From Neoarius graeffei (taxonomy: Eukaryota > Chordata > Actinopteri > Siluriformes > Ariidae), in NCBI RefSeq assembly GCF_027579695.1, contig NC_083587.1, forward strand, positions 2,560,501-2,624,500: a stretch of DNA of 64,000 nucleotides, written 5' to 3'. Below, piece by piece: positions 1-64,000 of this stretch. The notes under the pieces were generated by a model. That model made no database searches. It was not told where the DNA came from and worked only from the letters and a program-made list of their open reading frames with translations. How positions within the stretch are numbered: the stretch's first letter is position 1; the number at the start of each line of letters is the position of its first letter. The translations under genes and the position numbers were made by a program.

Positions 1-1029
1 GCATCGGATACGCATCGAATTTAGACACCGCGTTGACTTTTCTGTAGTCCACACAGAACCAGACCGACCCGTCGGCCTTGGGTACCAAGACCACCGGGCT
101 GCTCCAGTCACTGTGGACGATGCCCATTTCGATGCCCATTTCAAGCATGGGCTCAAGTTCTTCCCAAACCACCTTTTGTTTGTGTTTGGGTAACCTGTAA
201 GGGCGGCTACGCACTACTACCCCTGGGGGTGTCTCTATGTGGTGCTCTATGAGGTTGGTGCGACCGGGCAGGGGCGAGAACACATCCGAAAACTCGGTCT
301 GCAACTGGGCGACCTCCGTGAGTTGGGTCGGAGAGAGGTGGTCTCCACAGGGGACCGGAGAGGTATGTGATGCCAATGCCCTTTTTTGAACCTCTGGTCC
401 CAGCTCCGCCTTCTCCGGAACCACCGACACCAACGCCACAGGGACCTACTCATTCCAGAGTTTGAGCAGGTTGAGGTGGTAAATTTGTAGTGCCCCACCC
501 CTGTCTGTTCGCCTCACCTCATAGTCGACATCCCCAACTCGCCGTGTGACCTCAAAGGGCCCTTGCCACTTGACGATCAATTTGGAGCTCGAAGTGGGCA
601 ACAGTACAAGTACTTTATCTCCCTGGGTGAACTCCCTAAGGCGCGTACCCTTGTTGTACAGGCGGACTTGCCGTTCCTGGGCCTGCCGCAAATTCTCCTG
701 AGTTAGGTGGGTGAGCGTGTGGAGTTTTGCGCGCAGGTCCATAACGTATTGAATTTCATTCTTGCTTTGTGAAGGTCCCTCCTCCCAATTTTCCCGCAGC
801 ACGTCTAGGATGCCGCGCAGCTTACGTCCATATAATAATTCTAATGGGGAGAACCCCGTGGAGGCTTGGGGAACCTCTCGCACTGCGAACAACAAGGGCT
901 CAAGCCACTTATCCCAATCACGTGCGTCCTCACTTACAAATTTTTTAATGATATTTTTGAGGGTGTGATTGAACCATTCCACTAAACAGTCTGTCTGTGG
1001 GTGATACACACTGGTGCAGATCGGCTTAA

Positions 1030-1560
1030 GGCCTCTGCATGCTCTTGCAACAAGGCTTTCGCAGATAGCTTTTCGCAGACAGTTGTAATTTATCGTCGAG
1101 CGGGGAGTATTGGCGTGCGCGATGTTATTCACCGGCACAACGCAAGGGGGCACGAAGTCGCTAGGAGTAGTTGGTGGGTGTGGTTAGTGGAGTGTTTATC
1201 CTCCGGTTACTTAATGACTAGAACTTTTTTTTTTTTATAATGACTAGAACTGGAGTTGTATAGATGTCCGTACTTCCTCAATCAACCGCTCTTCATGCTG
1301 CTCCATCTTCGCTCGTGTTTTTAAAAATGCCGGTCGTGAAAACAAACCAAACCGGGAAAGTAGGGAAGCGGAAGTGCGTGTACAGCGGATGTAGAGTGGA
1401 CCAATCAGAGCCCTCTTGTCTGCGGCGCTGTCTGTGAGGCTTCTGCGGTGGTCACAATTTTTGGGAGGTGCACGCAGAGCGTCTGCGAAGGTGGGGGGGC
1501 TACGCAGACACTGTCTGCGACGCTATCTGCGAGGACTGGGTTGTCAGCATAAATTGGCCT
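1030..1560. mobile_element. Non-autonomous DNA transposon flanked by TTAA, inserted in the LTR fossil
   Basis: The 531-bp insert is flanked by TTAA at 1026-1029 and 1561-1564. Its ends are imperfect inverted repeats of roughly 45 bp: both begin with GGCC and share the blocks GCAGATAGC and TCGCAGACAG in inverse orientation. No coding sequence is visible inside. A TTAA duplication is typical of Kolobok and piggyBac superfamilies; which of the two applies cannot be told from this sequence. It sits in the integrase region of the surrounding element, so it is younger than that element. Confidence 0.75.
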
Positions 1561-2828
1561 TTAATCCCCAATAACCCATACAGTTCGCGCAGTGTCTGTG
1601 ACATGAATGTAGTGCCTTGATCAGTCAGAATCTCTTTCGGGATTCCGACTCGGGAGATAACGCGGAAGAGTACCTCTGCAATACTGCGTGCTGAGATATT
1701 GTGCAGAGGCACTGCTTCCGGGTATCGCGTTGCATAGTCCACCAGAACTAATATAAAGCGGTACCCTCGTGCTGACCGATCTAATGGCCCGACGAGATCC
1801 ATCCCAATTCTCTCAAACGGGGTCTCGATCAATGGAAGAGGGCGCAAAGGCGCTTTTGGAATGGCCGCTGGATTCACTAACTGGCATTCATGGCATGCCG
1901 TACACCACCTACGAACATCGCCGCGAATCCCCGGCCAATAGAATCAGGCCATTATTCGGGCTAGTGTCTTATACTGCCCTAAGTGTCCAGCCATGGGATT
2001 AAAGTGAGCCGCCTGGAATAACAATTCCCGGCGGCTCTTCGGAATCAAAAGCTGCGTGACTCACTCTTTAGTTTGAGTGTCCTGCGTCACTCGGTATAAC
2101 CTATCCTTCATAATTGCGAAGTAGGGGAAGGACGGGGTGGCGTTCGGCGGGAGCGTTTGACCATCGATTACTCTCACTTGGTCAAACACATGTCGCAGAG
2201 TCTCGTCTTGCGATTGTTCTAATGGGAAATCCGCGAGGGATTCCCCAATAGAGAGAGGAGGAGCCGGCGGCTCCTCACTCTGACGCGGAGATGACGTAGA
2301 CGGCTCTGTGACAGCTGCTTCCGCCAAAGCGACACCGGGACCTCCCCCTGTCAAATGGCAGGACCCACTCTTTACTAAGCGTGTCATTAACCCCCGAAAT
2401 CCTGGCCAATCAGTCCCCAAAATCAAAGAGTGGGTAAGGCGAGGATTAACCGCCGCCTTCACTATAAATTTTTCCCTTCTGAAAAAAACTGTGGACCGAC
2501 ACCAAAGGGTAGCTGTGAACATCCCCGTGCACACACAACACCTTCACCCCCTGTGCTCCCCCCAATGCCTCGTTTTGCACCAGGCTTTGGCAAATTGAGG
2601 TCTGATTACAACCGGAATCCACCAACGTCTGATATGCAGCCCCTTGGATACTCACCGGTATGCGATACGCTCCGGCCCGATCGAGGGCAGCCTCTGGCGC
2701 ATCGGGGATCCGAACCAACGCACCCACTTCCATTGCCGTGCACTGTTGAAGGTGGCCCGGCTCCCTGCAGTGCCAGCAAACCGGCCCGGGCTTTCCCTCT
2801 GCACCGGTGTTCTGGGGCTCACTCACCT

Positions 2829-2980
2829 GGGGGGGGGGGGGGGGGGGGGGGGGAAGAGACAGACAGACACAGAAGCGAGAAACAGGAGGGCACCGTGGGT
2901 GCAGCGGGCCGGCTGGGGTGGTGCCGGCCCCCGTCTCCGCGGTGGGGGAATGGGGCGAGGACGGGACACAGAAGGAGGGG

Positions 2981-3019
<39 letters not shown>
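2829..3019. repeat. Simple repeats in the gag spacer (G-run and GA array)
   Basis: A run of 26 G (2829-2854) and a (GA)n array (2983-3019) lie between the capsid part and the CCHC knuckle of the LTR fossil. The related copy near 50.2 kb has a CT-rich stretch at the same place, so a pyrimidine-rich spacer is a property of the family that has expanded here. Confidence 0.8.
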
Positions 3020-3021
<2 letters not shown>

Positions 3022-3767
3022 TAGACGCCGTCTGCTGTCCTGCCGCCAAATGTTCCTCCGCCAGCTCGACTGCCTGATCCAGCGACGCCGGGCGGTGGCA
3101 CTGGACCCACTCTGTGGTTCCTGCGGGCAAGCAAGCGATGAACTGTTCCAGCACCACCTGGTCAATGATCCCCTCGGTGTCGTGGTCGTCGGCCCTCAGC
3201 CACCGCAAGCAGGCATCCCGGAGCTGCTGGCCGAACGCGAACGGCCGGCTGACTTCCTCCAAGTGCAGAGCGCGGAACCGCTGTTGCTCTGGAGTGCGCC
3301 CCACGTGCTGGAGGACGGCCCAGCAGAGGTCCGCGTAGGCCAGCCGGCGGTCAGCGGGGAGCTGTAGCGCGGCCAGCTGTGCCTCTCCCGTTCGGAGGGG
3401 GAGGCGGCGCGCCACGCGCTGCTCCATCGGCCACCCCGAGGCTTCGGCGACCTGTTCGAATAGTGTGATGAATGCCTCGGGGTCGTCCTGCGGGCCCATC
3501 TTGGTGACGGTGAGGGGAGACGGGCCAGCGGCCGGAGTGCTGGTGGACCCCGCCGATGCGAGGAGGTGCCGGAACGCCTCGCGGTCTTCCTGCTGGGCCA
3601 GCACCAGGGCTTCGAAGTGCCACTCTTGTTCCTTCCGGAGGGTGACGAGCGCCTGGTGCTGGCTTTGCTGGGCCGTGGCGAGGGCGTGGACCAGGTCAGC
3701 GAACGGGGAGGACTCCATGGGGCTGATCGGTTGATGCTCCACTCTGGATCCCGGGTTTCAGCACCAC

Positions 3768-4075
3768 TGCAAGGCTCAATACGTGTGGGTGGAGCACAGA
3801 GGACGGCAGGACAGAGATCAAGTGTAAACAGAGGCTTTATTGCCACACTTTTCAGTCTAACAATATATATTACAAACACTCAGACACACACACCAGCGTC
3901 TCATCCAGGGATGAGCTCCTCTGCTCTCGCTCTCCCTCCTTAAATAGGGCGCGGTCACTGGGAAGACACACAAACGCAGGTTAATTGCCGTCAGGTGTAG
4001 TGATTCTGCCACTTACCTTCCCTGACTCCACCCTCCCGTCACAGACCGGCGCTTGACCACGCCCCCGCTGCCACA
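3768..4075 (-). repeat. LTR of the Gmr1-like element (308 bp)
   Basis: On the minus strand it starts TGTGGCAGC and ends TTGCA, with the usual TG...CA ends, and is followed by the gag leader. A close match (310 bp) lies at 53368-53677, also on the minus strand. A CCTCCTTAAATAG stretch (plus-strand reading, about 3935) could belong to the promoter region of the LTR. Confidence 0.82.
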
Positions 4076-4110
4076 AGTGCCAACAGGGTTTCACCAAGGT
4101 AAAAGCTGCA

Positions 4111-4131
4111 GTGTGTGTGTGTGTGTGTGTG
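4111..4131 (+). repeat. (GT)n microsatellite
   Basis: About ten GT units at the join between the minus-strand LTR and the plus-strand RNase H fragment. Confidence 0.85.
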
Positions 4132-4138
4132 GGGACTT

Positions 4139-4630
4139 TTACACTCCCCTGACTTCTCTCTCCCCTTCATTTTACAGACAGACGCATCGGACAGAAGGCC
4201 GTTTTGTACAAGAAGGTGGAGAGCAAGGAACTGTAGATCAGCTGCAAGCTCTCGATGCACGAAAGTATGTACAGCGCCATTAAAAAGGAGTGCCTGGCCA
4301 TCAAGTGGGCGGTCCTCACCTTCCAATACTACCTGCTGGGGTGCCCTTTCACTCTCTGTTCGGACCATGTGCCCCCTCCAGTGACTCCACCGCATGACGG
4401 ATGCCAACGTGCGGATCACCCATTGGTATCTCACCCTCCAGGAGGTTACATGGTTACATTCGAGGTGGTCCACAGGCCGGGGCACAGATGGTGGTGGCAG
4501 ACTTCCTGTTCCATTGAAGGGGGAGTCCACTGCAGGATGGATGGCTCCCTAGCCCGAGTCAACCGGTGGGGGTATGTGGCAGTGGGGACATGGCCTAGCA
4601 GCAGTTTGAGAATGGAGGGCGGGTCCCAAG
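4139..4630 (+). mobile_element. Ty3/gypsy 3' fragment: RNase H and beginning of an LTR
   Basis: The plus strand carries a gypsy RNase H start (PFILQTDASDR) and further RNase H blocks (KKECLAIKWAV, YYLLGCPFTLCSDH). About 400 bp on, at about 4574, comes TGTGGCAGTGGGG, resembling the start of the LTR at 4075, after which similarity fades. It is a broken fossil with several breaks, in opposite orientation to the element on its left. It could be the missing 3' part of a related copy brought in by rearrangement. Confidence 0.7.
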
Positions 4631-4639
4631 GTTTCTTTA

Positions 4640-5590
4640 TTTGTACCATACCATAGTACTGGTAAATTCGTTGTGCAGGCAGGAATTCAGCGATCCCAAT
4701 ACAAAATAACAGCTACGTAAAATACATTGTAACAGACAAGACAACACACACATCCTAACATATACAATCCTTAAAAGTGTGATCTTTAAAAAGTGCTTCA
4801 TCATCAATTGTTCAGTATGAACAAAATTATTCACCTCTGGGCCTTACTGTTCAGCAATACAATTGCTGTTGGTACAAAGCTCTTTCTGTACCGTTTTGTC
4901 CTTCCCTTAGGGACCCCAAAACGACGACCAGAGCGAAGGAGTTGGAACTCACCATGCAAAGGGTGTAAGCCATCTTTAAGAATACAGGTAGCTTTACATT
5001 GTAACTATGTCATAAAGAGAAGACATAGTGGGTTGAGGCTTCCCAATTAGCCACCCAGCCCATTTATTTGGTTCAGGGAGTTTTTGTCCTGTAGTGACAG
5101 ATTACCAAACCAAGACACGAAGGCAAAAGATAACAATGACTCAGTAAAAGCACGATAAAAAAGGGTCAGCATAGTTCTATCAATGTTAAAACGGAACAAT
5201 TTCCGAAGATAAAACAACCGCTGATGTCCTCTCTTGCATACTGCTTCGCAGTTCTTGTTAAAAGTCAATTTATCATCAACGACAATCCCAAGATACTTGT
5301 AACTATCCACGTGTTCAACAGATTGGCCCTTGATGACTGGGATCATGGTTTGGAGCCTGATTTCTAAAATCAATAATCATGTCCTTTGTTTTGGATGTAT
5401 TAAGCACCAAGAAAGAAAGATCACACCACCTAATAAAATCTTCCAAGACTGGACCATGGCTGTATTCATTATTGTGTAACAAACTTACAATGATGGTATC
5501 GTCTGCAAATTTTAAAATGTGCCCGTTTTCATAGACACTCTTACACATATCTGTATAAAGGATAAAAAGTAAGGGAGAGAGAACACATCC
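4640..5590 (-). mobile_element. CR1/Rex1-like LINE, 5'-truncated 3' part of ORF2
   Basis: Minus-strand reading starts at GCVLSPLLF (RT motif B'), passes the LKFADDT catalytic box (about 5520), SYKYLG (about 5300) and ends in the C-terminal VPKGRTKRYRKSF block (about 4910) and a stop. The frame is broken at least once, near 5350 where two overlapping frames meet. The 3' UTR probably runs to about 4640, next to the gypsy fragment. Only about 950 bp remain, the usual 5' truncation of LINE copies. Confidence 0.78.
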
Positions 5591-6852
5591 CTGAATGAAT
5601 AAGTTTAACTAGACAATTCCCCTGTGGGAAATCGTGAGTGATGCAGTGGGTGTAGCAGTCGCTATTGCAGGAGTTGTACTGTACTGTGTGAATATGTGAC
5701 TTGCTATGATGCTACGATGCTATGATCATGTGTGTGTTTGAGAGAGAGAGCAGCCCCTCCCCCATCTGCTACCTAACTGGAGCTCATTGCCTTGGTGACG
5801 GTGCTCAGGTGCAGAGCAGAGACATAAGATTACAGGCAAAGAGAGCTTTTTCTCAGATTTCCTTCTCCTCGAACAATGGCGATTTACACGAAAATGAAAG
5901 GAGGTATTCACAAAATTCTTTCACATTGAACGCTACAAGGCTCTCATGAACACATTGATGTAATTTTTTTGTCCCTAGTGTAAAAAACGTGGACAACAGA
6001 GCGAGTTGAAAACAACTGACATTTCTGATTTTGTAGTAAAAGCGCTGTTGGGATTATAATGGGAGTCAATGGAGCAGTTGGGCTGTGAACCTGTCACTTT
6101 GAGGCTTCTTGTGCGAAAACTGTAAATCCTATCGTTTAGGTAGGCACATCGTGTGAATCAACACAAGTGTGACTCCAACTTTTGAGAAAATTATATGTGT
6201 AGAGTGCAGAGCATTTTTTAAGGATTTTCCACTAGGAGACCAACCGGTTTGGGCAATACAATCACAGGCCCCAGAGTCCATGTGGCTGCACTGCTGCGGC
6301 ATATTCTGTGATGCAAAATGATTCACCAATCACCATACAGACAAACACACTACAGTGACTACACAGCTATCAAGAGCAATTACCAAGCACAAATGTTACA
6401 GGGGCAAAGGCAGGTTTTTAATTTGGGCACCATGGCGAGCCTAAAAATGTTTTTTTTTTTACTATTTTCGCGTGTAGCATGCCGGAAATTTTTGACGCAT
6501 CATTTTTAGTAATTTTTTTAACCAATTATAAATATATCGAGCAATAAAAATAATATAAATTACATAATCATGTGCAAGTATAAAGTAGTGCTGTATCTAA
6601 AAAGTCAAAAGTTTTCTCCAACAATCTGAATAAATAAAAAAAAGAGAAAAATATTTTGTAAGCCTAATTATGATCACAGCATCTATTTGGGCGCACATCT
6701 ATTTCAATTCAACTTCCAATATAATTTGGTATAAATTAATTTGGGCATAAATGGGATAAAAATAATTTTCACTTAAGTTTAAAAATAAGCTGGTACAAAG
6801 CAGATTACATAAAAGTCTCACATAAAATATGTAATAAAAATCCATAGCGTAC
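5591..6852. other. No gene recognised; AT-rich and dispersed-repeat-like sequence
   Basis: A short GA array lies near 5740. The stretch 5990-6200 has the look of a dispersed fish repeat (short GTTTAGGTAG and AATCAACACAA blocks) but I cannot name it. From 6420 the sequence becomes AT-rich and contains the motif ATTTGGGC at about 6421, 6685 and 6739. No convincing coding frame or RNA gene was found. Confidence 0.5.
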
Positions 6853-9411
6853 CTGGCAACTGTAAGGCAGCTGTTGCAGACGACAAGTCAATGACCTCGA
6901 CCTTGTCAACAATACCGTCTGATGTCTTCTGACTGTTCTGTCGTGTAATAAACCTCCCCATTCCCCCGCCTGTAGACTTGTTTGTTTGTTTGTTTACATT
7001 TATTGCCATTTAAGCATCTATGGCTATTTCATGGCCAATACAGGTAATAAATATCACATAAAATTAAAACCAATAATGAAATAAATAAATAAATAAATAC
7101 ATCAAATACATTTGTACACATCAATGCACTTCAAAAAGTTTAAAACCTTTAAAGGTGAAACCTTATTAAAAATATCTAGCATTGTGCTTTCTTTAAAAAA
7201 CTTCTGCCTTTGTATTCTAAGAGCAGGGCAAGACAAAATGTGCTTAATTGATAAGAGATCACCACAAAGATCGCAAAGTGGAGGTTCACCTCCAGTTAAC
7301 AGAAAGCCATGTGTTAGTCTAGAGTGTCCAATTCTACCCCTTGTGTAGACAACTTGGTCATGTCTACATGAAAAAGATTGAATAGTCACTTGTTTCACAT
7401 TAGTGCATATTTCTTTCAGCTTGTTGCCAACACAGTTAGTCCAATCAGCTTGCCATTTGTCACTTATGTAGGAAGAAAGAACAGGTCTGATATCAGAGAC
7501 AGGGATTTGGCATTCAGAAATCTCTTCATTCAGGGCTCCTTTAGCAGCATTATCTGCTTTTTCATTACCAGTCAAACCCACATGGCCAGGGACCCAACAA
7601 AAAATAATGTCCATATTGATTTTAGTTAGGTATTCCACTTTTTCAAGTATGTTGACAATAAGAGGGTGGTCAGTCTTTAAGAACTCCAATGCCTGTAGGC
7701 ATGATCTAGAATCTGTGCAAATCAAGGCTTTTTGCAGTTTGGACTCTTCAATGTATTCAAGACTTAAGAGCAAGGCTTGGGCTTCGGCTGTAAAAATTGA
7801 GCACAGATTTGGGATGCGTATTCCACACTGATTAGAGGCGACTACCATTGCTGAGGACACACAGGTATCAGTTTTTGAGCCATCAGTATAGATCAGAGTG
7901 TGCAAGGGGAAGCACTGTCTTACATCAAGGAAGCAACTCTGGTACTCGTTTGGGTGTGTGTTAGATTTCTTTCTGTGGCTCAGGTCCTGCACAATTATAG
8001 GTTTTCTCAAGGTCCAAGGGGGAATGGAACAAAGGGAAGAGGATGTTAGTCCATCCAAATCAACATTCAGATCCTGAAGGAAAGGTTTAATTCTTAATCC
8101 GAAAGGTCTGATAGACCGCGGTCTGGCTTCATAAAAGTCCAAATACTGTGGCTGAAAGACAGTGGGGTATGCCGGGTTATCTCTGTTCCCTTTGATTTTG
8201 ACTGCATATTGAAGTGCAAGTTTCAAGCGTCGCAATTTAAGGGATGGTTCTCTTGCTTCTACATAAAGACTCTGCACTGGAGAGGTTCTAAAGGCCCCTA
8301 GGACCAGTCTTAAACCTTGGTGGTGAACAGTATCCAGCATCATAATGTAAGATTGTCTTGCTGATCCATAGACAATACTGCCATAATCCAAACGGGATCT
8401 CACAAGTGCTCTATACAGGCGTAGCAGTATAGTCCACTCTGCCCCCCACTTTGTCTTTGCCAGTACCTTTAAAATGTCCAAAGATTTAAAACATCTCTTT
8501 TTAAGAGTCTTTATATGTGGAATAAAGGATAGTTTATTGTCAAGTATCAGACCAAGGAATTTAACCTCTTTCACAACTTGGATTGTGGCACCTTCCATAT
8601 ACAGCAATGGGTCATGATGTAAAGCTCGAAGTTGGCAAAAATGAGTGCAAACAGTCTTGGACTTAGAGAATTTGAAGCCATTTTCAATGGACCAATTGCT
8701 GATTTTATTTATGCACAGCTGGAGTTGCCTTTCGATTATACTCATGTATTTTCCTCTATAGCAAATACAGAGGTCATCAACATACAGGCTGCAAAAAAGA
8801 TTTGGGTTGATTTCCTTCACAATACTATTGATTTTAATACTGAATAGAGTGACTGAAAGGATGCTTCCCTGGGGAACTCCTTGTTCTTGCAAGTGTGGTG
8901 CTGAGAAAGTTGTACCCAATTGAACTTGAAAAAATCTATTAGACAAAAAATTTGAGATAAAAATGGGCAGACGACCTCTGAACCCCATGTAATACAAGTC
9001 CCTTAAAATGCCATATTTCCAAGTAGTATCGTATGCCTTTTCAAGGTCAAAAAACACTGCTATAACATGTTCCTTTTTGACAAATCCATCCCGTATATAG
9101 GCCTCCAATCTAATAAGATGGTCCATGGTGCTCTTTCCTTGCCTGAAGCCACATTGAAATGCACTCAAATGTCGTTCTGACTCGATCATCCACACAAGTC
9201 TTTTATTCACCATTCTTTCCATAGTTTTGCATAGGCAGCTGGTTAATGCAATAGGACGGTAATTGGTGGGATCAGTATGATCTTTGCCGGGTTTTGGAAT
9301 GGGAATCACGCCTGTAGACTTAATAAAGCCATCGATTGTGCATTTTCCATGAATATATGAACTGCTGTTCTGTGATTTACCAGTTGTCTTAGGTCTACCA
9401 CGACCCGGCAT
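6853..9411 (-). CDS. Putative host first coding exon with AT-hook, split by a LINE
   Basis: Transcribed right to left. The first ATG is at 9411 and begins MPGRGRPKTTGK, a good AT-hook core (RGRPK) for binding AT-rich DNA. The 34 codons to about 9310 meet a 13-bp target duplication (CGCCTGTAGACTT, 9309-9321 and 6967-6979). Beyond the LINE the same reading phase stays open (GGMGRFITRQNSQK to LQLPG) and ends at a consensus splice donor, CAG/GTACGC, at 6853/6852. Removing the LINE and one duplicate gives an uninterrupted frame of about 74 codons. That is what a host (or domesticated-transposon) 5' exon would look like; I do not recognise the protein and see no further exon in the window. Confidence 0.5.
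6980..9308 (-). mobile_element. I-type (Nimb/I-like) LINE with RNase H, 5'-truncated, recent
   Basis: The 2.33-kb insertion has 13-bp target duplications (6967-6979 and 9309-9321), an RT-RNase H-CCHC open frame without stops, a 3' UTR of about 120 bp containing an ATTT array (7082-7098), and a terminal (AAAC)n tail at 6980-6995. RNase H after RT points to the I superclade. The 5' truncation falls exactly at the start of the RT domain. Open frame and intact duplications mark it as one of the youngest insertions in the window. Confidence 0.85.
7102..9411 (-). CDS. Chimeric open frame: AT-hook exon fused in phase to LINE RT and RNase H
   Basis: One uninterrupted frame of 769 codons. Residues 1-34 are the AT-hook exon; the LINE begins at residue 35 (VIPIPKPGK). 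RT motifs: NYRPIAL (about 50), FFDLEKAYDT (about 121), GVPQGS (about 178) and the catalytic YVDD (about 210). RNase H: YTDGSKT (about 508), TAEAQAL (about 541), CTDSRSCLQAL (about 565) and WVPGHVGLTGNEKAD (about 606), so the D-E-D-D set is present. A CCHC knuckle (CDLCG...H...C) lies near 713-728. The apurinic endonuclease and ORF1 are missing, so it cannot retrotranspose by itself. Whether any transcript makes this protein is unknown. Confidence 0.7.
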   Translation of the reverse strand: MPGRGRPKTTGKSQNSSSYIHGKCTIDGFIKSTGVIPIPKPGKDHTDPTNYRPIALTSCLCKTMERMVNKRLVWMIESERHLSAFQCGFRQGKSTMDHLIRLEAYIRDGFVKKEHVIAVFFDLEKAYDTTWKYGILRDLYYMGFRGRLPIFISNFLSNRFFQVQLGTTFSAPHLQEQGVPQGSILSVTLFSIKINSIVKEINPNLFCSLYVDDLCICYRGKYMSIIERQLQLCINKISNWSIENGFKFSKSKTVCTHFCQLRALHHDPLLYMEGATIQVVKEVKFLGLILDNKLSFIPHIKTLKKRCFKSLDILKVLAKTKWGAEWTILLRLYRALVRSRLDYGSIVYGSARQSYIMMLDTVHHQGLRLVLGAFRTSPVQSLYVEAREPSLKLRRLKLALQYAVKIKGNRDNPAYPTVFQPQYLDFYEARPRSIRPFGLRIKPFLQDLNVDLDGLTSSSLCSIPPWTLRKPIIVQDLSHRKKSNTHPNEYQSCFLDVRQCFPLHTLIYTDGSKTDTCVSSAMVVASNQCGIRIPNLCSIFTAEAQALLLSLEYIEESKLQKALICTDSRSCLQALEFLKTDHPLIVNILEKVEYLTKINMDIIFCWVPGHVGLTGNEKADNAAKGALNEEISECQIPVSDIRPVLSSYISDKWQADWTNCVGNKLKEICTNVKQVTIQSFSCRHDQVVYTRGRIGHSRLTHGFLLTGGEPPLCDLCGDLLSIKHILSCPALRIQRQKFFKESTMLDIFNKVSPLKVLNFLKCIDVYKCI

Positions 9412-10530
9412 GACGAACACTTGTCAATCTATACTATCAACAGTATCACAAACCGACAGCCACATGTTATCATGAATCATTGAGAATTTCACAACATAAA
9501 CAAAGGAAGTATATTTTATAACATTCAGACGTCAGAGACTCAGACACTGTTTACGGTAATCGCTAGACGCATTTCATGTTCACTTCATGTTATGAAGCGA
9601 CTGAACAACAAATTGAAATATATATGCCAAAAAATGACATTTAACAATAATTTAAAAATATTTTGGGTTCTCCACCCTTATGAAACAGGATATTTTCTTC
9701 TAATTTGGGCCTTTTGACAAGCCCATAATTTGGGTGCCGTTATATGGTATGCAATTGGGGCTATATTTGCCCTTGTGTTATGTCAAAGACACTCAAAGTT
9801 ACACAGTAATGACACTGGATTCTGACATCAGCCATCTCAGTAACCAAATTTTAGTTTTGTTTTTCTTAACCAACATGATCGTGTGTATAACATAGATCTT
9901 CGTTTTCCTTGTTAAATGTATACTTACATGGTACTTGGTTAATTAATTGCAACTGATTGAACCAAATGATAAGACATAACTTGGTTTAAAATTTGGTTTC
10001 CCAGTGAAGCTGGTCTGGCATTGACTAGGAGACCAAATCTGGCTATGTTAAAAAATGCTCTGGTAGAGTGAAATTTGTGGCTGAAAACAGTTTTAATGAG
10101 AAATGTAAAGCATTTTTTTAAAGCTGTGTACACTCTAGCTCACCTGCATAGACACTCATTATAAAGTTTGAATTTCTCCAGAATTGATCATGGTGATTGA
10201 TCTGTGACTGATCAAAAAGTATAGAACCTAGCAAAAAAGTTGAATGCCAGATCCACATAGGAGAAGTTTGTCACACAATGGATTCCTAGCGCCACACAAT
10301 CAGACTCGCGATTTTGAAAAAAAAAACAAATTCCCAATCGAAACATTAATGTCTGCCGAGCACATATGACGGAGTGCGCAAGAGAGCGCATATGACAGAG
10401 TGCGTGAGACAAAGAGCATCCTGATTGGGTTACTCAGCAAAATAAGCCAATCAGCTTTCAGTGTGGGCGGGCTTCTCTTTTCTCGAGGACCGGAGTTTTC
10501 AGTTAAGTCAGTGCAGCCTACAGGATCGGC
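9412..10530. other. Upstream flank of the AT-hook exon; no gene recognised
   Basis: It holds AT-rich sequence with two further AATTTGGG motifs (about 9702 and 9727), matching those downstream of the exon. Possible promoter or 5' UTR of the exon lies in 9412-9560 but no TATA box or other clear signal was seen. From 10200 to 10530 there are GC-richer segments leading into the hAT-like exon. Confidence 0.4.
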
Positions 10531-10749
10531 ATGGCAGAGAGAGCGCGCGCCCCAAAAAACGAAAATACAAAACCCACTTCACCTCAGATTACACAAAAGA
10601 ATCTCCCTGTCTAATAATCTCCCTGTCTAATAATCTCCCTGTCTAATAAGGGTCAACAATAATGACACAGTTTCGCGCGATGTACTGTTTGCAGCAGTGA
10701 TTTCAGCATTGCCCATGGTGGCTTAAATGATTGTAAAAGACATGTTGAG
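10531..10749 (+). pseudogene. hAT-like transposase N-terminal exon, decayed
   Basis: The plus strand shows a basic stretch PKKRKYKTHFTSDYTKE (about 10548-10600), then a minisatellite, then CTVCSSDFSIAHGGLNDCKR at 10681-10740, a zinc-finger-like C-x2-C...H block known from N-termini of fish hAT-derived proteins. It ends at a splice donor, GAG/GTGAGG (10749). The upstream ATG (10531) is not in phase with the basic block, and the minisatellite (16-bp units containing stops) breaks the frame, so this is a relic. I could not find its terminal inverted repeats or later exons. Confidence 0.55.
10602..10649 (+). repeat. Minisatellite, three 16-bp units
   Basis: Three identical copies of TCTCCCTGTCTAATAA, expanded inside the hAT-like exon. 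Confidence 0.95.
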
Positions 10750-12192
10750 GTGAGGAGTGTCATTTCATGTGCATTATATTTAGGTCTACAACAGGCTGTC
10801 ATGAAAAGACCAAACTTATTGAAGATTTCCGTAAAGTAACAATGTATGAATATACATCATATATATCACATATATATCAAATACAAGTCATATATAAGTG
10901 TATATCTTTTATAAATGGGGTTAGCTTATCTAATGTAGCATGTTGGGGAGAATCATAGTATCATATTTATATTTCTGATAAAATTTTAGGTATGATACCG
11001 TGTATAACTCTCCTACTTGTTGCTCATTTCATAAGGGGACGGAATTGCTGGCATGTGCCGTGCGGGAGCGTCTGCCCAAATTTTTTAGGCCGAGATGAAC
11101 TTATAGTTTTTTATTTAAAAAAAAAAAATTCCAATATGTAATGCCCATTGTACATGCCTGTTCTTTAATTCAAAATCACCATCTTGATCTTCAGATTGAC
11201 CATATGGTATCTGTATTACATTACACATCCTGTCCAGATAAAACCTAGTTAGTACACACAACAGTTGAAAGGGAAGTGATGAGTGATGTTGAATGTTGCC
11301 TGCTTAATATGCAAGGCCTCCTGCTACCATGATAACATCAGAAGAAAGCTTAAGAGAATTATATGATAGAACTTTTTTCTGGTTTGCACTTCATTTTAAG
11401 AGTGACTTTTTCTAAGAACAGCCCAAAAAGAGCATATTCAGGAAACTCACCATCTCAGAATTTAATCACAATTTGTTATTATAGAGTCTAGGGATAGGAA
11501 TAGAAAATTTTACTAACCTTGACCAGATTAACCCCTTCCCGGCCGGATGGGCCACGCCCAAAATTTGGAGGTCCGACCACGGGTATGACATTCATGTTGG
11601 TTTAAATTGAATATTCTCAAAGATCCCATGATTCTGATTGCTTTTTCTGAGAGAGCATATGGGTGATCTATAAATTGCTTCCAAAAAAATTTGTGGGGGT
11701 GCGAAGCGTATCCACACTAGCGCCACCTAGGCAGGGGACGACTGACTCCTTTTTCAAGAAGACCCAAGTAAGTTGACTATATTACCCCTGCACCTACAGG
11801 CTTGCAAACGTGCCAATACTTTGAGTAGCCTACTGCTCAATCACTCAACCACTGCACTCATTTCAAGATCGAGGATCCATGGTGCACCAGTTTTATTTAA
11901 GGCAGTATTGATTGAAATGCTTAATGTTAGTAGCATACTAACAGGTGTTCTGATAAACTGTCCTACACGTCAATACGTCCTACAAAGCCCCACTGCGCAT
12001 GTGCGCGCATGCGCAGAACACAAAACGTCATTTCTTGGCATTTGAACAGATTTTTGTCCTACATCAGCTGTGCTATAAACGGTGCAGATTAACGGCGTGC
12101 ATTCAATCTTTACTACTTAATCTAACATAATGCTGATTTCTAACCATTGCGTGAGTCTTGCAATACATCTGAAATATCTCCCTGAAATATCC

Positions 12193-12195
<3 letters not shown>
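10750..12195. other. No gene recognised
   Basis: AT-rich sequence with tandem ATATCA/ATATAT stretches (10855-10900) and a few GC-richer islands (11040-11090, 11530-11580, 11690-11740). Reading frames are short and show no domains. Some islands look like ends of DNA-transposon relics but no paired termini were found. Confidence 0.4.
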
Positions 12196-12241
<46 letters not shown>

Positions 12242-12242
12242 C
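12196..12242 (+). repeat. (GT)n(GC)n microsatellite
   Basis: About 18 GT units followed by five GC units. Confidence 0.95.
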
Positions 12243-12886
12243 CATTTGAGACATCCAAAATGTAATCAGTTTTTGTAATCAGTTTTGTAAGATTTGGTGC
12301 AAATCCGTAAACCTGTTCAAAACAAATAGTTAGCCATCTTGAAGTGTTCCAATAAAATGAAATCATTCAAAATGAGTTGTGGAAGTTTGTTTTCTGTGTG
12401 CTGTTGCGTCGCCAAACAAGGAGAACGGCTGGATGAATAGGAGAAAGGTAAAACTCAGTTATTTAACTTGAGTGGAGGTGGAGAAAATGAGTTTAATTCC
12501 AGAAATGGTGGACTGACACTTTAAGTGGAATGTTATGCTTCTCTGGGTTGGATGTGTTAAATGAAAGTAAGCTTTAAAAAAAGTTATTGACTGAATTAAA
12601 ACTGTATTGATGCTCCAATATGTTATGCCGTTTTATGTCTTGCAATAAAAATAACATAACATTTAATTATATTACATTGTGTAAGTGAGACATTAATTGT
12701 TCAAGTTGCTGATACTTACAAATTATAAGTAAGGTGTAGATTCTGCAAGTAAACCTTACAATCAGGAATTAGGTTCCATTACACAGCTGAAAGTAAGAGA
12801 AACCCATTTAACACCAGTAAACACAACTTTGCTCCAAGTAACCTTTACTAGCTGGTATGAAGTAAACATTACTAGTTGGTTTTAAG
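12243..12886. other. No gene recognised; possible older repeat hosting the hAT element
   Basis: This stretch and the one after the hAT (14260-14430) share AAGTAA/AGTAAG-rich text, and 14400-14432 ends in a TTTTTTACAGTG terminus often seen on MITE-like repeats. They may be the two halves of an older element split by the hAT, but I could not match the left terminus. Confidence 0.35.
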
Positions 12887-13355
12887 CAGGGCTTTGAACC
12901 GGTTCAAGGAACGAAAACCGGGAACTTTTTCTATTTCACATGGAACAGAACGAAACCAGAAACTTTATTATTTTTTATGTTCCGGAACAGAAACGCTTAT
13001 TAAAAATAATGGTAACCGGTTAATACCGGTTTTTATTTCGTTCCTCAAAGTTTCCGGAGCCTACAAATAAAAAAGCCATTCTTCTCCTGCGCAAGTTTCT
13101 ATGACCCGCTGGGGTTCACTTCCTGTGTGACGTTCGCTGACTGAATGGAGAGAGCGGGAAGGTGGACTACTATCATGTCTCCACGTGATAAGTGAGTAAG
13201 TGCATTACTGAGTGTCTGAGCAAAGAAGAGCCTGAACGTTGCAACCTCCCTATTGGCTGTTTGTAATAATGTATCAGTTGTTGCCCTTCCCACGGGAATC
13301 ATCGCGGACTCGAGAGACGAGACCTGACGAGTTAGTTCGTTGGTAGCAGAACAAA

Positions 13356-13453
13356 ATGTCTGGACACAAATCGGGTTTTCAGAAAAGGAAAGAAAATAAA
13401 CGGAGGGTCGAAAATGCAAAAAAGGAGGCAGAAAATGCAAAACGAGTTTTAAG
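13356..13453 (+). CDS. hAT first exon remnant (MSGHKSGFQKRK...)
   Basis: An ATG at 13356 opens a very basic, charged 32-codon frame (MSGHKSGFQKRKENKRR...) that ends at a splice donor, AAG/GTAGGA (13453). Short MSG-x-K...QKRK first exons are typical of fish hAT transposases annotated as ZMYM1-like or TTF-type proteins. The BED/TTF finger and catalytic core that should follow are absent from this copy. Confidence 0.6.
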
Positions 13454-13659
13454 GTAGGACAAATGGTTACTTTTTAAGGCAGCCCACCGTGGCTGCAGGC
13501 TTTCAGTTGTGTCATTGAATGGTTACTTTTCTGAGGCAGCCCGCCGTGGCTGCCTGCAGGCTTATTTATTATAGCCCATTTAGTTAAAATAGTTGATATA
13601 AAATGTTTATAGTTATAGTTATGTGATGGTTGTCCTGATTTAGACTGGGTTTTTTTTCT

Positions 13660-13685
13660 GGGGGGGGGGTGGGGGGGGGGGGGGG
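13660..13685 (+). repeat. G-run inside the hAT element
   Basis: Two G tracts of about 10 and 15 separated by one T. Upstream, 13480-13562, the block GGCAGCCCRCCGTGGCTGC occurs twice in tandem. Confidence 0.9.
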
Positions 13686-14439
13686 TGTTTGCACGATGTT
13701 GCACCCGGGTCCAGATTAGGGCAGAACCGACCCTGGCTACATTTCAGGTGTAGTTTGTTTTATGTATGTATGTACTTGCATAGATGTGTACTTGGTCTTC
13801 CAATATGGCACCTAACAAAATCTCGCGGTGCGGTGACGTCATGCGGTAGCCCTCTGTAGGGCCTGACTAGCCTTTGGTAACACACTAAACGAATTATCTT
13901 TCATTTTTGGCACTTTTTCTGTTTGTGTAGATGGGAAGACATACTGAAAATCCAAATCGCCAACATTTGAAATAATAATTGTTTTGAATTATTTCTTGTT
14001 TTATTTAATGAAGGTTGTAATAGAATTAGCCTACATTTGGCTTAAGATGGATGAGACAGAGACAAAATTTTATAGCCATTTCTTAAACAGCTGACAGGGA
14101 ACATAATTAACCGTTCCGGAAACGAAATTTTTTTTTGTTCTAACCGGTTCGGGAACGTCTATTTAATGGTGGAACCCAAAACCGGAAACGTTAAAATTCC
14201 GTTTCTGTTCGGAACGAACCAATAGGAAAAAAATTCTGGTTCAAAGCCCTGGTTTTAAGCAACCTCAACATTCAAGTTCCAAGTAAGGATAACACATATT
14301 TTCAGTGGAGATTACTTTTAAACGTAAAGTAAAGATAACTTGAAAGAGAACAAGTTATATTACTTCATTTATTTGAAGCAACGAGTTTCCACCTTTTTTT
14401 CAAGTAAGCTTAACTTATTCTTTTTTACAGTGAGTGTAG

Positions 14440-14800
14440 TATATTCTGGTGGGGTCATTTGAATTGTCAAAACTTCAGGCATATTCCGATGGTCACTGAG
14501 TTATCAGAAAGTCCTGCATTCATATATTAAAGTAAAAGAATATTCTGACGAAGTCGTTTGAACTGTCAGAACGCCCTACACTCCTATTTTAATGTAGAAG
14601 CATATGTCAGAACACCCTACATTCATATATTGTAAAAACATATTCTGATGGTCATTTGAATAGTCAGAACATCCTACTTACTGTAGAAGCATATTCTGAC
14701 GTGGTCATACGAGTTGTCAGAACATCCTGCGGCATCATTTGAATTGTAAGAACGTCCTACACTCATTTTAATGTAGAAGCATATTCTGATGGGGATTTAT
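14440..14800 (+). repeat. Degenerate tandem repeat, unit about 60 bp
   Basis: The phrases AGCATATTCTGATGGGGTCATTTGAATTGTCAGAAC and CCTACACTCATTTTAATGTAG recur about six times with changes and deletions. No coding frame. Confidence 0.75.
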
Positions 14801-14994
14801 AGGCTTTATAACTGGATTTATAGGCTTTCTGCTGTCCTCCCTTTCATTTGCATCCATGGACCATGGGTATGAAAAAGTTCCATATCGGTCATTGACAGTA
14901 CATCACAGTGTACACACCGAACGTGTATTGAGGTATTTCACCTGACGTCACAGGGTCACGTGACGCCCCGGTGTCCGCCATTTTGAAGGTCAAG

Positions 14995-15437
14995 CTAGCT
15001 AATGTCAACAACATAGTAGCTGGTATGTTACTGTAGCAATGTTTACGTTCAGTCATTTGGATGACTGTTAAAACCTTTCAGTCTCAAGTTTTTCCTTTAC
15101 TGTATTTACTAGTTTACTGTAATTATGATCCGGCAGCTATTTACACCAGATCCAGTGTAAATAGCTGCCGGAGCGCGCTCCGGCTTGCTCCCCCTCAAAT
15201 TAAGCAGCGCGCTCCGGCTTGCTCCCGGAGTGCTCTGGCCGAGGTTCCGGAGCACGCTCCGGCAGCTATTTACACTGGATCCGGTGTAAATAGCTGCCGG
15301 ATCATAATTACAGTAAACTAGTAAATCCAGTAAAGGAAAAACTTGAGACTGAAAGGTTTTAACAGTCATCCAAATGACTGAACGTAAACATTGCTACAGT
15401 AACATACTAGCTACTATGTTGTTGACGTTAGCTAGTG
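14995..15437. repeat. Large palindrome, arms about 190 bp, with nested hairpins
   Basis: 14995-15184 is repeated in inverse orientation at about 15248-15437 with only scattered differences; the same translation appears on both strands. Inside each arm is a smaller inverted repeat built on CCGGCAGCTATTTACAC. The spacer holds two copies of GCGCGCTCCGGCTTGCTCC. It could extrude as a cruciform. Confidence 0.9.
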
Positions 15438-15549
15438 CTAACAGCTAGCTGCTAATACACTGCTACAACACAGACACCGACCCTAATAATACAGTTCTTG
15501 GTCTTTGCCTGGTAACAGCAAATTTATAACGGGCCATGTCTCAACAGAC

Positions 15550-16049
15550 TAAGAAGTTATTTCAATGACATTTAATAACATTTTGTTTATCCTGAGGACC
15601 GAAAGTAAATGAAAATGTGAACAAACCTTAGCTGTAATAAGATGGCGACCACCGGCTCCAGGGACGACCCGCTGATGTAGGCATGTTACCCAGCCTGACA
15701 CAAAATATTTGTAGGTATCCAAACTCTTATACGCTTTCAGATCAATACCTGTGTATGGCGATGGGTTTTTAACGACATAGGTATACAGATCATGTGGGCC
15801 GAAGTCAGGTAAAGACGAGGGCTTCGTGTACTTCCGTACGTCAGTGAACAATCCTGGTGGAAGCAGGTAAACATCGTTCTCTAAGCCTGCTAACCTCAAT
15901 TTTTGCAAATACCTCTCCCTCTGCTTGCCCTGTAAATGCCCTACGTCACTGGATAGTGAAGGTGTTTTCTGCATCTCGCTCCTTTTTCTTTTATGTTTTT
16001 CGTTTGTCGCCTTCCTCGCGTTCAAAATGATTCGAGCCGTGACGTCCAA
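15550..16049 (-). CDS. N-terminal exon of a YqaJ-type nuclease protein of a DNA transposon
   Basis: Minus-strand frame with RERYLQKLRLAGLENDVYLLP, PDFGPHDLYTYVV and LKAYKSLDTYKYFVSGWV. This matches the pattern of the large fish transposon proteins that carry a SWIM-type zinc finger and a C-terminal YqaJ exonuclease: YLQKL.LAGL, YxYLV and FKAYKSLEAYNxFxSGWV. The homology seems to fade after GWV and a GTAACA donor-like site sits there (about 15690). No ATG stands at the expected start (about 16055); the first in-frame Met is about 25 codons in. The zinc finger and nuclease core are missing, so it is not functional. Confidence 0.6.
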
Positions 16050-16106
16050 AATGGCAGCCTAACGATGCATCACATGACTTGGTCACGTGGGTGAAAAACC
16101 TCAATA

Positions 16107-16281
16107 TAGCCATAAACCGATTTCTAATGATATGGCTTCCCCATTGCAGAACACCCCCACTTTTGGAAAGCTTGATACGCCCCTGCTAAAACAGTCCCCT
16201 ATGATTTCATCCATTTTCATTTTCAGTGTGTAAAGCTTTCTGCTCAACACACTGCAGAGGGGGTGATTCTGCCTGATTAGC

Positions 16282-16316
<35 letters not shown>

Positions 16317-16844
16317 TTTAAAAAATAAACAAAAACCCCAAGAAAAAAAAAGTCTGTGAGAAATCAAGTTGAAATTTTGAGAAATAAAAAGTTGGAATGG
16401 CGAGGAAGTTGCAATTTAGAAGAAAAAAGAAAGCTATGGAAATGAACTTGAAGTGAAGATTTAAATACTTTAAACATACAACTAAACAGGTTAGCCAAAA
16501 TACAGCTCTCTCCTGAGTGGATAAATAGTGCACTACCGAGAGTGCACACGGCATTATTTCATACTGAACGGAGTTCCTAAAACAGTAAAGTGGAGATATA
16601 TTTGGGATTCGACCACACACCTTCAGTTTAACTTACCTCAGGGTTTTAAATCCTCAGAGCCAGACACAATAACGCGTTTTTATTCTTATAACGCGAAGGG
16701 CTAAAGCGGCTCAGACGAGCAGCATTTTTTCTTCTCCAGTGTTTTCTGGCGGTTGGAGAAGCAGCTACTGGACCCGTTACCGCCACCACCTGGACTGGAG
16801 TGGAGTTTCAGGGTGGAGGACGCCTATCCCAGCCCAACCCAAAA
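16107..16844. other. No gene recognised
   Basis: Contains an (AAT)n array at 16283-16316, then AT-rich text and GC-richer sequence (16690-16840) just before the inverted terminus at 16845. Confidence 0.4.
16283..16316 (+). repeat. (TAA)n microsatellite
   Basis: About eleven TAA units. Confidence 0.95.
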
Positions 16845-17189
16845 GCCAGTATCTCATTCGCTGGGCTTCTCAATTTCCTCGCATGGGTCGCAAAGTGTCG
16901 CTCCTTCATCGCTGATATTTTGAACATGTTCAAAAAATTAGTGCGACAAAATTTATCTCAAAATAGCCGCAAATGCATCGCTGGTGTCGCAAAGCTGTCA
17001 CGAACCCTTCTCAAGTCAGTTTCCGTGAGACAGGAAGTGCGGGGGGATGCGTCAGTGAGAATCGGTTGGTCAAGGAGGAGTGTGGCTGGTGGAACGGAGC
17101 CTGATAGGCAATTTGCCATATTACTACGGAAAATCAAAGCAGCTGCTGGGCGGGTACGGGGGTTGAGGTGTGATCCGGGAGGAAGCAGG

Positions 17190-18021
17190 ATGGCAGGCGA
17201 GGATGAGGGAGAAGAAATAGATGGTATGGAGCAAGGCATTGACCCGATACAGGCTAATGAAAGACGCACTGAAGCAGGTGAATTTCAGACGGTCAAACAC
17301 AACAAGAGAAGGAAGGGACAATCATCTGAATCTGACGAGAGCGGTAGGGAGGCAGGTAAACCAACTGAATTAAAAGTAATACTTCGATTTCAATCCCCGT
17401 GTACTGTCAATCCCATAAAGGCCAGTGAAGAAGTTCACAAACTGGTCGGAAATGTTCTTGCAGTCTTGCCTTTGAGAGATGGTAATCTAATGATTGTTTG
17501 TCGAGATAGAAACCAGAAACAAGGTTTAATGAAGTGTAAGATGTTCTTGGGGAAAGCGATTAAACCACAGGTGTGGGAAGAGAGAGGAAAAGTTTTGGGG
17601 TGATTTCAGGAGTATCGACCGACATGTCTGAAGAAGAGATTAAAACTAGTGTGAGGGGTGCATGAGTTATTAAAGTGAAACGTCTACCTATCACAAGAAA
17701 TGGAATTAAAAGTGCAAGTCTGTCTGTTATGCTGGTGATGGATGAGGATAAATTGCCAGACAGGATTAAAATTGGGTATGTCAGTTACAGCGTTAGACCA
17801 TATATCCCCCCCCCATGAGGTGTTACAAATGCCAAAGATTCAGACACATTGCTGCGGTATGCAGGGCTAAACCCCGCTGTGCCAAATGTGGGGGCGAACA
17901 TGATTATGGCAAATGCGCTGAAGGTACAAAAATAAAGTGCTGTAATTGTGGGGGTGAACATAGTGCGGCATATAAAGGGTGCGAGGAACACAAAAAAGCA
18001 GTGCAAATACAGAATGTGTGA
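17190..18021 (+). pseudogene. LINE ORF1 protein with CCHC zinc knuckles, frameshifted
   Basis: An ATG at 17190 opens an acidic N-terminus followed by a domain with PTELKVILRF and VLPLRDGNLMIVC (about residues 60-120), the usual pre-knuckle region of I-type ORF1. The frame closes at 17603. About 200 bp on, another frame (17815-18021) gives three knuckles: CYKCQRFRHIAAVC, CAKCGGEHDYGKC and CNCGGEHSAAYKGC. The segments belong to one ancestral ORF1, broken by at least one frameshift. It would bind the element's RNA. Confidence 0.75.
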
Positions 18022-18371
18022 GCGAAGGAGAAATTGTCTTACACTGAAGCTATTAAGAAAGTGAATAGCAAAGCAAAGCCCATCGCCCGAGTACTTTCTG
18101 CCTCCCAGCCTCTACCGCAAACATTTGTTCAAACTCCAAGACACAATGTCAACGACAACACCCTCATTGTAGACAAACGGAAATTTGTTGCATTTGTGGT
18201 GGAATGTATTAATTGTTCAGCAACAGTAGAAAGTAGGACACAAAAAACCTATATCATCATACGAGCAGCTAAGAAGTATCTTGGAATGGAAGATCTATCC
18301 TTTGAAGCAATTAATGAAATACTAACAGCAAAGGTAAATGAAAGTCAGCAGTCATGTGGTGGCGGATTGTG

Positions 18372-19022
18372 ATGGTACTGTCCATACTGCAGTGGAACGC
18401 CAGAAGCTTAGTAGCAAATGACCAAGAATTTAAGTATTTTATTGAAAAGCAACATGATAAACCAAACATCATATGCATACAGGAAACCTGGTTGAAACCA
18501 TCACTGGACTTCAGAATATTTGGATACACAGCTATACAGAAGGATAGAGGTATAGGACCAGGAGGAGGAGTAGCTATGTTCATCCAACAGGGTCTTAGTC
18601 AAAAGCCTTTAAAATTAAATATAGAAGCAGAAGTTATTGGGACTGAAGTGTGGGCTGGGGATACAAAGTTTGAAGTGGTTAATTTTTACAATCCATGTCT
18701 AAAGATTACAAGAGAGCTACTTGAGAGAATCTGCGGGCAAGTAAGTAGCAAATTAATTTTTTGTGGGGATTTTAATGCTCACAACACACTATGGGGAAGT
18801 AATAGAACAGATGACAATGGGCGGGTAGTCGAAGAGTTTATGGATGATTGTAAGTTAGTGTGCATGAATGACGGAAGGGGGACAAGATATGATGTATTGC
18901 GTGGGGTGAACTCAGCCATAGATCTCACTATAGTATCAGAACAGGTAGTAGGAACCACTCAGTGGGAAGTGCTTAAAAACTCCTTAGGAAGTGATCACTT
19001 CCCTATTGTTAGGTTTATATAA
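18372..19022 (+). CDS. LINE apurinic-type endonuclease domain, no RT behind it
   Basis: From the ATG at 18372 the frame runs 216 codons. Endonuclease/exonuclease/phosphatase motifs: LQWNARSL, ICIQETWL (catalytic E), GGGVAMFI, FCGDFNAHNTLWGS (catalytic D and N) and SLGSDHFPIV (catalytic D/H). It then stops at once, where an intact I-type element would run into RT. The 380 bp behind it look like AT-rich UTR. The I-type LINE at 6980-9308 keeps only RT onward, so the two are complementary, but I cannot say they are one family. Confidence 0.78.
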   Translation: MVLSILQWNARSLVANDQEFKYFIEKQHDKPNIICIQETWLKPSLDFRIFGYTAIQKDRGIGPGGGVAMFIQQGLSQKPLKLNIEAEVIGTEVWAGDTKFEVVNFYNPCLKITRELLERICGQVSSKLIFCGDFNAHNTLWGSNRTDDNGRVVEEFMDDCKLVCMNDGRGTRYDVLRGVNSAIDLTIVSEQVVGTTQWEVLKNSLGSDHFPIVRFI

Positions 19023-19403
19023 GTATTATTTTTGACCAAGAAGGCAGTAATTTATTAAAATGGTGACAAAATTAAGGATTAATTTCTGTTCAGTTAAAAT
19101 GACCTTCTGTCTCGGCTGGACATTGTTTGGGAACATTTTGTTTATTTTGATATGAGATGTTTTGCTTATGACTGTCTTTGTTTAGGTTTGTTCTTATTTT
19201 TTGTTTACTTTCTTATAACGTATCTTTGTTGAAAAATTCCGTATGTGTGTAGGCAATGACCTTTAAAATCTGTTTGTACCTTGCTATCATGTCATATGAT
19301 CAGAAATATATTATGTAGAAAATTGTCACTAATTCATATATTTTATCACAATTGTTGTGTCTCCAACTAGTCGCAGGCTGTCGCAGCCCAGTGAGATACT
19401 GGC

Positions 19404-19805
19404 TTAACCCTCACACACTTCTACTAATAACAATTATAATGTAATTTTAAAAAGTGTAATGTTGCATGCCTGGACCCATTTGGTTGTTCTGAACATGTCC
19501 GAATTGGTTTTTTTGTTTGTTTTTTGTTTGTTTGTTTTCTGCCAGAAGTTAAAATTCTCTGGGGCTTGAATAATAAAGACTCCTCTGAGGCACATAAAGC
19601 CAGCATCTATTTGAACTGCTGCTCATACAGCATCACACACCTGCTGTCTACCCATTTCTATATGTAGGAACTCATAGACATTTGGCTAGTGTTACTTGCA
19701 GTTGACACCTCTCCCTTCCTGACTTTTGACATCATCAGGATTTGGAATCACAACCTCTAGATGATAGGGTGAATGCTTCTCTGTTGCACCAATGCCCAAG
19801 AAGCT
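19404..19805. other. No gene recognised
   Basis: AT-rich, with a TTTG/TTTTG run at 19506-19536. The last 13 bases (19793-19805) are the left target duplication of the SINE. Confidence 0.45.
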
Positions 19806-20170
19806 CCATCCATCCATCCATCCATCCATTATCTGTTGCTGCTTATCCTGTCCTACAGGGTCGCAGGCAAGCTGGAGCCTATCCCAGCTGACTATGGGCG
19901 AGAGGCAGGGTACACCCTGGACAAGTTGCCAGGTCATTGCAGGGCCGACACATAGACACAAACAACCATTCACACTCACATTTAGAGCCACCAATTAGCC
20001 TAAGCTGCATGCCTTTGGGGGAAACTGGAGCACCCAGAGGAAACCCATGCAGACACAGGGAGAACATGCAAACTTCACACAGAAAGGCCACCATCAGCTG
20101 CTGGGCTTGAACCCAGGACCTTCTTGCTGTGAGGAGACAGTGCTAACCACTACACCACCGTGCCGCCCCC
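19806..20170 (-). mobile_element. tRNA-derived fish SINE, copy A, with 13-bp TSD
   Basis: On the minus strand it starts with a tRNA-like head (GGTGTAGTGGTTAGCACTGT, then a GGGTTCAAGCCC B box), has the family body (TGCATGTTCTCCCTGTG, CCAGCTTGCCTGCGACCC) and ends in a (GGAT)n tail, seen as CATC repeats at 19807-19829. TGCCCAAGAAGCT stands at both ends (19793-19805, 20171-20183). The duplication marks it as a complete insertion. Confidence 0.92.
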
Positions 20171-20183
20171 TGCCCAAGAAGCT

Positions 20184-20513
20184 TTCTGTCAAAATCTTGT
20201 TGATGTCTACAAAAAGTGTCCATCCAAAGGGATATTCAGTGTTGGGCAGTAGCATCACTACAAGTAGCATCATTAGTAACTTAACTAAATTTCTCAGTAA
20301 CATCACTATTTACTGAATCAAATAGCTTTTCAGTAGCTTAACTCTTTTATTGGTCAAGTAGCATGGCAATGGCCAAACAAGCTACTTTTTTATTGGGTAT
20401 TTCTGTGAGAAACACAGTGGAGCAGCTGCCTGCAGTCTAAAATTATCCCTGCAACACAAGCACTCTCTCTTTTTTTAATCTTTATTGAAAATAACAGCAG
20501 GAACTTATGTATA
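20184..20513. other. No gene recognised; possible MITE fragment
   Basis: The text from 20240 (GTGTTGGGCAGTAGCATCAC, with AGTAGC repeated) resembles the ends of fish hAT MITEs, and CAAGCTACTTTTTTATTGGG at 20379 may be its other part. Too degraded for termini or duplication to be called. Confidence 0.35.
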
Positions 20514-22175
20514 ACAAATACTTATTTCCCAAACAAGGAAAAGCACAAAGTCTCCTGGATGCAACCCAGAGCACATCGATGGCACCAGCTTGACCTCGTC
20601 ATTACCAGAAGGAAAACCCTCCAAACGGTGCACAGCACACAGAGCTATCACAGCGCTGACTGTGACTCCGATCATTCCCTTGTTATCAGCAAAATAGCAC
20701 TACAAGGAAGAAAACTGCTGCACCATGTGAGGTCTAGGAGTCTCCCAAGGATAAACACTGCCTGTACTAAAGACATTGACAGCAAAAACAAATTCCATTC
20801 CCTTATTAATGGCGTGAGACTGGCCAGGGATGTTGTGTCAGCAGAAACACGATGGCAGCACCTCAGCGCTGCTATATATAAGTCTGCTATTGCCGCATTT
20901 GGGAGGAAGAAAAAGAGAAATGTTGACTGGTACGAAGCCAACCTTATGGTTATGGAGCCAGCAACCCGGGCCAAAAAAGAAGCATTAGTTCAATGGAAGA
21001 GGGACCCCACTTTGCAGAACTTACTCTTGCGAAAGAACGCTAAGGCTAGTAGTCAAAAACTAGCAAGGAAATGCACAAATGACTATTGGCTACAGCTTTG
21101 CTCCTCCATAGAGCATGCATCCTTGACTGGCAATGTTAGGGCCATGTACGAAGGCATTAAGCAGGCCACTGGTCCGACCATAAAGAAAACAGGCCCCTTA
21201 AAAGCAAAAACTGGCGACACCATCACTGACCGACAGGGACAGATGGATCGGTGGGTTGAACATTACTCGGAGCTGTACTCCACGGAGAACACAGTATCTG
21301 AGGAGGCCATAAACAGCATTCCATCAATGACAGTCCTCGAAGAACTAGATACAGAGCCTACTATGGCAGAGTTAGAGAAGGCAATTGATGCCCTCTCTAG
21401 TGGAAAAGCACCAGGGAATGATGCAATCCCACCAGAGGTAGTTAAGGAAGGAAAACCAGCGCTTCTCCCACACCTTTATGAACTTCTTTGCTTATGCTGG
21501 AATGAAGGTGAGGTGCCACAGAGCATGCGGGATGCCAATATTGTGACTTTGTATAAAAACAAAGGGGATAGAACCGATTGCAACAACTATTGTGGGATTT
21601 CGCTTCTCAACATAGTTGGGAAGGTCTTCGCTCGTGTGGTTCTTGTCAGACTACAGGTACTAGCCGACCGTGTATACCCAGAGGCGCACAGTGTGGGTTC
21701 AGAGCGGGGCGCTCCACTATCGACATGGTATTCTCAGTAAGACAGTTACAGGAAAAGTGTCGGGAGCAGTGGAAACCTCTCTACCTTGCTTTTGTCGACC
21801 TCACAAAGGCTTTCAATCTCATAAGCCGTAGCGGACGGTTCAGGCTACTTGAGAAGATAGGTTGCCCACCAAAGCTGCTCAGCATAATCAAGTCCTTCCA
21901 CAGCAACATGAAAAGCACTGCCAGCTTTGAGGGTAGTACCTCCAAGACTTTCCCGATTCTCAGTGGAGTTAAACAGGGCTGTGTACTTGCCCCAACGCTG
22001 TTCGGGATCTTTTTCTCACTGCTCTTGATGTATGCCTTCCAGTCCTCCGACAATGGGGTCAACATCCACACCCGCCATGATGGAAAACTTTACAACCTGG
22101 CCCACTTACATGCCAAAACAAAGGTAACACGCGTGCTCCTTAGGGAGCTACTATTTGCCGATGACGCAGCCCTTG

Positions 22176-23725
22176 TATGGAATCAATTTTGTGCCAAAAT
22201 GTTCATACAATACTTTGAAATATCAAACAAAAATGACAAATCAAAATAAAAAAATAAAAAAGTCAATTTTTTTAGACTGGCAAACAAATTATTTGTGTAA
22301 TCATGCAAAATATCAGTCTATTACTCTTCAGAAACCTTTTATTTTTGTTCCGCATCTTTCTCAGTTTTGTTTGACGTAATTTATTTTGGTTGCGATTCCA
22401 GCTTTCTCGTTTGCGCTCCCTGACTTTTTGCTTGCAGTTTTGGCACAAACTTCACGTGTGGGTGGGCTGTCCAGGAATGCATTCCTATTGGGTAACTTGT
22501 GTTTGACTGACAGCTATGCTCAGCCATTCCCCGGAGGCTGTTGCGGCCATTCCCTACTTGGATTTTGGCGGACTGTTTGACGAGTGACTGATCCATTGAC
22601 AGTAAACAAGGATCGAGTGGACTTCAGTGGCAACTATGATATTGAATTTACACTTTGTTGAATTAATTCAATATCATAGTTGCCACTGAAGTCCACTCAA
22701 TCCTTGTTTACCATCAATGGATCGGTCAGTCGTCAAACAGTCCACCAGAATCCGAGTAGGGAGTGGCCGCAACAGCCTCCGGGGAATGGCTGAGCATTAG
22801 TCTGGCTAACGCGACTTCAAAGCTCTGTGAGCATTTGGTCTGGCAAAGATATTAAGCCCAACCATTTCCCAAAGTGCGTGGTTGACCTGCCTCCCTGAAA
22901 TGCCTCAGTTTGCTACTGGTCGAAGCCAGAAAAGGCTGTGACGAAGCTTAAACCAATCACATCACTCTTTCCTCTGACGTATGTGATGCGACAGGGCTAA
23001 CTGGTAGATTAAACTCTTACCGAAGCCGGTCGGAAGCAAGGCGAAAACGTCCTTCCTTTCAATAAATACCTCCAGGGCTGCTCTTTGCTCCGTTTTCAAT
23101 GAGAACTTCCCGTTGAATGCTTTCAATACAGCATTCGTGAATGAAGCGCTTCCGGCATAGATTCTGTAAACAATCTATGGCTTCCGGTCGCAGTTCTACT
23201 ACGTCAGTGCCTTGAACATGCCTCTGCCCAGGGCCATTGGAGATGCTCAAAGTTGATTGGCTCCTGATTTTTCGGGAGCTTGGAAGAGCTGTAGATAGCT
23301 TGCCTTGCCAGACTAAGCTCGCAACAGGCCCTCGTGTTGTGTCACACTTAGGATGGGCGGGCCCAGGCTAGCTGAGCATAGCTGTCAGTCAAACACAAGT
23401 TACCCAATGGGAATGCATTCCAGGACACCCCACCCACACGTGAAGTTTGTGCCAAAACCGCAAGCAAAAAGTCAGGGAGCACAAACAAGAAAGCTGGAAT
23501 CGCAAACAAAATAAATTACGTCAAACAAAACTGAGAAAGACATGGAACAAAAATAAAAGGTTTCTGAAGAGTAATAGACTGATATTTTGCATGATTACAC
23601 AAATAATTTGTTTGCCAGTCTAAAAAATTGACTTTTTGGGGGGTTTTTTTGTATTTTGATTTGTCGTTTTTGTTTGATATTTCAAAAGTATTGTATGAAC
23701 ATTTTGGCACAAAATTGATTCCATA
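22176..23725. mobile_element. Foldback-type DNA element with arms of several hundred bp
   Basis: Ends read TATGGAATCAATTTTGTGCC in inverse orientation and are flanked by the 6-bp repeat CCCTTG (22170-22175, 23726-23731). The left arm (22176 to about 22645) returns in inverse orientation at about 22655-22797 and 23371-23725, making one hairpin with a tiny loop, so almost the whole element is a palindrome. The right arm is split by a MITE (22798-23370). No transposase is present; superfamily unknown. Confidence 0.85.
22798..23370. mobile_element. MITE inside the foldback element, 9-bp TSD
   Basis: 573 bp with ends TAGTCTGGCTAACGC and, inverse, TAGCCTGGGCCCGCC, flanked by GCTGAGCAT at 22789-22797 and 23371-23379. 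The flanking 9-bp repeat and the interrupted arm of the host element show a clean insertion. There is no coding potential. The 9-bp duplication would suit MuDR-like elements, but the family is not identified. Confidence 0.85.
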
Positions 23726-24966
23726 CCCTTGCAAGTCATACACCTGATGGACTCCAACGCCTGATGGACAGGTTCTCAAATGCCTGTAAAGAGTTTGCCT
23801 TAACAATCAGCATAAAGAAGACTGAGGTGATGGCCCAAGATGCTCCAAGCCCTCTGGTAGTATCAATCAACAGCTCTTTGCTTGCTGTGACTGATCGATT
23901 CACATACCTGGGATCCACTGTCACAAACAACTTGTCTCTGGATGCTGAAATAAACACAAGAATTGGCAAAGCAGCCTCCGTTATGAGCAAACTCAACAAA
24001 AGAGTTTGGGGAAACAAAAAGCTGACAATAAACACCAAGCTAAAGGTGTACCAGGCCTGTGTGCTAAGAACTCTCCTCTATGGCAGTGAAACATGGATGA
24101 CATATGCCAAACAAGAAGCAAAGCTCAATGCCTTTCACATGCGGTGTCTTCGCAGGATCCTAGGAATTAAATGGAAGGACAAGGTAACAAAAACTGATGT
24201 TCTTGAGAGGTCCAGTTCCAGGACCTTATTTGCAACGATCAGTGAGCGCCGCCTGAGATGGCTTGGACATGTTCGCCATATGGGGAAAGGACGTATTCCG
24301 AAAGATCTCCTATATGGCCAGCTTGAATGCAGTTCACGTCCAACTGGTCGCCCGCACCTGAGGTACAGAGATGTGTGCAAGAGAGATCTTAAGTCGGCTA
24401 ACATCAACATAAACTCATGGGAGGAAGCAGCGATTGACCGGTCAGCATGGAGACAAATTATCAAAGCAGGGGTGAAGGAAGCTGAAGCTACCAGATCCCA
24501 ACTCAGAGACCAGCGGTGACAGAAGGCACCTTCTGCCAACACCACCACATTCAGTTGTGCAGGATGTGGCAGAGACTGCCACTCTAGAATTGGTTTGTTC
24601 AGCCACCAAAGAAGATGCCGACCATGACCGAAACCCATCGTCTCTTTAAGACGGACGGAGGCCAATTGGCTAACCCAAGGCAGGACAGTCCTAATCATGA
24701 AGGACCCCCAGAAGGGACCCATCCCATCCAACTACCGGCCAATTACCTGTCTCTGCACAACATGGAAGGCCCGGTCAGGCATCATTGTGGCAAAAATGAG
24801 TAAGCATGTGGCTCAATACATGAGCAAGGCACAGAAAGGAATTGGCAGTAACACCAGAGGAGCCAAGCACCAGCTACTGGTCAATAGAACAGTCACCTGA
24901 GACTGTAAGAAGAGACAGACCAACCTGTGCACTGCCTGGATTGACTACAAGAAAGCCTACGACTCA

Positions 24967-26673
24967 ATGCCACACACATGGATACTGGAATGTCTGGAAC
25001 TGTATAAGATCAACAGGAACCTAAGGCCCTTCATCCAGAACTCAATGGAAATGTGGAAGACAACCCTAGAGGCCAACTCAAAACCCATTGCCCAAGTCAA
25101 CATCAAGTGCGGCATATACCAAGGAGATGCGCTATCACCACTGCTGTTCTGCATAGGCCTGAACCCCCTCAGTCGGATCATCACGAAGAGTGGCTACGGG
25201 TACCGATTCCGTAGTGGGGCAACAATCAGCCACCTGCTCTACATGGATGACATCAAGCTGTATGCCAGGAACGAGCGAGAAATAGACTCACTGATCCACA
25301 CCACCCGGATCTACAGTGATGACAAAGGGATGTCATTCGGATTGGACAAGTGTGGATGGATGGTCTCAAAGAGAGGCAAGATGATCCGGACTGAGGGGAT
25401 TGACCTACCAGAGGGCAACATAGGTGATATCCAAGACAGCTACAAGTACCTTGGCATCCCACAGGCTAATGGAAACCATGAAGAGGCCACAAGGAAGTCA
25501 ACCACAGCCAAATACCTCCAGAGAGTAAGGCAGGTCCTGAAAAGTCAGCTGAATGGTAAGAACAAGGTCCAAGCCATCAACATGTATGCACTACCAGTCA
25601 TCAGATACCCCGCTGGTATCATAAACTGGCCAAAGGAGGAGATAGAAGCCACAGATATCAAGACTAGAAAGCTCCTCACCATGCATGGAGGGTTCCACCC
25701 CAAGTCCAGCACCCTGAGACTATACACTAAGCGGAAAGAGGGAGGCCGAGGGCTAGTGAGCATCAAGACCACGGTCCAGGATGAAACATCGAAAATCCGA
25801 GAATACATCAGAAAGATGGCCCCAAAGGATGAACTGCTAAGTGAATGTCTCAGGCAGCAGAACCCTGATGAGAGTGCAGAGGAGGAGGAGGAACAGATAA
25901 CCTGGAGGGACAAACCCCTACATGGCATGTACCACCGTCAGATAGAGGAAGTGGCTGATATCAAGAAATCCTACCAGTGGCTGGATAATGCAGGACTGAC
26001 AGACAGCACAGAGGCACTAATCATGGCAGCACAAGAACAGGCCATAAGCACAAGAGCCATAGAGGCCAGGATCTACCAGAGTAGATCAGACCCAAGATGC
26101 AGACTGTCCAAAGAAGCCCCTGAAACAGTCCAGCACATAGTAGCAGGGTGTAAGATGCTAGCTGGATCAGCGTACATGGAGAGGCACAACCAAGTGGCTG
26201 GGATAGTATACAGGAACATCTGCAACCAGTATGGAATAGAAGTACCCAAGTCCCAATGGGCCATACCACAGAAGGTGGCTGAGAACAACAGGGCCAAGGT
26301 TCTGTGGGACTTCAGCTTCCAGACTGACAAACAGATCCTGGCTAACCAACCGGACATAGTGGTGGTGGACAAAGAACAGAAGAGGGTGGTGGTGATAGAT
26401 GTGGCGATCCCAGCTGACGCCAACATCAGGAAGAAGGAACATGAGAAACTTGAGAAGTATCAAGGGTTGAAAGAGCAGCTGGAACGGATGTGGAAGGTCA
26501 AGGGTTGCGTGGTCCCCGTGTTAGTGGGGGCACTTGGGGCAGTAACCCCCAAACTGGGAGAGTGGCTCCAGCAAATCCCAGGAACAACATCTGAAGCCTC
26601 AGTCCAGAAGAGCGCAGTACTAGGAACATCGAAGATACTGCGCAGAACCCTCAAACTCCCAGGCCTCTGGTAG
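24967..26673 (+). CDS. RT plus restriction-like endonuclease ORF (568 codons)
   Basis: Open from 24967 to the stop at 26673. RT: DYKKAYDSMP just upstream, KCGIYQGDALSPLLF (about residue 49), HLLYMDDIKLYA (about 90), DSYKYLGIPQANGNHEEA (about 160). A thumb and linker follow, then a CCHC-like knuckle (CRLSKEAPETVQHIVAGC, about 376) in which the second Cys is Ser, then the nuclease QPDIVVVDKEQKRVVVIDVAIP (about 453), with the PD-x(14)-D pattern of restriction-like nucleases, and EKLEKYQGL behind it. The C-terminus is LRRTLKLPGLW. It would nick the target and prime reverse transcription. It is intact as a frame but lacks the RT fingers, which lie before the stop near 24898. Confidence 0.8.
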   Translation: MPHTWILECLELYKINRNLRPFIQNSMEMWKTTLEANSKPIAQVNIKCGIYQGDALSPLLFCIGLNPLSRIITKSGYGYRFRSGATISHLLYMDDIKLYARNEREIDSLIHTTRIYSDDKGMSFGLDKCGWMVSKRGKMIRTEGIDLPEGNIGDIQDSYKYLGIPQANGNHEEATRKSTTAKYLQRVRQVLKSQLNGKNKVQAINMYALPVIRYPAGIINWPKEEIEATDIKTRKLLTMHGGFHPKSSTLRLYTKRKEGGRGLVSIKTTVQDETSKIREYIRKMAPKDELLSECLRQQNPDESAEEEEEQITWRDKPLHGMYHRQIEEVADIKKSYQWLDNAGLTDSTEALIMAAQEQAISTRAIEARIYQSRSDPRCRLSKEAPETVQHIVAGCKMLAGSAYMERHNQVAGIVYRNICNQYGIEVPKSQWAIPQKVAENNRAKVLWDFSFQTDKQILANQPDIVVVDKEQKRVVVIDVAIPADANIRKKEHEKLEKYQGLKEQLERMWKVKGCVVPVLVGALGAVTPKLGEWLQQIPGTTSEASVQKSAVLGTSKILRRTLKLPGLW

Positions 26674-27073
26674 AGGACCCGAGCTTGAGGATGACATGGA
26701 TACCAATCCTGGCTAACCAACCGGACATAATGGTGGTGGACAAAGAGCAGAAGAGGGTGGTGGTGATAGATGTGGCGATCCCAGCTGACGCCAACATCAG
26801 GAAGAAGGAACATGAGAAACTTGAGAAGTATCAAGGGTTGAAAGAGCAGCTGGAACGGATGTGGAAGGTCAAGGGTTGCGTGGTCCCTGTGTTAGTGGGG
26901 GCACTTGGGGCAGTAACCCCCAAACTGGGAGAGTGGCTCCAGCAAATCCCAGGAACAACATCTGAAGCCTCAGTCCAGAAGAGCGCAGTACTAGGAACAT
27001 CGAAGATACTGCGCAGAACCCTCAAACTCCCAGGCCTCTGGTAGAGGACCCGAGCTTGAGGATGACATGGATA

Positions 27074-27076
<3 letters not shown>
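26335..27076 (+). repeat. Tandem duplication of the LINE 3' end, two units of 371 bp
   Basis: 26335-26705 and 26706-27076 are near-identical. Each holds the nuclease domain (QPDIxVVDKEQKR) to the stop codon and the end GAGGATGACATGGATACCA. The repeat period of 371 bp was read from matching CCTGGCTAACC at 26337 and 26708. Confidence 0.95.

Positions 27077-27133
<57 letters not shown>
27076..27133 (+). repeat. (TA)n microsatellite
   Basis: About 29 TA units directly behind the LINE 3' end. The other copy of this LINE (43670-44291) also abuts a TA array, but at its 5' side. Confidence 0.95.
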
Positions 27134-27135
<2 letters not shown>

Positions 27136-27216
27136 AGCTATGTTAGTTCAGAGTGCCACAGGGTCATTTTCTCACACACCAATCTGCATATTCTTAAAGG
27201 AACTTACTGTCTTGTA

Positions 27217-28799
27217 CAGTGCCTTGCAAAAGTATTCATACCCCTTGAACTTTTTCACATTTTTCCACCTTACAACCACGAACTTAAAAGTTTTTTATTG
27301 AGATTTTATGTGAGAGACCAACACAGAGTAGCACATAATTGTGAAGTGAAACAAAAATGATAAATGGTCTTCAAAATTTTAAACAAATAAAAATCTGAAA
27401 AATGTGATGTGCATTAGTATTCAGCCCCCCTGCGTCAATTTTTTGTAGAGCCACCTTTTGCTGCAATTACAGCTGCAAGTCTTTTGTGGTATGTCTCTAC
27501 CAGCTTTGCACATCTAGACACTGAATTTTTTGCCCATTCTTCTTTGCAAAATAGCTCAAGCTCAGCCAGATTGGATGGAGAGCATCTGTGAACAGCAATT
27601 TTCAAGTCTTGCCACAGATGCTCAATGGGATTTAGGTCTGGACTTTGACTGGGCCATTCTAACACATGAAAATTCTTTGATCTAAACCATTCCATTGTAG
27701 CTCTGGCTGTATGTTTAGGGTTATTGTCTTGCTGGAAGGTGAATCTCCTTCCCAGTCTCAAGTCTTTTGCAGCCTCCAACAGGTTTTCTTCCAGGATTGC
27801 CCTGTATTTAGCTCCATCCATCTTCCCATCAACTCTGACCAGCTTCCCTGTCCCTGCTGAAGAAAAGCATCCCCATAGCACGATGCTGCCACCACCATGT
27901 TTCACAGTGGGGATGGTGGATGCAGGGTGATGAGCAGTGTTAGTTTTCCACCACACATAGCGCTTTGCATTTAGGCCAAAAAGTTCAACTTTGGTCTCAT
28001 CTGACCAAAGCACCTTCTTCCACATGTTTGCTGTGTCCCCTACATGGCTTTTTATGCCTGTCTTTCAACAATGACTTTCTTCTTGCCACTCTTCCAAAAA
28101 GGCCAGATTTGTGGAGTGTATAACTTATAGTTGTCCCGTGCACAGATTCTCCCACCTGAGCTGTGGATTTCTGCAGCTCCTCCAGAGTGATCATGGGCCT
28201 CTTGGCTGCTTCTCTGACCCTTGCTCGCTCTGTCAGTTTAGGTGGATGGCCATGTCTTGGTAGGTTTGCAGTTGTGCCATACTTTTTCCATTTTTGAATG
28301 ATGGATTGAACAGTGCGTCTTGAGATGTTCAGAGCTTGGGATATTTTTTAGAACCTAACCCTGCTTTAAACTTCTCCAGAACTTTATCCCTGACCTGTCT
28401 GGTGAGTTCTTGGGTCTTCATGATGCTGTTTGTTCTTCAGCATTCTCTAACAAACAACTGAGGCCTTCACAGAACAAGTGTATTTATGCTGAGAGTAAAT
28501 TACACACAGTAGGACTCTATTAACTAATTAGATGACTTCTGAAGGCAATTGATTGCACTGGATTCTATATAGAGGTATCAGAATACAGGGTGCTGAATAC
28601 TAATGCACATCACATTTTTCGGATTTTTATTTGTTTAAAATTTTGAAGACCATTTATCATTTTCGTTTCACTTCACAATTATGTGCTACTCTGTGTTGGT
28701 CTCTCACATAAAATCTCAATAAAAACTTTTAAGTTCATGGTTGTAAGGTGGAAAAATGTGAAAAAGTTCAAGGGGTATGAATACTTTTGCAAGGCACTG
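27217..28799 (-). mobile_element. Tc1/mariner transposon with both long termini
   Basis: 1583 bp flanked by TA (27215-27216, 28800-28801). Both ends begin CAGTGCCTTGCAAAAGTATT and are inverse copies over about 210 bp, the IR/DR layout of fish Tc1 elements. The transposase gene lies on the minus strand between them. Both termini are present, so it may still be mobilised in trans, but its own gene is broken. Confidence 0.95.
27435..28430 (-). pseudogene. Tc1 transposase, DD34E, frameshifted
   Basis: The catalytic part (27435-28025) shows [11 protein letters not shown] (first D), [23 protein letters not shown] (second D) and [12 protein letters not shown] (E 34 residues after the second D). The N-terminal half is in other frames: 27997-28194 carries ITLEELQKSTAQVG and SYTLHKSGLFGRVARRKSLL, and the paired-like helix-turn-helix should be at 28200-28430. 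At least two frame changes separate the parts, so no full 340-residue transposase is encoded. The family cuts and pastes at TA dinucleotides. Confidence 0.88.
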
Positions 28800-28801
28800 T
28801 A

Positions 28802-30539
28802 AATGCTCAAATGTCAAACAAATGCTCAAAATGAGCAAAATGTTCAGCAAATCACATCGCAAATGAAAGACAGGACACGTATGACCATTACCTTAACAGA
28901 ATCTGAACGTGGTCATTGGTTGGACTCTTGAATTTTTGGTGTTGCATTTATGTCAATTCATCGCTCAAAGCACTATATCAATACAATTAAACAAAAGTGA
29001 ATTTTTGAAAGAGTTGTTCACTTGTTGCCCAATCTGGGTTTTCCTTGTCGAATAAGGAAGCTGGTTCACCTTTAAGAAATTCGAACACTTTCATGAAGAA
29101 GCTAACCTGAATGGGAACAGAAATAAAATGAGATTCTTATGCAAACTCTTCCATACTGATTTACAACTTTCTTTTTTTTTTTAATCCAAGTTCTTACCTG
29201 AAATAAAATGCTCGCTGCAAACGTGGGTATTCACAAACTTTTCTGGAGTTTTCAGGCTTAGATCCTCTTGTCGCATTCTTTCTAACCACTCATTTCTTCA
29301 TTGTTTTTGAAGCATTTGCTTCTCTTTCACATTTTTCTTGATAGCAGGCATATGATAAATCTTTTTATCTATTTCTCGATTTGAATGATTTGAACAACCA
29401 AAAAAATGCAAAAATGAACCATATTGAAGACAGATCAGGCCTTGCTTGCACAAAAGACTGTGTTTGTTTGTCTCCCAGGTGAAATTATCATGTGATGCAT
29501 CAGGTTGTGCACAAAGGGTCGATAGGAAATCATAATAAGACATGCTTTGTTTGGATAATAATAAAGGAGAGGGAAAAACAATTCTGGTACAATGAAAGTA
29601 ATGTCTTGCACAATTTGGTCAGATCATGAGAGTATTTGGCACAGGCCAGTATAGCTGTATATCCAATATAGCTGTAAACACTTACAGATTGAACACATTT
29701 AATTTAATAGTGACCAACGATAATTTATCATTAAAGATTAGCTATGATTAACAATGAATAAACAAGGGTTAGGCTAATGACTAATTAAGGACAACAAGGA
29801 GCCAATAAAAAAACAACAAGTCGTTGATTTGGTAAGTTTAACCCAGCATTGCACTCAATATAACCAAAATATTGAGTTGAAATAAGAATCCAACCATTAC
29901 GTCAATTTAAATTAATGGCCTTGTTAAAGTAACCCAACCTGCCAGGTGAAATGCATAACACTTTTCACTGAGTTAAAATGACCCAGCGTTGTTAAAATGC
30001 CACTTACTTCTTTAAGTTACCAGCAGCAGCACAGAAAGGAATGCAATAACAAATATCAGACCTTACTTTATCAGCTCTCTCAAATGCAAAATTTAATACA
30101 GAATCTATAAAGTTCTAAATTAGCTGCATTTTCACCAACACTAACCTCATTCTTACACTCCAAGTTTCATTTACAGGGAAATCTTGTTCATTTCACCAGT
30201 CGGGCAAAATAAACCAACATACAGTACAAAACATCAAACCCATCTGTCAAAATAAAGCCAGCGCTCTAATGAACACACTCAGCACTGTCTACTCCCAGGC
30301 CTTTTCTCTTCTATAAACACAATGCTCACAATAAATGGTGTGTTAAAGCCTATCGTTTTTCAAATCTGTGTTACAGTAAATGTATACACATGTACACTCT
30401 GTTTTGACCAAAATACCATAGGTAAACCAAAACTGTACCTCTACAATTACAGCTGAGCATTGCAAAAGATGTTTAGCATTTGCTTTTCTCACCAAACCTA
30501 GGAGAAATTAAATAGTGCTGATGTTCAGAATTATTGAGG
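28802..30539. other. No gene recognised in 1.7 kb
   Basis: Mostly AT-rich single-copy-like sequence with no long frame. The stretch 29850-30010 contains several AACCCAGC/ACCCAAC phrases typical of a minor fish repeat. No tRNA or transposon terminus recognised. Confidence 0.45.
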
Positions 30540-31170
30540 TAATATGTACAAATGAAGGAGTAAGATTATGTATATGATAAAGTGCATGAGTCTTGCACAT
30601 AGAGGAATATTGTACTAGTATGTTATTGCACTAGTGTTGATATAATAATATACAGCACAGAACATACAGAACCGGTCAAATGCCATGGGCTGTATTGCAC
30701 AGTAGTATAGCAGCAGTGAGTGAGTGGAGGTGTGCTGTTCAGACCTGTGGATTAGTTGGCAGAGGCAGTGAGTGCTGTGAGTTCAGTAGTGTGATAGCTA
30801 TGGGGTAAAAACTATTCCTCAGCCAGGTTGTGAGGGCGTACAGAGTTCTGTAGCGCTTTCCAGGGGGTAAAGAGTCCGTGTCCAGGATGGGTTGGGTCCT
30901 TGATAATGTTTTTGGCTCTGCGAGTGCACCAGGAGTGATGGATTTCTTCCAGTGATGGAAGTGGAGTGCCTGTGATCCGCTGAGCTGTTTTTATGATGCG
31001 CTGCAGGGTCTTCTTATCTTCCAAGGTGCAGCCCGAGTGGTGCAGTGCATGATCAGTGACTCTATTGTGCACCTGTAGAAGTTCATCAGCAGCTGTTGAG
31101 GCAGTTTTGTTTTCCTCAGAGTCCTCAGGAAATGGAGCCTCTGAAGACCTTTTTTAGCCAGTGCTGAAGT
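30540..31170 (-). mobile_element. CR1/Rex1-like LINE 3' end
   Basis: Minus strand: EDSEENKTASTAADELLQVHN, then HSGCTLEDKKTLQRIIKTAQRITG, LPSLEEIHHSWCTRRAKNIIKD and HPGHGLFTPW, the C-terminal signature of the Rex1-like ORF2, up to about 30790. It is followed by a 3' UTR (TGCACTAGTGCAATAAC-like text) to about 30540. Strongly 5'-truncated; frames are mostly open but the C-terminal RRYRS block is altered. Confidence 0.7.
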
Positions 31171-31294
31171 GTTTGGGGTCCATGATGGGAGTCAAGAGCC
31201 ACGCAGAACAACACGCTGCGCTGTCTAAAAGACCCATTATTATTTAATTTAGTAATCAATCTTCAGCATTTCTCTGAGCAGGGACAAACTGTCA

Positions 31295-32100
31295 ATAAAG
31301 ACACAATATAAAATCTCCTGCACCGAACATCAGTTGACAAAACCAGCTAACAACTTGAAGGCAGGGTTCAACTTGCACTGAAAAGAACCTCAGTGCATTT
31401 CAGGTCCAATGCATTAATCCCTGACTGATTGCCAAAATGGAGCAAAGTCAAGGCTGAAAGGGTCATTCCTTGTCTTGTTTTTTTTTATTTTTTAGTTTTT
31501 CGGAACTGTCCATCATCTATACAAGGTGGCGACCTTTGTCCTCATTAGTATTGTGGCCAGTATCTCTACTTGTCAGGCAGAAGACCAGGGTTTGATTCCC
31601 TGACGGGGAGGGTATATTAGCTGTGAATGTAAGAAGACAAAAGGGTTTTCTGCCTTCATGGATGGTTTCCAAGCAACTTGTGCTGCCCTCTATTATATTT
31701 TCTCTTCTCCCGACACACCTCATTCTATTCTTCTGCTAATTAACAGCAGTTCTGGGGGAAGTGCATGCGTTTGATGAGGAAACAATATCAAATCTACTGC
31801 ACCGAACATATTCTGGGACCACATTTGTGAATCAGGGATTTCCACAAATCTGAGAGCATTCTCATTTTCAAAGTTCTGTAACGTAAATGAAATAGATGAC
31901 ACCCTTGGTGAAATTAATTGGCAAACACTATAAAAGAGTCAGTTGACACCACCAGCTTACACCATGAAGGCAGGCTTCAACTTGCACTGAAAAGAACCCC
32001 AGTGCATTTCAGGTCCAATGCATTAATCCCTGAGTGGTTGCCAAAATGGAGCAAAGTCAAGGCTGAAAGTGTCATTCCTTGTCTTGGGGCTTTTTTATTA
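31295..32100 (+). repeat. Direct repeats flanking the tRNA-Asp
   Basis: About 195 bp at 31295-31490 (CTGCACCGAACAT ... CAACTTGCACTGAAAAGAACC ... TCATTCCTTGTCTTG) recurs at 31780-32100 with small changes. The tRNA lies between. The second unit also begins the duplicated segment 31971-33239. Confidence 0.85.
31539..31610 (+). tRNA. tRNA-Asp (GTC), slightly decayed
   Basis: 72 nt with TAGTATTGTGGCCAGTAT (A box region), anticodon GTC in the loop TTGTCAG, and GGTTTGATTCCC (B box). It follows the vertebrate tRNA-Asp almost throughout. Acceptor and anticodon stems each hold one mismatch, so it may be a recent pseudogene. Confidence 0.75.
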
Positions 32101-33239
32101 CTATTATTTTTATTCGTGGTGAATAAGAGAAGAGAAGATACAAAGAAGAAGACCATCTGTATTTGATTTTGTCACAAATGATACCCTAAAAATGTCTACG
32201 ACTAGATGGGCTAGTGTGTCCTCCCTTGCTGTCTCCTGTAGTCCACTATCATCTCCTTAGTTTTACTGACGTTGAGAGAGAGGTTGTTGTCCTGGCACCA
32301 GCTGGCTAACGCCTTCACTTCCTCTCTGCATGCTGTCTCATCATTGTCCGGAAGGAGGCCCAAGATGGTTGTGCCATCAGCAAACTTTTTGATGATGTTG
32401 GTGCTGTATTTAGCAGTACAGTCATGGGCGAACAAGGAGTACATGAGGGGACTGAGCACACAGCCCAGTGGCGCACCTGTGTTCAGGATCAGTGAGGAGG
32501 AAGTGTGGCTACCGATTATCACCACCTGTCCGATTATCTGCCTGTCAGAAAGTCAAAGATTCATCTGCAAATGGTCATCTGCTGATGAAATCATGAAATA
32601 TTTCGTCATGATTGCATTTTCTCTGCTCATACCAAGGCAGTTTGTACTTAGTAAGTGCAACTTTGCACCTGTTTGCATCCTTCTTCAAAGGTAAAATTGA
32701 TAAAATATGGCAGAATATTGCTCATAATATATCTCAGTTGCAAATAACTGAAAAAACTGCAATCACCAGTGACACAGACAGATAATTTCAACACAATGTC
32801 AGAATTTTGTTTGATTGATTATGAGACTCTTGAAAAAACTGTACAAAATCTCAGTTCCTCAACATCTGAATTGGACATTCTGCCCACTAATTTTTTTAAG
32901 TCTGTTCTTCACCTTATAATTACAGATGTGCTTCAGATCATAAATACATCCCTAGAGACTGGCATTTTTCCTGCATCCCTGAAAAAAGCTGTTGTAAAGC
33001 CCCTACTTAAAAAGAATAATCTAGATGCTTCAGTATTGAACAACTACAGGCCAATATCAAATCTACCATTCATCGGGAAAATCCTTGAAAAAATTGTCTT
33101 CAATCAATTAACTGCCTTCTTGATATCAAACAGCTGTTTTGATAACTTTCAGTCAGGATTTCATGCCAATCATAGCACTGAAACAGTGCTGATTAAAGTT
33201 ATAAATGACATACGTCTTAATACTGATGCAGGCAAAACA
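31971..33239 (+). repeat. Duplicated segment, copy A (partner 42393-43609)
   Basis: Begins CAGGCTTCAACTTGCACTG and ends GATGCAGGCAAAACA in both copies. It contains a minus-strand Rex1-like fragment, a spacer and the 5' part of an L2 RT domain in the same arrangement. Copy A has about 50 bp (near 32740-32785) that copy B lacks. The shared junctions mean that the block was copied as DNA after the elements had come together. Confidence 0.92.
32200..32583 (-). mobile_element. CR1/Rex1-like LINE RT fragment
   Basis: Minus frame 32525-32211: [44 protein letters not shown] (the catalytic ADD is altered to ADG) and [25 protein letters not shown]. Same family as the copies at 42624, 49118 and 55007, each truncated at a similar point upstream. 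Confidence 0.78.
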
Positions 33240-33865
33240 TCGGTCCTGGTGTTACTGGACCTCAGTGCAGCTTTTGATACTGTTGATCACAACATACTGC
33301 TATATCGACTTAAACACTGGGTTGAGTTGACTGCTAAAGTTATCAATTGGTTAAAATCATACTTAAAAGATAGAAGCTTCTTTGTTACCACGGGAAATTG
33401 TACCTCAACATCAATGTCCTTGACCTGTGATGTCTCCCAGTGGTCGATCCTTGGACCATTACTATTCAACCTTTATATGCTCCCACTTGGACAAATTATC
33501 AAGAACAACTCAATTTTGTATCACTGCTATGCAGATGACACCCAAATTTATTTTGCTCTATCACCTAATGATTATGCCCCCCTTGAATGTCTCTACCAGT
33601 GTATCGACCAAATCAACAACTGGATGTCACAAAATTTTCTCCAGCTGAACACAGGTAAAACAGAAATAATTCTATTTGGGAAAAAAGATGAATGACTCAG
33701 GATTACCACTGTTCTTGACAGAAAGGGGATTAAAATAAAAGATATGGTTAAAAATCTTGGTGTTTTCATTGACAGCGAGCTAAACTTTGACAGTCACATG
33801 AAAGCAATCACTAAATCGTCATTTTATCACCTAAAAAACATTTCCAAACTAAGAGGACTTATGTC

Positions 33866-35282
33866 CTCTGCAACATCGCGTGGCGGTCAGGGACAGTGCC
33901 TCTGGAGTGGCAGACTGGGGTGGTGGTCCCTCTTTTTAAGAAAGGGGACCGGAGAGTGTGCCCCAATTATAGGGGAATCACACTTCTCAGCCTCCCAGGG
34001 AAGGTTTACTCCAGGGTACTGGAGAGGAGAATTCGACCAATAGTCGAACCTCGGATCCAGGAGGAACAATGCGGTTTTCGTCCTGGTCGCGGAACACTGG
34101 ACCAGCTCTATACCCTTCATAGGGTGCTCGAGGGTTCATGGGAGTTTGCCCAACCAGTCCACATGTGCTTTGTGGATCTGGAGAAGGCATTCGACCATGT
34201 CCCCCGTAGTATTCTGTGGGGGGTGCTTCGGGAGTATGGGGTTCGGGGCTCTTTGCTAAGGGCTGTCCGGTCCCTGTACGAACGGAGCAGGAGTCTGGTT
34301 CGCATTGCCGGCAGTAAGTCAGACCTGTTCCCAGTGCATGTTGGACTCCGGCAGGGCTGCCCTTTGTCACCGGTTCTGTTCATAATTTTTATGGACAGAA
34401 TTTCTAGGCGCAGCCAGGGGCCAGAAGGAATCCTGTTTGGGAACCACAGGATTTCATCTCTGCTTTTTGCGGATGATGTTGTCCTGTTGGCTTCTTCAAA
34501 CCAGGACCTTCAGCATGCACTGGGGCGGTTTGCAGTCGAGTGTGAAGCGGCTGGGATGAGAATCAGCACCTCCAAGTCCGAGGCCATGGTTCTCGACCGG
34601 AAAAGGGTGGCTTGCCCTCTCCAGGTTGGTGGAGAAGTTCTGCCTCAAGTGGAGGAGTTTAAGTATCTCGGGATCTTGTTCACGAGTGAGGGAAGGATGG
34701 AGCGTGAGATCGACAGGCGGATCGGTGCAGCCTCCGCAGTGATGCGGTCGCTTTACCGGTCCGTTGTGGTGAAGAAGGAGCTGAGCCAAAAGGCGAAGCT
34801 CTCAATTTACCGGTCGATCTACGTTCCGACTCTCACCTATGGTCATGAGCTTTGGGTAATGACCGAAAGGACAAGATCGCGGATACAAGCGGCCGAAATG
34901 AGTTTCCTTCGCAGGGTGGCTGGGCGCTCCCTTAGAGATAGGGTGAGAAGCACAGTCACTCGGGAGGAGCTCGGAGTAGAGCCGCTGCTGCTCCACATCG
35001 AGAGGAATCAGCTGAGGTGGCTCGGGCATCTTTTTCGGATGCCTCCTGGACGCCTCCCTGGGGAGGTGTTCCAGGCATGTCCCCCCGGGAGGAGGCCCCG
35101 GGGAAGACCCAGGACACACTGGAGGGACTATGTCTCTCGGCTGGCCTGGGAACGCCTCGGTGTTCTTCCCGAGGAGCTGGCCGAGGTGTCTGGGGAAAGG
35201 GAAGTTTGGGCTTCCCTGCTTAGACTGCTGCCTCCGCGACCCGGTCCCGGATAAAGCGGAAGAAGACGAGACGAGACGAGAC
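33866..35282 (+). mobile_element. Rex3-like (RTE clade) LINE with 13-bp TSD
   Basis: Flanked by GAGGACTTATGTC at 33853-33865 and 35283-35295, inside the L2. It is 5'-truncated at the start of RT and ends after RLLPPRPG with a short UTR and a (GACGA)n tail at 35263-35282. RTE clade is inferred from the RT sequence; Rex3 is the usual fish representative. The unbroken frame and exact duplication indicate a young insertion. Confidence 0.9.
33896..35254 (+). CDS. RTE-clade RT ORF, 5'-truncated but open (452 codons)
   Basis: No stop from 33896 to 35254. Motifs: FKKGDRRVCPNYRGITLLS (about residue 15), EEQCGFRPGRGTLDQ (about 55), CFVDLEKAFDHVPR (about 90), GLRQGCPLSPVLF (about 143), LLFADDVVLLAS (about 188), EFKYLGILFTSEG (about 245) and the C-terminal LRWLGHLFRMPPGRLPG and GRPRTHWRDYVSRLAWERLG. 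All catalytic Asp residues (FVD, FADD) are in place. The endonuclease half is lost by truncation. The protein would copy element RNA at the target site if complete. Confidence 0.88.
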   Translation: MPLEWQTGVVVPLFKKGDRRVCPNYRGITLLSLPGKVYSRVLERRIRPIVEPRIQEEQCGFRPGRGTLDQLYTLHRVLEGSWEFAQPVHMCFVDLEKAFDHVPRSILWGVLREYGVRGSLLRAVRSLYERSRSLVRIAGSKSDLFPVHVGLRQGCPLSPVLFIIFMDRISRRSQGPEGILFGNHRISSLLFADDVVLLASSNQDLQHALGRFAVECEAAGMRISTSKSEAMVLDRKRVACPLQVGGEVLPQVEEFKYLGILFTSEGRMEREIDRRIGAASAVMRSLYRSVVVKKELSQKAKLSIYRSIYVPTLTYGHELWVMTERTRSRIQAAEMSFLRRVAGRSLRDRVRSTVTREELGVEPLLLHIERNQLRWLGHLFRMPPGRLPGEVFQACPPGRRPRGRPRTHWRDYVSRLAWERLGVLPEELAEVSGEREVWASLLRLLPPRPGPG

Positions 35283-36040
35283 GAGGACTTATGTCAAAAA
35301 ATGATCTGGAAAAACTTATACATGCCTTCATCTCTAGTAGGGTTGATTACTGTAATGGCCTTTTCACAGGCCTGCCAAAAAAGACCGTCAAACGACTTCA
35401 GCTGGTTCAAAATGCAGTGGCTAGGGTTCTCACATGAACAAAAAGAACAGAGCACATTACTCCAATTCTAAGGTCCCTTCACTGGCTTCCAGTAAGCTAC
35501 AGAATTGACTTTAAAACATTGCTGCTGGTGTACAAATCTCTAAATGGTACAGGGCCCAATTCCCTCTCTGATATGTTGCAGCGGCTTAACACAATCAGAT
35601 CTACCAGATCGCAGCAGCAAAATTTACTGGTAAAACCTGTTGTTAAAACAAAGTGTGGTGAAGCAGCTTTTAGCTACTATGCAGTACAGCTATGGAACCA
35701 ACTCCCAGAGGACATTAAAAATGCTCCTGCTATTGGCAGCTTCAAATCTAGATTAAAGACCAAGCTGTTTTCAGATGCTTTCTGCTAATTGATAAATATC
35801 ATCATCTTTACATGTTTTAAACTTTACTTAACTTTCACAGTCTTTGCATGTCTTAAACTTTACTTAACTTTTATTCCATTTTATTCTGCTGTTTTTACTG
35901 AACTTTCTCTCTTCTTCCCCCTTTATTTTATGTAATTTTATTTTCTATTGTTTACTGTTTTGCTTTTACCTCTGTGAAGCACATTGAACTGCCACTGTGT
36001 ATGAAATGCGCTATACAAATAAACTTGCCTTGCCTTGCCT

Positions 36041-36120
36041 GAATCCTTTCAAGATCTTGCAACCTGACTTGATTTTGGTTGCTGGTCACAGCCCATGGTC
36101 AGACTGTGAGCAGAAGCTTT
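36041..36120 (+). repeat. Dispersed block seen four times in the window
   Basis: The phrase TTGCTGGTCACAGCCCATGGTCAGACTGTGAGCAGAAGCTT recurs at about 47430-47480 (plus), 54840-54890 (minus) and 56695-56745 (minus). It keeps company with the tRNA sequences and may be spacer of an old tRNA array. Confidence 0.8.
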
Positions 36121-36804
36121 TTTTGAAGAAGCTCATTTGGGTGATAACAGATAGTGTGATTATAATTTTTTTTTACATCGAGTCTGTTTTGTTGATGTTA
36201 TAAACTGTTCATTGATGGAAACTTGAGTGCAAAACTGTTCATGACAACTGCAGTCCAAAAATTAGCCAGTCAACTGTAGTCCTCAGCCATAAAGCATCCC
36301 TGTACCGGCCATTTCCATCCTTTATTGGATGTGTTGTTTTCAGGACAGGAAGAAGCCTTTCCCTCGGTGATCTTCAAGGCTCCAGTCTTTTAAAACTACC
36401 TAATTTCCTGACATGGGATCCTTGGCCTGCTTCTCCTTCTTTTGGCGCATGTTTCAGGAAGCAGATGTTGCTTTATTGTTCAGTGTGAGCAATTGGGTCG
36501 AGGTTGGCGAGAAGTGATTCTTCAGAGCACATGGTGGCTTTTGGACCACCATGTTGAAGAAGGGAAGTAGGTGTGCATCCTTCTTTCACTTTGTTAAAGC
36601 TATCCATGCTGACTTTGCTCAGTAGATAGAATACGTTTTTCAGACTGGATGTTGGGATTTTCATCCCCCTGTGTAAATATGTGAGTGGGTCGAACTGAGG
36701 GCTTCAAAACAATAATCAAGAGAAAAGACATCTGTTCAAGGGAAAGTCACTGCCTCGTTACTATTTAGTGAAGCACCTCAGCAGCCATGACATTTTTTTT
36801 CTTT
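36121..36804. other. No gene recognised; spacer before tRNA-Ile
   Basis: The phrase TGTTGTTTTCAGGACAGG(A)GAAGCCTTT at 36333 recurs at 36899 on the other side of the tRNA, suggesting a duplicated spacer. No frames of note. Confidence 0.45.
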
Positions 36805-36878
36805 GGCCAGCTAGCTCAGTTGGTTAGAGTGTGGTGCTAATAACACCAAGGTCACAGGTTCAATCCCTGTACTAGCCA
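36805..36878 (+). tRNA. tRNA-Ile (AAT)
   Basis: 74 nt: TAGCTCAGTTGGTTAGAGT (A box), anticodon loop CTAATAA closed by a perfect TGGTG/CACCA stem, and GGTTCAATCCC (B box). It matches vertebrate tRNA-Ile-AAT. Two mismatches in the acceptor stem (C4-A, C7-A) make function uncertain. Confidence 0.8.
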
Positions 36879-37604
36879 GTTCTCTCCTTTACAGGTCCTG
36901 TTGTTTTCAGGACAGGGGAAGCCTTTTTATGTTGAGGGAAATGTTCTGCAAAACAAGAGCTTCTCTGGTTGTTTCGCAAAATGTCAATCGATTCCTTGTA
37001 TCTGGATGTGCCATTGAAATACAGTAACTCAACTGATTGCAGGATGCAGGAAATTCAAATACACGCATGAGATTGCCTCAAAGAGAAGCACTAATGAATC
37101 TCGTAAAAATCAGTGCTCCTTTTTCAATTCATCTAATTGTGCTTCATTTTGAAAGTAACTTTAATTTCATAAACTCTAAAAGGTATCTTTAGTTGCTTGA
37201 ATCACTCAAAACCACAGCAATTACCAAAGGATCCAGGAAGGTAGTAGCCATTGTTAGGGTATGATAGACAGATAGATGGTCTTTTTCTTTGTATTTTCTC
37301 TTCTCTTATTCACCACTAAATAATACAGTCATTAGCTGACTGCTTTTCCAGAAAGTCCATAGTGAGAATTCACCAGTTGACCACTATTTCATTCTGAGAG
37401 GACTGACTCAGGTGTTTTTCATTTAAAGTGCACAGGATCTGCTCAGAACTTGAGCTCGTTCACAGCCCAACCCACACAATCCAATGTGGCAACAGAGGGT
37501 ACAATGGATGGTCCATCACGCCATGTGAGCAGACCAAGTGAGTTAAACATTGATGGGCAGTTATCACTCTGATCTGGTTCTAGGGGCACAGCCAATTATG
37601 CTTT
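36879..37604. other. No gene recognised
   Basis: Spacer after the tRNA with AT-rich text; a GATAGACAGATAGATGG run near 37263. No coding frame, terminus or RNA gene seen. Confidence 0.45.
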
Positions 37605-37960
37605 CCATCCATCCATCCATTATCTGTAACCACTTTTCTTGTACAGGGTCGCAAGCAAGGTGGGGCCTATTCCAGCTGACTATGGGCGAGAGGCAGGGCA
37701 CACCCTGGACAAGTCACCAGATCATCACAGGGCTAACACATAAAGACAAACAACCATTCACATCTACAGTCAATTTAGACCCACCAATTAACCTAACCTG
37801 CATGTCTTCAGGGGAAAACAGAGCATCCAGAGGAAACCCACACAGGCACAGGGAGAACATGCATACTCCACACAGAAAGGCACCCATCAGCCACTGGGCT
37901 CAAACCCATAACATGCTGGCTGTGAGGCGACAGCGTTAACCACTACACGACTGTGCCACC
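37605..37960 (-). mobile_element. tRNA-derived fish SINE, copy B
   Basis: Same family as 19806-20170, minus strand: head at 37960 (GTGTAGTGGTTAACGCTGTCGCC), body, and a (GGAT)n tail seen as CATC units at 37605. More diverged than copy A, and no clear target duplication could be read. Confidence 0.88.
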
Positions 37961-38210
37961 ACCAACTGTTCTAATGCTCCCCGAGCCACCATGTTGCACC
38001 CAAATCCAGACCTATAGTGCCCAATATCATTGAAGCTGTGATGGTACTGGAATAATCCTCAGATCCAAAATTGCAGAAGTGGACCATACCTATCTTGAAG
38101 AGAACTTGTTCCATGTTGATGGAAACAAAGGGTTTGGGATATGCAAGCTTGCTCAAAAGCAGCCTTCAGGTGAAATATATTATTTAAAGAGGTGCAAAGA
38201 GCAGCTTCAG

Positions 38211-38282
38211 AGGCTCCACTGAGAGTTGAACTCAGACCACTAGCTTCAGAGTCTAGAGTGCTAACCATTACACCATGGAACC
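38211..38282 (-). tRNA. tRNA-Gln (CTG)
   Basis: Minus strand GGTTCCATGGTGTAATGGTTAGC (A box), anticodon loop CTCTGAA (CTG) and GAGTTCAACTC (B box). The acceptor stem pairs fully with one wobble; the anticodon stem has one mismatch at its base; the T stem is perfect. The 72-nt length is normal. Possibly functional. Confidence 0.82.
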
Positions 38283-38393
38283 AAGACGCAGCTGCAAGAT
38301 TGTTTTTACCATCAAATTACTGCCATATAACTGACCTCGCTCTGGCAAAAAATTTAGCACCCACTTGGTCAAAGGGGTACACAAACCACCAAT

Positions 38394-38457
38394 CCTGATA
38401 CCTGGGAATGAATCAGGGACCTTCAGTCTTACGCTCTCCCTACTGAGCTATTTCAGC
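38394..38457 (-). pseudogene. tRNA-Phe (GAA) pseudogene
   Basis: Minus strand GCTGAAATAGCTCAGTAGGG, then GAGCGTAAGACTGAA, then GGTCCCTGATTCATTCCC. It matches tRNA-Phe but about 8 nt after the anticodon (3' stem and part of the variable loop) are missing, giving 64 nt. It cannot fold into a complete cloverleaf. Confidence 0.75.
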
Positions 38458-38587
38458 ATGCCCTACAGGGTTTAACTCATGGCTTCTTCCATGCAGTCAG
38501 ATACAGCCTTTGGCCCTTGTGAAATGTATGCAGCAAGCAGAAATTTGTTTTTGAAATCACATTCCATTATATTACATTATAGGCATT

Positions 38588-39310
38588 AAGCAGATGCACA
38601 ACATCAACTCATCAGACTTGGAGGTAGACCGCCGGATTCAAGCTGCCACCAAAGCCTTCGGTGCTTTACAAAAGCAACTATGGTCTCGCCATAACATCAA
38701 GAGAACCAGCAAGTTGAAAGTATACAATGCCGCAGTCTTATCACCTCTTCTTTACGCCAACGAATATATGAGGCTCTACAGTAAACACTTCAAGTATCTG
38801 ACCAGGCTACAACTGCGACACCTGCATCAAATCCTCAAAATAAGATGGCAGGACAAGGTCCCCAATGTAGAAGTCCTCAGGCGAGCCAAAATAGTAAGCG
38901 TGGAAACCCTTATCACAGCCTCCCAACTTCGTTGGGCTGGACACGTCTGGCACACGCTTGACACGCGACTACCCGAAGCCATTTTCTACAGAGAACTGAG
39001 CCTAGGAAAGAGGCTGACAGAAACAAGGAGGACAGAAACTGAGGTACAAAGACGTTTGGAAGAGGAACATGAAGAATGCCGTCATTATCGATCAGATGTG
39101 AGAAAGGGATGCCTCGATTAGAGCAACATAGCGAAGCAAAGTTAAAAGCTCAGTGTTTGAAATTGAAGACAAGCATCAAAGGGAGTATAGGAGAGCTCAC
39201 GAAACTAGACATTCCATAGCACCTCAACCGGGCCATTCATGCCACCGCTGCGGACGACTCTGTCGCTCTGGTGTGGGCCTCGCAGCCCATCTGCGTTTCT
39301 GTGCATCCTA
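38588..39310 (+). mobile_element. RTE-related LINE 3' fragment
   Basis: Frame 38594-39121: DLEVDRRIQAATKAFGALQKQLWSRH, KLKVYNAAVLSPLLYANEYM, LRHLHQILKIRWQDKVPNVEVL and QLRWAGHVW, the thumb-to-C-terminus signature also seen in the LINE at 20514-24665 but clearly another subfamily. After a frame change a C-terminal zinc finger follows (CHRCGRLCRSGVGLAAHLRFC, about 39240-39305). The catalytic RT core is missing. Confidence 0.75.
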
Positions 39311-40440
39311 CTGAAGCAGGCATCATCGCTAGCAATGGACAGCCAACAAAGGGTTGCAGACAACTGGCACCATTGGTGGGGCCCCTTTGGCTATTCTGTT
39401 ATAAGAGCAGGGCTGCCTGAGATTGATGACCCAGGACTAAGTGTGCAATGGTTGACAGAAATGATTTCGAGTAAGCCTGACAAGTCCATTGTGCACTTGT
39501 GCAATGAGCTAAGACTGTTGCATGATGCAAACACCGGTGAGGCATTCCCAAACCCAGTTGTACGGGTGAATGGTTTCAAACGGGACATGGATCGTCGCCG
39601 ATGAGGCATTCATGAAACTTATGTTGAAAAGTCCAACATGAGAAGACTGATGGCAAACAACAGGGGGGGATGAAGTGCTAGGAACCTGTCTCTATCGCTG
39701 TAACGGTCCCTATATGTGGTGCAAATTGACATGGGACAGAAGAAGAAAAGAAACTGGAAACACCTGGATTTGTCTGGACTGAAATGGGTGACACATTTTT
39801 ACTACTGATTTGCTTCCTCTTGTTTAGCAAGCCAGCCATGCTTCTGCTGCATCCTTGTGTGTACTCTCAATTAATGGGAACTTGGAAATTTTGGTGTTAG
39901 AAGAAATCTGCTTTCCCCTCTCTGCTAAACACATGCAATCGCGAATTTCAAAAGCCTCTGGACAAAGCCTTTCTCTCATCAAATTTGACACACAAACACT
40001 GGCTTAAGAGTCCAGTGCCTCATCGATGAGGCCAGTGCGACATAGGCCTTAACCTCAAATGACCAGCATCAATAGCACTAACACTCATGTGAAGGGGAAA
40101 CAAAAGCCATCTTGGCCATCTTTCTATTTGGGGCATGAAGCCCCTATTAGCCCCCATTCTATTAGATATCTGCGTGAACGCAGGTTCATGTCACCTTTGC
40201 ATTCTTCACAAAATCTGTATGGCTTTACTGATTTTACTGCTTTCAACAAGGGCTGTAACTTCATTGTCTTGTTATGTGATTCAAGTTAGGGAGAAGGACC
40301 TGTGATTCCCAGGAGAGACGCTACACTTTGTCCACTATCATAACTAGCAAGAAAATCTTGTGTTTATTTCTCCATGATTTATGACTATTACAATGATTCC
40401 ATTCACTATATTCTACTGGAAAGAAGGCATCCAAAAAAAA
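39311..40440. other. Unassigned sequence with one modest ORF
   Basis: A plus-strand frame from about 39335 to the stop at 39604 encodes SQQRVADNWHHWWGPFGYSV...FKRDMDRRR (about 90 codons), rich in Trp and His near its start, with no family I recognise. It follows the LINE zinc finger and may be LINE 3' UTR. The rest, to 40440, ends in an A-run (40433-40446) and shows nothing codeable. Confidence 0.4.
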
Positions 40441-42385
40441 AAAAAAACAGGTTCATGGTGACTTATTATTTACAGGCCACCGGGGCCATATTCTGAGTTT
40501 CTTTCTGAATTTGCAGATTTTATCTCAGATCTGGTTATTTACTTAGACAAAACTTTAGTTGTCGGAGATTTTAATATTCACTTCGATAACCCAGAAGACC
40601 CTTTGAAAACAGCATTTGTGTCCATTTTAGATTCAGTAGGGATTAATCAGAATGTCATAGGACCGATCCATAATGGTCGTCACACCCTCGAATTAATACT
40701 AACATTCGGGTTAAATGTAGAAAATATAGTCATACTTCCACAGTCTGAAGTTATCACAGATCATTATCTCATCTCATTCAAAATATGTCTGAGTAATAAT
40801 AATGCACCTCACCACACTACTGTATTAAATGTACATTCACGTCAACTACTGCACAGAGCATTATAAATGATCTCCCAGAGTTATCAACTTTGATTGGGTC
40901 ACTGTCGGCCCCTGCAGAACTTCATCAGGGAACTGAATGCTTAGATTCAACATTCTGCCATACTTGACCTCATTATCCGCCACAAGCTAATGTAGCTCCT
41001 CTTAAAAGGAAAATGTTCAGAGACAAAAAATTAGCACCCTGGTGTAATGAAGACACTCACAGTTTAAAACAGACCACTTGAAAATTGGAACGTAAATGGC
41101 GTCAAAGAAAATTGGTAGCTTTCAAATTAGCATGGAAGGAGAGCTTCCTGAAGTATAGAAAAGCTCTTAGTGCTGCGAGATCAACTTATCTCCCCTCCCT
41201 AATAGAAGATAACAAAAATAATCCTAGATTCCTGTTTAATACTGTAGCAAAATTAACCAGGAATAAGTCCACTATAGACACATGCATACCTGTAGTATGT
41301 AGTAGCAACGACTTCATGAATTTCTTAAATGACAAAATTGAGAATACCCAACAAAAGACTCAAACTACTAATTTAAGGTCAGACAATGTAAGTGACCCTG
41401 TAGTTCTCATCTCATTATCTCTAGCCGCTTTATCCTTCTACAGGGTCGCAGGCAAGCTGGAGCCTATCCCAGCTGACTATGGGCGAAAGGCAGGGTACAC
41501 CTTGGACAAGTTGCCAGGTCATCACAGGGCTGACACATAGACAACCATTCACACTCACGGTCAATTTATAGTCACCAGTTAACCTAACCTGCATGTCTTT
41601 GGACTGTGGTGGAAACCGGAGCACCCGGAGGAAACCCATGCGGACACAAGGAGAATATGCAAACTCCACACAGAAAGGCCCTCGCCGGCCCTGGGGCTCG
41701 AACCCAGGACCTTCTTGCTGTGAGGCGACAGCACGAACCACTACACCACCGTGCCATCCCAACCCTGTAGTTAACTGATAGAACTGTATCAGATCAGCAA
41801 TTAGAATGTTTTACTCCCCTTAGAGAAATTGAATTACTTTCATTAATCTCCGCATCAAAAGCCTCAACTTGTGCACTAGATCCCTTGCCTACACATCTAT
41901 TCAAAAAAGATAATACCCGAAGTAATTGAACCACTTCTAAAAATAATAAATTCTTCTCTTAGGATTGGCTATGTACCCAAATCCTTTAAACTAGCAGTTA
42001 TTGATTAAAAAACCTGACCTTGATCCCTGTCAGCTGTCCAATATCAAACCTCCCCTTTATCTCCAAGATCCTTGAAAAGGCTGTGGCACAGCAGTTATGC
42101 TCATATTTACATAGGAATAACATCCATGAAATGTATCAGTTAGGATTTAGACCTCATCATAGCACAGAGACAGCACTGGTTAAAGTAGTAAATAACCTAC
42201 TGTTGGTGTCTGATCAGGGCTGTGTCTCGCTACTTGTGTTGCTTGACCTTCGTGCAGCATTTGATACCGCTGATCATTCCATTCTTCTGGATAGACTAGA
42301 AAATGTTGTGGGAGTTAAGGGAACAGCCCTCTAATGGCTCAGCTGTAATTTAACTGATTGCTATCAGTATGTTGATGTAAACTGT
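40441..42385 (+). mobile_element. Second L2-clade LINE, endonuclease to mid RT, split by a SINE
   Basis: Endonuclease end: YRPPGPYSEFLSEFADF, VVGDFNIHFDNPEDP and ITDHYLISF (40480-40790). Linker 41085-41394 (KWRQRKLVAFKLAWKESF, FLFNTVAKLTRN). A SINE (41406-41761) interrupts. RT resumes with SASKASTCALDPLPTHLFKK, SNLPFISKILEKAV, LGFRPHHSTETALVKVVNN and LLVLLDLRAAFDTADH (42020-42330). Several stops and frame changes. It ends before the catalytic YADD, where the duplicated block begins (42393). Confidence 0.85.
41406..41761 (-). mobile_element. tRNA-derived fish SINE, copy C, with 11-bp TSD
   Basis: Inserted in the L2. ACCCTGTAGTT stands at 41395-41405 and 41762-41772. Head GGTGTAGTGGTTCGTGCTGTCGCCTC and B box GGGTTCGAGCCC are well preserved; the tail (GATAATGAGATG) lacks long GGAT repeats. 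Younger than the L2. Confidence 0.93.
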
Positions 42386-42623
42386 AAATAAACAGGCTTC
42401 AACTTGCACTGAAAAGAACCCCAGTGCATTTCAGGTCCAATGCATTAATCCCTGAGTGGTTGCCAAAATGGAGCAAAGTCAAGGCTGAAAGTGTCATTCC
42501 TTGTCTTGGGGCTTTTTTATTACTATTATTTTTATTCGTGGTGAATACGAGAAGAGAAGATACAAAGAAGAAGACCATCTGTCTGTGATTTTGTCACAAA
42601 TGATACTCTAAAAATGTTTACGA

Positions 42624-43003
42624 CTAGATGGGCGAGTGTGTCCTCCCTTGCTGTCTCCTGTAGTCCACTATCATCTCCTTAGTCTTCCTGACGTTGAGAG
42701 AGAGGTTGTTGTCCTGGCACCAGCTGGCTAACGCCTTCACTTCCTCTCTGCATGCCATCTCATCGTTGTCCGTAAGGAGGCCCAAGGTGGTTGTGCCATC
42801 AGCAAACTTGTTGATGATGTTGGTGCTGTATTTAGCAGTACAGTCATGGGCAAACAAGGAGTACATTAGGGAACTGAGCACACAGCCCAGTGGCACACCT
42901 GTGTTCAGTATCAGTGAGGAGGAAGTGTGGCTACCGATTATCACCACCTGCCCGTTTATCTGCCTGTCAGAAAGTCAAAGATCCATCTGCAAATGGTCAT
43001 CTC
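42624..43003 (-). mobile_element. CR1/Rex1-like LINE RT fragment (in copy B)
   Basis: Minus frame 42947-42624 matches 32525-32211 closely: GVPLGCVLSSLMYSLF, INKFADGTTTLG and [25 protein letters not shown]. It shares the ADD-to-ADG change with copy A, as expected for a duplicate. Confidence 0.8.
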
Positions 43004-43109
43004 CTGATGAAATCATGAAATATTTCGTCATGATTGCATTTTCTCTGCTCATACCAAGACAGTTTGTACTTATTAAGTGCAACTTTGCACCTGTTTGCAT
43101 CCTTCTTCA

Positions 43110-43609
43110 AAGGTAAAATTGATAAAATACGGCAGAATATTGCTCATAATATATCAATTTCAACACAATGTCAGAATTTTGTTTGATTGATTATGAGACT
43201 CGAAAAAACTGTACAAAATCTCAGTTCCTCAACATCTGAATTGGACATTCTGCCCACCAACTTTTTTAAGTCTGTTCTTCACCTTATAATTACAGATGTG
43301 CTTCAGATCATAAATATATCCCTAGAGACTGGCATTTTTCCTGCGTCCCTGAAAAAAGCCATTGTAAAGCCCCTACTTAAAAAGAATAATCTAGATGCTT
43401 CAGTATTGAACAACTACAGGCCAATATCAAATCTACCATTCATCGGGAAAATCCTTGAAAAAATTGTCTTCAATCAATTAACTGCCTTCTTGATATCAAA
43501 CAGCTGTTTTGATAACTTTCAGTCAGGATTTCATGCCAATCATAGCACTGAAACAGCGCTGATTAAAGTTATAAATGACATAAGTCTTAATACTGATGCA
43601 GGCAAAACA
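43110..43609 (+). mobile_element. L2-clade RT fragment (in copy B)
   Basis: Encodes [43 protein letters not shown] and [21 protein letters not shown], then leaves L2 at 43609. The stretch 43187-43609 is open. Confidence 0.85.
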
Positions 43610-43669
43610 CCAACCATTCTCTCTTTCTCTCTCTCTGTATATATAAAAAAATCTCCTTCTCACCCCCGG

Positions 43670-44290
43670 CAGGGGGGGTGGTATCCATGTCATCCTCAAG
43701 CTCGGGTCCTCTACCAGAGGCCTGGGAGTTTGAGGGTTCTGCGCAGTATCTTCGATGTTCCTAGGACTGCGCTCTTCTGGACTGAGGCTTCAGATGTTGT
43801 TCCTGGGATTTGCTGGAGCCACTCTCCCAGTTTGGGGGTTACTGCCCCAAGTGCCCCCACTACCACGGGGACCACGCAACCCTTGACCTTCCACATCCGT
43901 TCCAGCTGCTCTTTCAACCCTTGATACTTCTCAAGTTTCTCATGTTCCTTCTTCCTGATGTTGGCGTCAGCTGGGATCGCCACATCTATCACCACCATCC
44001 TCTTCTGCTCTTTGTCCACCACCACTATGTCCGGTTGGTTAGCCAGGATCTGTTTGTCAGTCTGGAAGCTGAAGTCCCACAGAACCTTGGCCCTGTTGTT
44101 CTCAGCCACCTTCTGTGGTATGGCCCATTGGGACTTGGGTACTTCTATTCCATACTGGTTGCAGATGTTCCTGTATACTATCCCAGCCACTTGGTTGTGC
44201 CTCTCCATGTACGCTGATCCAGCTAGCATCTTACACCCTGCTACTATGTGCTGGACTGTTTCAGGGGCTTCTTTGCACAGTCTGCATCTT

Positions 44291-44291
<1 letters not shown>
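43670..44291 (-). mobile_element. Rex6/Dong-like LINE 3' fragment, second copy
   Basis: Minus strand from 44291: CRLCKEAPETVQHIVAGCKM (both knuckle Cys kept), WDFSFQTDKQILANQPDIVVVDKEQKRMVVIDVAIP and the LKLPGLW end (stop at 43711), then GAGGATGACATGGATACC to about 43678. Almost identical to 26088-26705 and without the tandem duplication seen there. Confidence 0.92.

Positions 44292-44376
<85 letters not shown>
44292..44376 (+). repeat. (TA)n(GA)n compound microsatellite
   Basis: TA array 44292-44338 followed by GA array 44339-44376. The mirror image, (CT)n(TA)n, lies at 60174-60220 at the far end of the other arm. Confidence 0.95.
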
Positions 44377-44380
<4 letters not shown>

Positions 44381-46021
44381 ATTCCAAAGATACCATTTAT
44401 TGAAATAGCTGACATGAATTAGCGTACTAATACTGATCGTATATAGCAATGATAGCAGCCAAGGAATAGTTCAATATAACTGGTGATACAATATATACAA
44501 ATAAGAATCAGTCGTGTATATGATGATAACTAAGGCACTAGTGGTGATCAGAAGTAATAAGCTATATCCAAGTTTGCAGTGTAGGGGTGAGTGAATATTA
44601 AAAATGTGATAGGGAAACCATGTGTTTGTGGGTGGGTGTGGGTGTGAGAATGTGTGTATGTGTGTGGAATGCGAATGGAATGCAGCCGTGCCCAAAAGGT
44701 GGATGGTCAGCACAGAAAGGGCGTGCGAAATTGAACAAAGGAATCTGTAGTTCAAACTAGTCTTTGCTCGGCCTTAAACCAAAATTCTACTCAAATCCCA
44801 ATGTTGAGGAGTGAAGTACAATGGAGGGAGTTAAAAAGAGAGAGAGAGAATGCATGCACAAAATAACTAAATACATCTCGTAAATAAAGTAAATCAAACA
44901 ACACGTGGTCTAAGACTGACTTTCATGTAAATCAAAATGTGTAAATTTAAATTATAAATGAATTCAAATAAAGAACACTAGTAAGTAACTGCAAGTAAAA
45001 ACTAACACATTTTGCCCAGATGCTAGCCTCACTTGGGTGATCGCTCTTGTTAGCGATTGAAGTGTGCCTTCTCCGAAGATAGCGCGGGATGCAGATCCAG
45101 GATGAAGACGGTTTTGTTCCTTACAGCTCGTCAGCTGAAGATCCTCGGTGTCCCGTTGGCTGTCCAATAATCTAGAAGGAATCTTGTTTATAATTTGTCG
45201 ACATTGAAAAAGGGAAAAGGAATCCGGTCACCTTTTCTCTTTGAAACACTGCGTGGGCTGCAGTATCGAACCAGTTCAATTATTATTACAACTCTGTGAA
45301 GGTCAAATACATTGAACTTTGGCTAAAGTCTGGTATCAATAGCTGGTTCCTCGTTTTCTGTCCTTCTGTAGCGCCAATGCATGGCTTCTCTGTCACGTGT
45401 GGAATCCACCACCAGAGAGGAAATCCACCGCCAGAGACAGAATTTCAGTGCCGCCACTGGTTTAAAGCAGTCATGGCGTCACTGTATTTGGTATCTGGTA
45501 TCGTCTCTGTCCAATACCATTACAGGGATTCAGAAGAATGGGCAGAGATAGAACATGGGGTCGAGTACAGAGATTGGTGTGTTCAAACTGTACTGTGAAA
45601 GAGTTACTATGGTTATGGGCATGGTAGCCACCCCTAGATCAGATGTTGGAAGAACAGCTGGATGCACTGGCACCCATTTGGCCTGGTGTAGTGAAAACCC
45701 GGACCTTTACCCTTACCCTCTGTACAGGTTTGAGCCCATGGTGTTAAAAAAATAGCTGTAACGCTGAACACCGGCTGCTGTGGTCAGATTCAGAGTACAG
45801 CCTTTGTTAGAGTTAACAAAAAGCCAGGCCCAGGATCTTAGATGGGGTAAGAGAGAGCTAAGCTGAGTAAGCCAAGCGTGAATCCTGGAATCTTCTGCAC
45901 TGTCCTGAGACTTCTTGTCCCATCATGACACCAAAAGGACTCATGAAAGCAAGAGCTTATAGAATGAAGATTTCACTCAAGGTCATGTGACTTGCAACTC
46001 AAGTGACACAACAAAGACACA
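44377..46021. other. Outer part of the left arm; unassigned
   Basis: No coding frame with domains. On the other strand the text ends in TTCAATAAATGGTATCTTTGGAATAAA and a CT tail, so an unidentified retroposed element of about 1 kb with a poly(A)-like signal may be present. (GT)-rich stretch at 44625-44660. Its mirror is 58507-60173. Confidence 0.45.
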
Positions 46022-46093
46022 TTCCCATACCAGGAGTCAAACCCGGGCCACCTGGGTGAAAACCAGGGATCCTGACCACTAGACCATATGGGA
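46022..46093 (-). tRNA. tRNA-Glu (TTC)
   Basis: Minus strand TCCCATATGGTCTAGTGGTCAGGAT, anticodon loop TTTTCAC (TTC), GGGTTTGACTCC, closing TATGGGA. Acceptor and anticodon stems pair; one T-stem wobble. 72 nt, very close to the vertebrate consensus, hence possibly functional. Twin at 58435-58506. Confidence 0.85.
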
Positions 46094-46189
46094 CAGCCTT
46101 GATGTGTAAAGGCCACCTTTGAAGTGCTTAGGCCATTGGTGAGAACTCAGGCATTTTCCAGAAAAATAGCTGTTATTTTTTTATTTTAT

Positions 46190-47371
46190 TTAGTCAGGCT
46201 GGAAACGATTACAAAACCATCTCTAAATAGTTTGGACTCCATCAATCCACAGTCAGACAGACTGTGTACAAATGGAGGAAATTCAAGACCATTGTTACCC
46301 TCCCCAGGAGTGGTCAAACAACAAAGATCATTCCAAGAGCAAGGTGTGTAATAGTCGGCGATGTCACAAAGGACCCCAGGGTAACTCCTAAGCAACTGAA
46401 GGCCTCTCTCACATTGGCTAATGTTCATGAGTCCACCATCAGGAGAACACTGAACAACAATGGTGTGCATAGCAGGGTTGCAAGGAGAAAACCACTGATC
46501 TCCAAAAAGAACATTGCTGCTCATCTGCAGTTTGCTAAAGATCACATGGACAAGCCAGAAAGCTATTGGAAAAATGTTCTGTGGATGGATGAGACCAAAA
46601 TAGAACTTTCTGGTTTAAATGAGAAGCGTTATGTTTGGAGAAAGGAAAACACTGCATTTCAGCCTAATAACCTTATCCCATCTGTGGAACATGGTGGTGG
46701 TAGTATCATGGTTTGCGCCTGTTTTGCTGCATCTGGGCCAGCACGGCTTGCCATCATTGAGGGAACAATGAATTCTGAATTAAGCCAGTGATTTCTAAAG
46801 GAAAATGTCAGGACATCTGTCCATGAACTGAATCTCAAGAGAAGGTGGGTCATGCAGCAAGACAATGACCCTAAGCACACAAGTTGTTCTACCAAAGAAT
46901 GGTTAAAGAATAAAGTTGATGTTTTGGAAAGGCCAAATCAAAGTCCTGACCTTAATCCAATAGAAATTTTGTGGAAGGACCTGAAGCGAGCAGTTCATGT
47001 GAGGAAGCCTACCAACTTCCCAGAGTTGAAGCTGTTCTGTATGGAGGAATGGGCTAAAATTCCTCCAAGCCGGTGTGCAGGACCGATCAGCAGTTACCGG
47101 AAACATTTAGCTGCAGTTATTGCTGCACAAGGGGGTCACACCAGATACTGAAAGCAAAGATTGACATACTTTTGCCACTGACAGATATCTAATATTGGAT
47201 CATTTTCCTCAATAAATAAATGGCCAAGTATCATATTTTTGTCTCATTTGTTTAACTGGGTTCTCTTTATCTACTTTTAGGACTTGTGTGAAAATCTGAT
47301 GATGTTTTAGGTCATATTTATGCAGAAATATAGAAAATTCTAAAGGGTTCACAAAGTTCCAAGCACCATTG
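46190..47371 (+). mobile_element. Tc1 transposon truncated at one end
   Basis: Plus strand. Transposase pieces: MYKWRKFKTIVTLPRSGQ (46264, HTH region), VTPKQLKASL, RRKPLISKKNIAAHLQFAKDHMDK, WMDETKIELSGLN (first D), then a stop near 46790 and, from 46852, QQDNDPKHTS (second D) and [12 protein letters not shown] (E). The 3' terminus ends GGGTTCACAAAGTTCCAAGCACCATTG at 47371 next to TA. The 5' terminus and first codons are gone; homology stops at about 46190. The twin at 56815-57980 has the same break, so the truncation predates the duplication. Confidence 0.9.
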
Positions 47372-47373
47372 TA

Positions 47374-47859
47374 AGAGTGATGCAGAACTGAGTGGACATG
47401 TTATCTGTAAGAAATTTTTCCCTCTCACAAAGGGTTGCTGGTCACAGCCCATGGTCAGACTCTGAGCAGAAGCTTCGAGCTTTGTCACTGTGAACAACGA
47501 GTCTTGTACACAGTGCTGTATGGGGTAAGAGAGAACCAAGCAGCAATGCGAGAAGCATCTGATCTGAGGTCACACGCACCAACCATCATGCCCCAAGCCA
47601 ATGTAAGGTTTCAAGCAGTGGTGATCCTTTCTCATTTTGCTATCCCTCACAAGCCATGCAACTGTTATGCAATCCATGGACAAACTCAGAGATGAAGAGT
47701 GACTCAGTGAAACAGAAAATTCAATGATATAACCCAGATTCCGACCAGGGTTACGGAGGTGCCAGAACAGAATCCAATCACTTCTCTGATTACAGCTCTC
47801 CAGACTCTGAGTTATCTGTGTTCCCCTAGCAGAAAATCAGCTGCTGGTTGAAGCATTTT
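47374..47859. other. Spacer in the left arm; no gene recognised
   Basis: Holds the dispersed block TTGCTGGTCACAGCCCATGGTC (47430-47480). The rest has no frame or fold I can name. Confidence 0.4.
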
Positions 47860-47932
47860 GTGGTCAGCCAAGCATCTAACAGAGAACCTTCTAATTTGTA
47901 GTCAGCCCTGTTATCCATTGCACCACTGACCC
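47860..47932 (-). pseudogene. tRNA-Arg-like pseudogene, anticodon position ACA
   Basis: Minus strand GGGTCAGTGGTGCAATGGATAAC, CTGACTACAAATTAG, ending GGCTGACCAC. It tracks vertebrate tRNA-Arg-ACG, but the anticodon now reads ACA and the T arm (CTCTGTTAGATGC) has lost the GTTCGA core. Twin at 56245-56317. Confidence 0.7.
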
Positions 47933-48014
47933 AAGCAGAGCCATGATAAGCGAGATCCAAACTACGTACGAATTTCCATTTAGTCACTGTTCAATAGTGA
48001 AACCGAAAACACAA

Positions 48015-48350
48015 TGCCATGACCCAACTTCAAACCAGGGTTGCTGCAGTCATAATGCAGAGTGCTAACCACTATACCAGGGGTGTCAAACCTGATCCAT
48101 AAAGGGCCTTGTGGCTGCATGTTTTCATTCCAGCCATGCAGCAGCACACCTGACTTGGCTCATTCAATCAACTGAACTGTCTTCACACAGTCAAATACTT
48201 GCAGCCACACCCACCCTTGATTAAAGGGTGGGTGTGTCAGTTGATTGAATAAGCCAAATCAGGGTGCTGCTGCATGGCTGGAATGAAAACCTGCAGCCAC
48301 ACGGCCCTTTATGGATCAGGTTTGACACCCCTGCACTATACTATCACAGC
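48015..48350 (-). pseudogene. tRNA-His pseudogene split by a hAT MITE
   Basis: Minus strand: 48350-48334 (GCTGTGATAGTATAGTG), then the insert, then 48077-48015 (GGTTAGCACTCTGCATTATGACTGCAGCAACC...). It follows vertebrate tRNA-His, but the anticodon GTG reads ATG. Twin without insert at 56091-56162. Confidence 0.75.
48078..48333. mobile_element. hAT-type MITE with perfect 8-bp TSD
   Basis: 256 bp; ends CAGGGGTGTCAAACCTGATCC in inverse orientation and the whole is close to a palindrome (CATGCAGCAGCAC occurs on both sides). CACTATAC is duplicated at 48070-48077 and 48334-48341. Absent from the right arm, so it inserted after the inverted duplication formed. Confidence 0.95.
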
Positions 48351-48454
48351 ACTCCACCTCCCAAGTGCAGAGTGTCTGATCACATTGTCACAATCTCAGT
48401 GGCTAGACATGGATTGGGCCATCCCGGCCCACTTTTGGCCTGGTGTTGTGAGAA

Positions 48455-49483
48455 CAGTCAGCTTTTTAGTTCAGTTCAGTTCATTTTCATTGCTCATTTT
48501 CTGTTAACACATGGCCAACTTGCAATGAAATGCAGTGGACCAGATAAGAACCAGAAACAAGTCTGTCAGCACTGGAGCCCGACAGGAGTTTAACAGAATA
48601 TCAGTTAAAAAAAAGATTCAAAGTCCTAAAGATAAAAAAAAAACAACGGAAGTTAAATTCAAGTGAAAATAGAAATAACTGAGATGTATGCATGCATTGT
48701 CTCAGGGTGGTAGTGTGGGGAGGGGGTCTAGCACAAGCACCTGTATTGCACATCGGAAAAATTGACACATGCGGCTACCAGTAATTGCACTTTGTTGAAG
48801 ACCAATGAAGTACTGACCATGTAAACAGAGTTTTGATATGTGTTGGTAAATGTGGAAACAGTAAATATGTAAATGCTTTGGTGATATCTCAAACTCTGTT
48901 TACATATGTTGGTGATATGTAAACGGAGTCTTGTGATATAAACAGAGTCTTGTGATATGTCAATTGTGGACCTGTAGTAGTTTGAAATGATGTTTGCCTT
49001 CATGCCAAACTTCTTCAGCCTCCTCAGGAAGCACAGCCACTGGTGAGCTTTCCTGACCACAGTGTGGAACTTGAAGCTGCTGACCCTTTCGACCTCATCC
49101 TCGTTGATGTAGATGGCCTAGTGTGTCCTCCTTTGCTGTCTCTGGTAGTCCACTATCATCTCCTTAGTTTTCCTGACATTGAGAGAGAGGTTGTTGTTCT
49201 GACACCAACTGGCTAACGCCTTCACTTCCTCTCTGCATGCTGTCTCATCGTTGTCTGTAAGGAGGCCCGAGATGGTTGTGTCGTCAGCAATCTTGATGAC
49301 GATGTTGGCGCAGTATTTAGCAGTGCAGTCATGGGCGAACAAGGAGTACATGAGGGGACTGAGCACACAGCCCAGTGGCGTACCTGTGTTCAGGATAAGC
49401 GAGGAGGAAGTGTGGCTACCAATTATCACCACCTGGGGTCTGCCTGTCAGAAAGTCAAAGATCCATCTGCAAATGGTCATCTG
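48455..49483 (-). mobile_element. CR1/Rex1-like LINE, 5'-truncated, in the left arm
   Basis: Minus: [58 protein letters not shown] (ADD kept), [17 protein letters not shown] (49501-49118), then RKAHQWLCFLRRLKKFGMKANIISNYYRST (49060-48960), and a 3' UTR with about four ATATCACAAGACTCTGTTTAC units, ending in AACTG repeats at about 48470. Twin at 55004-55972. Confidence 0.85.
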
Positions 49484-49487
49484 TTCA

Positions 49488-51560
49488 TGCGCAGAAGCCA
49501 AACAGCCTCATGGAGTCCTCCCCGTTCACCGATCTGGTCCACGCCCTCGCTACGGCCCAGCAAAGCCAGCACCAGGCGCTAGTCACCGTCCGAAAGGAGC
49601 AGGTACAGCGGTTCGAGGCCCTAGTGCTGGCCCAGCAAGAAGATCGTCAGGCTTTTCGGCACCTCCTCGCGTCGGCGGGGTCCACCAATGCTCCCACCGT
49701 GGGCCCATCCCCCCTCACCCTAACAAAGATGGGCCCACAGGACGACCCCGAGGCATTCATCACGCTCTTCTAGCAAGTCGTGTAGACCTCGGGGTGGCCG
49801 ATGGAGCAGCGTGCGGTGCGCCTCCTCCCCCTGCTAATGGGAGAGGCACAGCTGGCTGCGCTACAGCTCCCCATCGACTGCCAGCTGGCCTTTGCGGACC
49901 TTCGCCAGGCCGTCCTCCAGCGTGTGGGGCGCACCCCTGAGCAGCAGCGTCAACGCTTCCGCGCTTTGCGCTTGGAGGAAGTCAGCCGGCCAGCCGTTCG
50001 CATTTGGCCAGCAACTCTGGGACGCCTGCTGGCGGTGGTTGAGGGCCGACAACCGCGACACTGAGGGGATCATCGACCAGGTGGTACTGGAACAATTCGT
50101 CGCACACTTGCCAGCAGGAACTGCGGAGTGGGTCCAGTGCCACTGCCCGGCATCGCTGGATCAGGCAATCGAGCTGGCGGAGGACCATTTGGCGACTGTC
50201 CCGGCGGCAGGACAGCAGACAGCCTCTTCTCTCCTCTCCTCTTCTCTCTCTCCCTCTCCTCCTGTGTCTCGTCCTTGCCCCATTCCCCCACCATGGAGGC
50301 GGGGGCTGGCGCCACCCGTGCCGGCCCGCCGCACCCGTGGTGCCCTCCCGTTTCTCCATTCTGTGTCTCTCTCTCCCCCCCTCAGGTGAGTGAGCTCCAG
50401 AACACTGGTGCGGAGAGGAAGCCCGGGCCGGTTTGCTGGCGCTGCGGGGAGCCGGGCCACCTCCAACAACAGTGCATGGTAATGGAGGTGGGTGCAGTGG
50501 TTCAGATCCCCGACGCACCAGGAGCCGCCCTCGATTGGGCTGGAGCATATCGCATACCGGTGAGTATTCAAGGGGATACATATCAGGTGTTGGTGGATTC
50601 TGGTTGTAATCAGACCTCAATTCACCAAAGCCTGGTGCAAAATGAGGCATTGGGGGGAGCACAGGGGGTGAAGGTGTTGTGTGTGCACAGGGATGTTCAC
50701 AGCTACCCTTTGGTGTCGGTCCACATTTTTTTCCGAGGGGAAAAATTTATAGTGAAGGCGGCGGTTAATCCTCGCCTCACCCACTAGATAATTTTGGGGA
50801 CTGATTGGCCGGGATTCGGGGAGTTGATGAGCCATTTAGTGGAGAGTGGGTCCTGCCATACTTCAGTAGGGGGAGGTCCAGGTTTCGCCTTGGCGGGAGC
50901 AGCTGTCACAGAGCCGTCTACGTCATCTCCTTGTCAGAGTGAGGAGCCACAGGCTCCTCTTCCCTCTCTCGGGGAATCCCTGGCGGATTTCCCGTCAGAA
51001 CAGTCGCGAGACGAGACTCTGCGGCATGCGTTTGACCAAGTGAGAGTAATCGAAGGTCAAACGCTCCCGCCGAACGCCACCCCGTCCTTCCCCTATTTTT
51101 CTATTATGAAGGATAGATTATACCGAGTGATGCAGGACACTCAGACGAAAGAGCAAATCACACAGCTTTTGGTTCCAAAAAGCCACCGGGAATTGGTATT
51201 CCAGACGGCTCACTTTAATCCCATGGCTGGACACTTAGGGCAGGATAAGACACGAGCCCGAATAATGGCCCAATTATATTGGCCGGGGATTCACGGCGAT
51301 GTCCATAGGTGGTATACGGCGTGCCGCGAATGCCAGTTAGTAAATCCAGCGGCCATTCCAAAAGCGCCTTTGTGCCCTCTACCATTAATCGAGACCCCGT
51401 TCGAAAGAATTGGGATGGATCTCGTCGGGCCATTAGATCGGTCAACACGAGGGTACTGCTTTATATTAGTTCTGGTGGACTATGCAACACGATACCCGGA
51501 AGCAGTGCCTCTCCGCAATATCTCAGCATGCAGTATTGCGGAGGCGCTGTTCCACATCAT
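49488..51560 (+). mobile_element. Gmr1-like Ty3/gypsy fossil: gag, protease, integrase part
   Basis: Plus strand, same family as 1-4075. Begins close to the gag start (MESSPFTDLVHALATAQQ, about 49510) without an LTR and runs through capsid (49510-50220), CT-rich spacer, CCHC knuckle (about 50430), protease with VDSGCNQTS (about 50590) and integrase with its N-terminal and core regions (51080-51550). Integrase follows the protease directly, as in the first copy. It ends abruptly against a reversed gypsy at about 51560. Broken, with several breaks; likely old. Confidence 0.88.
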
Positions 51561-53367
51561 CAATAAAGCGGTGATAAAAGTTCACCATTCCCAGGAACTC
51601 CTGCAGGGACCGCACCATGATGGGCCATGGGAAGTTTGAGATCGTGGCAACCTTATATGGGAGTGGCACGGCCCCGTCCTTGGTGATGCGATGACCCAGG
51701 AAGTTAATGGTGGTCAAACCAAACTGGCACTTAGCTGGGTTGATGATAAGTCCGTGCTGACTGAGACACTCAAAAAGGATCCGCAGGTGGGCCAGGTGCT
51801 CGGTTTTGGAAGTGCTGGCCAAAAGGATGTCATCCAGGTAAACAAACAGAAAAGGCAGATCATGCAGTACGGAGTCCATGAGGCGCTGGAAGGTCTGGGT
51901 GGCGTTTTTAAGGCCGAAAGGCATCCTCAAGAACTCGAACAGTCCAAAAGGGGTGATCACTGCTGTTTTGGGCACATCAAGCGGATGGACAGGAACCTGG
52001 TGGTATCCACGGATTAGGTCCACCTTAGAAAAAATAACCTTGCCTGCCAGGCATGTTGAAAAATCCTGGATGTGAGGCACTGGATAGCAGTCTGGCATTC
52101 TAGTGTCATTAAGTCTGTGGTAATCACCACGGGGCGCCACCCGCCAGCGGGCTTGGGAACCATGTGGAGGGGCGAAGCCCATGGGCTGTTGGAGCAGCGG
52201 ATGATGCCAAGGCGTTCCATGCTGTCAAACTCAGCCCTGGCAATGGCCATCTTAGCTGGATCTAGCCATCGCGCCCGAGCGTAGACAGGTGGGCCAGTGG
52301 TGGCGATGTGGTGCTCCACCCCATGCTTGGCAGTAGATGACAAAAATGTGGGCTGCGTGAGTGCTGGAAACTCTGCGAGCAGGCGATGAAACTCGTCAGC
52401 TTATGAGAGCACACTAGACAGTCTGATGGAGTCTACACCACTGAGAGTGCAGTTATATGAAGAGAACATGGTGGTGTCAATCAAGCGACGTTTTTTGACA
52501 TCCACCAGCAGCCCGTAAGCGCATAGAAAATCCGCACCCAGGATGGGGACAGCCACTTTGGCCGTGATAAAGTTCCATTTAAACCGCTGACCACTGAAAC
52601 ACAGCTCCACGTGACGCATGCCATAAGTGCGTATGGGGCTGCCGTTAGTGGCCTCCGGGGGGGGGGGGGCCAAATCCATTCGCTAGGATGTCCAGCAGCG
52701 ATGCAGGTAGAATGCTCTTCTGCGCGCCAGTGTCACACAGGAAACGGCGCCCAGAGGTGGTGTCCTGGATGAACAGCAGCCTGCCAGTGCGGCCGACGCT
52801 CAAGGCCACTACTGAGCACCGGCCTTGGCGTTTCCCGCCCCCCTGAAACTGCAAGGTGCTCGGCATTGCTTGGCCCTGGAGCCAAATTTCGCATGGTAAA
52901 AACATAGGCTGGAGTCAGAATGTGGCCGGTGTGAAACTGTAGCTGCTGCAGTAAGCGCTGGGTCACCAGGGTATGGGGCAGCGGCATGATAGGCATGGGA
53001 CGGGTCGGTTGCAACGGCATAAGCAGGGCTGAGTGCAGCAGCAGTCATGCAGGGGTGTTGAACAGCCAGAAAAAACTTGTCAGCCTCTTCTGCCAGTGCA
53101 AAGCAGTGAGTGATGGAAGTTTTGGCTAAAGCAGCCCGTACCTGAGGAGGGAGTTGACGCAAGAAAAGCTGGACGAAGAGGAAACCAGGCCTGTGCTCCC
53201 CAAGCAGATCCAACATTCTGTCCATAAGTTCAGAGGGTTTGCTATCGCCCAAGCCTTGCAGAGAAAATGGCCGGGTAGCCCTCTCAGCATCAGAAAGTTC
53301 AAAAGTCTTTAACAGGTGAGCCTTGAGTGTAGCATACTTATCCACAGCATGGGGGTTTCAGCACCAC
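51561..53367 (-). mobile_element. Ordinary Ty3/gypsy fossil of another family: gag, protease, RT
   Basis: Minus strand from 53367: gag part (LLKTFELSDAERATRPFSL, about 53310), protease with a DTGAQKSILPAS box (about 52725), and RT (about 52180-51570) with KVDLIRGYHQVPVHP, PFGLKNATQTFQRLMD, FVYLDDILLAS and FLGMVNFYHRF. Protease is followed by RT, the normal gypsy order, and the proteins differ from those at 1-4075. It joins directly to a Gmr1-like LTR on its right side. Broken in several places. Confidence 0.85.
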
Positions 53368-53677
53368 TGTAATGGTTCTAACAAAGGGCGGAACACAGAG
53401 GACGGCAGGACAGAGATCCGGTTCGTAAACAGGGGTTTTTATTGCCACACTTTTCAGTGAACAACTAGAAGCTAACACAGACACACACACACAACTGGCG
53501 TCTGGTTCGGGGATGAGCTCCTCTGCTCTCGCTCTCCCTCCTTAAGTAGGGTGCAGTCACTGGGAAGACAAACAAACACAGGTTAATTGACATCAGGTGT
53601 AGTGATTCTGCCACTTACCTTCCCTGACTCCACCCTCCTGTCACAGACCGGCGCTTGACCATGCCCCCGCTGACACA
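53368..53677 (-). repeat. LTR of the Gmr1-like type (310 bp)
   Basis: Close to the LTR 3768-4075 throughout (shared TTTATTGCCACACTTTTCAG, GATGAGCTCCTCTGCTCTCG and ACCTTCCCTGACTCCACCCTCC), with TG...CA ends. The 14 bases after it (GTGGTGCTGAAACC, minus) are the same in both copies, after which the internal sequences are unrelated. Confidence 0.88.
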
Positions 53678-53919
53678 CACATATAGAAGGCAAGCCAAGA
53701 AGCCTTTATTTGTCACATGTAATTCTTAAGCACACAGTGGAATTTAAACTCTGTGTTTAATGAATGTGGAGCAGCGAACACACACCCGCACACACAAGTG
53801 AGCGATGAGCACACACACATAACCAGAGCAGTTGTCAGCTATGCTACAGCACCCAGGGAGCAGTTGTGGGTTAGGTGTCCTTGCGCAAGGACACTTCAGC
53901 CTAACCTCAGGCCATGGCT
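53678..53919. other. Dispersed-repeat fragment
   Basis: Includes GGAGCAGTTGTGGGTTAGGTGTCCTTGCGCAAGGACACTTCAGCC-type text (53858-53905), a phrase common in fish interspersed repeats, and several ACACAC stretches. No gene. Confidence 0.5.
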
Positions 53920-54102
53920 ACCCCATAATAACCTAACTGCATGTCTTTGAACTGTGGGGGAAACCAGAGCACCCAGAGGAAACCCGCACAGGCACAGGGA
54001 GAACATGCAAACTCCACACTGAAAGGCCCCCCTCGGCCAATGGGTTCAACCCCAGAACCTTCTTGCTGCGACATGATAGTGCTAACCACTGTGCCACCCA
54101 CT
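53920..54102 (-). mobile_element. tRNA-derived fish SINE, copy D, tail part lost
   Basis: Head (GTGGCACAGTGGTTAGCACTATC, 54102) and first half of the body down to CATGCAGTTAGGTTATT at about 53930. The 3' half of the family sequence is missing. Confidence 0.85.
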
Positions 54103-55003
54103 TTTGACATCAAACGCAAAAGTCTTCAGTGTATGGCAAATAAACAAACAAACAGAATTGTCCTTGCTGCTCCAGTACTTTTGGGCTTTCAGCTGGAAAT
54201 ACTGTCAGAGCTGTTGCTATCAAAAAATGAATCACTACATTCTGAGCAGCTTTCAGAGTGGTGTGGAGGTGATATGTGGAGAAAACATATCAAATGTTGA
54301 AACTGAGAAATGTTATTGTTGTTTGAAAAAGATATGCTAATTTTGAATTTGATGCCAGGAACACATTTCAAAAAGTTGGAACAGGGGCATGTTTACCACT
54401 TTGCTGCATCACCTCTTGTTTTAATAAAACTCTGTAAATGTTTGGGAACTGAGGAGACCAAGTGCTGTAGTTTTGAAAGAGAAATGTTGTCCCATTCTTG
54501 TCTGATTATAGGATTTCAGTTGCTCAAGCATTTGGAGTCTACTTTATTGTATTTTGCATTTCATCATGCACCAACTGTTTCCAATGGTAACATTTTCCAA
54601 GTGACTTGATGGACAAAATTCTGGTAACATTTTCAAAGTGAGCTGATGGACAAAATTCTTCACGTTCTAAAAGAAAATACATATCCTATGGTTCAATATA
54701 GCTCATCTTAGAGCCTGCACAGCTCAGTAGATAGGACCAAGGTTCAACATTCTTTGAGTTACATTTAGCATTTTCTGAAGCTAAAGCGTCCTTCAAAAAG
54801 GCCACCGAAACCTGTTTTCTGAAAGCTATCTCTGACAAAGCTCAGCTCACAGTCTGACCATGGGCTGTGACCAGCAACCAAAATCAAATCAGGTTGCAAG
54901 ATCTTGAAAGCATTTAGCTGCAAATTTGCACTTAATAAGTAAAACGGCCTTGGGATGAGCAGAGGAAATGCAATCATGACAAAATATTTAATGATTTCAT
55001 GAG
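54103..55003. other. Unassigned repeat-like sequence
   Basis: 54355-54600 (CAAAAAGTTGGAACAGGGGCATGTTTACCAC and following) reads like a dispersed fish DNA-transposon relic. GTAACATTTTC(C/A)AAGTGA and GATGGACAAAATTCT are repeated at about 54585 and 54625. 54840-54910 is the dispersed block seen at 36041. 54920-55003 matches the spacer found at 32585-32650 and 43005-43070. Confidence 0.45.
54713..54752 (+). pseudogene. tRNA-Lys-like remnant
   Basis: GCCTGCACAGCTCAGTAGATAG followed at once by GACCAAGGTTCAA. It resembles the D arm and T arm of tRNA-Lys with the anticodon arm deleted. Weak call from 35-40 nt. Confidence 0.35.
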
Positions 55004-55972
55004 CAGATGACCATTTGCAGATGGATATTTGACTTTCTGACAGGCAGACCCCAGGTGGTGATAATCGGTAGCCACACTTCCTCCTCGCTTATCCTGAACA
55101 CAGATGCGCCACTGGGCTGTGTGCTCAGTCCCCTCATGTACTCCTTGTTCGCCCACGACTGCACTGCTAAATACAGCGCCAACATCGTCATCAAGATTGC
55201 TGACAACACAACCATCTCGGGCCTCCTTACAGACAATGATGAGATGGCATGCAGAGAGGAAGTGAAGGCGTTAGCCAGTTGGTGCCAGAACAACAACCTC
55301 TCTCTCAACATCAGGAAAACTAAGGAGATGATGGTGGACTACAGGAGACAGCAAGGGAGGACACACTAGGCCATCTACATCAACGAGGATGAGGTCAAAA
55401 GGGTCAGCAGCTTCAAGTTCCACACTGTGGTCAGGAAAGCTCGCCAGCAGCTGTGCTTCCTGAGGAGGCTGAAGAAGTTTGGCATGAAGGCAAACATCAT
55501 TTCAAACTACTACAGGTCCACAATCAACATATCACAAGACTCTGTTTATATCACAACATATCACAAGACTCCATTTACATATCACCAAAGCATTTACATA
55601 TGTACTGTTTCAACATTTACCAACACATATCAAAACTCTGTTTACATGGTCAGTACTTCATTGGTCTTCAACAAAGTGCAATTACTGGTAGCCGCACGTG
55701 TCAATTTTTCCGATGTGCAATACAGGTGCTTGTGCTAGACCCCCTCCCCACACTACCACCCTGAGACAATGCATGCATACATCTCAGTTATTTCTATTTT
55801 CACTTGAATTTAACTTCCGTTGTTTTTTTTTTTTAACTGATATTCTGTTAAACTCCTGTCGGGCTCCAGTGCTGAGAGACTTGTTTCTGGTTCTTATCTG
55901 GTCCACTGCATTTCATTGCAAGTTGGCCATGTGTTAACATAAAATGAGCAATGAAATTGAACTGAACTGAAC
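55004..55972 (+). mobile_element. CR1/Rex1-like LINE, 5'-truncated, in the right arm
   Basis: Frame 55007-55369: [53 protein letters not shown] (ADD changed to ADN), NNLSLNIRKTKEMMVDYRRQQ; then RKARQQLCFLRRLKKFGMKANIISNYYRST (55430-55530). The 3' UTR holds ATATCACAAGACTC repeats and ends GCAATGAAATTGAACTGAACTGAACT at about 55972. Confidence 0.87.
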
Positions 55973-56090
55973 TAAAAAGCTGAATGTTCTCACAACACCA
56001 GGCCAAAAGTGGGCCAGGATGGCCCAATCCATGTCTCGCCACTGAATGTGTGGCAACATGATCAGACACTCCGGCCTTGTGAAGTGGCAT

Positions 56091-56162
56091 GCTGTGATAG
56101 TATAGTGGTTAGTACTCTGTGTTATGATTGCAGCAACTCTGGTTTAAAGCTGGGTCATGACA
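56091..56162 (+). pseudogene. tRNA-His pseudogene, anticodon position ATG
   Basis: GCTGTGATAGTATAGTGGTTAGTACTC, loop TTATGAT where tRNA-His has TTGTGGC, then CTCTGGTTTAAAGC in place of the GGTTCGAATCC arm. 72 nt. The altered anticodon and T loop argue against function. Confidence 0.78.
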
Positions 56163-56244
56163 TTGTGTTTTCCATCTCGCTATTGAACAGTGAGTAAATG
56201 GAAATTCGTACGTAGTTTGGATCTCACTTATCATGGCTCTGCTT

Positions 56245-56317
56245 GGGTCAGTGGTGTAATGGATAACAGGGCTGACTACAAATTAGAAGATTCTCTGTTA
56301 GATGCTTGGCTGACCAC
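56245..56317 (+). pseudogene. tRNA-Arg-like pseudogene, anticodon position ACA
   Basis: GGGTCAGTGGTGTAATGGATAAC, CTGACTACAAATTAGAAG, ending GGCTGACCAC; relative of tRNA-Arg-ACG. Both arms share the ACA anticodon and the degraded T arm, so decay preceded duplication. Confidence 0.72.
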
Positions 56318-56814
56318 AAAATGCTTCAACCAGCAGCTGATTTTCTGCTAGGGGAACACAGATAACACAGAGTCTGGAGAGCTGTAATCAGAGAAGTGAT
56401 TGGATTCTGTTCTGGCATCTCCGTAACCCTGGTGGGAATCTGGGTTATATCATTGAATTTTCAGTTTCACTGAGTCACTCTTCATCTCTGAGTTTGTCCA
56501 TGGATTGCAACTGTTAGCATGGCTTGTGAGGGATAGCAAAATGAGAAAGGATCACCACTGCTTGAAACCTTACGTCAGCTTGGGGCACGATGGTTGGTGC
56601 ATGTGACCTCGGATCAGACGCTTCTCGCATTGCTGCTTAGTTCTCTCTTACCCCATACAGCACTTTGTACAAGACTTGTTGTTCACACTGACAAAGCTTG
56701 AAGCTTCTGCTCAGAGTATGACCATGGGCTGTGACCAGCAAGCCTTTGAGAGAGGGAAAATTTTCTTACAGATAACATCTCCACTCAGTTCTGCATCACT
56801 CTTACAGTGGTGCT
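56318..56814. other. Spacer in the right arm; no gene recognised
   Basis: Mirror of 47374-47859; includes the dispersed block in minus orientation (56695-56745). Confidence 0.4.
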
Positions 56815-57980
56815 TGGAACTTTGTGAACCCTTTAGAATTTTCTATATTTCTGCATAAATATGGCCTAAAACATCAGATTTTCACACAAGTCCAAAAAGT
56901 AGATAAAGAGAACCCAGTTAAACAAATGAGACAAAAGTATTATACTTTGTCATTTATTTATTGAGGAAAATGATCCAATATTAGATATCTGTCAGTGGCA
57001 AAAGTATGTCAACCTTTGCTTTCAGTATCTGGTGTGACCCCCTTGTGGAGCAATAACTGCAACTAACATTTCCGGTAACTGTTGATCAGTCCTGCACACC
57101 GGCTTGGAGGAATTTTAGCCCATTCCTCCATACAGACCAGCTTCAACTCTGGGAAGTTGGTGGGTTTCCTCACATGAACTGCTCGCTTCAGGTCCTTCCA
57201 CAACATTTCCATTGGATTAAGGTCAGGACTTTGACTTGGCCATTCCAAAACATTAACTTTATTCTTTAACCATTTTTTGGTAGAATGACGTGTGTGCTAA
57301 GGGTCATTGTCTTGCTGCATGACCCACCTTCTCTTGAGATTCAGTTCATGGACAGATGTCCTGACATTTTCCTTTAGAAATCGCAGGCATAATTCAGAAT
57401 TCATTGTTCCCTCAATGACGGCAAGCCCTGCTGGCCCAGATGCAGCAAAACAGGCCCAAACCACGATACTACCACCACCATGTTTCACAGATGGGATAAG
57501 GTTATTAGGCTGGAATGCAGTGTTTTCCTTTCTCCAAACATAACGTTTCTCATTTAAACCAAAAAGTTCTATTTTGGTCTCATCCATCCACAGAACATTT
57601 TTCCAGTAGCCTTCTGGCTTGTCCATGTGATCTTTAGCAAACTGCAGATGAGCAGCAATGTTCTTTTTGGAGATCAGTGGCTTTGTCCTTGCAACCCTGT
57701 CATGCACACCATTGTTGTTCAGTGTTCTCCTGATGGTGGACTCATGAACATTAGCCAATGTGAGAGAGGCCTTCAGTTGCTTAGGAGTTACCCTGGGGTC
57801 CTTTGTGACCTTGCCAACTATTACACACTTTGCTCTTGGAATGATCTTTGTTGTTTGACCACTCCTGGGGAGAGTAACAATCGTCTTGAATTTCCTCCAT
57901 TTGTACACAGTCTGTCTGACTGTGGATTGATGGAGTCCAAACTCTTTATAGATGGTTTTGTAATCTTTTCCAGCCTGACT
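56815..57980 (-). mobile_element. Tc1 transposon truncated at one end (twin of 46190-47371)
   Basis: The terminus CAGTGGTGCTTGGAACTTTGTGAACC starts at 56815 behind TA. Transposase on the minus strand: frame 57908-57297 with WMDETKIELFGLNEKRYVW (first D) and HGGGSIVVWACFAASG, reaching QQDNDP (second D); after a break, 57248-57063 gives QSPDLNPMEMLW, where the catalytic NPIE reads NPME, keeping E. The element stops at about 57980 as in the twin. The D-D-E residues survive but the frame is broken once in between. Confidence 0.9.
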
Positions 57981-58013
57981 AAATAAAATAAAAAATAACA
58001 GCTACTTTTCTGG

Positions 58014-58356
58014 GTGGTGTAGTGGTTAGCGCTGTCGCCTCACAGCAAGAAGGTCCGGGTTCGAGCCCCGTGGCCGGCGAGGGCCTTTCTGTGCGGAGTT
58101 TGCATGTTCTCCCTGTGTCCATGTGGGTTTCCTCCGGGTGCTCCAGTTTCCACCACAGTCCAAAGACATGCAGGTTAGGTTAACTGGTGACTCTAAATTG
58201 ACTGTAGGTGTGAGTGTGAAAGTCTGTGTCTACGTGTCAGCCCTGTGATGACCTGGCGACTTGTCCAGGGTGTACCCCACCTTTCACCCGTAGTCAGGTG
58301 GGATAGGCTCCAGCTTGCCTGCAACCCTGTAGAACAGGATAAAGCGGCTAGAGATG
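58014..58356 (+). mobile_element. tRNA-derived fish SINE, copy E, with 14-bp TSD
   Basis: Plus strand: GTGGTGTAGTGGTTAGCGCTG, GGTTCGAGCCCC, body, and the end GATAAAGCGGCTAGAGATG. AGCTACTTTTCTGG is duplicated at 58000-58013 and 58357-58370. The left arm has the empty site (about 46155), so this SINE inserted after the inverted duplication. Confidence 0.95.
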
Positions 58357-58434
58357 AGCTACTTTTCTGGAAAATGCCTGAGTTCTCACCAATGGCCTAA
58401 GCACTTCAAAGGCGACCTTTACACATGAAGGCTG

Positions 58435-58506
58435 TCCCATATGGCCTAGTGGTCAGGATTCCTGGTTTTCACCCAGGAGGTCTGGGTTCGACTCCAGGTA
58501 TGGGAA
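58435..58506 (+). tRNA. tRNA-Glu (TTC)
   Basis: TCCCATATGGCCTAGTGGTCAGGATTC, anticodon loop TTTTCAC, GGGTTCGACTCC, closing TATGGGAA. Acceptor and anticodon stems are perfect; the T stem has one wobble and one mismatch. Of the tRNAs in the window, this and its twin are closest to consensus. Confidence 0.85.
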
Positions 58507-59861
58507 TGTGTCTTTGTTGTGTCACTCTAGTTGCAAGTCACATGACCTTGAGTGAAATCTTCATTCTATAGGCTCATGCTTTCATGAGTCCTTTTGGTGT
58601 CATGATGGGACAAAAAGTCTCATGACAGTGCAGAAGATTCCAGGATTCACTCTTGGCTTACTCGGCTTAGCTCTCTCTTACCCCATCTAAGATCCTGGGC
58701 CTGGGTTTTTATTAACTCCAACAAAGGCTGTACTCTGAATTTGACCACAGCAGCCAGTGTTCATTGTTACAGCTATTTTTTAACACTGTGGGCTCAAACC
58801 TGTATAGAGGGAAAGGGTAAGGGTCCAGGTTTTCACTACACCAGGCAAAATGTGTGCCAGTGCATCCAGCTGTTCTTCCAACATCTGATGTAGGGCCGGC
58901 TACCATGCCCATAACCATAGTAACCCTTTCACAGTACAGTTTGAACACACTAATCTCTGTACTCAACACCATGTTCTATCTCCACCCATTCTTCTGAATC
59001 CCTGTAACTGTATTGGACAGAGACGATACCAGATACCAAATACAGTGATGTCACGACTGCTTTAAACCAGTGGTGGCACCGAAATTCTGTCTCTCTGGTG
59101 GTGGATTTCCTCTCTGGCAGTGGATTCCACAAGTGAAAGAGAAGCCGTGCATTGGCGCTACAGAAGGACAGAGAACGAAGAACTAGCTATTGATACCAGA
59201 CTTTAGCCAAAGTTCAATGTATTTGACCTTTGCAGAGTTGTAATAATAATTGAACTGATTAGTTACTGCAGCCCACGAAGTGTTTCAAAGAGAAAAGGCA
59301 ACCGGATTCCTTTTCCCTTTTTCAACGTCGACAAATTATAAACAAGATTCCTTCTAGATTATCGGACAGCCAACGGGACACCGAGGATCTTCAGCTGACG
59401 AGCTGTAAGGAACAAAACCGTCTTCATCCTGGATCTGCATCCCGCGCTATCTTCGGAGAAGGCACACTTCAATCGCTAACAAGAGCGATCACCCAAGTGA
59501 GGCTAGCATCTTGGCAAAATGTGTTAGTTTTTACTTGCAGTTAGTTAATAATGTTCTTTATTTGAATTCATTTATGATTTAAATGTTCACATTTTGATTC
59601 ACATGAAAGTCGGTCTTAGACCACGTGTTGTTTGATTTACTTTATTTATGATCTGTATTTAGTTATTTTGTGCATGTGTTCTCTCTCTTTCTTTTTAACT
59701 TCCTCCATTGTACTTCACTCCTCAACATTGGGATTTGAGTAGAATTTGGGTTTAAGGCCGAGCCAAGACTAGTTTGAACTACAGATTCCTTTGTTCAATT
59801 TCGCACACCCTTTCTGTGCTGACCATCCACCTTTTGGGCACGGCTGCATTCCATTCGCATT

Positions 59862-59896
<35 letters not shown>

Positions 59897-60173
59897 CACA
59901 CCCACACACACACACACTCTCACAAACATGTGGTTTCCCTATCACATTTTTAACATCCACTCACCCCTACATGGCAAACTTGGATATAGCTTATTACTTC
60001 TGATCACCATTGGTGCCTTAGTTATCATCATATACACTACTGATTCTTATTTGTACATATTGTATCACCAGTTATATTGAACTATTCCTTGGCTGCTATC
60101 GTTGCTATATCCGATCAGTATTAGTTTGCTAATTCATGTCAGCTATTTCAATAAATGGTATCTTTGGAATAAA
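58507..60173. other. Outer part of the right arm; unassigned
   Basis: Mirror of 44377-46021. From about 59260 the text runs as a possible transcript to TTCAATAAATGG and GGAATAAACTCTC at 60148-60176, with a (CA)n array at 59865-59893. I cannot name the element and see no long frame. Confidence 0.45.
59865..59893 (+). repeat. (CA)n microsatellite
   Basis: About 14 CA units, followed by two shorter CA runs to 59918. Confidence 0.9.

Positions 60174-60220
<47 letters not shown>
60174..60220 (+). repeat. (CT)n(TA)n compound microsatellite
   Basis: CT array then TA array, mirror of 44292-44376. A SINE follows at once, and more CT/CTAT/TA repeat comes after the SINE. Confidence 0.93.
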
Positions 60221-60561
60221 ATTATCTCTAGCCACTTTATCCTGTTCTACAGGGTCGCAGGCAAGCTGGAGCCTATCCCAGCTGACTACAGGCGAAAGGC
60301 GGGGTACACCCTGGACAAGTCGCCAGGTCATCACAGGGCTGACACATAGACCCATTCACACTCACATTCACTTTAGAGTCACCGGTTAACCTAAAGTGCA
60401 AGTCTTTGGACTGTGGGGGAAACCAGAGCACCCGGAGGAAACCCACGCAGACATGGAGAACATGCAAACTCCGCACAGAAAGGCCCTCGCTGGCCACGGG
60501 GCTCGAACCTGGACCTTCTTGCTGTGAGGCGACAGTGCTAACCACTACACCACCGTGCTGC

Positions 60562-60562
<1 letters not shown>
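60221..60562 (-). mobile_element. tRNA-derived fish SINE, copy F, inserted in a microsatellite
   Basis: Head GGCAGCACGGTGGTGTAGTGGTTAGC at 60562, B box GGTTCGAGCCCC, body, and tail ending at 60221. CT and TA arrays on both sides suggest it landed in a pre-existing microsatellite, so target duplications are masked. Confidence 0.92.
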
Positions 60563-60599
<37 letters not shown>

Positions 60600-60622
60600 C
60601 TATCTATATATATATATATATG
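60563..60622 (+). repeat. (CT)n(CTAT)n(AT)n microsatellite
   Basis: Continuation of the array on the far side of SINE F. Confidence 0.92.
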
Positions 60623-60950
60623 TCCTGGGTATGACATTAAACTGCAACCATTGATAGAGCCATGGTCCAGCTGTGGGGAGAGTGGAGTGACCCCTTAGCT
60701 ATCACTACTCCCAGGCTCGCTCTGGTCTGGAGTGACAGCACCTGTCAAGGGCCCCAACTATGGGTAAATAGTCTCACTGCCTTGTGAGTGCTAGGGATAG
60801 TGGAAGGCTAAGGAAGTAAACCCTGACAGAAAACTTGGAGCGGAGCCCCGTTAGGCAGTTTGACCTGGCTACCAGTCAATTCTTCCAGCAGCTCCTGCAG
60901 CCAAGTTGGTGCCAGATGTACTGCACTGCTTTCCTCTGGACCACATGTCA

Positions 60951-61263
60951 AGTCAAGTCAAGTTTATTTGTATAGCGCTTTTAACAATAAACATTGTTGC
61001 AAAGCAGCTTTACAGAATTTGAATGACTTAAAACATGAGCTAATTTTATCCCTAATCTATCCCCACTGAGCAAGCCTGTGGCGACGGTGGCAAGGAAAAA
61101 CTCCCTCAGACGACATGAGGAATAAACCTCGAGAGGAACCAGACTCAAAAGGGAACCCATCCTCATTTGGGCAACAACAGAGAGGGGGGCCGAGGCCGAG
61201 AGGGGGGTCCTGACGCTTGGGCAACTCAGGATCTCCATAACCCTGCCCAGGCATTTTGCATCA
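60951..61263 (-). mobile_element. L2-type LINE 3' UTR fragment
   Basis: Minus strand ends AAGCGCTATACAAATAAACTTGACTTGACTTGAC at 60951, preceded by GTTTTTCCTTGCCACCGTCGCC and GGTTCCCTTTTGAGTCTGGTTCCTC, a highly conserved L2-type tail in many fish. No coding part remains. It splits the LINE 5' UTR. Confidence 0.8.
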
Positions 61264-61691
61264 TGGAGAGGTCACTCCATCTTTGTGGTTACAAGCAAGG
61301 GCACAACACGGGAGTCATCAGTTATGGTTAATAAGTCCTATTTCAATTGGCGTAGAAAAAGGACACCACGGGCTGACTCCGATGGTGGGAGGAGCCGCCA
61401 TGCTCCACTGATCAGCTACCGCCCACCTGAAGCTGGGCAGCCCCCAGTCAATAGGGTGCTGATCTGTCACGGTCTGCTGCTCCTTTGGGTGTAAGTGGCT
61501 TACGGCGCTCGTGCTTGACAAGCAGGCTGATACTCAGCACACCTGCTCGCACAAAGCAAAGGAAGTCTCCAGCACTTCGTAAAGCAAGCTGGAATGTTAG
61601 GACAATGTTAACAGGATTGTCAAATGACTTATAACTTATCGATGACAACCGAAAAACAGCTGTCATTGATGCTGAACTTGCCAGACTAAAC

Positions 61692-62168
61692 GTGGACATT
61701 GCTGCACTCCAAGAGACTAGACTTGCAAATGATTTCTCGTTACAAGAAAGTCAATACACCTTCTTCTGGAAGGGGAAACACCAGGATGACAGACGTGAAC
61801 AAGGAGTTGGGTTCGCAGTAAGAACATCTCTCCTAACCATGATAGAAGCACCTTCTGGTGGTACCGAACGGCTACTGTGCCTTCGTCTAAACTCCACAAA
61901 TGGTCCAGTAAACCTTGTGTCTGTCTATGCACCCACGCTTAAGTCCCCTACTGAGACAAAGGACAAGTTCTACAATGAGCTCGATGAGCTTATTAGTCAA
62001 ATGTCTCCAAAAGAGGACATCTACCTGCTTGGCGATTTCAACACCAGAGTTGGCGCTGAGCACGATGTCTGGCCAGCATGCATCGGCCACTTTGGGGTGG
62101 GCAAAATAAATGAAAATGGACAAATACTTATTTCCCAAACAAGGAAAAGCACAAAGTCTCCTGGATGC
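61692..62168 (+). CDS. LINE apurinic-type endonuclease domain, 3'-truncated
   Basis: Open frame from the Met at 61692 (upstream ACWNVRTM and KTAVIDAELARLNVD lie at 61585-61690 with a stop between). Motifs: DIAALQETRL (catalytic E), FFWKGKHQDDRREQGVGFAV, LVSVYAPTLKS and YLLGDFNTRVGAEHDVW (catalytic D and N). The final SDH motif is missing; it is present in the other half at 20680 (CDSDHSLV). It nicks target DNA in complete elements. Confidence 0.78.
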
Positions 62169-62479
62169 TAGGGCGTAATTTTGGGTAGGGACGCTAGGGA
62201 CATGTCCCTACCAATATTCAGCCGCTACTGTGTAATCCCGATCAATAAAACCAATGTCCTAACCTGTGCAACGATTATATGGCACACAAAGGGTTAAATG
62301 TATGACACTGCTAATAATCCCCCCTCTAACATAGATATCATTCTCTGACTAGCTACCTGTTTCTCACTAACTTACATGGTTGGCTATCCCAGCTGTCACT
62401 CCATCTGCTGTAAAAGCAGCATATCATCACCACTGTTGTTTCCACAGTCAGATCTACAATTATTGTCCTAGCTCAGTAA
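62169..62479. other. Unassigned; possible hAT-like terminus
   Basis: Starts TAGGGCGTAATTTTGGGTAGGGACGCTAGGGACATGTCCC directly at the LINE break, a GC-patterned end with an internal palindrome (GGGACATGTCCC). No partner terminus was found. Confidence 0.4.
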
Positions 62480-62730
62480 AGAAGGTTTATGTGATTGTAA
62501 AACTGAGCAGTGGGACTTTGCCATTTTTCTGAACTGTGGGAATTTGTCATTTTTCAGCTTGATGCCCATGGAAAAACTGAGCAGTGGGACATTGTCATTT
62601 TTCTGAACTGTGGGACTTTGCCATTTTTCTGAACTGTGGGAATTTGTCATTTTTCTGAACTGTGGGACTTTGCCATTTTTCTGAACTGTGGGACTTTGTC
62701 ATGTTTCTGCCTGATGCCCATGGTAAAAAA
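62480..62730 (+). repeat. Minisatellite, unit about 28 bp
   Basis: GAACTGTGGGACTTTGCCATTTTTCT and variants (GAATTTGTC, GACATTGTC) recur about eight times; the higher unit GATGCCCATGG...AAAACTGAGCAG also recurs. Confidence 0.92.
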
Positions 62731-62756
62731 AAAAAGTCAGGACTTAATCATCATCA

Positions 62757-62783
62757 AAGAGAGAGAGAGAGAGAGAGAGAGGG
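62757..62783 (+). repeat. (GA)n microsatellite
   Basis: About 13 GA units, then imperfect GA to 62800. Confidence 0.93.
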
Positions 62784-62800
62784 GATTGAGAGAGAGAGGA

Positions 62801-63159
62801 CTACCAGGAAATACAGAAAAAATAAAAAATACATTAGATTACAGGGAACTAACCATAAGTTTGCTGTTCTCTGTCAAGAGAGACAGTCACAGTGGCCAAA
62901 ACTTTGCTGAAAGCAACCCAACCCTGGACCCTTGGACCCACTGAGTAGCACCTGTATACTGGCCAATATTCATATAACAACTTTGGAGGCTTTGGGATAG
63001 ATTTAACTTTTACTTCCATTTTTCAACATTTTTTATCTAATCAGGCCATGGAACTGCAACCCAACCCCCCACAGCTCTTTGTCCTGCTTAATGGCCCTTC
63101 CTTTGTTTTGGGCTCTCTGGTACACCAGTCAGCCTGCAAAACCTCACTGGAGGCCAATA
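62801..63159. other. No gene recognised
   Basis: Single-copy-like text with short frames only. Confidence 0.4.
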
Positions 63160-63490
63160 TATCCCACTATTGCCATCTGGTGGTCAGACCAGGTAATGCA
63201 GGGCCACCTCAGCTTCTTCCCTGGAATGGTCAACAATCCTGCTGACCTTCCCGACTGAAGTGAACTTAGATTTATTGCCATTTGATGGTCACAGCAGGTA
63301 ATGCAGGGCCACTTCAGCTTCTCCCTGGTATGGTCAGCAAGTATGCTGACCTTCCCGACTTGAGTGATCTTAGATTTATTAAATGACAATGTAAAAGAAA
63401 AAATCTTATTATTTTTGGGCTAATACTGTACATACTTGGTCAGCAAGTATGCTGAACTTCCCAACTTATATGAGCTGGGATTTATTTAAT
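63160..63490 (+). repeat. Tandem repeat, unit about 110 bp
   Basis: ATTGCCATYTGRTGGTCA...CAGGTAATGCAGGGCCAC...GCTGACCTTCCCGACT...CTTAGATTTATT at 63171-63276 and 63277-63383, with a third partial unit at 63436-63490 (GGTCAGCAAGTATGCTGAACTTCCCAACT). Confidence 0.88.
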
Positions 63491-64000
63491 GTCGATGTTT
63501 TTTGTGAGTTTTCTGTCAACATGAACCACTTTTTTTTCTGGCCACTTTGACCAATTGGACACTTGGACTTCTCAGTATTGGTACTTGCATCGGTAGCATG
63601 CGCTGGGGAAAAAATTTTGATTTTCTGAAAAAAAATCATATTCATAAATCAAATTCATATTCTTTGTGGGCTAACACTGTGCAGGGGTGTGTAGAACCCT
63701 TTCTGATAGTTTTTGTAGGTTCTCTGTCCACTTGCACCACTTTTTCTAAGGCCTTGGCCTTGACAGCCCTGGCCTTGAGAGCCCGAGCCTTGACAGCACA
63801 TGCGCCAGGGAGAAAAAAAAAATCTGAAATTTAAGACTCTAGAGGGGTGTGTTGAACCCAAGCCCGATGACCCCTGATGTTTTTATACATGAAAAGCACA
63901 TATGCAAGTGTAAAATCTCATGGGCTTGGTGAGTCAGCATACACCAGCACACTGACTGATCTAACTAAAAAGGGGGCACCAGATCCCGTCCAGTGGACGG
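63491..64000. other. Degenerate repeats, no gene recognised
   Basis: The phrases TTTCTGTCAACATGAACCACTTTTT (63510) and TCTCTGTCCACTTGCACCACTTTTT (63721), and GGGGTGTGTAGAACCC / GGGGTGTGTTGAACCC (63683, 63843), suggest an older tandem unit of about 200 bp. A short CCTTGGCCTTGACAGCC run lies at 63752-63800. Confidence 0.5.

Follow-up and report, generated by a model that had tools for sequence, protein, structure and literature searches.

Organization of the fused frame and of its LINE

The window, by which we mean the whole stretch of 64,000 nucleotides analysed here (C20:2560501-2624500 of the assembly), carries on its reverse strand a long open frame that crosses the junction between a DNA transposon and a LINE copy inserted into it. 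The features of the locus, with the evidence on which each was placed, are the following.

9776..9780 (-): 5-bp target-site duplication (TSD) of the transposon, TAACA, 5' copy; matches 6398-6394
6399..9775 (-): DNA transposon holding the 'AT-hook exon', TIRs CAAGGGCAAA... / ...TTTGCCCCTG; borders of dispersed copies and TIR/TSD scan
7102..9423 (-): fused open frame, 773 codons from stop to stop; ORF list
9310..9411 (-): 34 codons of the transposon open frame, with GRGRPK, where the fused frame starts; ORF and genome-wide repeated peptide
9309..9321 (-): TSD of the LINE, 5' copy, AAGTCTACAGGCG; exact 13-bp match
6980..9308 (-): 5'-truncated LINE copy of 2329 bp; bounded by the 13-bp duplications
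8545..9300 (-): reverse transcriptase (RT) core, RVT_1, lacking the RT-homologous stretch found ahead of it in full copies; residues 42-293
7534..7899 (-): RNase H domain; residues 509-630
6967..6979 (-): TSD of the LINE, 3' copy, AAGTCTACAGGCG; exact 13-bp match
6853..6966 (-): rest of the transposon frame that the LINE interrupts, reaching a candidate splice donor (CCAG/GTACGC); frame from the empty site, donor by eye
6394..6398 (-): TSD of the transposon, TAACA, 3' copy; TIR/TSD scan

Coordinates and phase were re-derived from the ORF and agreed with the initial annotation: the ATG at 9411 opens a frame of 769 codons, made up of 34 codons upstream of the LINE and 735 further codons. The order proposed for its domains (RT, RNase H and a C-terminal CCHC knuckle) was also recovered. 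Pfam identified RVT_1 (E=2.2e-36, residues 42-293, model positions 1-204 of 205) and RNase_H (E=2.5e-9, residues 509-630), and the knuckle CX2CX7HX3C was read directly from the sequence, as were the reported residues YVDD and D-E-D-D, which we take to be the catalytic motifs of RT and RNase H, respectively. The near-complete Pfam RT core and the catalytic residues count against the explanation preferred below. The AT-hook stood in part: the 34-codon segment contains GRGRPK, presumably the AT-hook core motif, but Pfam returned no AT-hook match at E<=1 in the fused frame or in the frame of another copy.

The claim that a LINE landed in phase inside an open frame was borne out by a 13-bp direct repeat, located by script, on both sides of the LINE and by the continuous frame of 773 codons. 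The features of a LINE were found, namely an RT domain, a TSD, 5' truncation, a 3' tail and longer copies elsewhere; AATAAA begins 25 bases before the 3' end, which consists of an AAAC-repeat tail. The LINE part begins at about residue 503 of an ORF2 of 1237 residues, and the Pfam scan of the fused frame found no endonuclease. No second copy of the LINE was seen within the window, since a DNA search with 5500-11000 against the whole window matched only itself and the four other matches of the fused protein (E<0.001) are all RT frames at just 23-34% identity.

Other retroelement frames are present in the window. An open frame of 590 codons at 24901-26673 (+) begins within an RT domain (the RVT_1 match starts at model position 62), and its C-terminal part recurs, by eye, at 43711-44418 (-). 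Another non-LTR element lies at 16692-19022 (+), where an endonuclease frame (Exo_endo_phos_2, E=1.9e-24) comes after a 303-codon frame that has no Pfam match. The protein search of the window gave no match of the fused RT protein between 19022 and 24724.

A search of the window's own assembly (2.34 Gb, 38 contigs) with the LINE returned 43 matches, one of them the window, from 40 scored among 286 candidates. In at least 16 copies at 97-99% identity the match begins with the very first base of the LINE part of the window; among those 16 listed, 15 run uninterrupted to the 3' end and one does so in two pieces, the second of which forms a separate row. At least 14 copies at 97-99% among the matches listed start further in and are 5'-truncated, and an older set of 11, also among the matches listed, stands at 77-85%. 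The 20 LINE regions fetched comprise the 16 long copies, 2 of the 14 truncated ones and 2 of the older set; 8 of the 20 had an ORF1 frame of 407 codons, and in 3 an ORF2 of 1237-1242 codons was open in a single frame. In the one full copy that was scanned (L030), ORF2 gave Exo_endo_phos_2 (E=2.7e-19), an endonuclease, together with RVT_1 and RNase_H. The LINE clade may be I/Nimb-like.

Alignment of the full ORF2 with the RTs of LINE-1 and R2 (8c8j, 8gh6) extends from about residue 433. Since the window copy starts only at about residue 503, some 70 RT-homologous residues that precede the Pfam core are missing, and the fused protein is, as far as its sequence indicates, unlikely to be an active polymerase. 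Weak matches of the fused protein to the R2 and HIV RNase H sequences were also obtained.

The DNA transposon and its exon-like frame

Without the LINE and one copy of its TSD, the transposon measures about 1035 bp (roughly 1.04 kb). Its borders are the inverted repeats CAAGGGCAAA and CAGGGGCAAA, with the inverted termini CARGGGCAAA. The termini are not among the 25 longest of 95 inverted-repeat pairs, and they were recognised by eye and from the borders of the copies. A genome search with 9900-9309 (592 bp) gave 780 first-look candidates, of which 40 were scored at 87-100% identity: 19, including the window, share flank outside the transposon, and in the remaining 21 the match opens within query bases 113-130, in 13 cases at base 126, which corresponds to position 9775 of the window. 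The search with 6979-6300 (767 candidates, 40 scored, 42 matches) placed the opposite border, as 12 dispersed copies among the matches listed stop within query bases 579-588, in 7 cases at base 581, which corresponds to position 6399.

The TIR/TSD scan covered 13 other loci (L012-L018, L039-L044). Exact 5-bp TSDs were found at three other transposon insertions, GAGAT in L041, ATTCA in L042 and TCATA in L044, and L039 showed GGAGT/GGAGC with one mismatch. Among the seven loci whose flank is that of the window, TAACA stands on either side of the transposon in L012, L014, L015 and L017, as it does in the window, and L018 carries this duplication with one mismatch; the scan gave no duplication in L013, whose 3' end is rearranged, and no transposon 3' end in L016, L040 and L043.

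The transposon and its flanks (9776-9900 and 6300-6398) recur together at 89-97% (L012-L018, L046-L052), mainly in clusters on C7, C17, C18 and C20. From these shared flanks the window seems to sit in a set of segmental duplications.

The segment that had been described as an AT-hook exon belongs to this dispersed transposon and not to an identified host gene, as indicated by the borders of the copies, the TIRs and TSDs and the 120 genome-wide matches of the exon peptide. Two of these matches are the halves of the peptide in the window itself, and some of the rest are fragments of a single place. The first of the two halves in the window lies in the 773-aa frame; none of the other matches falls in a frame longer than 145 aa, and this singularity of the window's frame counts against the preferred explanation. 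Pfam gave no match for the 89-aa frame of the one other transposon copy scanned, and the loci that were read showed no transposase.

The exon frame occurs in two forms that diverge after GRFI, TRQNSQK... and NKFYG... (window 6853-6966; L039, L040, L044). The TRQNSQK... form contains VEVIDLSS, which to us resembles a SUMO-interacting motif. In L040 a long frame resembling a LINE endonuclease was observed by eye soon after the exon frame, so that LINEs may have inserted into the transposon on more than one occasion.

Empty sites, reading phase and selection

The target without the LINE was found in all 20 other loci examined (L012-L018, L039-L044, L046-L052), with 0-2 mismatches; because L015 and L046 overlap, these represent 19 distinct places. 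The window's own locus, L011, is filled, and L001 and L045, which are also the window, were left out. The loci checked are part of hundreds of candidates, which may include other filled copies.

We asked how the junction compares with those of 14 other truncated copies, in which the open stretch upstream was measured in the ORF2 frame. The upstream opening of the window is 38 codons, while it is 47 and 69 codons in two of these copies, 32 in one and at most 17 in eleven; the window thus stands at the upper end of the range but inside it. As 2 of the 14 reach 38 codons or more, the length of the opening is not remarkable alone, and the rarity of an in-phase join was dropped as an argument. An in-frame ATG upstream was found among the 14 only in the 32-codon copy and in neither the 47- nor the 69-codon one. 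That the window has such an ATG where the two copies with longer openings have none counts against the preferred explanation.

Changes private to the window copy were counted in an alignment with 18 other copies (L019-L036), from which the two older copies were omitted and in which columns with at least 10 letters were used. The window copy carries 4 private substitutions in 2329 bp, 2 nonsynonymous (N) and 2 synonymous (S), and the other 18 copies pooled carry 56 N, 39 S, 25 changes outside codons and 1 stop. The LINE insertion is, by the measure of these sequences, very young. Assuming a transition/transversion rate ratio of 4, a stop would result from about 3.7% of neutral substitutions, which gives a chance of 0.86 that none arises in 4, a figure that does not include frameshifts. 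With a young LINE and just four private substitutions, an open frame is expected without selection. The ratio of 2N:2S gives no sign of selection in either direction, four changes being too few; for the same reason they cannot rule selection out, and this is counted against the preferred explanation.

The dN/dS comparison with other LINE copies that had been proposed was run and gave ratios of 0.16-0.64 in 18 of 18 pairs, which are misleading as a sign of constraint on the fusion. The low values probably reflect, for the most part, selection on the source LINEs before the insertion in the window. Pairwise dN/dS was therefore set aside as evidence of selection on the fusion, for which the informative changes are the private ones, four in number.

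Interpretation and relation to known elements

We consider, at a probability of about 0.93, that a young 5'-truncated LINE is nested in a dispersed small DNA transposon and that the phase was kept by chance; it is ordinary nested transposition. Full copies of the LINE carry an ORF1 frame and, after it, an ORF2 that encodes endonuclease, RT and RNase H. Target-primed reverse transcription would have placed a 5'-truncated copy within the short open frame of a single transposon copy, the join between the two would have kept phase by accident, and the insertion would be so recent that neither a stop nor a frameshift has arisen. The fused frame is probably without function. This explanation coincides with a caveat of the initial annotation, that phase may be kept by chance and the insertion be young, and it agrees with the four private changes, the copies at 97-99% and the 2 of 14 openings, as well as with the 13-bp TSD, the 5' truncation and repeat tail, the empty sites in other transposon copies and the TIRs with their 5-bp TSDs.

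The functional DNA-binding RT envisaged in the initial annotation found no support, as 2N:2S carries no signal of selection in either direction and the region before the RT core is absent. Such a fusion, in which a transposon promoter would drive an AT-hook N-terminus that tethers an endonuclease-free RT/RNase H to DNA, could draw on the open frame with its ATG, on an RT core that covers positions 1-204 of 205 of the Pfam model with its catalytic residues, and on the AATAAA 25 bases before the LINE end, but the insertion is very young, about 70 RT-homologous residues before the core are gone and in-phase opening is not rare (2/14). We regard it as very improbable, and we hold equally doubtful that the transposon's own promoter transcribes the fusion to give a DNA-tethered RT/RNase H, free of endonuclease, that would act at AT-rich sites or nicks. 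No more credit is due to a LINE that disrupted the exon of a real single-copy host gene. The uninterrupted frame does end at a splice donor that is plausible by eye, but the assembly contains 120 matches of the peptide and the dispersed copies are bounded by TIRs and flanked by 5-bp TSDs, and this candidate was rejected on copy number and on the TIR/TSD borders.

An alternative with somewhat more weight, though still unlikely, is that the short frame is a host exon that was captured and then spread by the DNA transposon, and not an exon of a transposase; it is compatible with the nested, in-phase LINE preferred here. The 89-aa frame without a Pfam match and the lack of a transposase in the loci read are consistent with capture, but the N-terminal exon of the transposase of an autonomous partner would look identical. 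Least probable of all is a chimeric join of LINE and transposon made by the assembly, for which nothing specific speaks and against which stand the exact 13-bp TSD and the matching empty sites.

The nested LINE illustrates how a young LINE can look like a domesticated fusion gene when it lies in another repeat, and how pairwise dN/dS against other LINE copies can falsely signal constraint. The locus also marks a LINE family that has been active recently in this genome and a DNA transposon that carries an AT-hook-like frame. The fusion, if expressed, would be possible raw material for a new gene; nothing found here supports this.

TIRs that begin with CARGGG resemble, we believe, the termini of hAT elements, and our guess is that the transposon may be a hAT. 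PMC12730594 names hAT5, a hAT group with 5-bp duplications. The window's element likewise has 5-bp TSDs and TIRs, as a hAT-like non-autonomous transposon of that group would, and departs from that group in that no transposase was found in the loci read, which makes the superfamily tentative, and in that it has an AT-hook-like open frame.

With LINE-1 ORF2p (8sxt, 8c8j) the RT is alignable, 8sxt giving E=5.3e-19 with the full ORF2 and 2.4e-8 with the fused frame. Compared with LINE-1 ORF2p, the fused frame has neither the endonuclease nor the region before the RT core, while RNase H is present. The closest likeness is to 5'-truncated non-LTR LINEs of the EN-RT-RNase H type: the window copy shares with them the TSD, the 5' truncation, the repeat tail and the near-identical relatives, and EN, RT and RNase H were found together in a full copy of its family. 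It differs from an ordinary truncated LINE insertion in being in phase with a foreign open frame.
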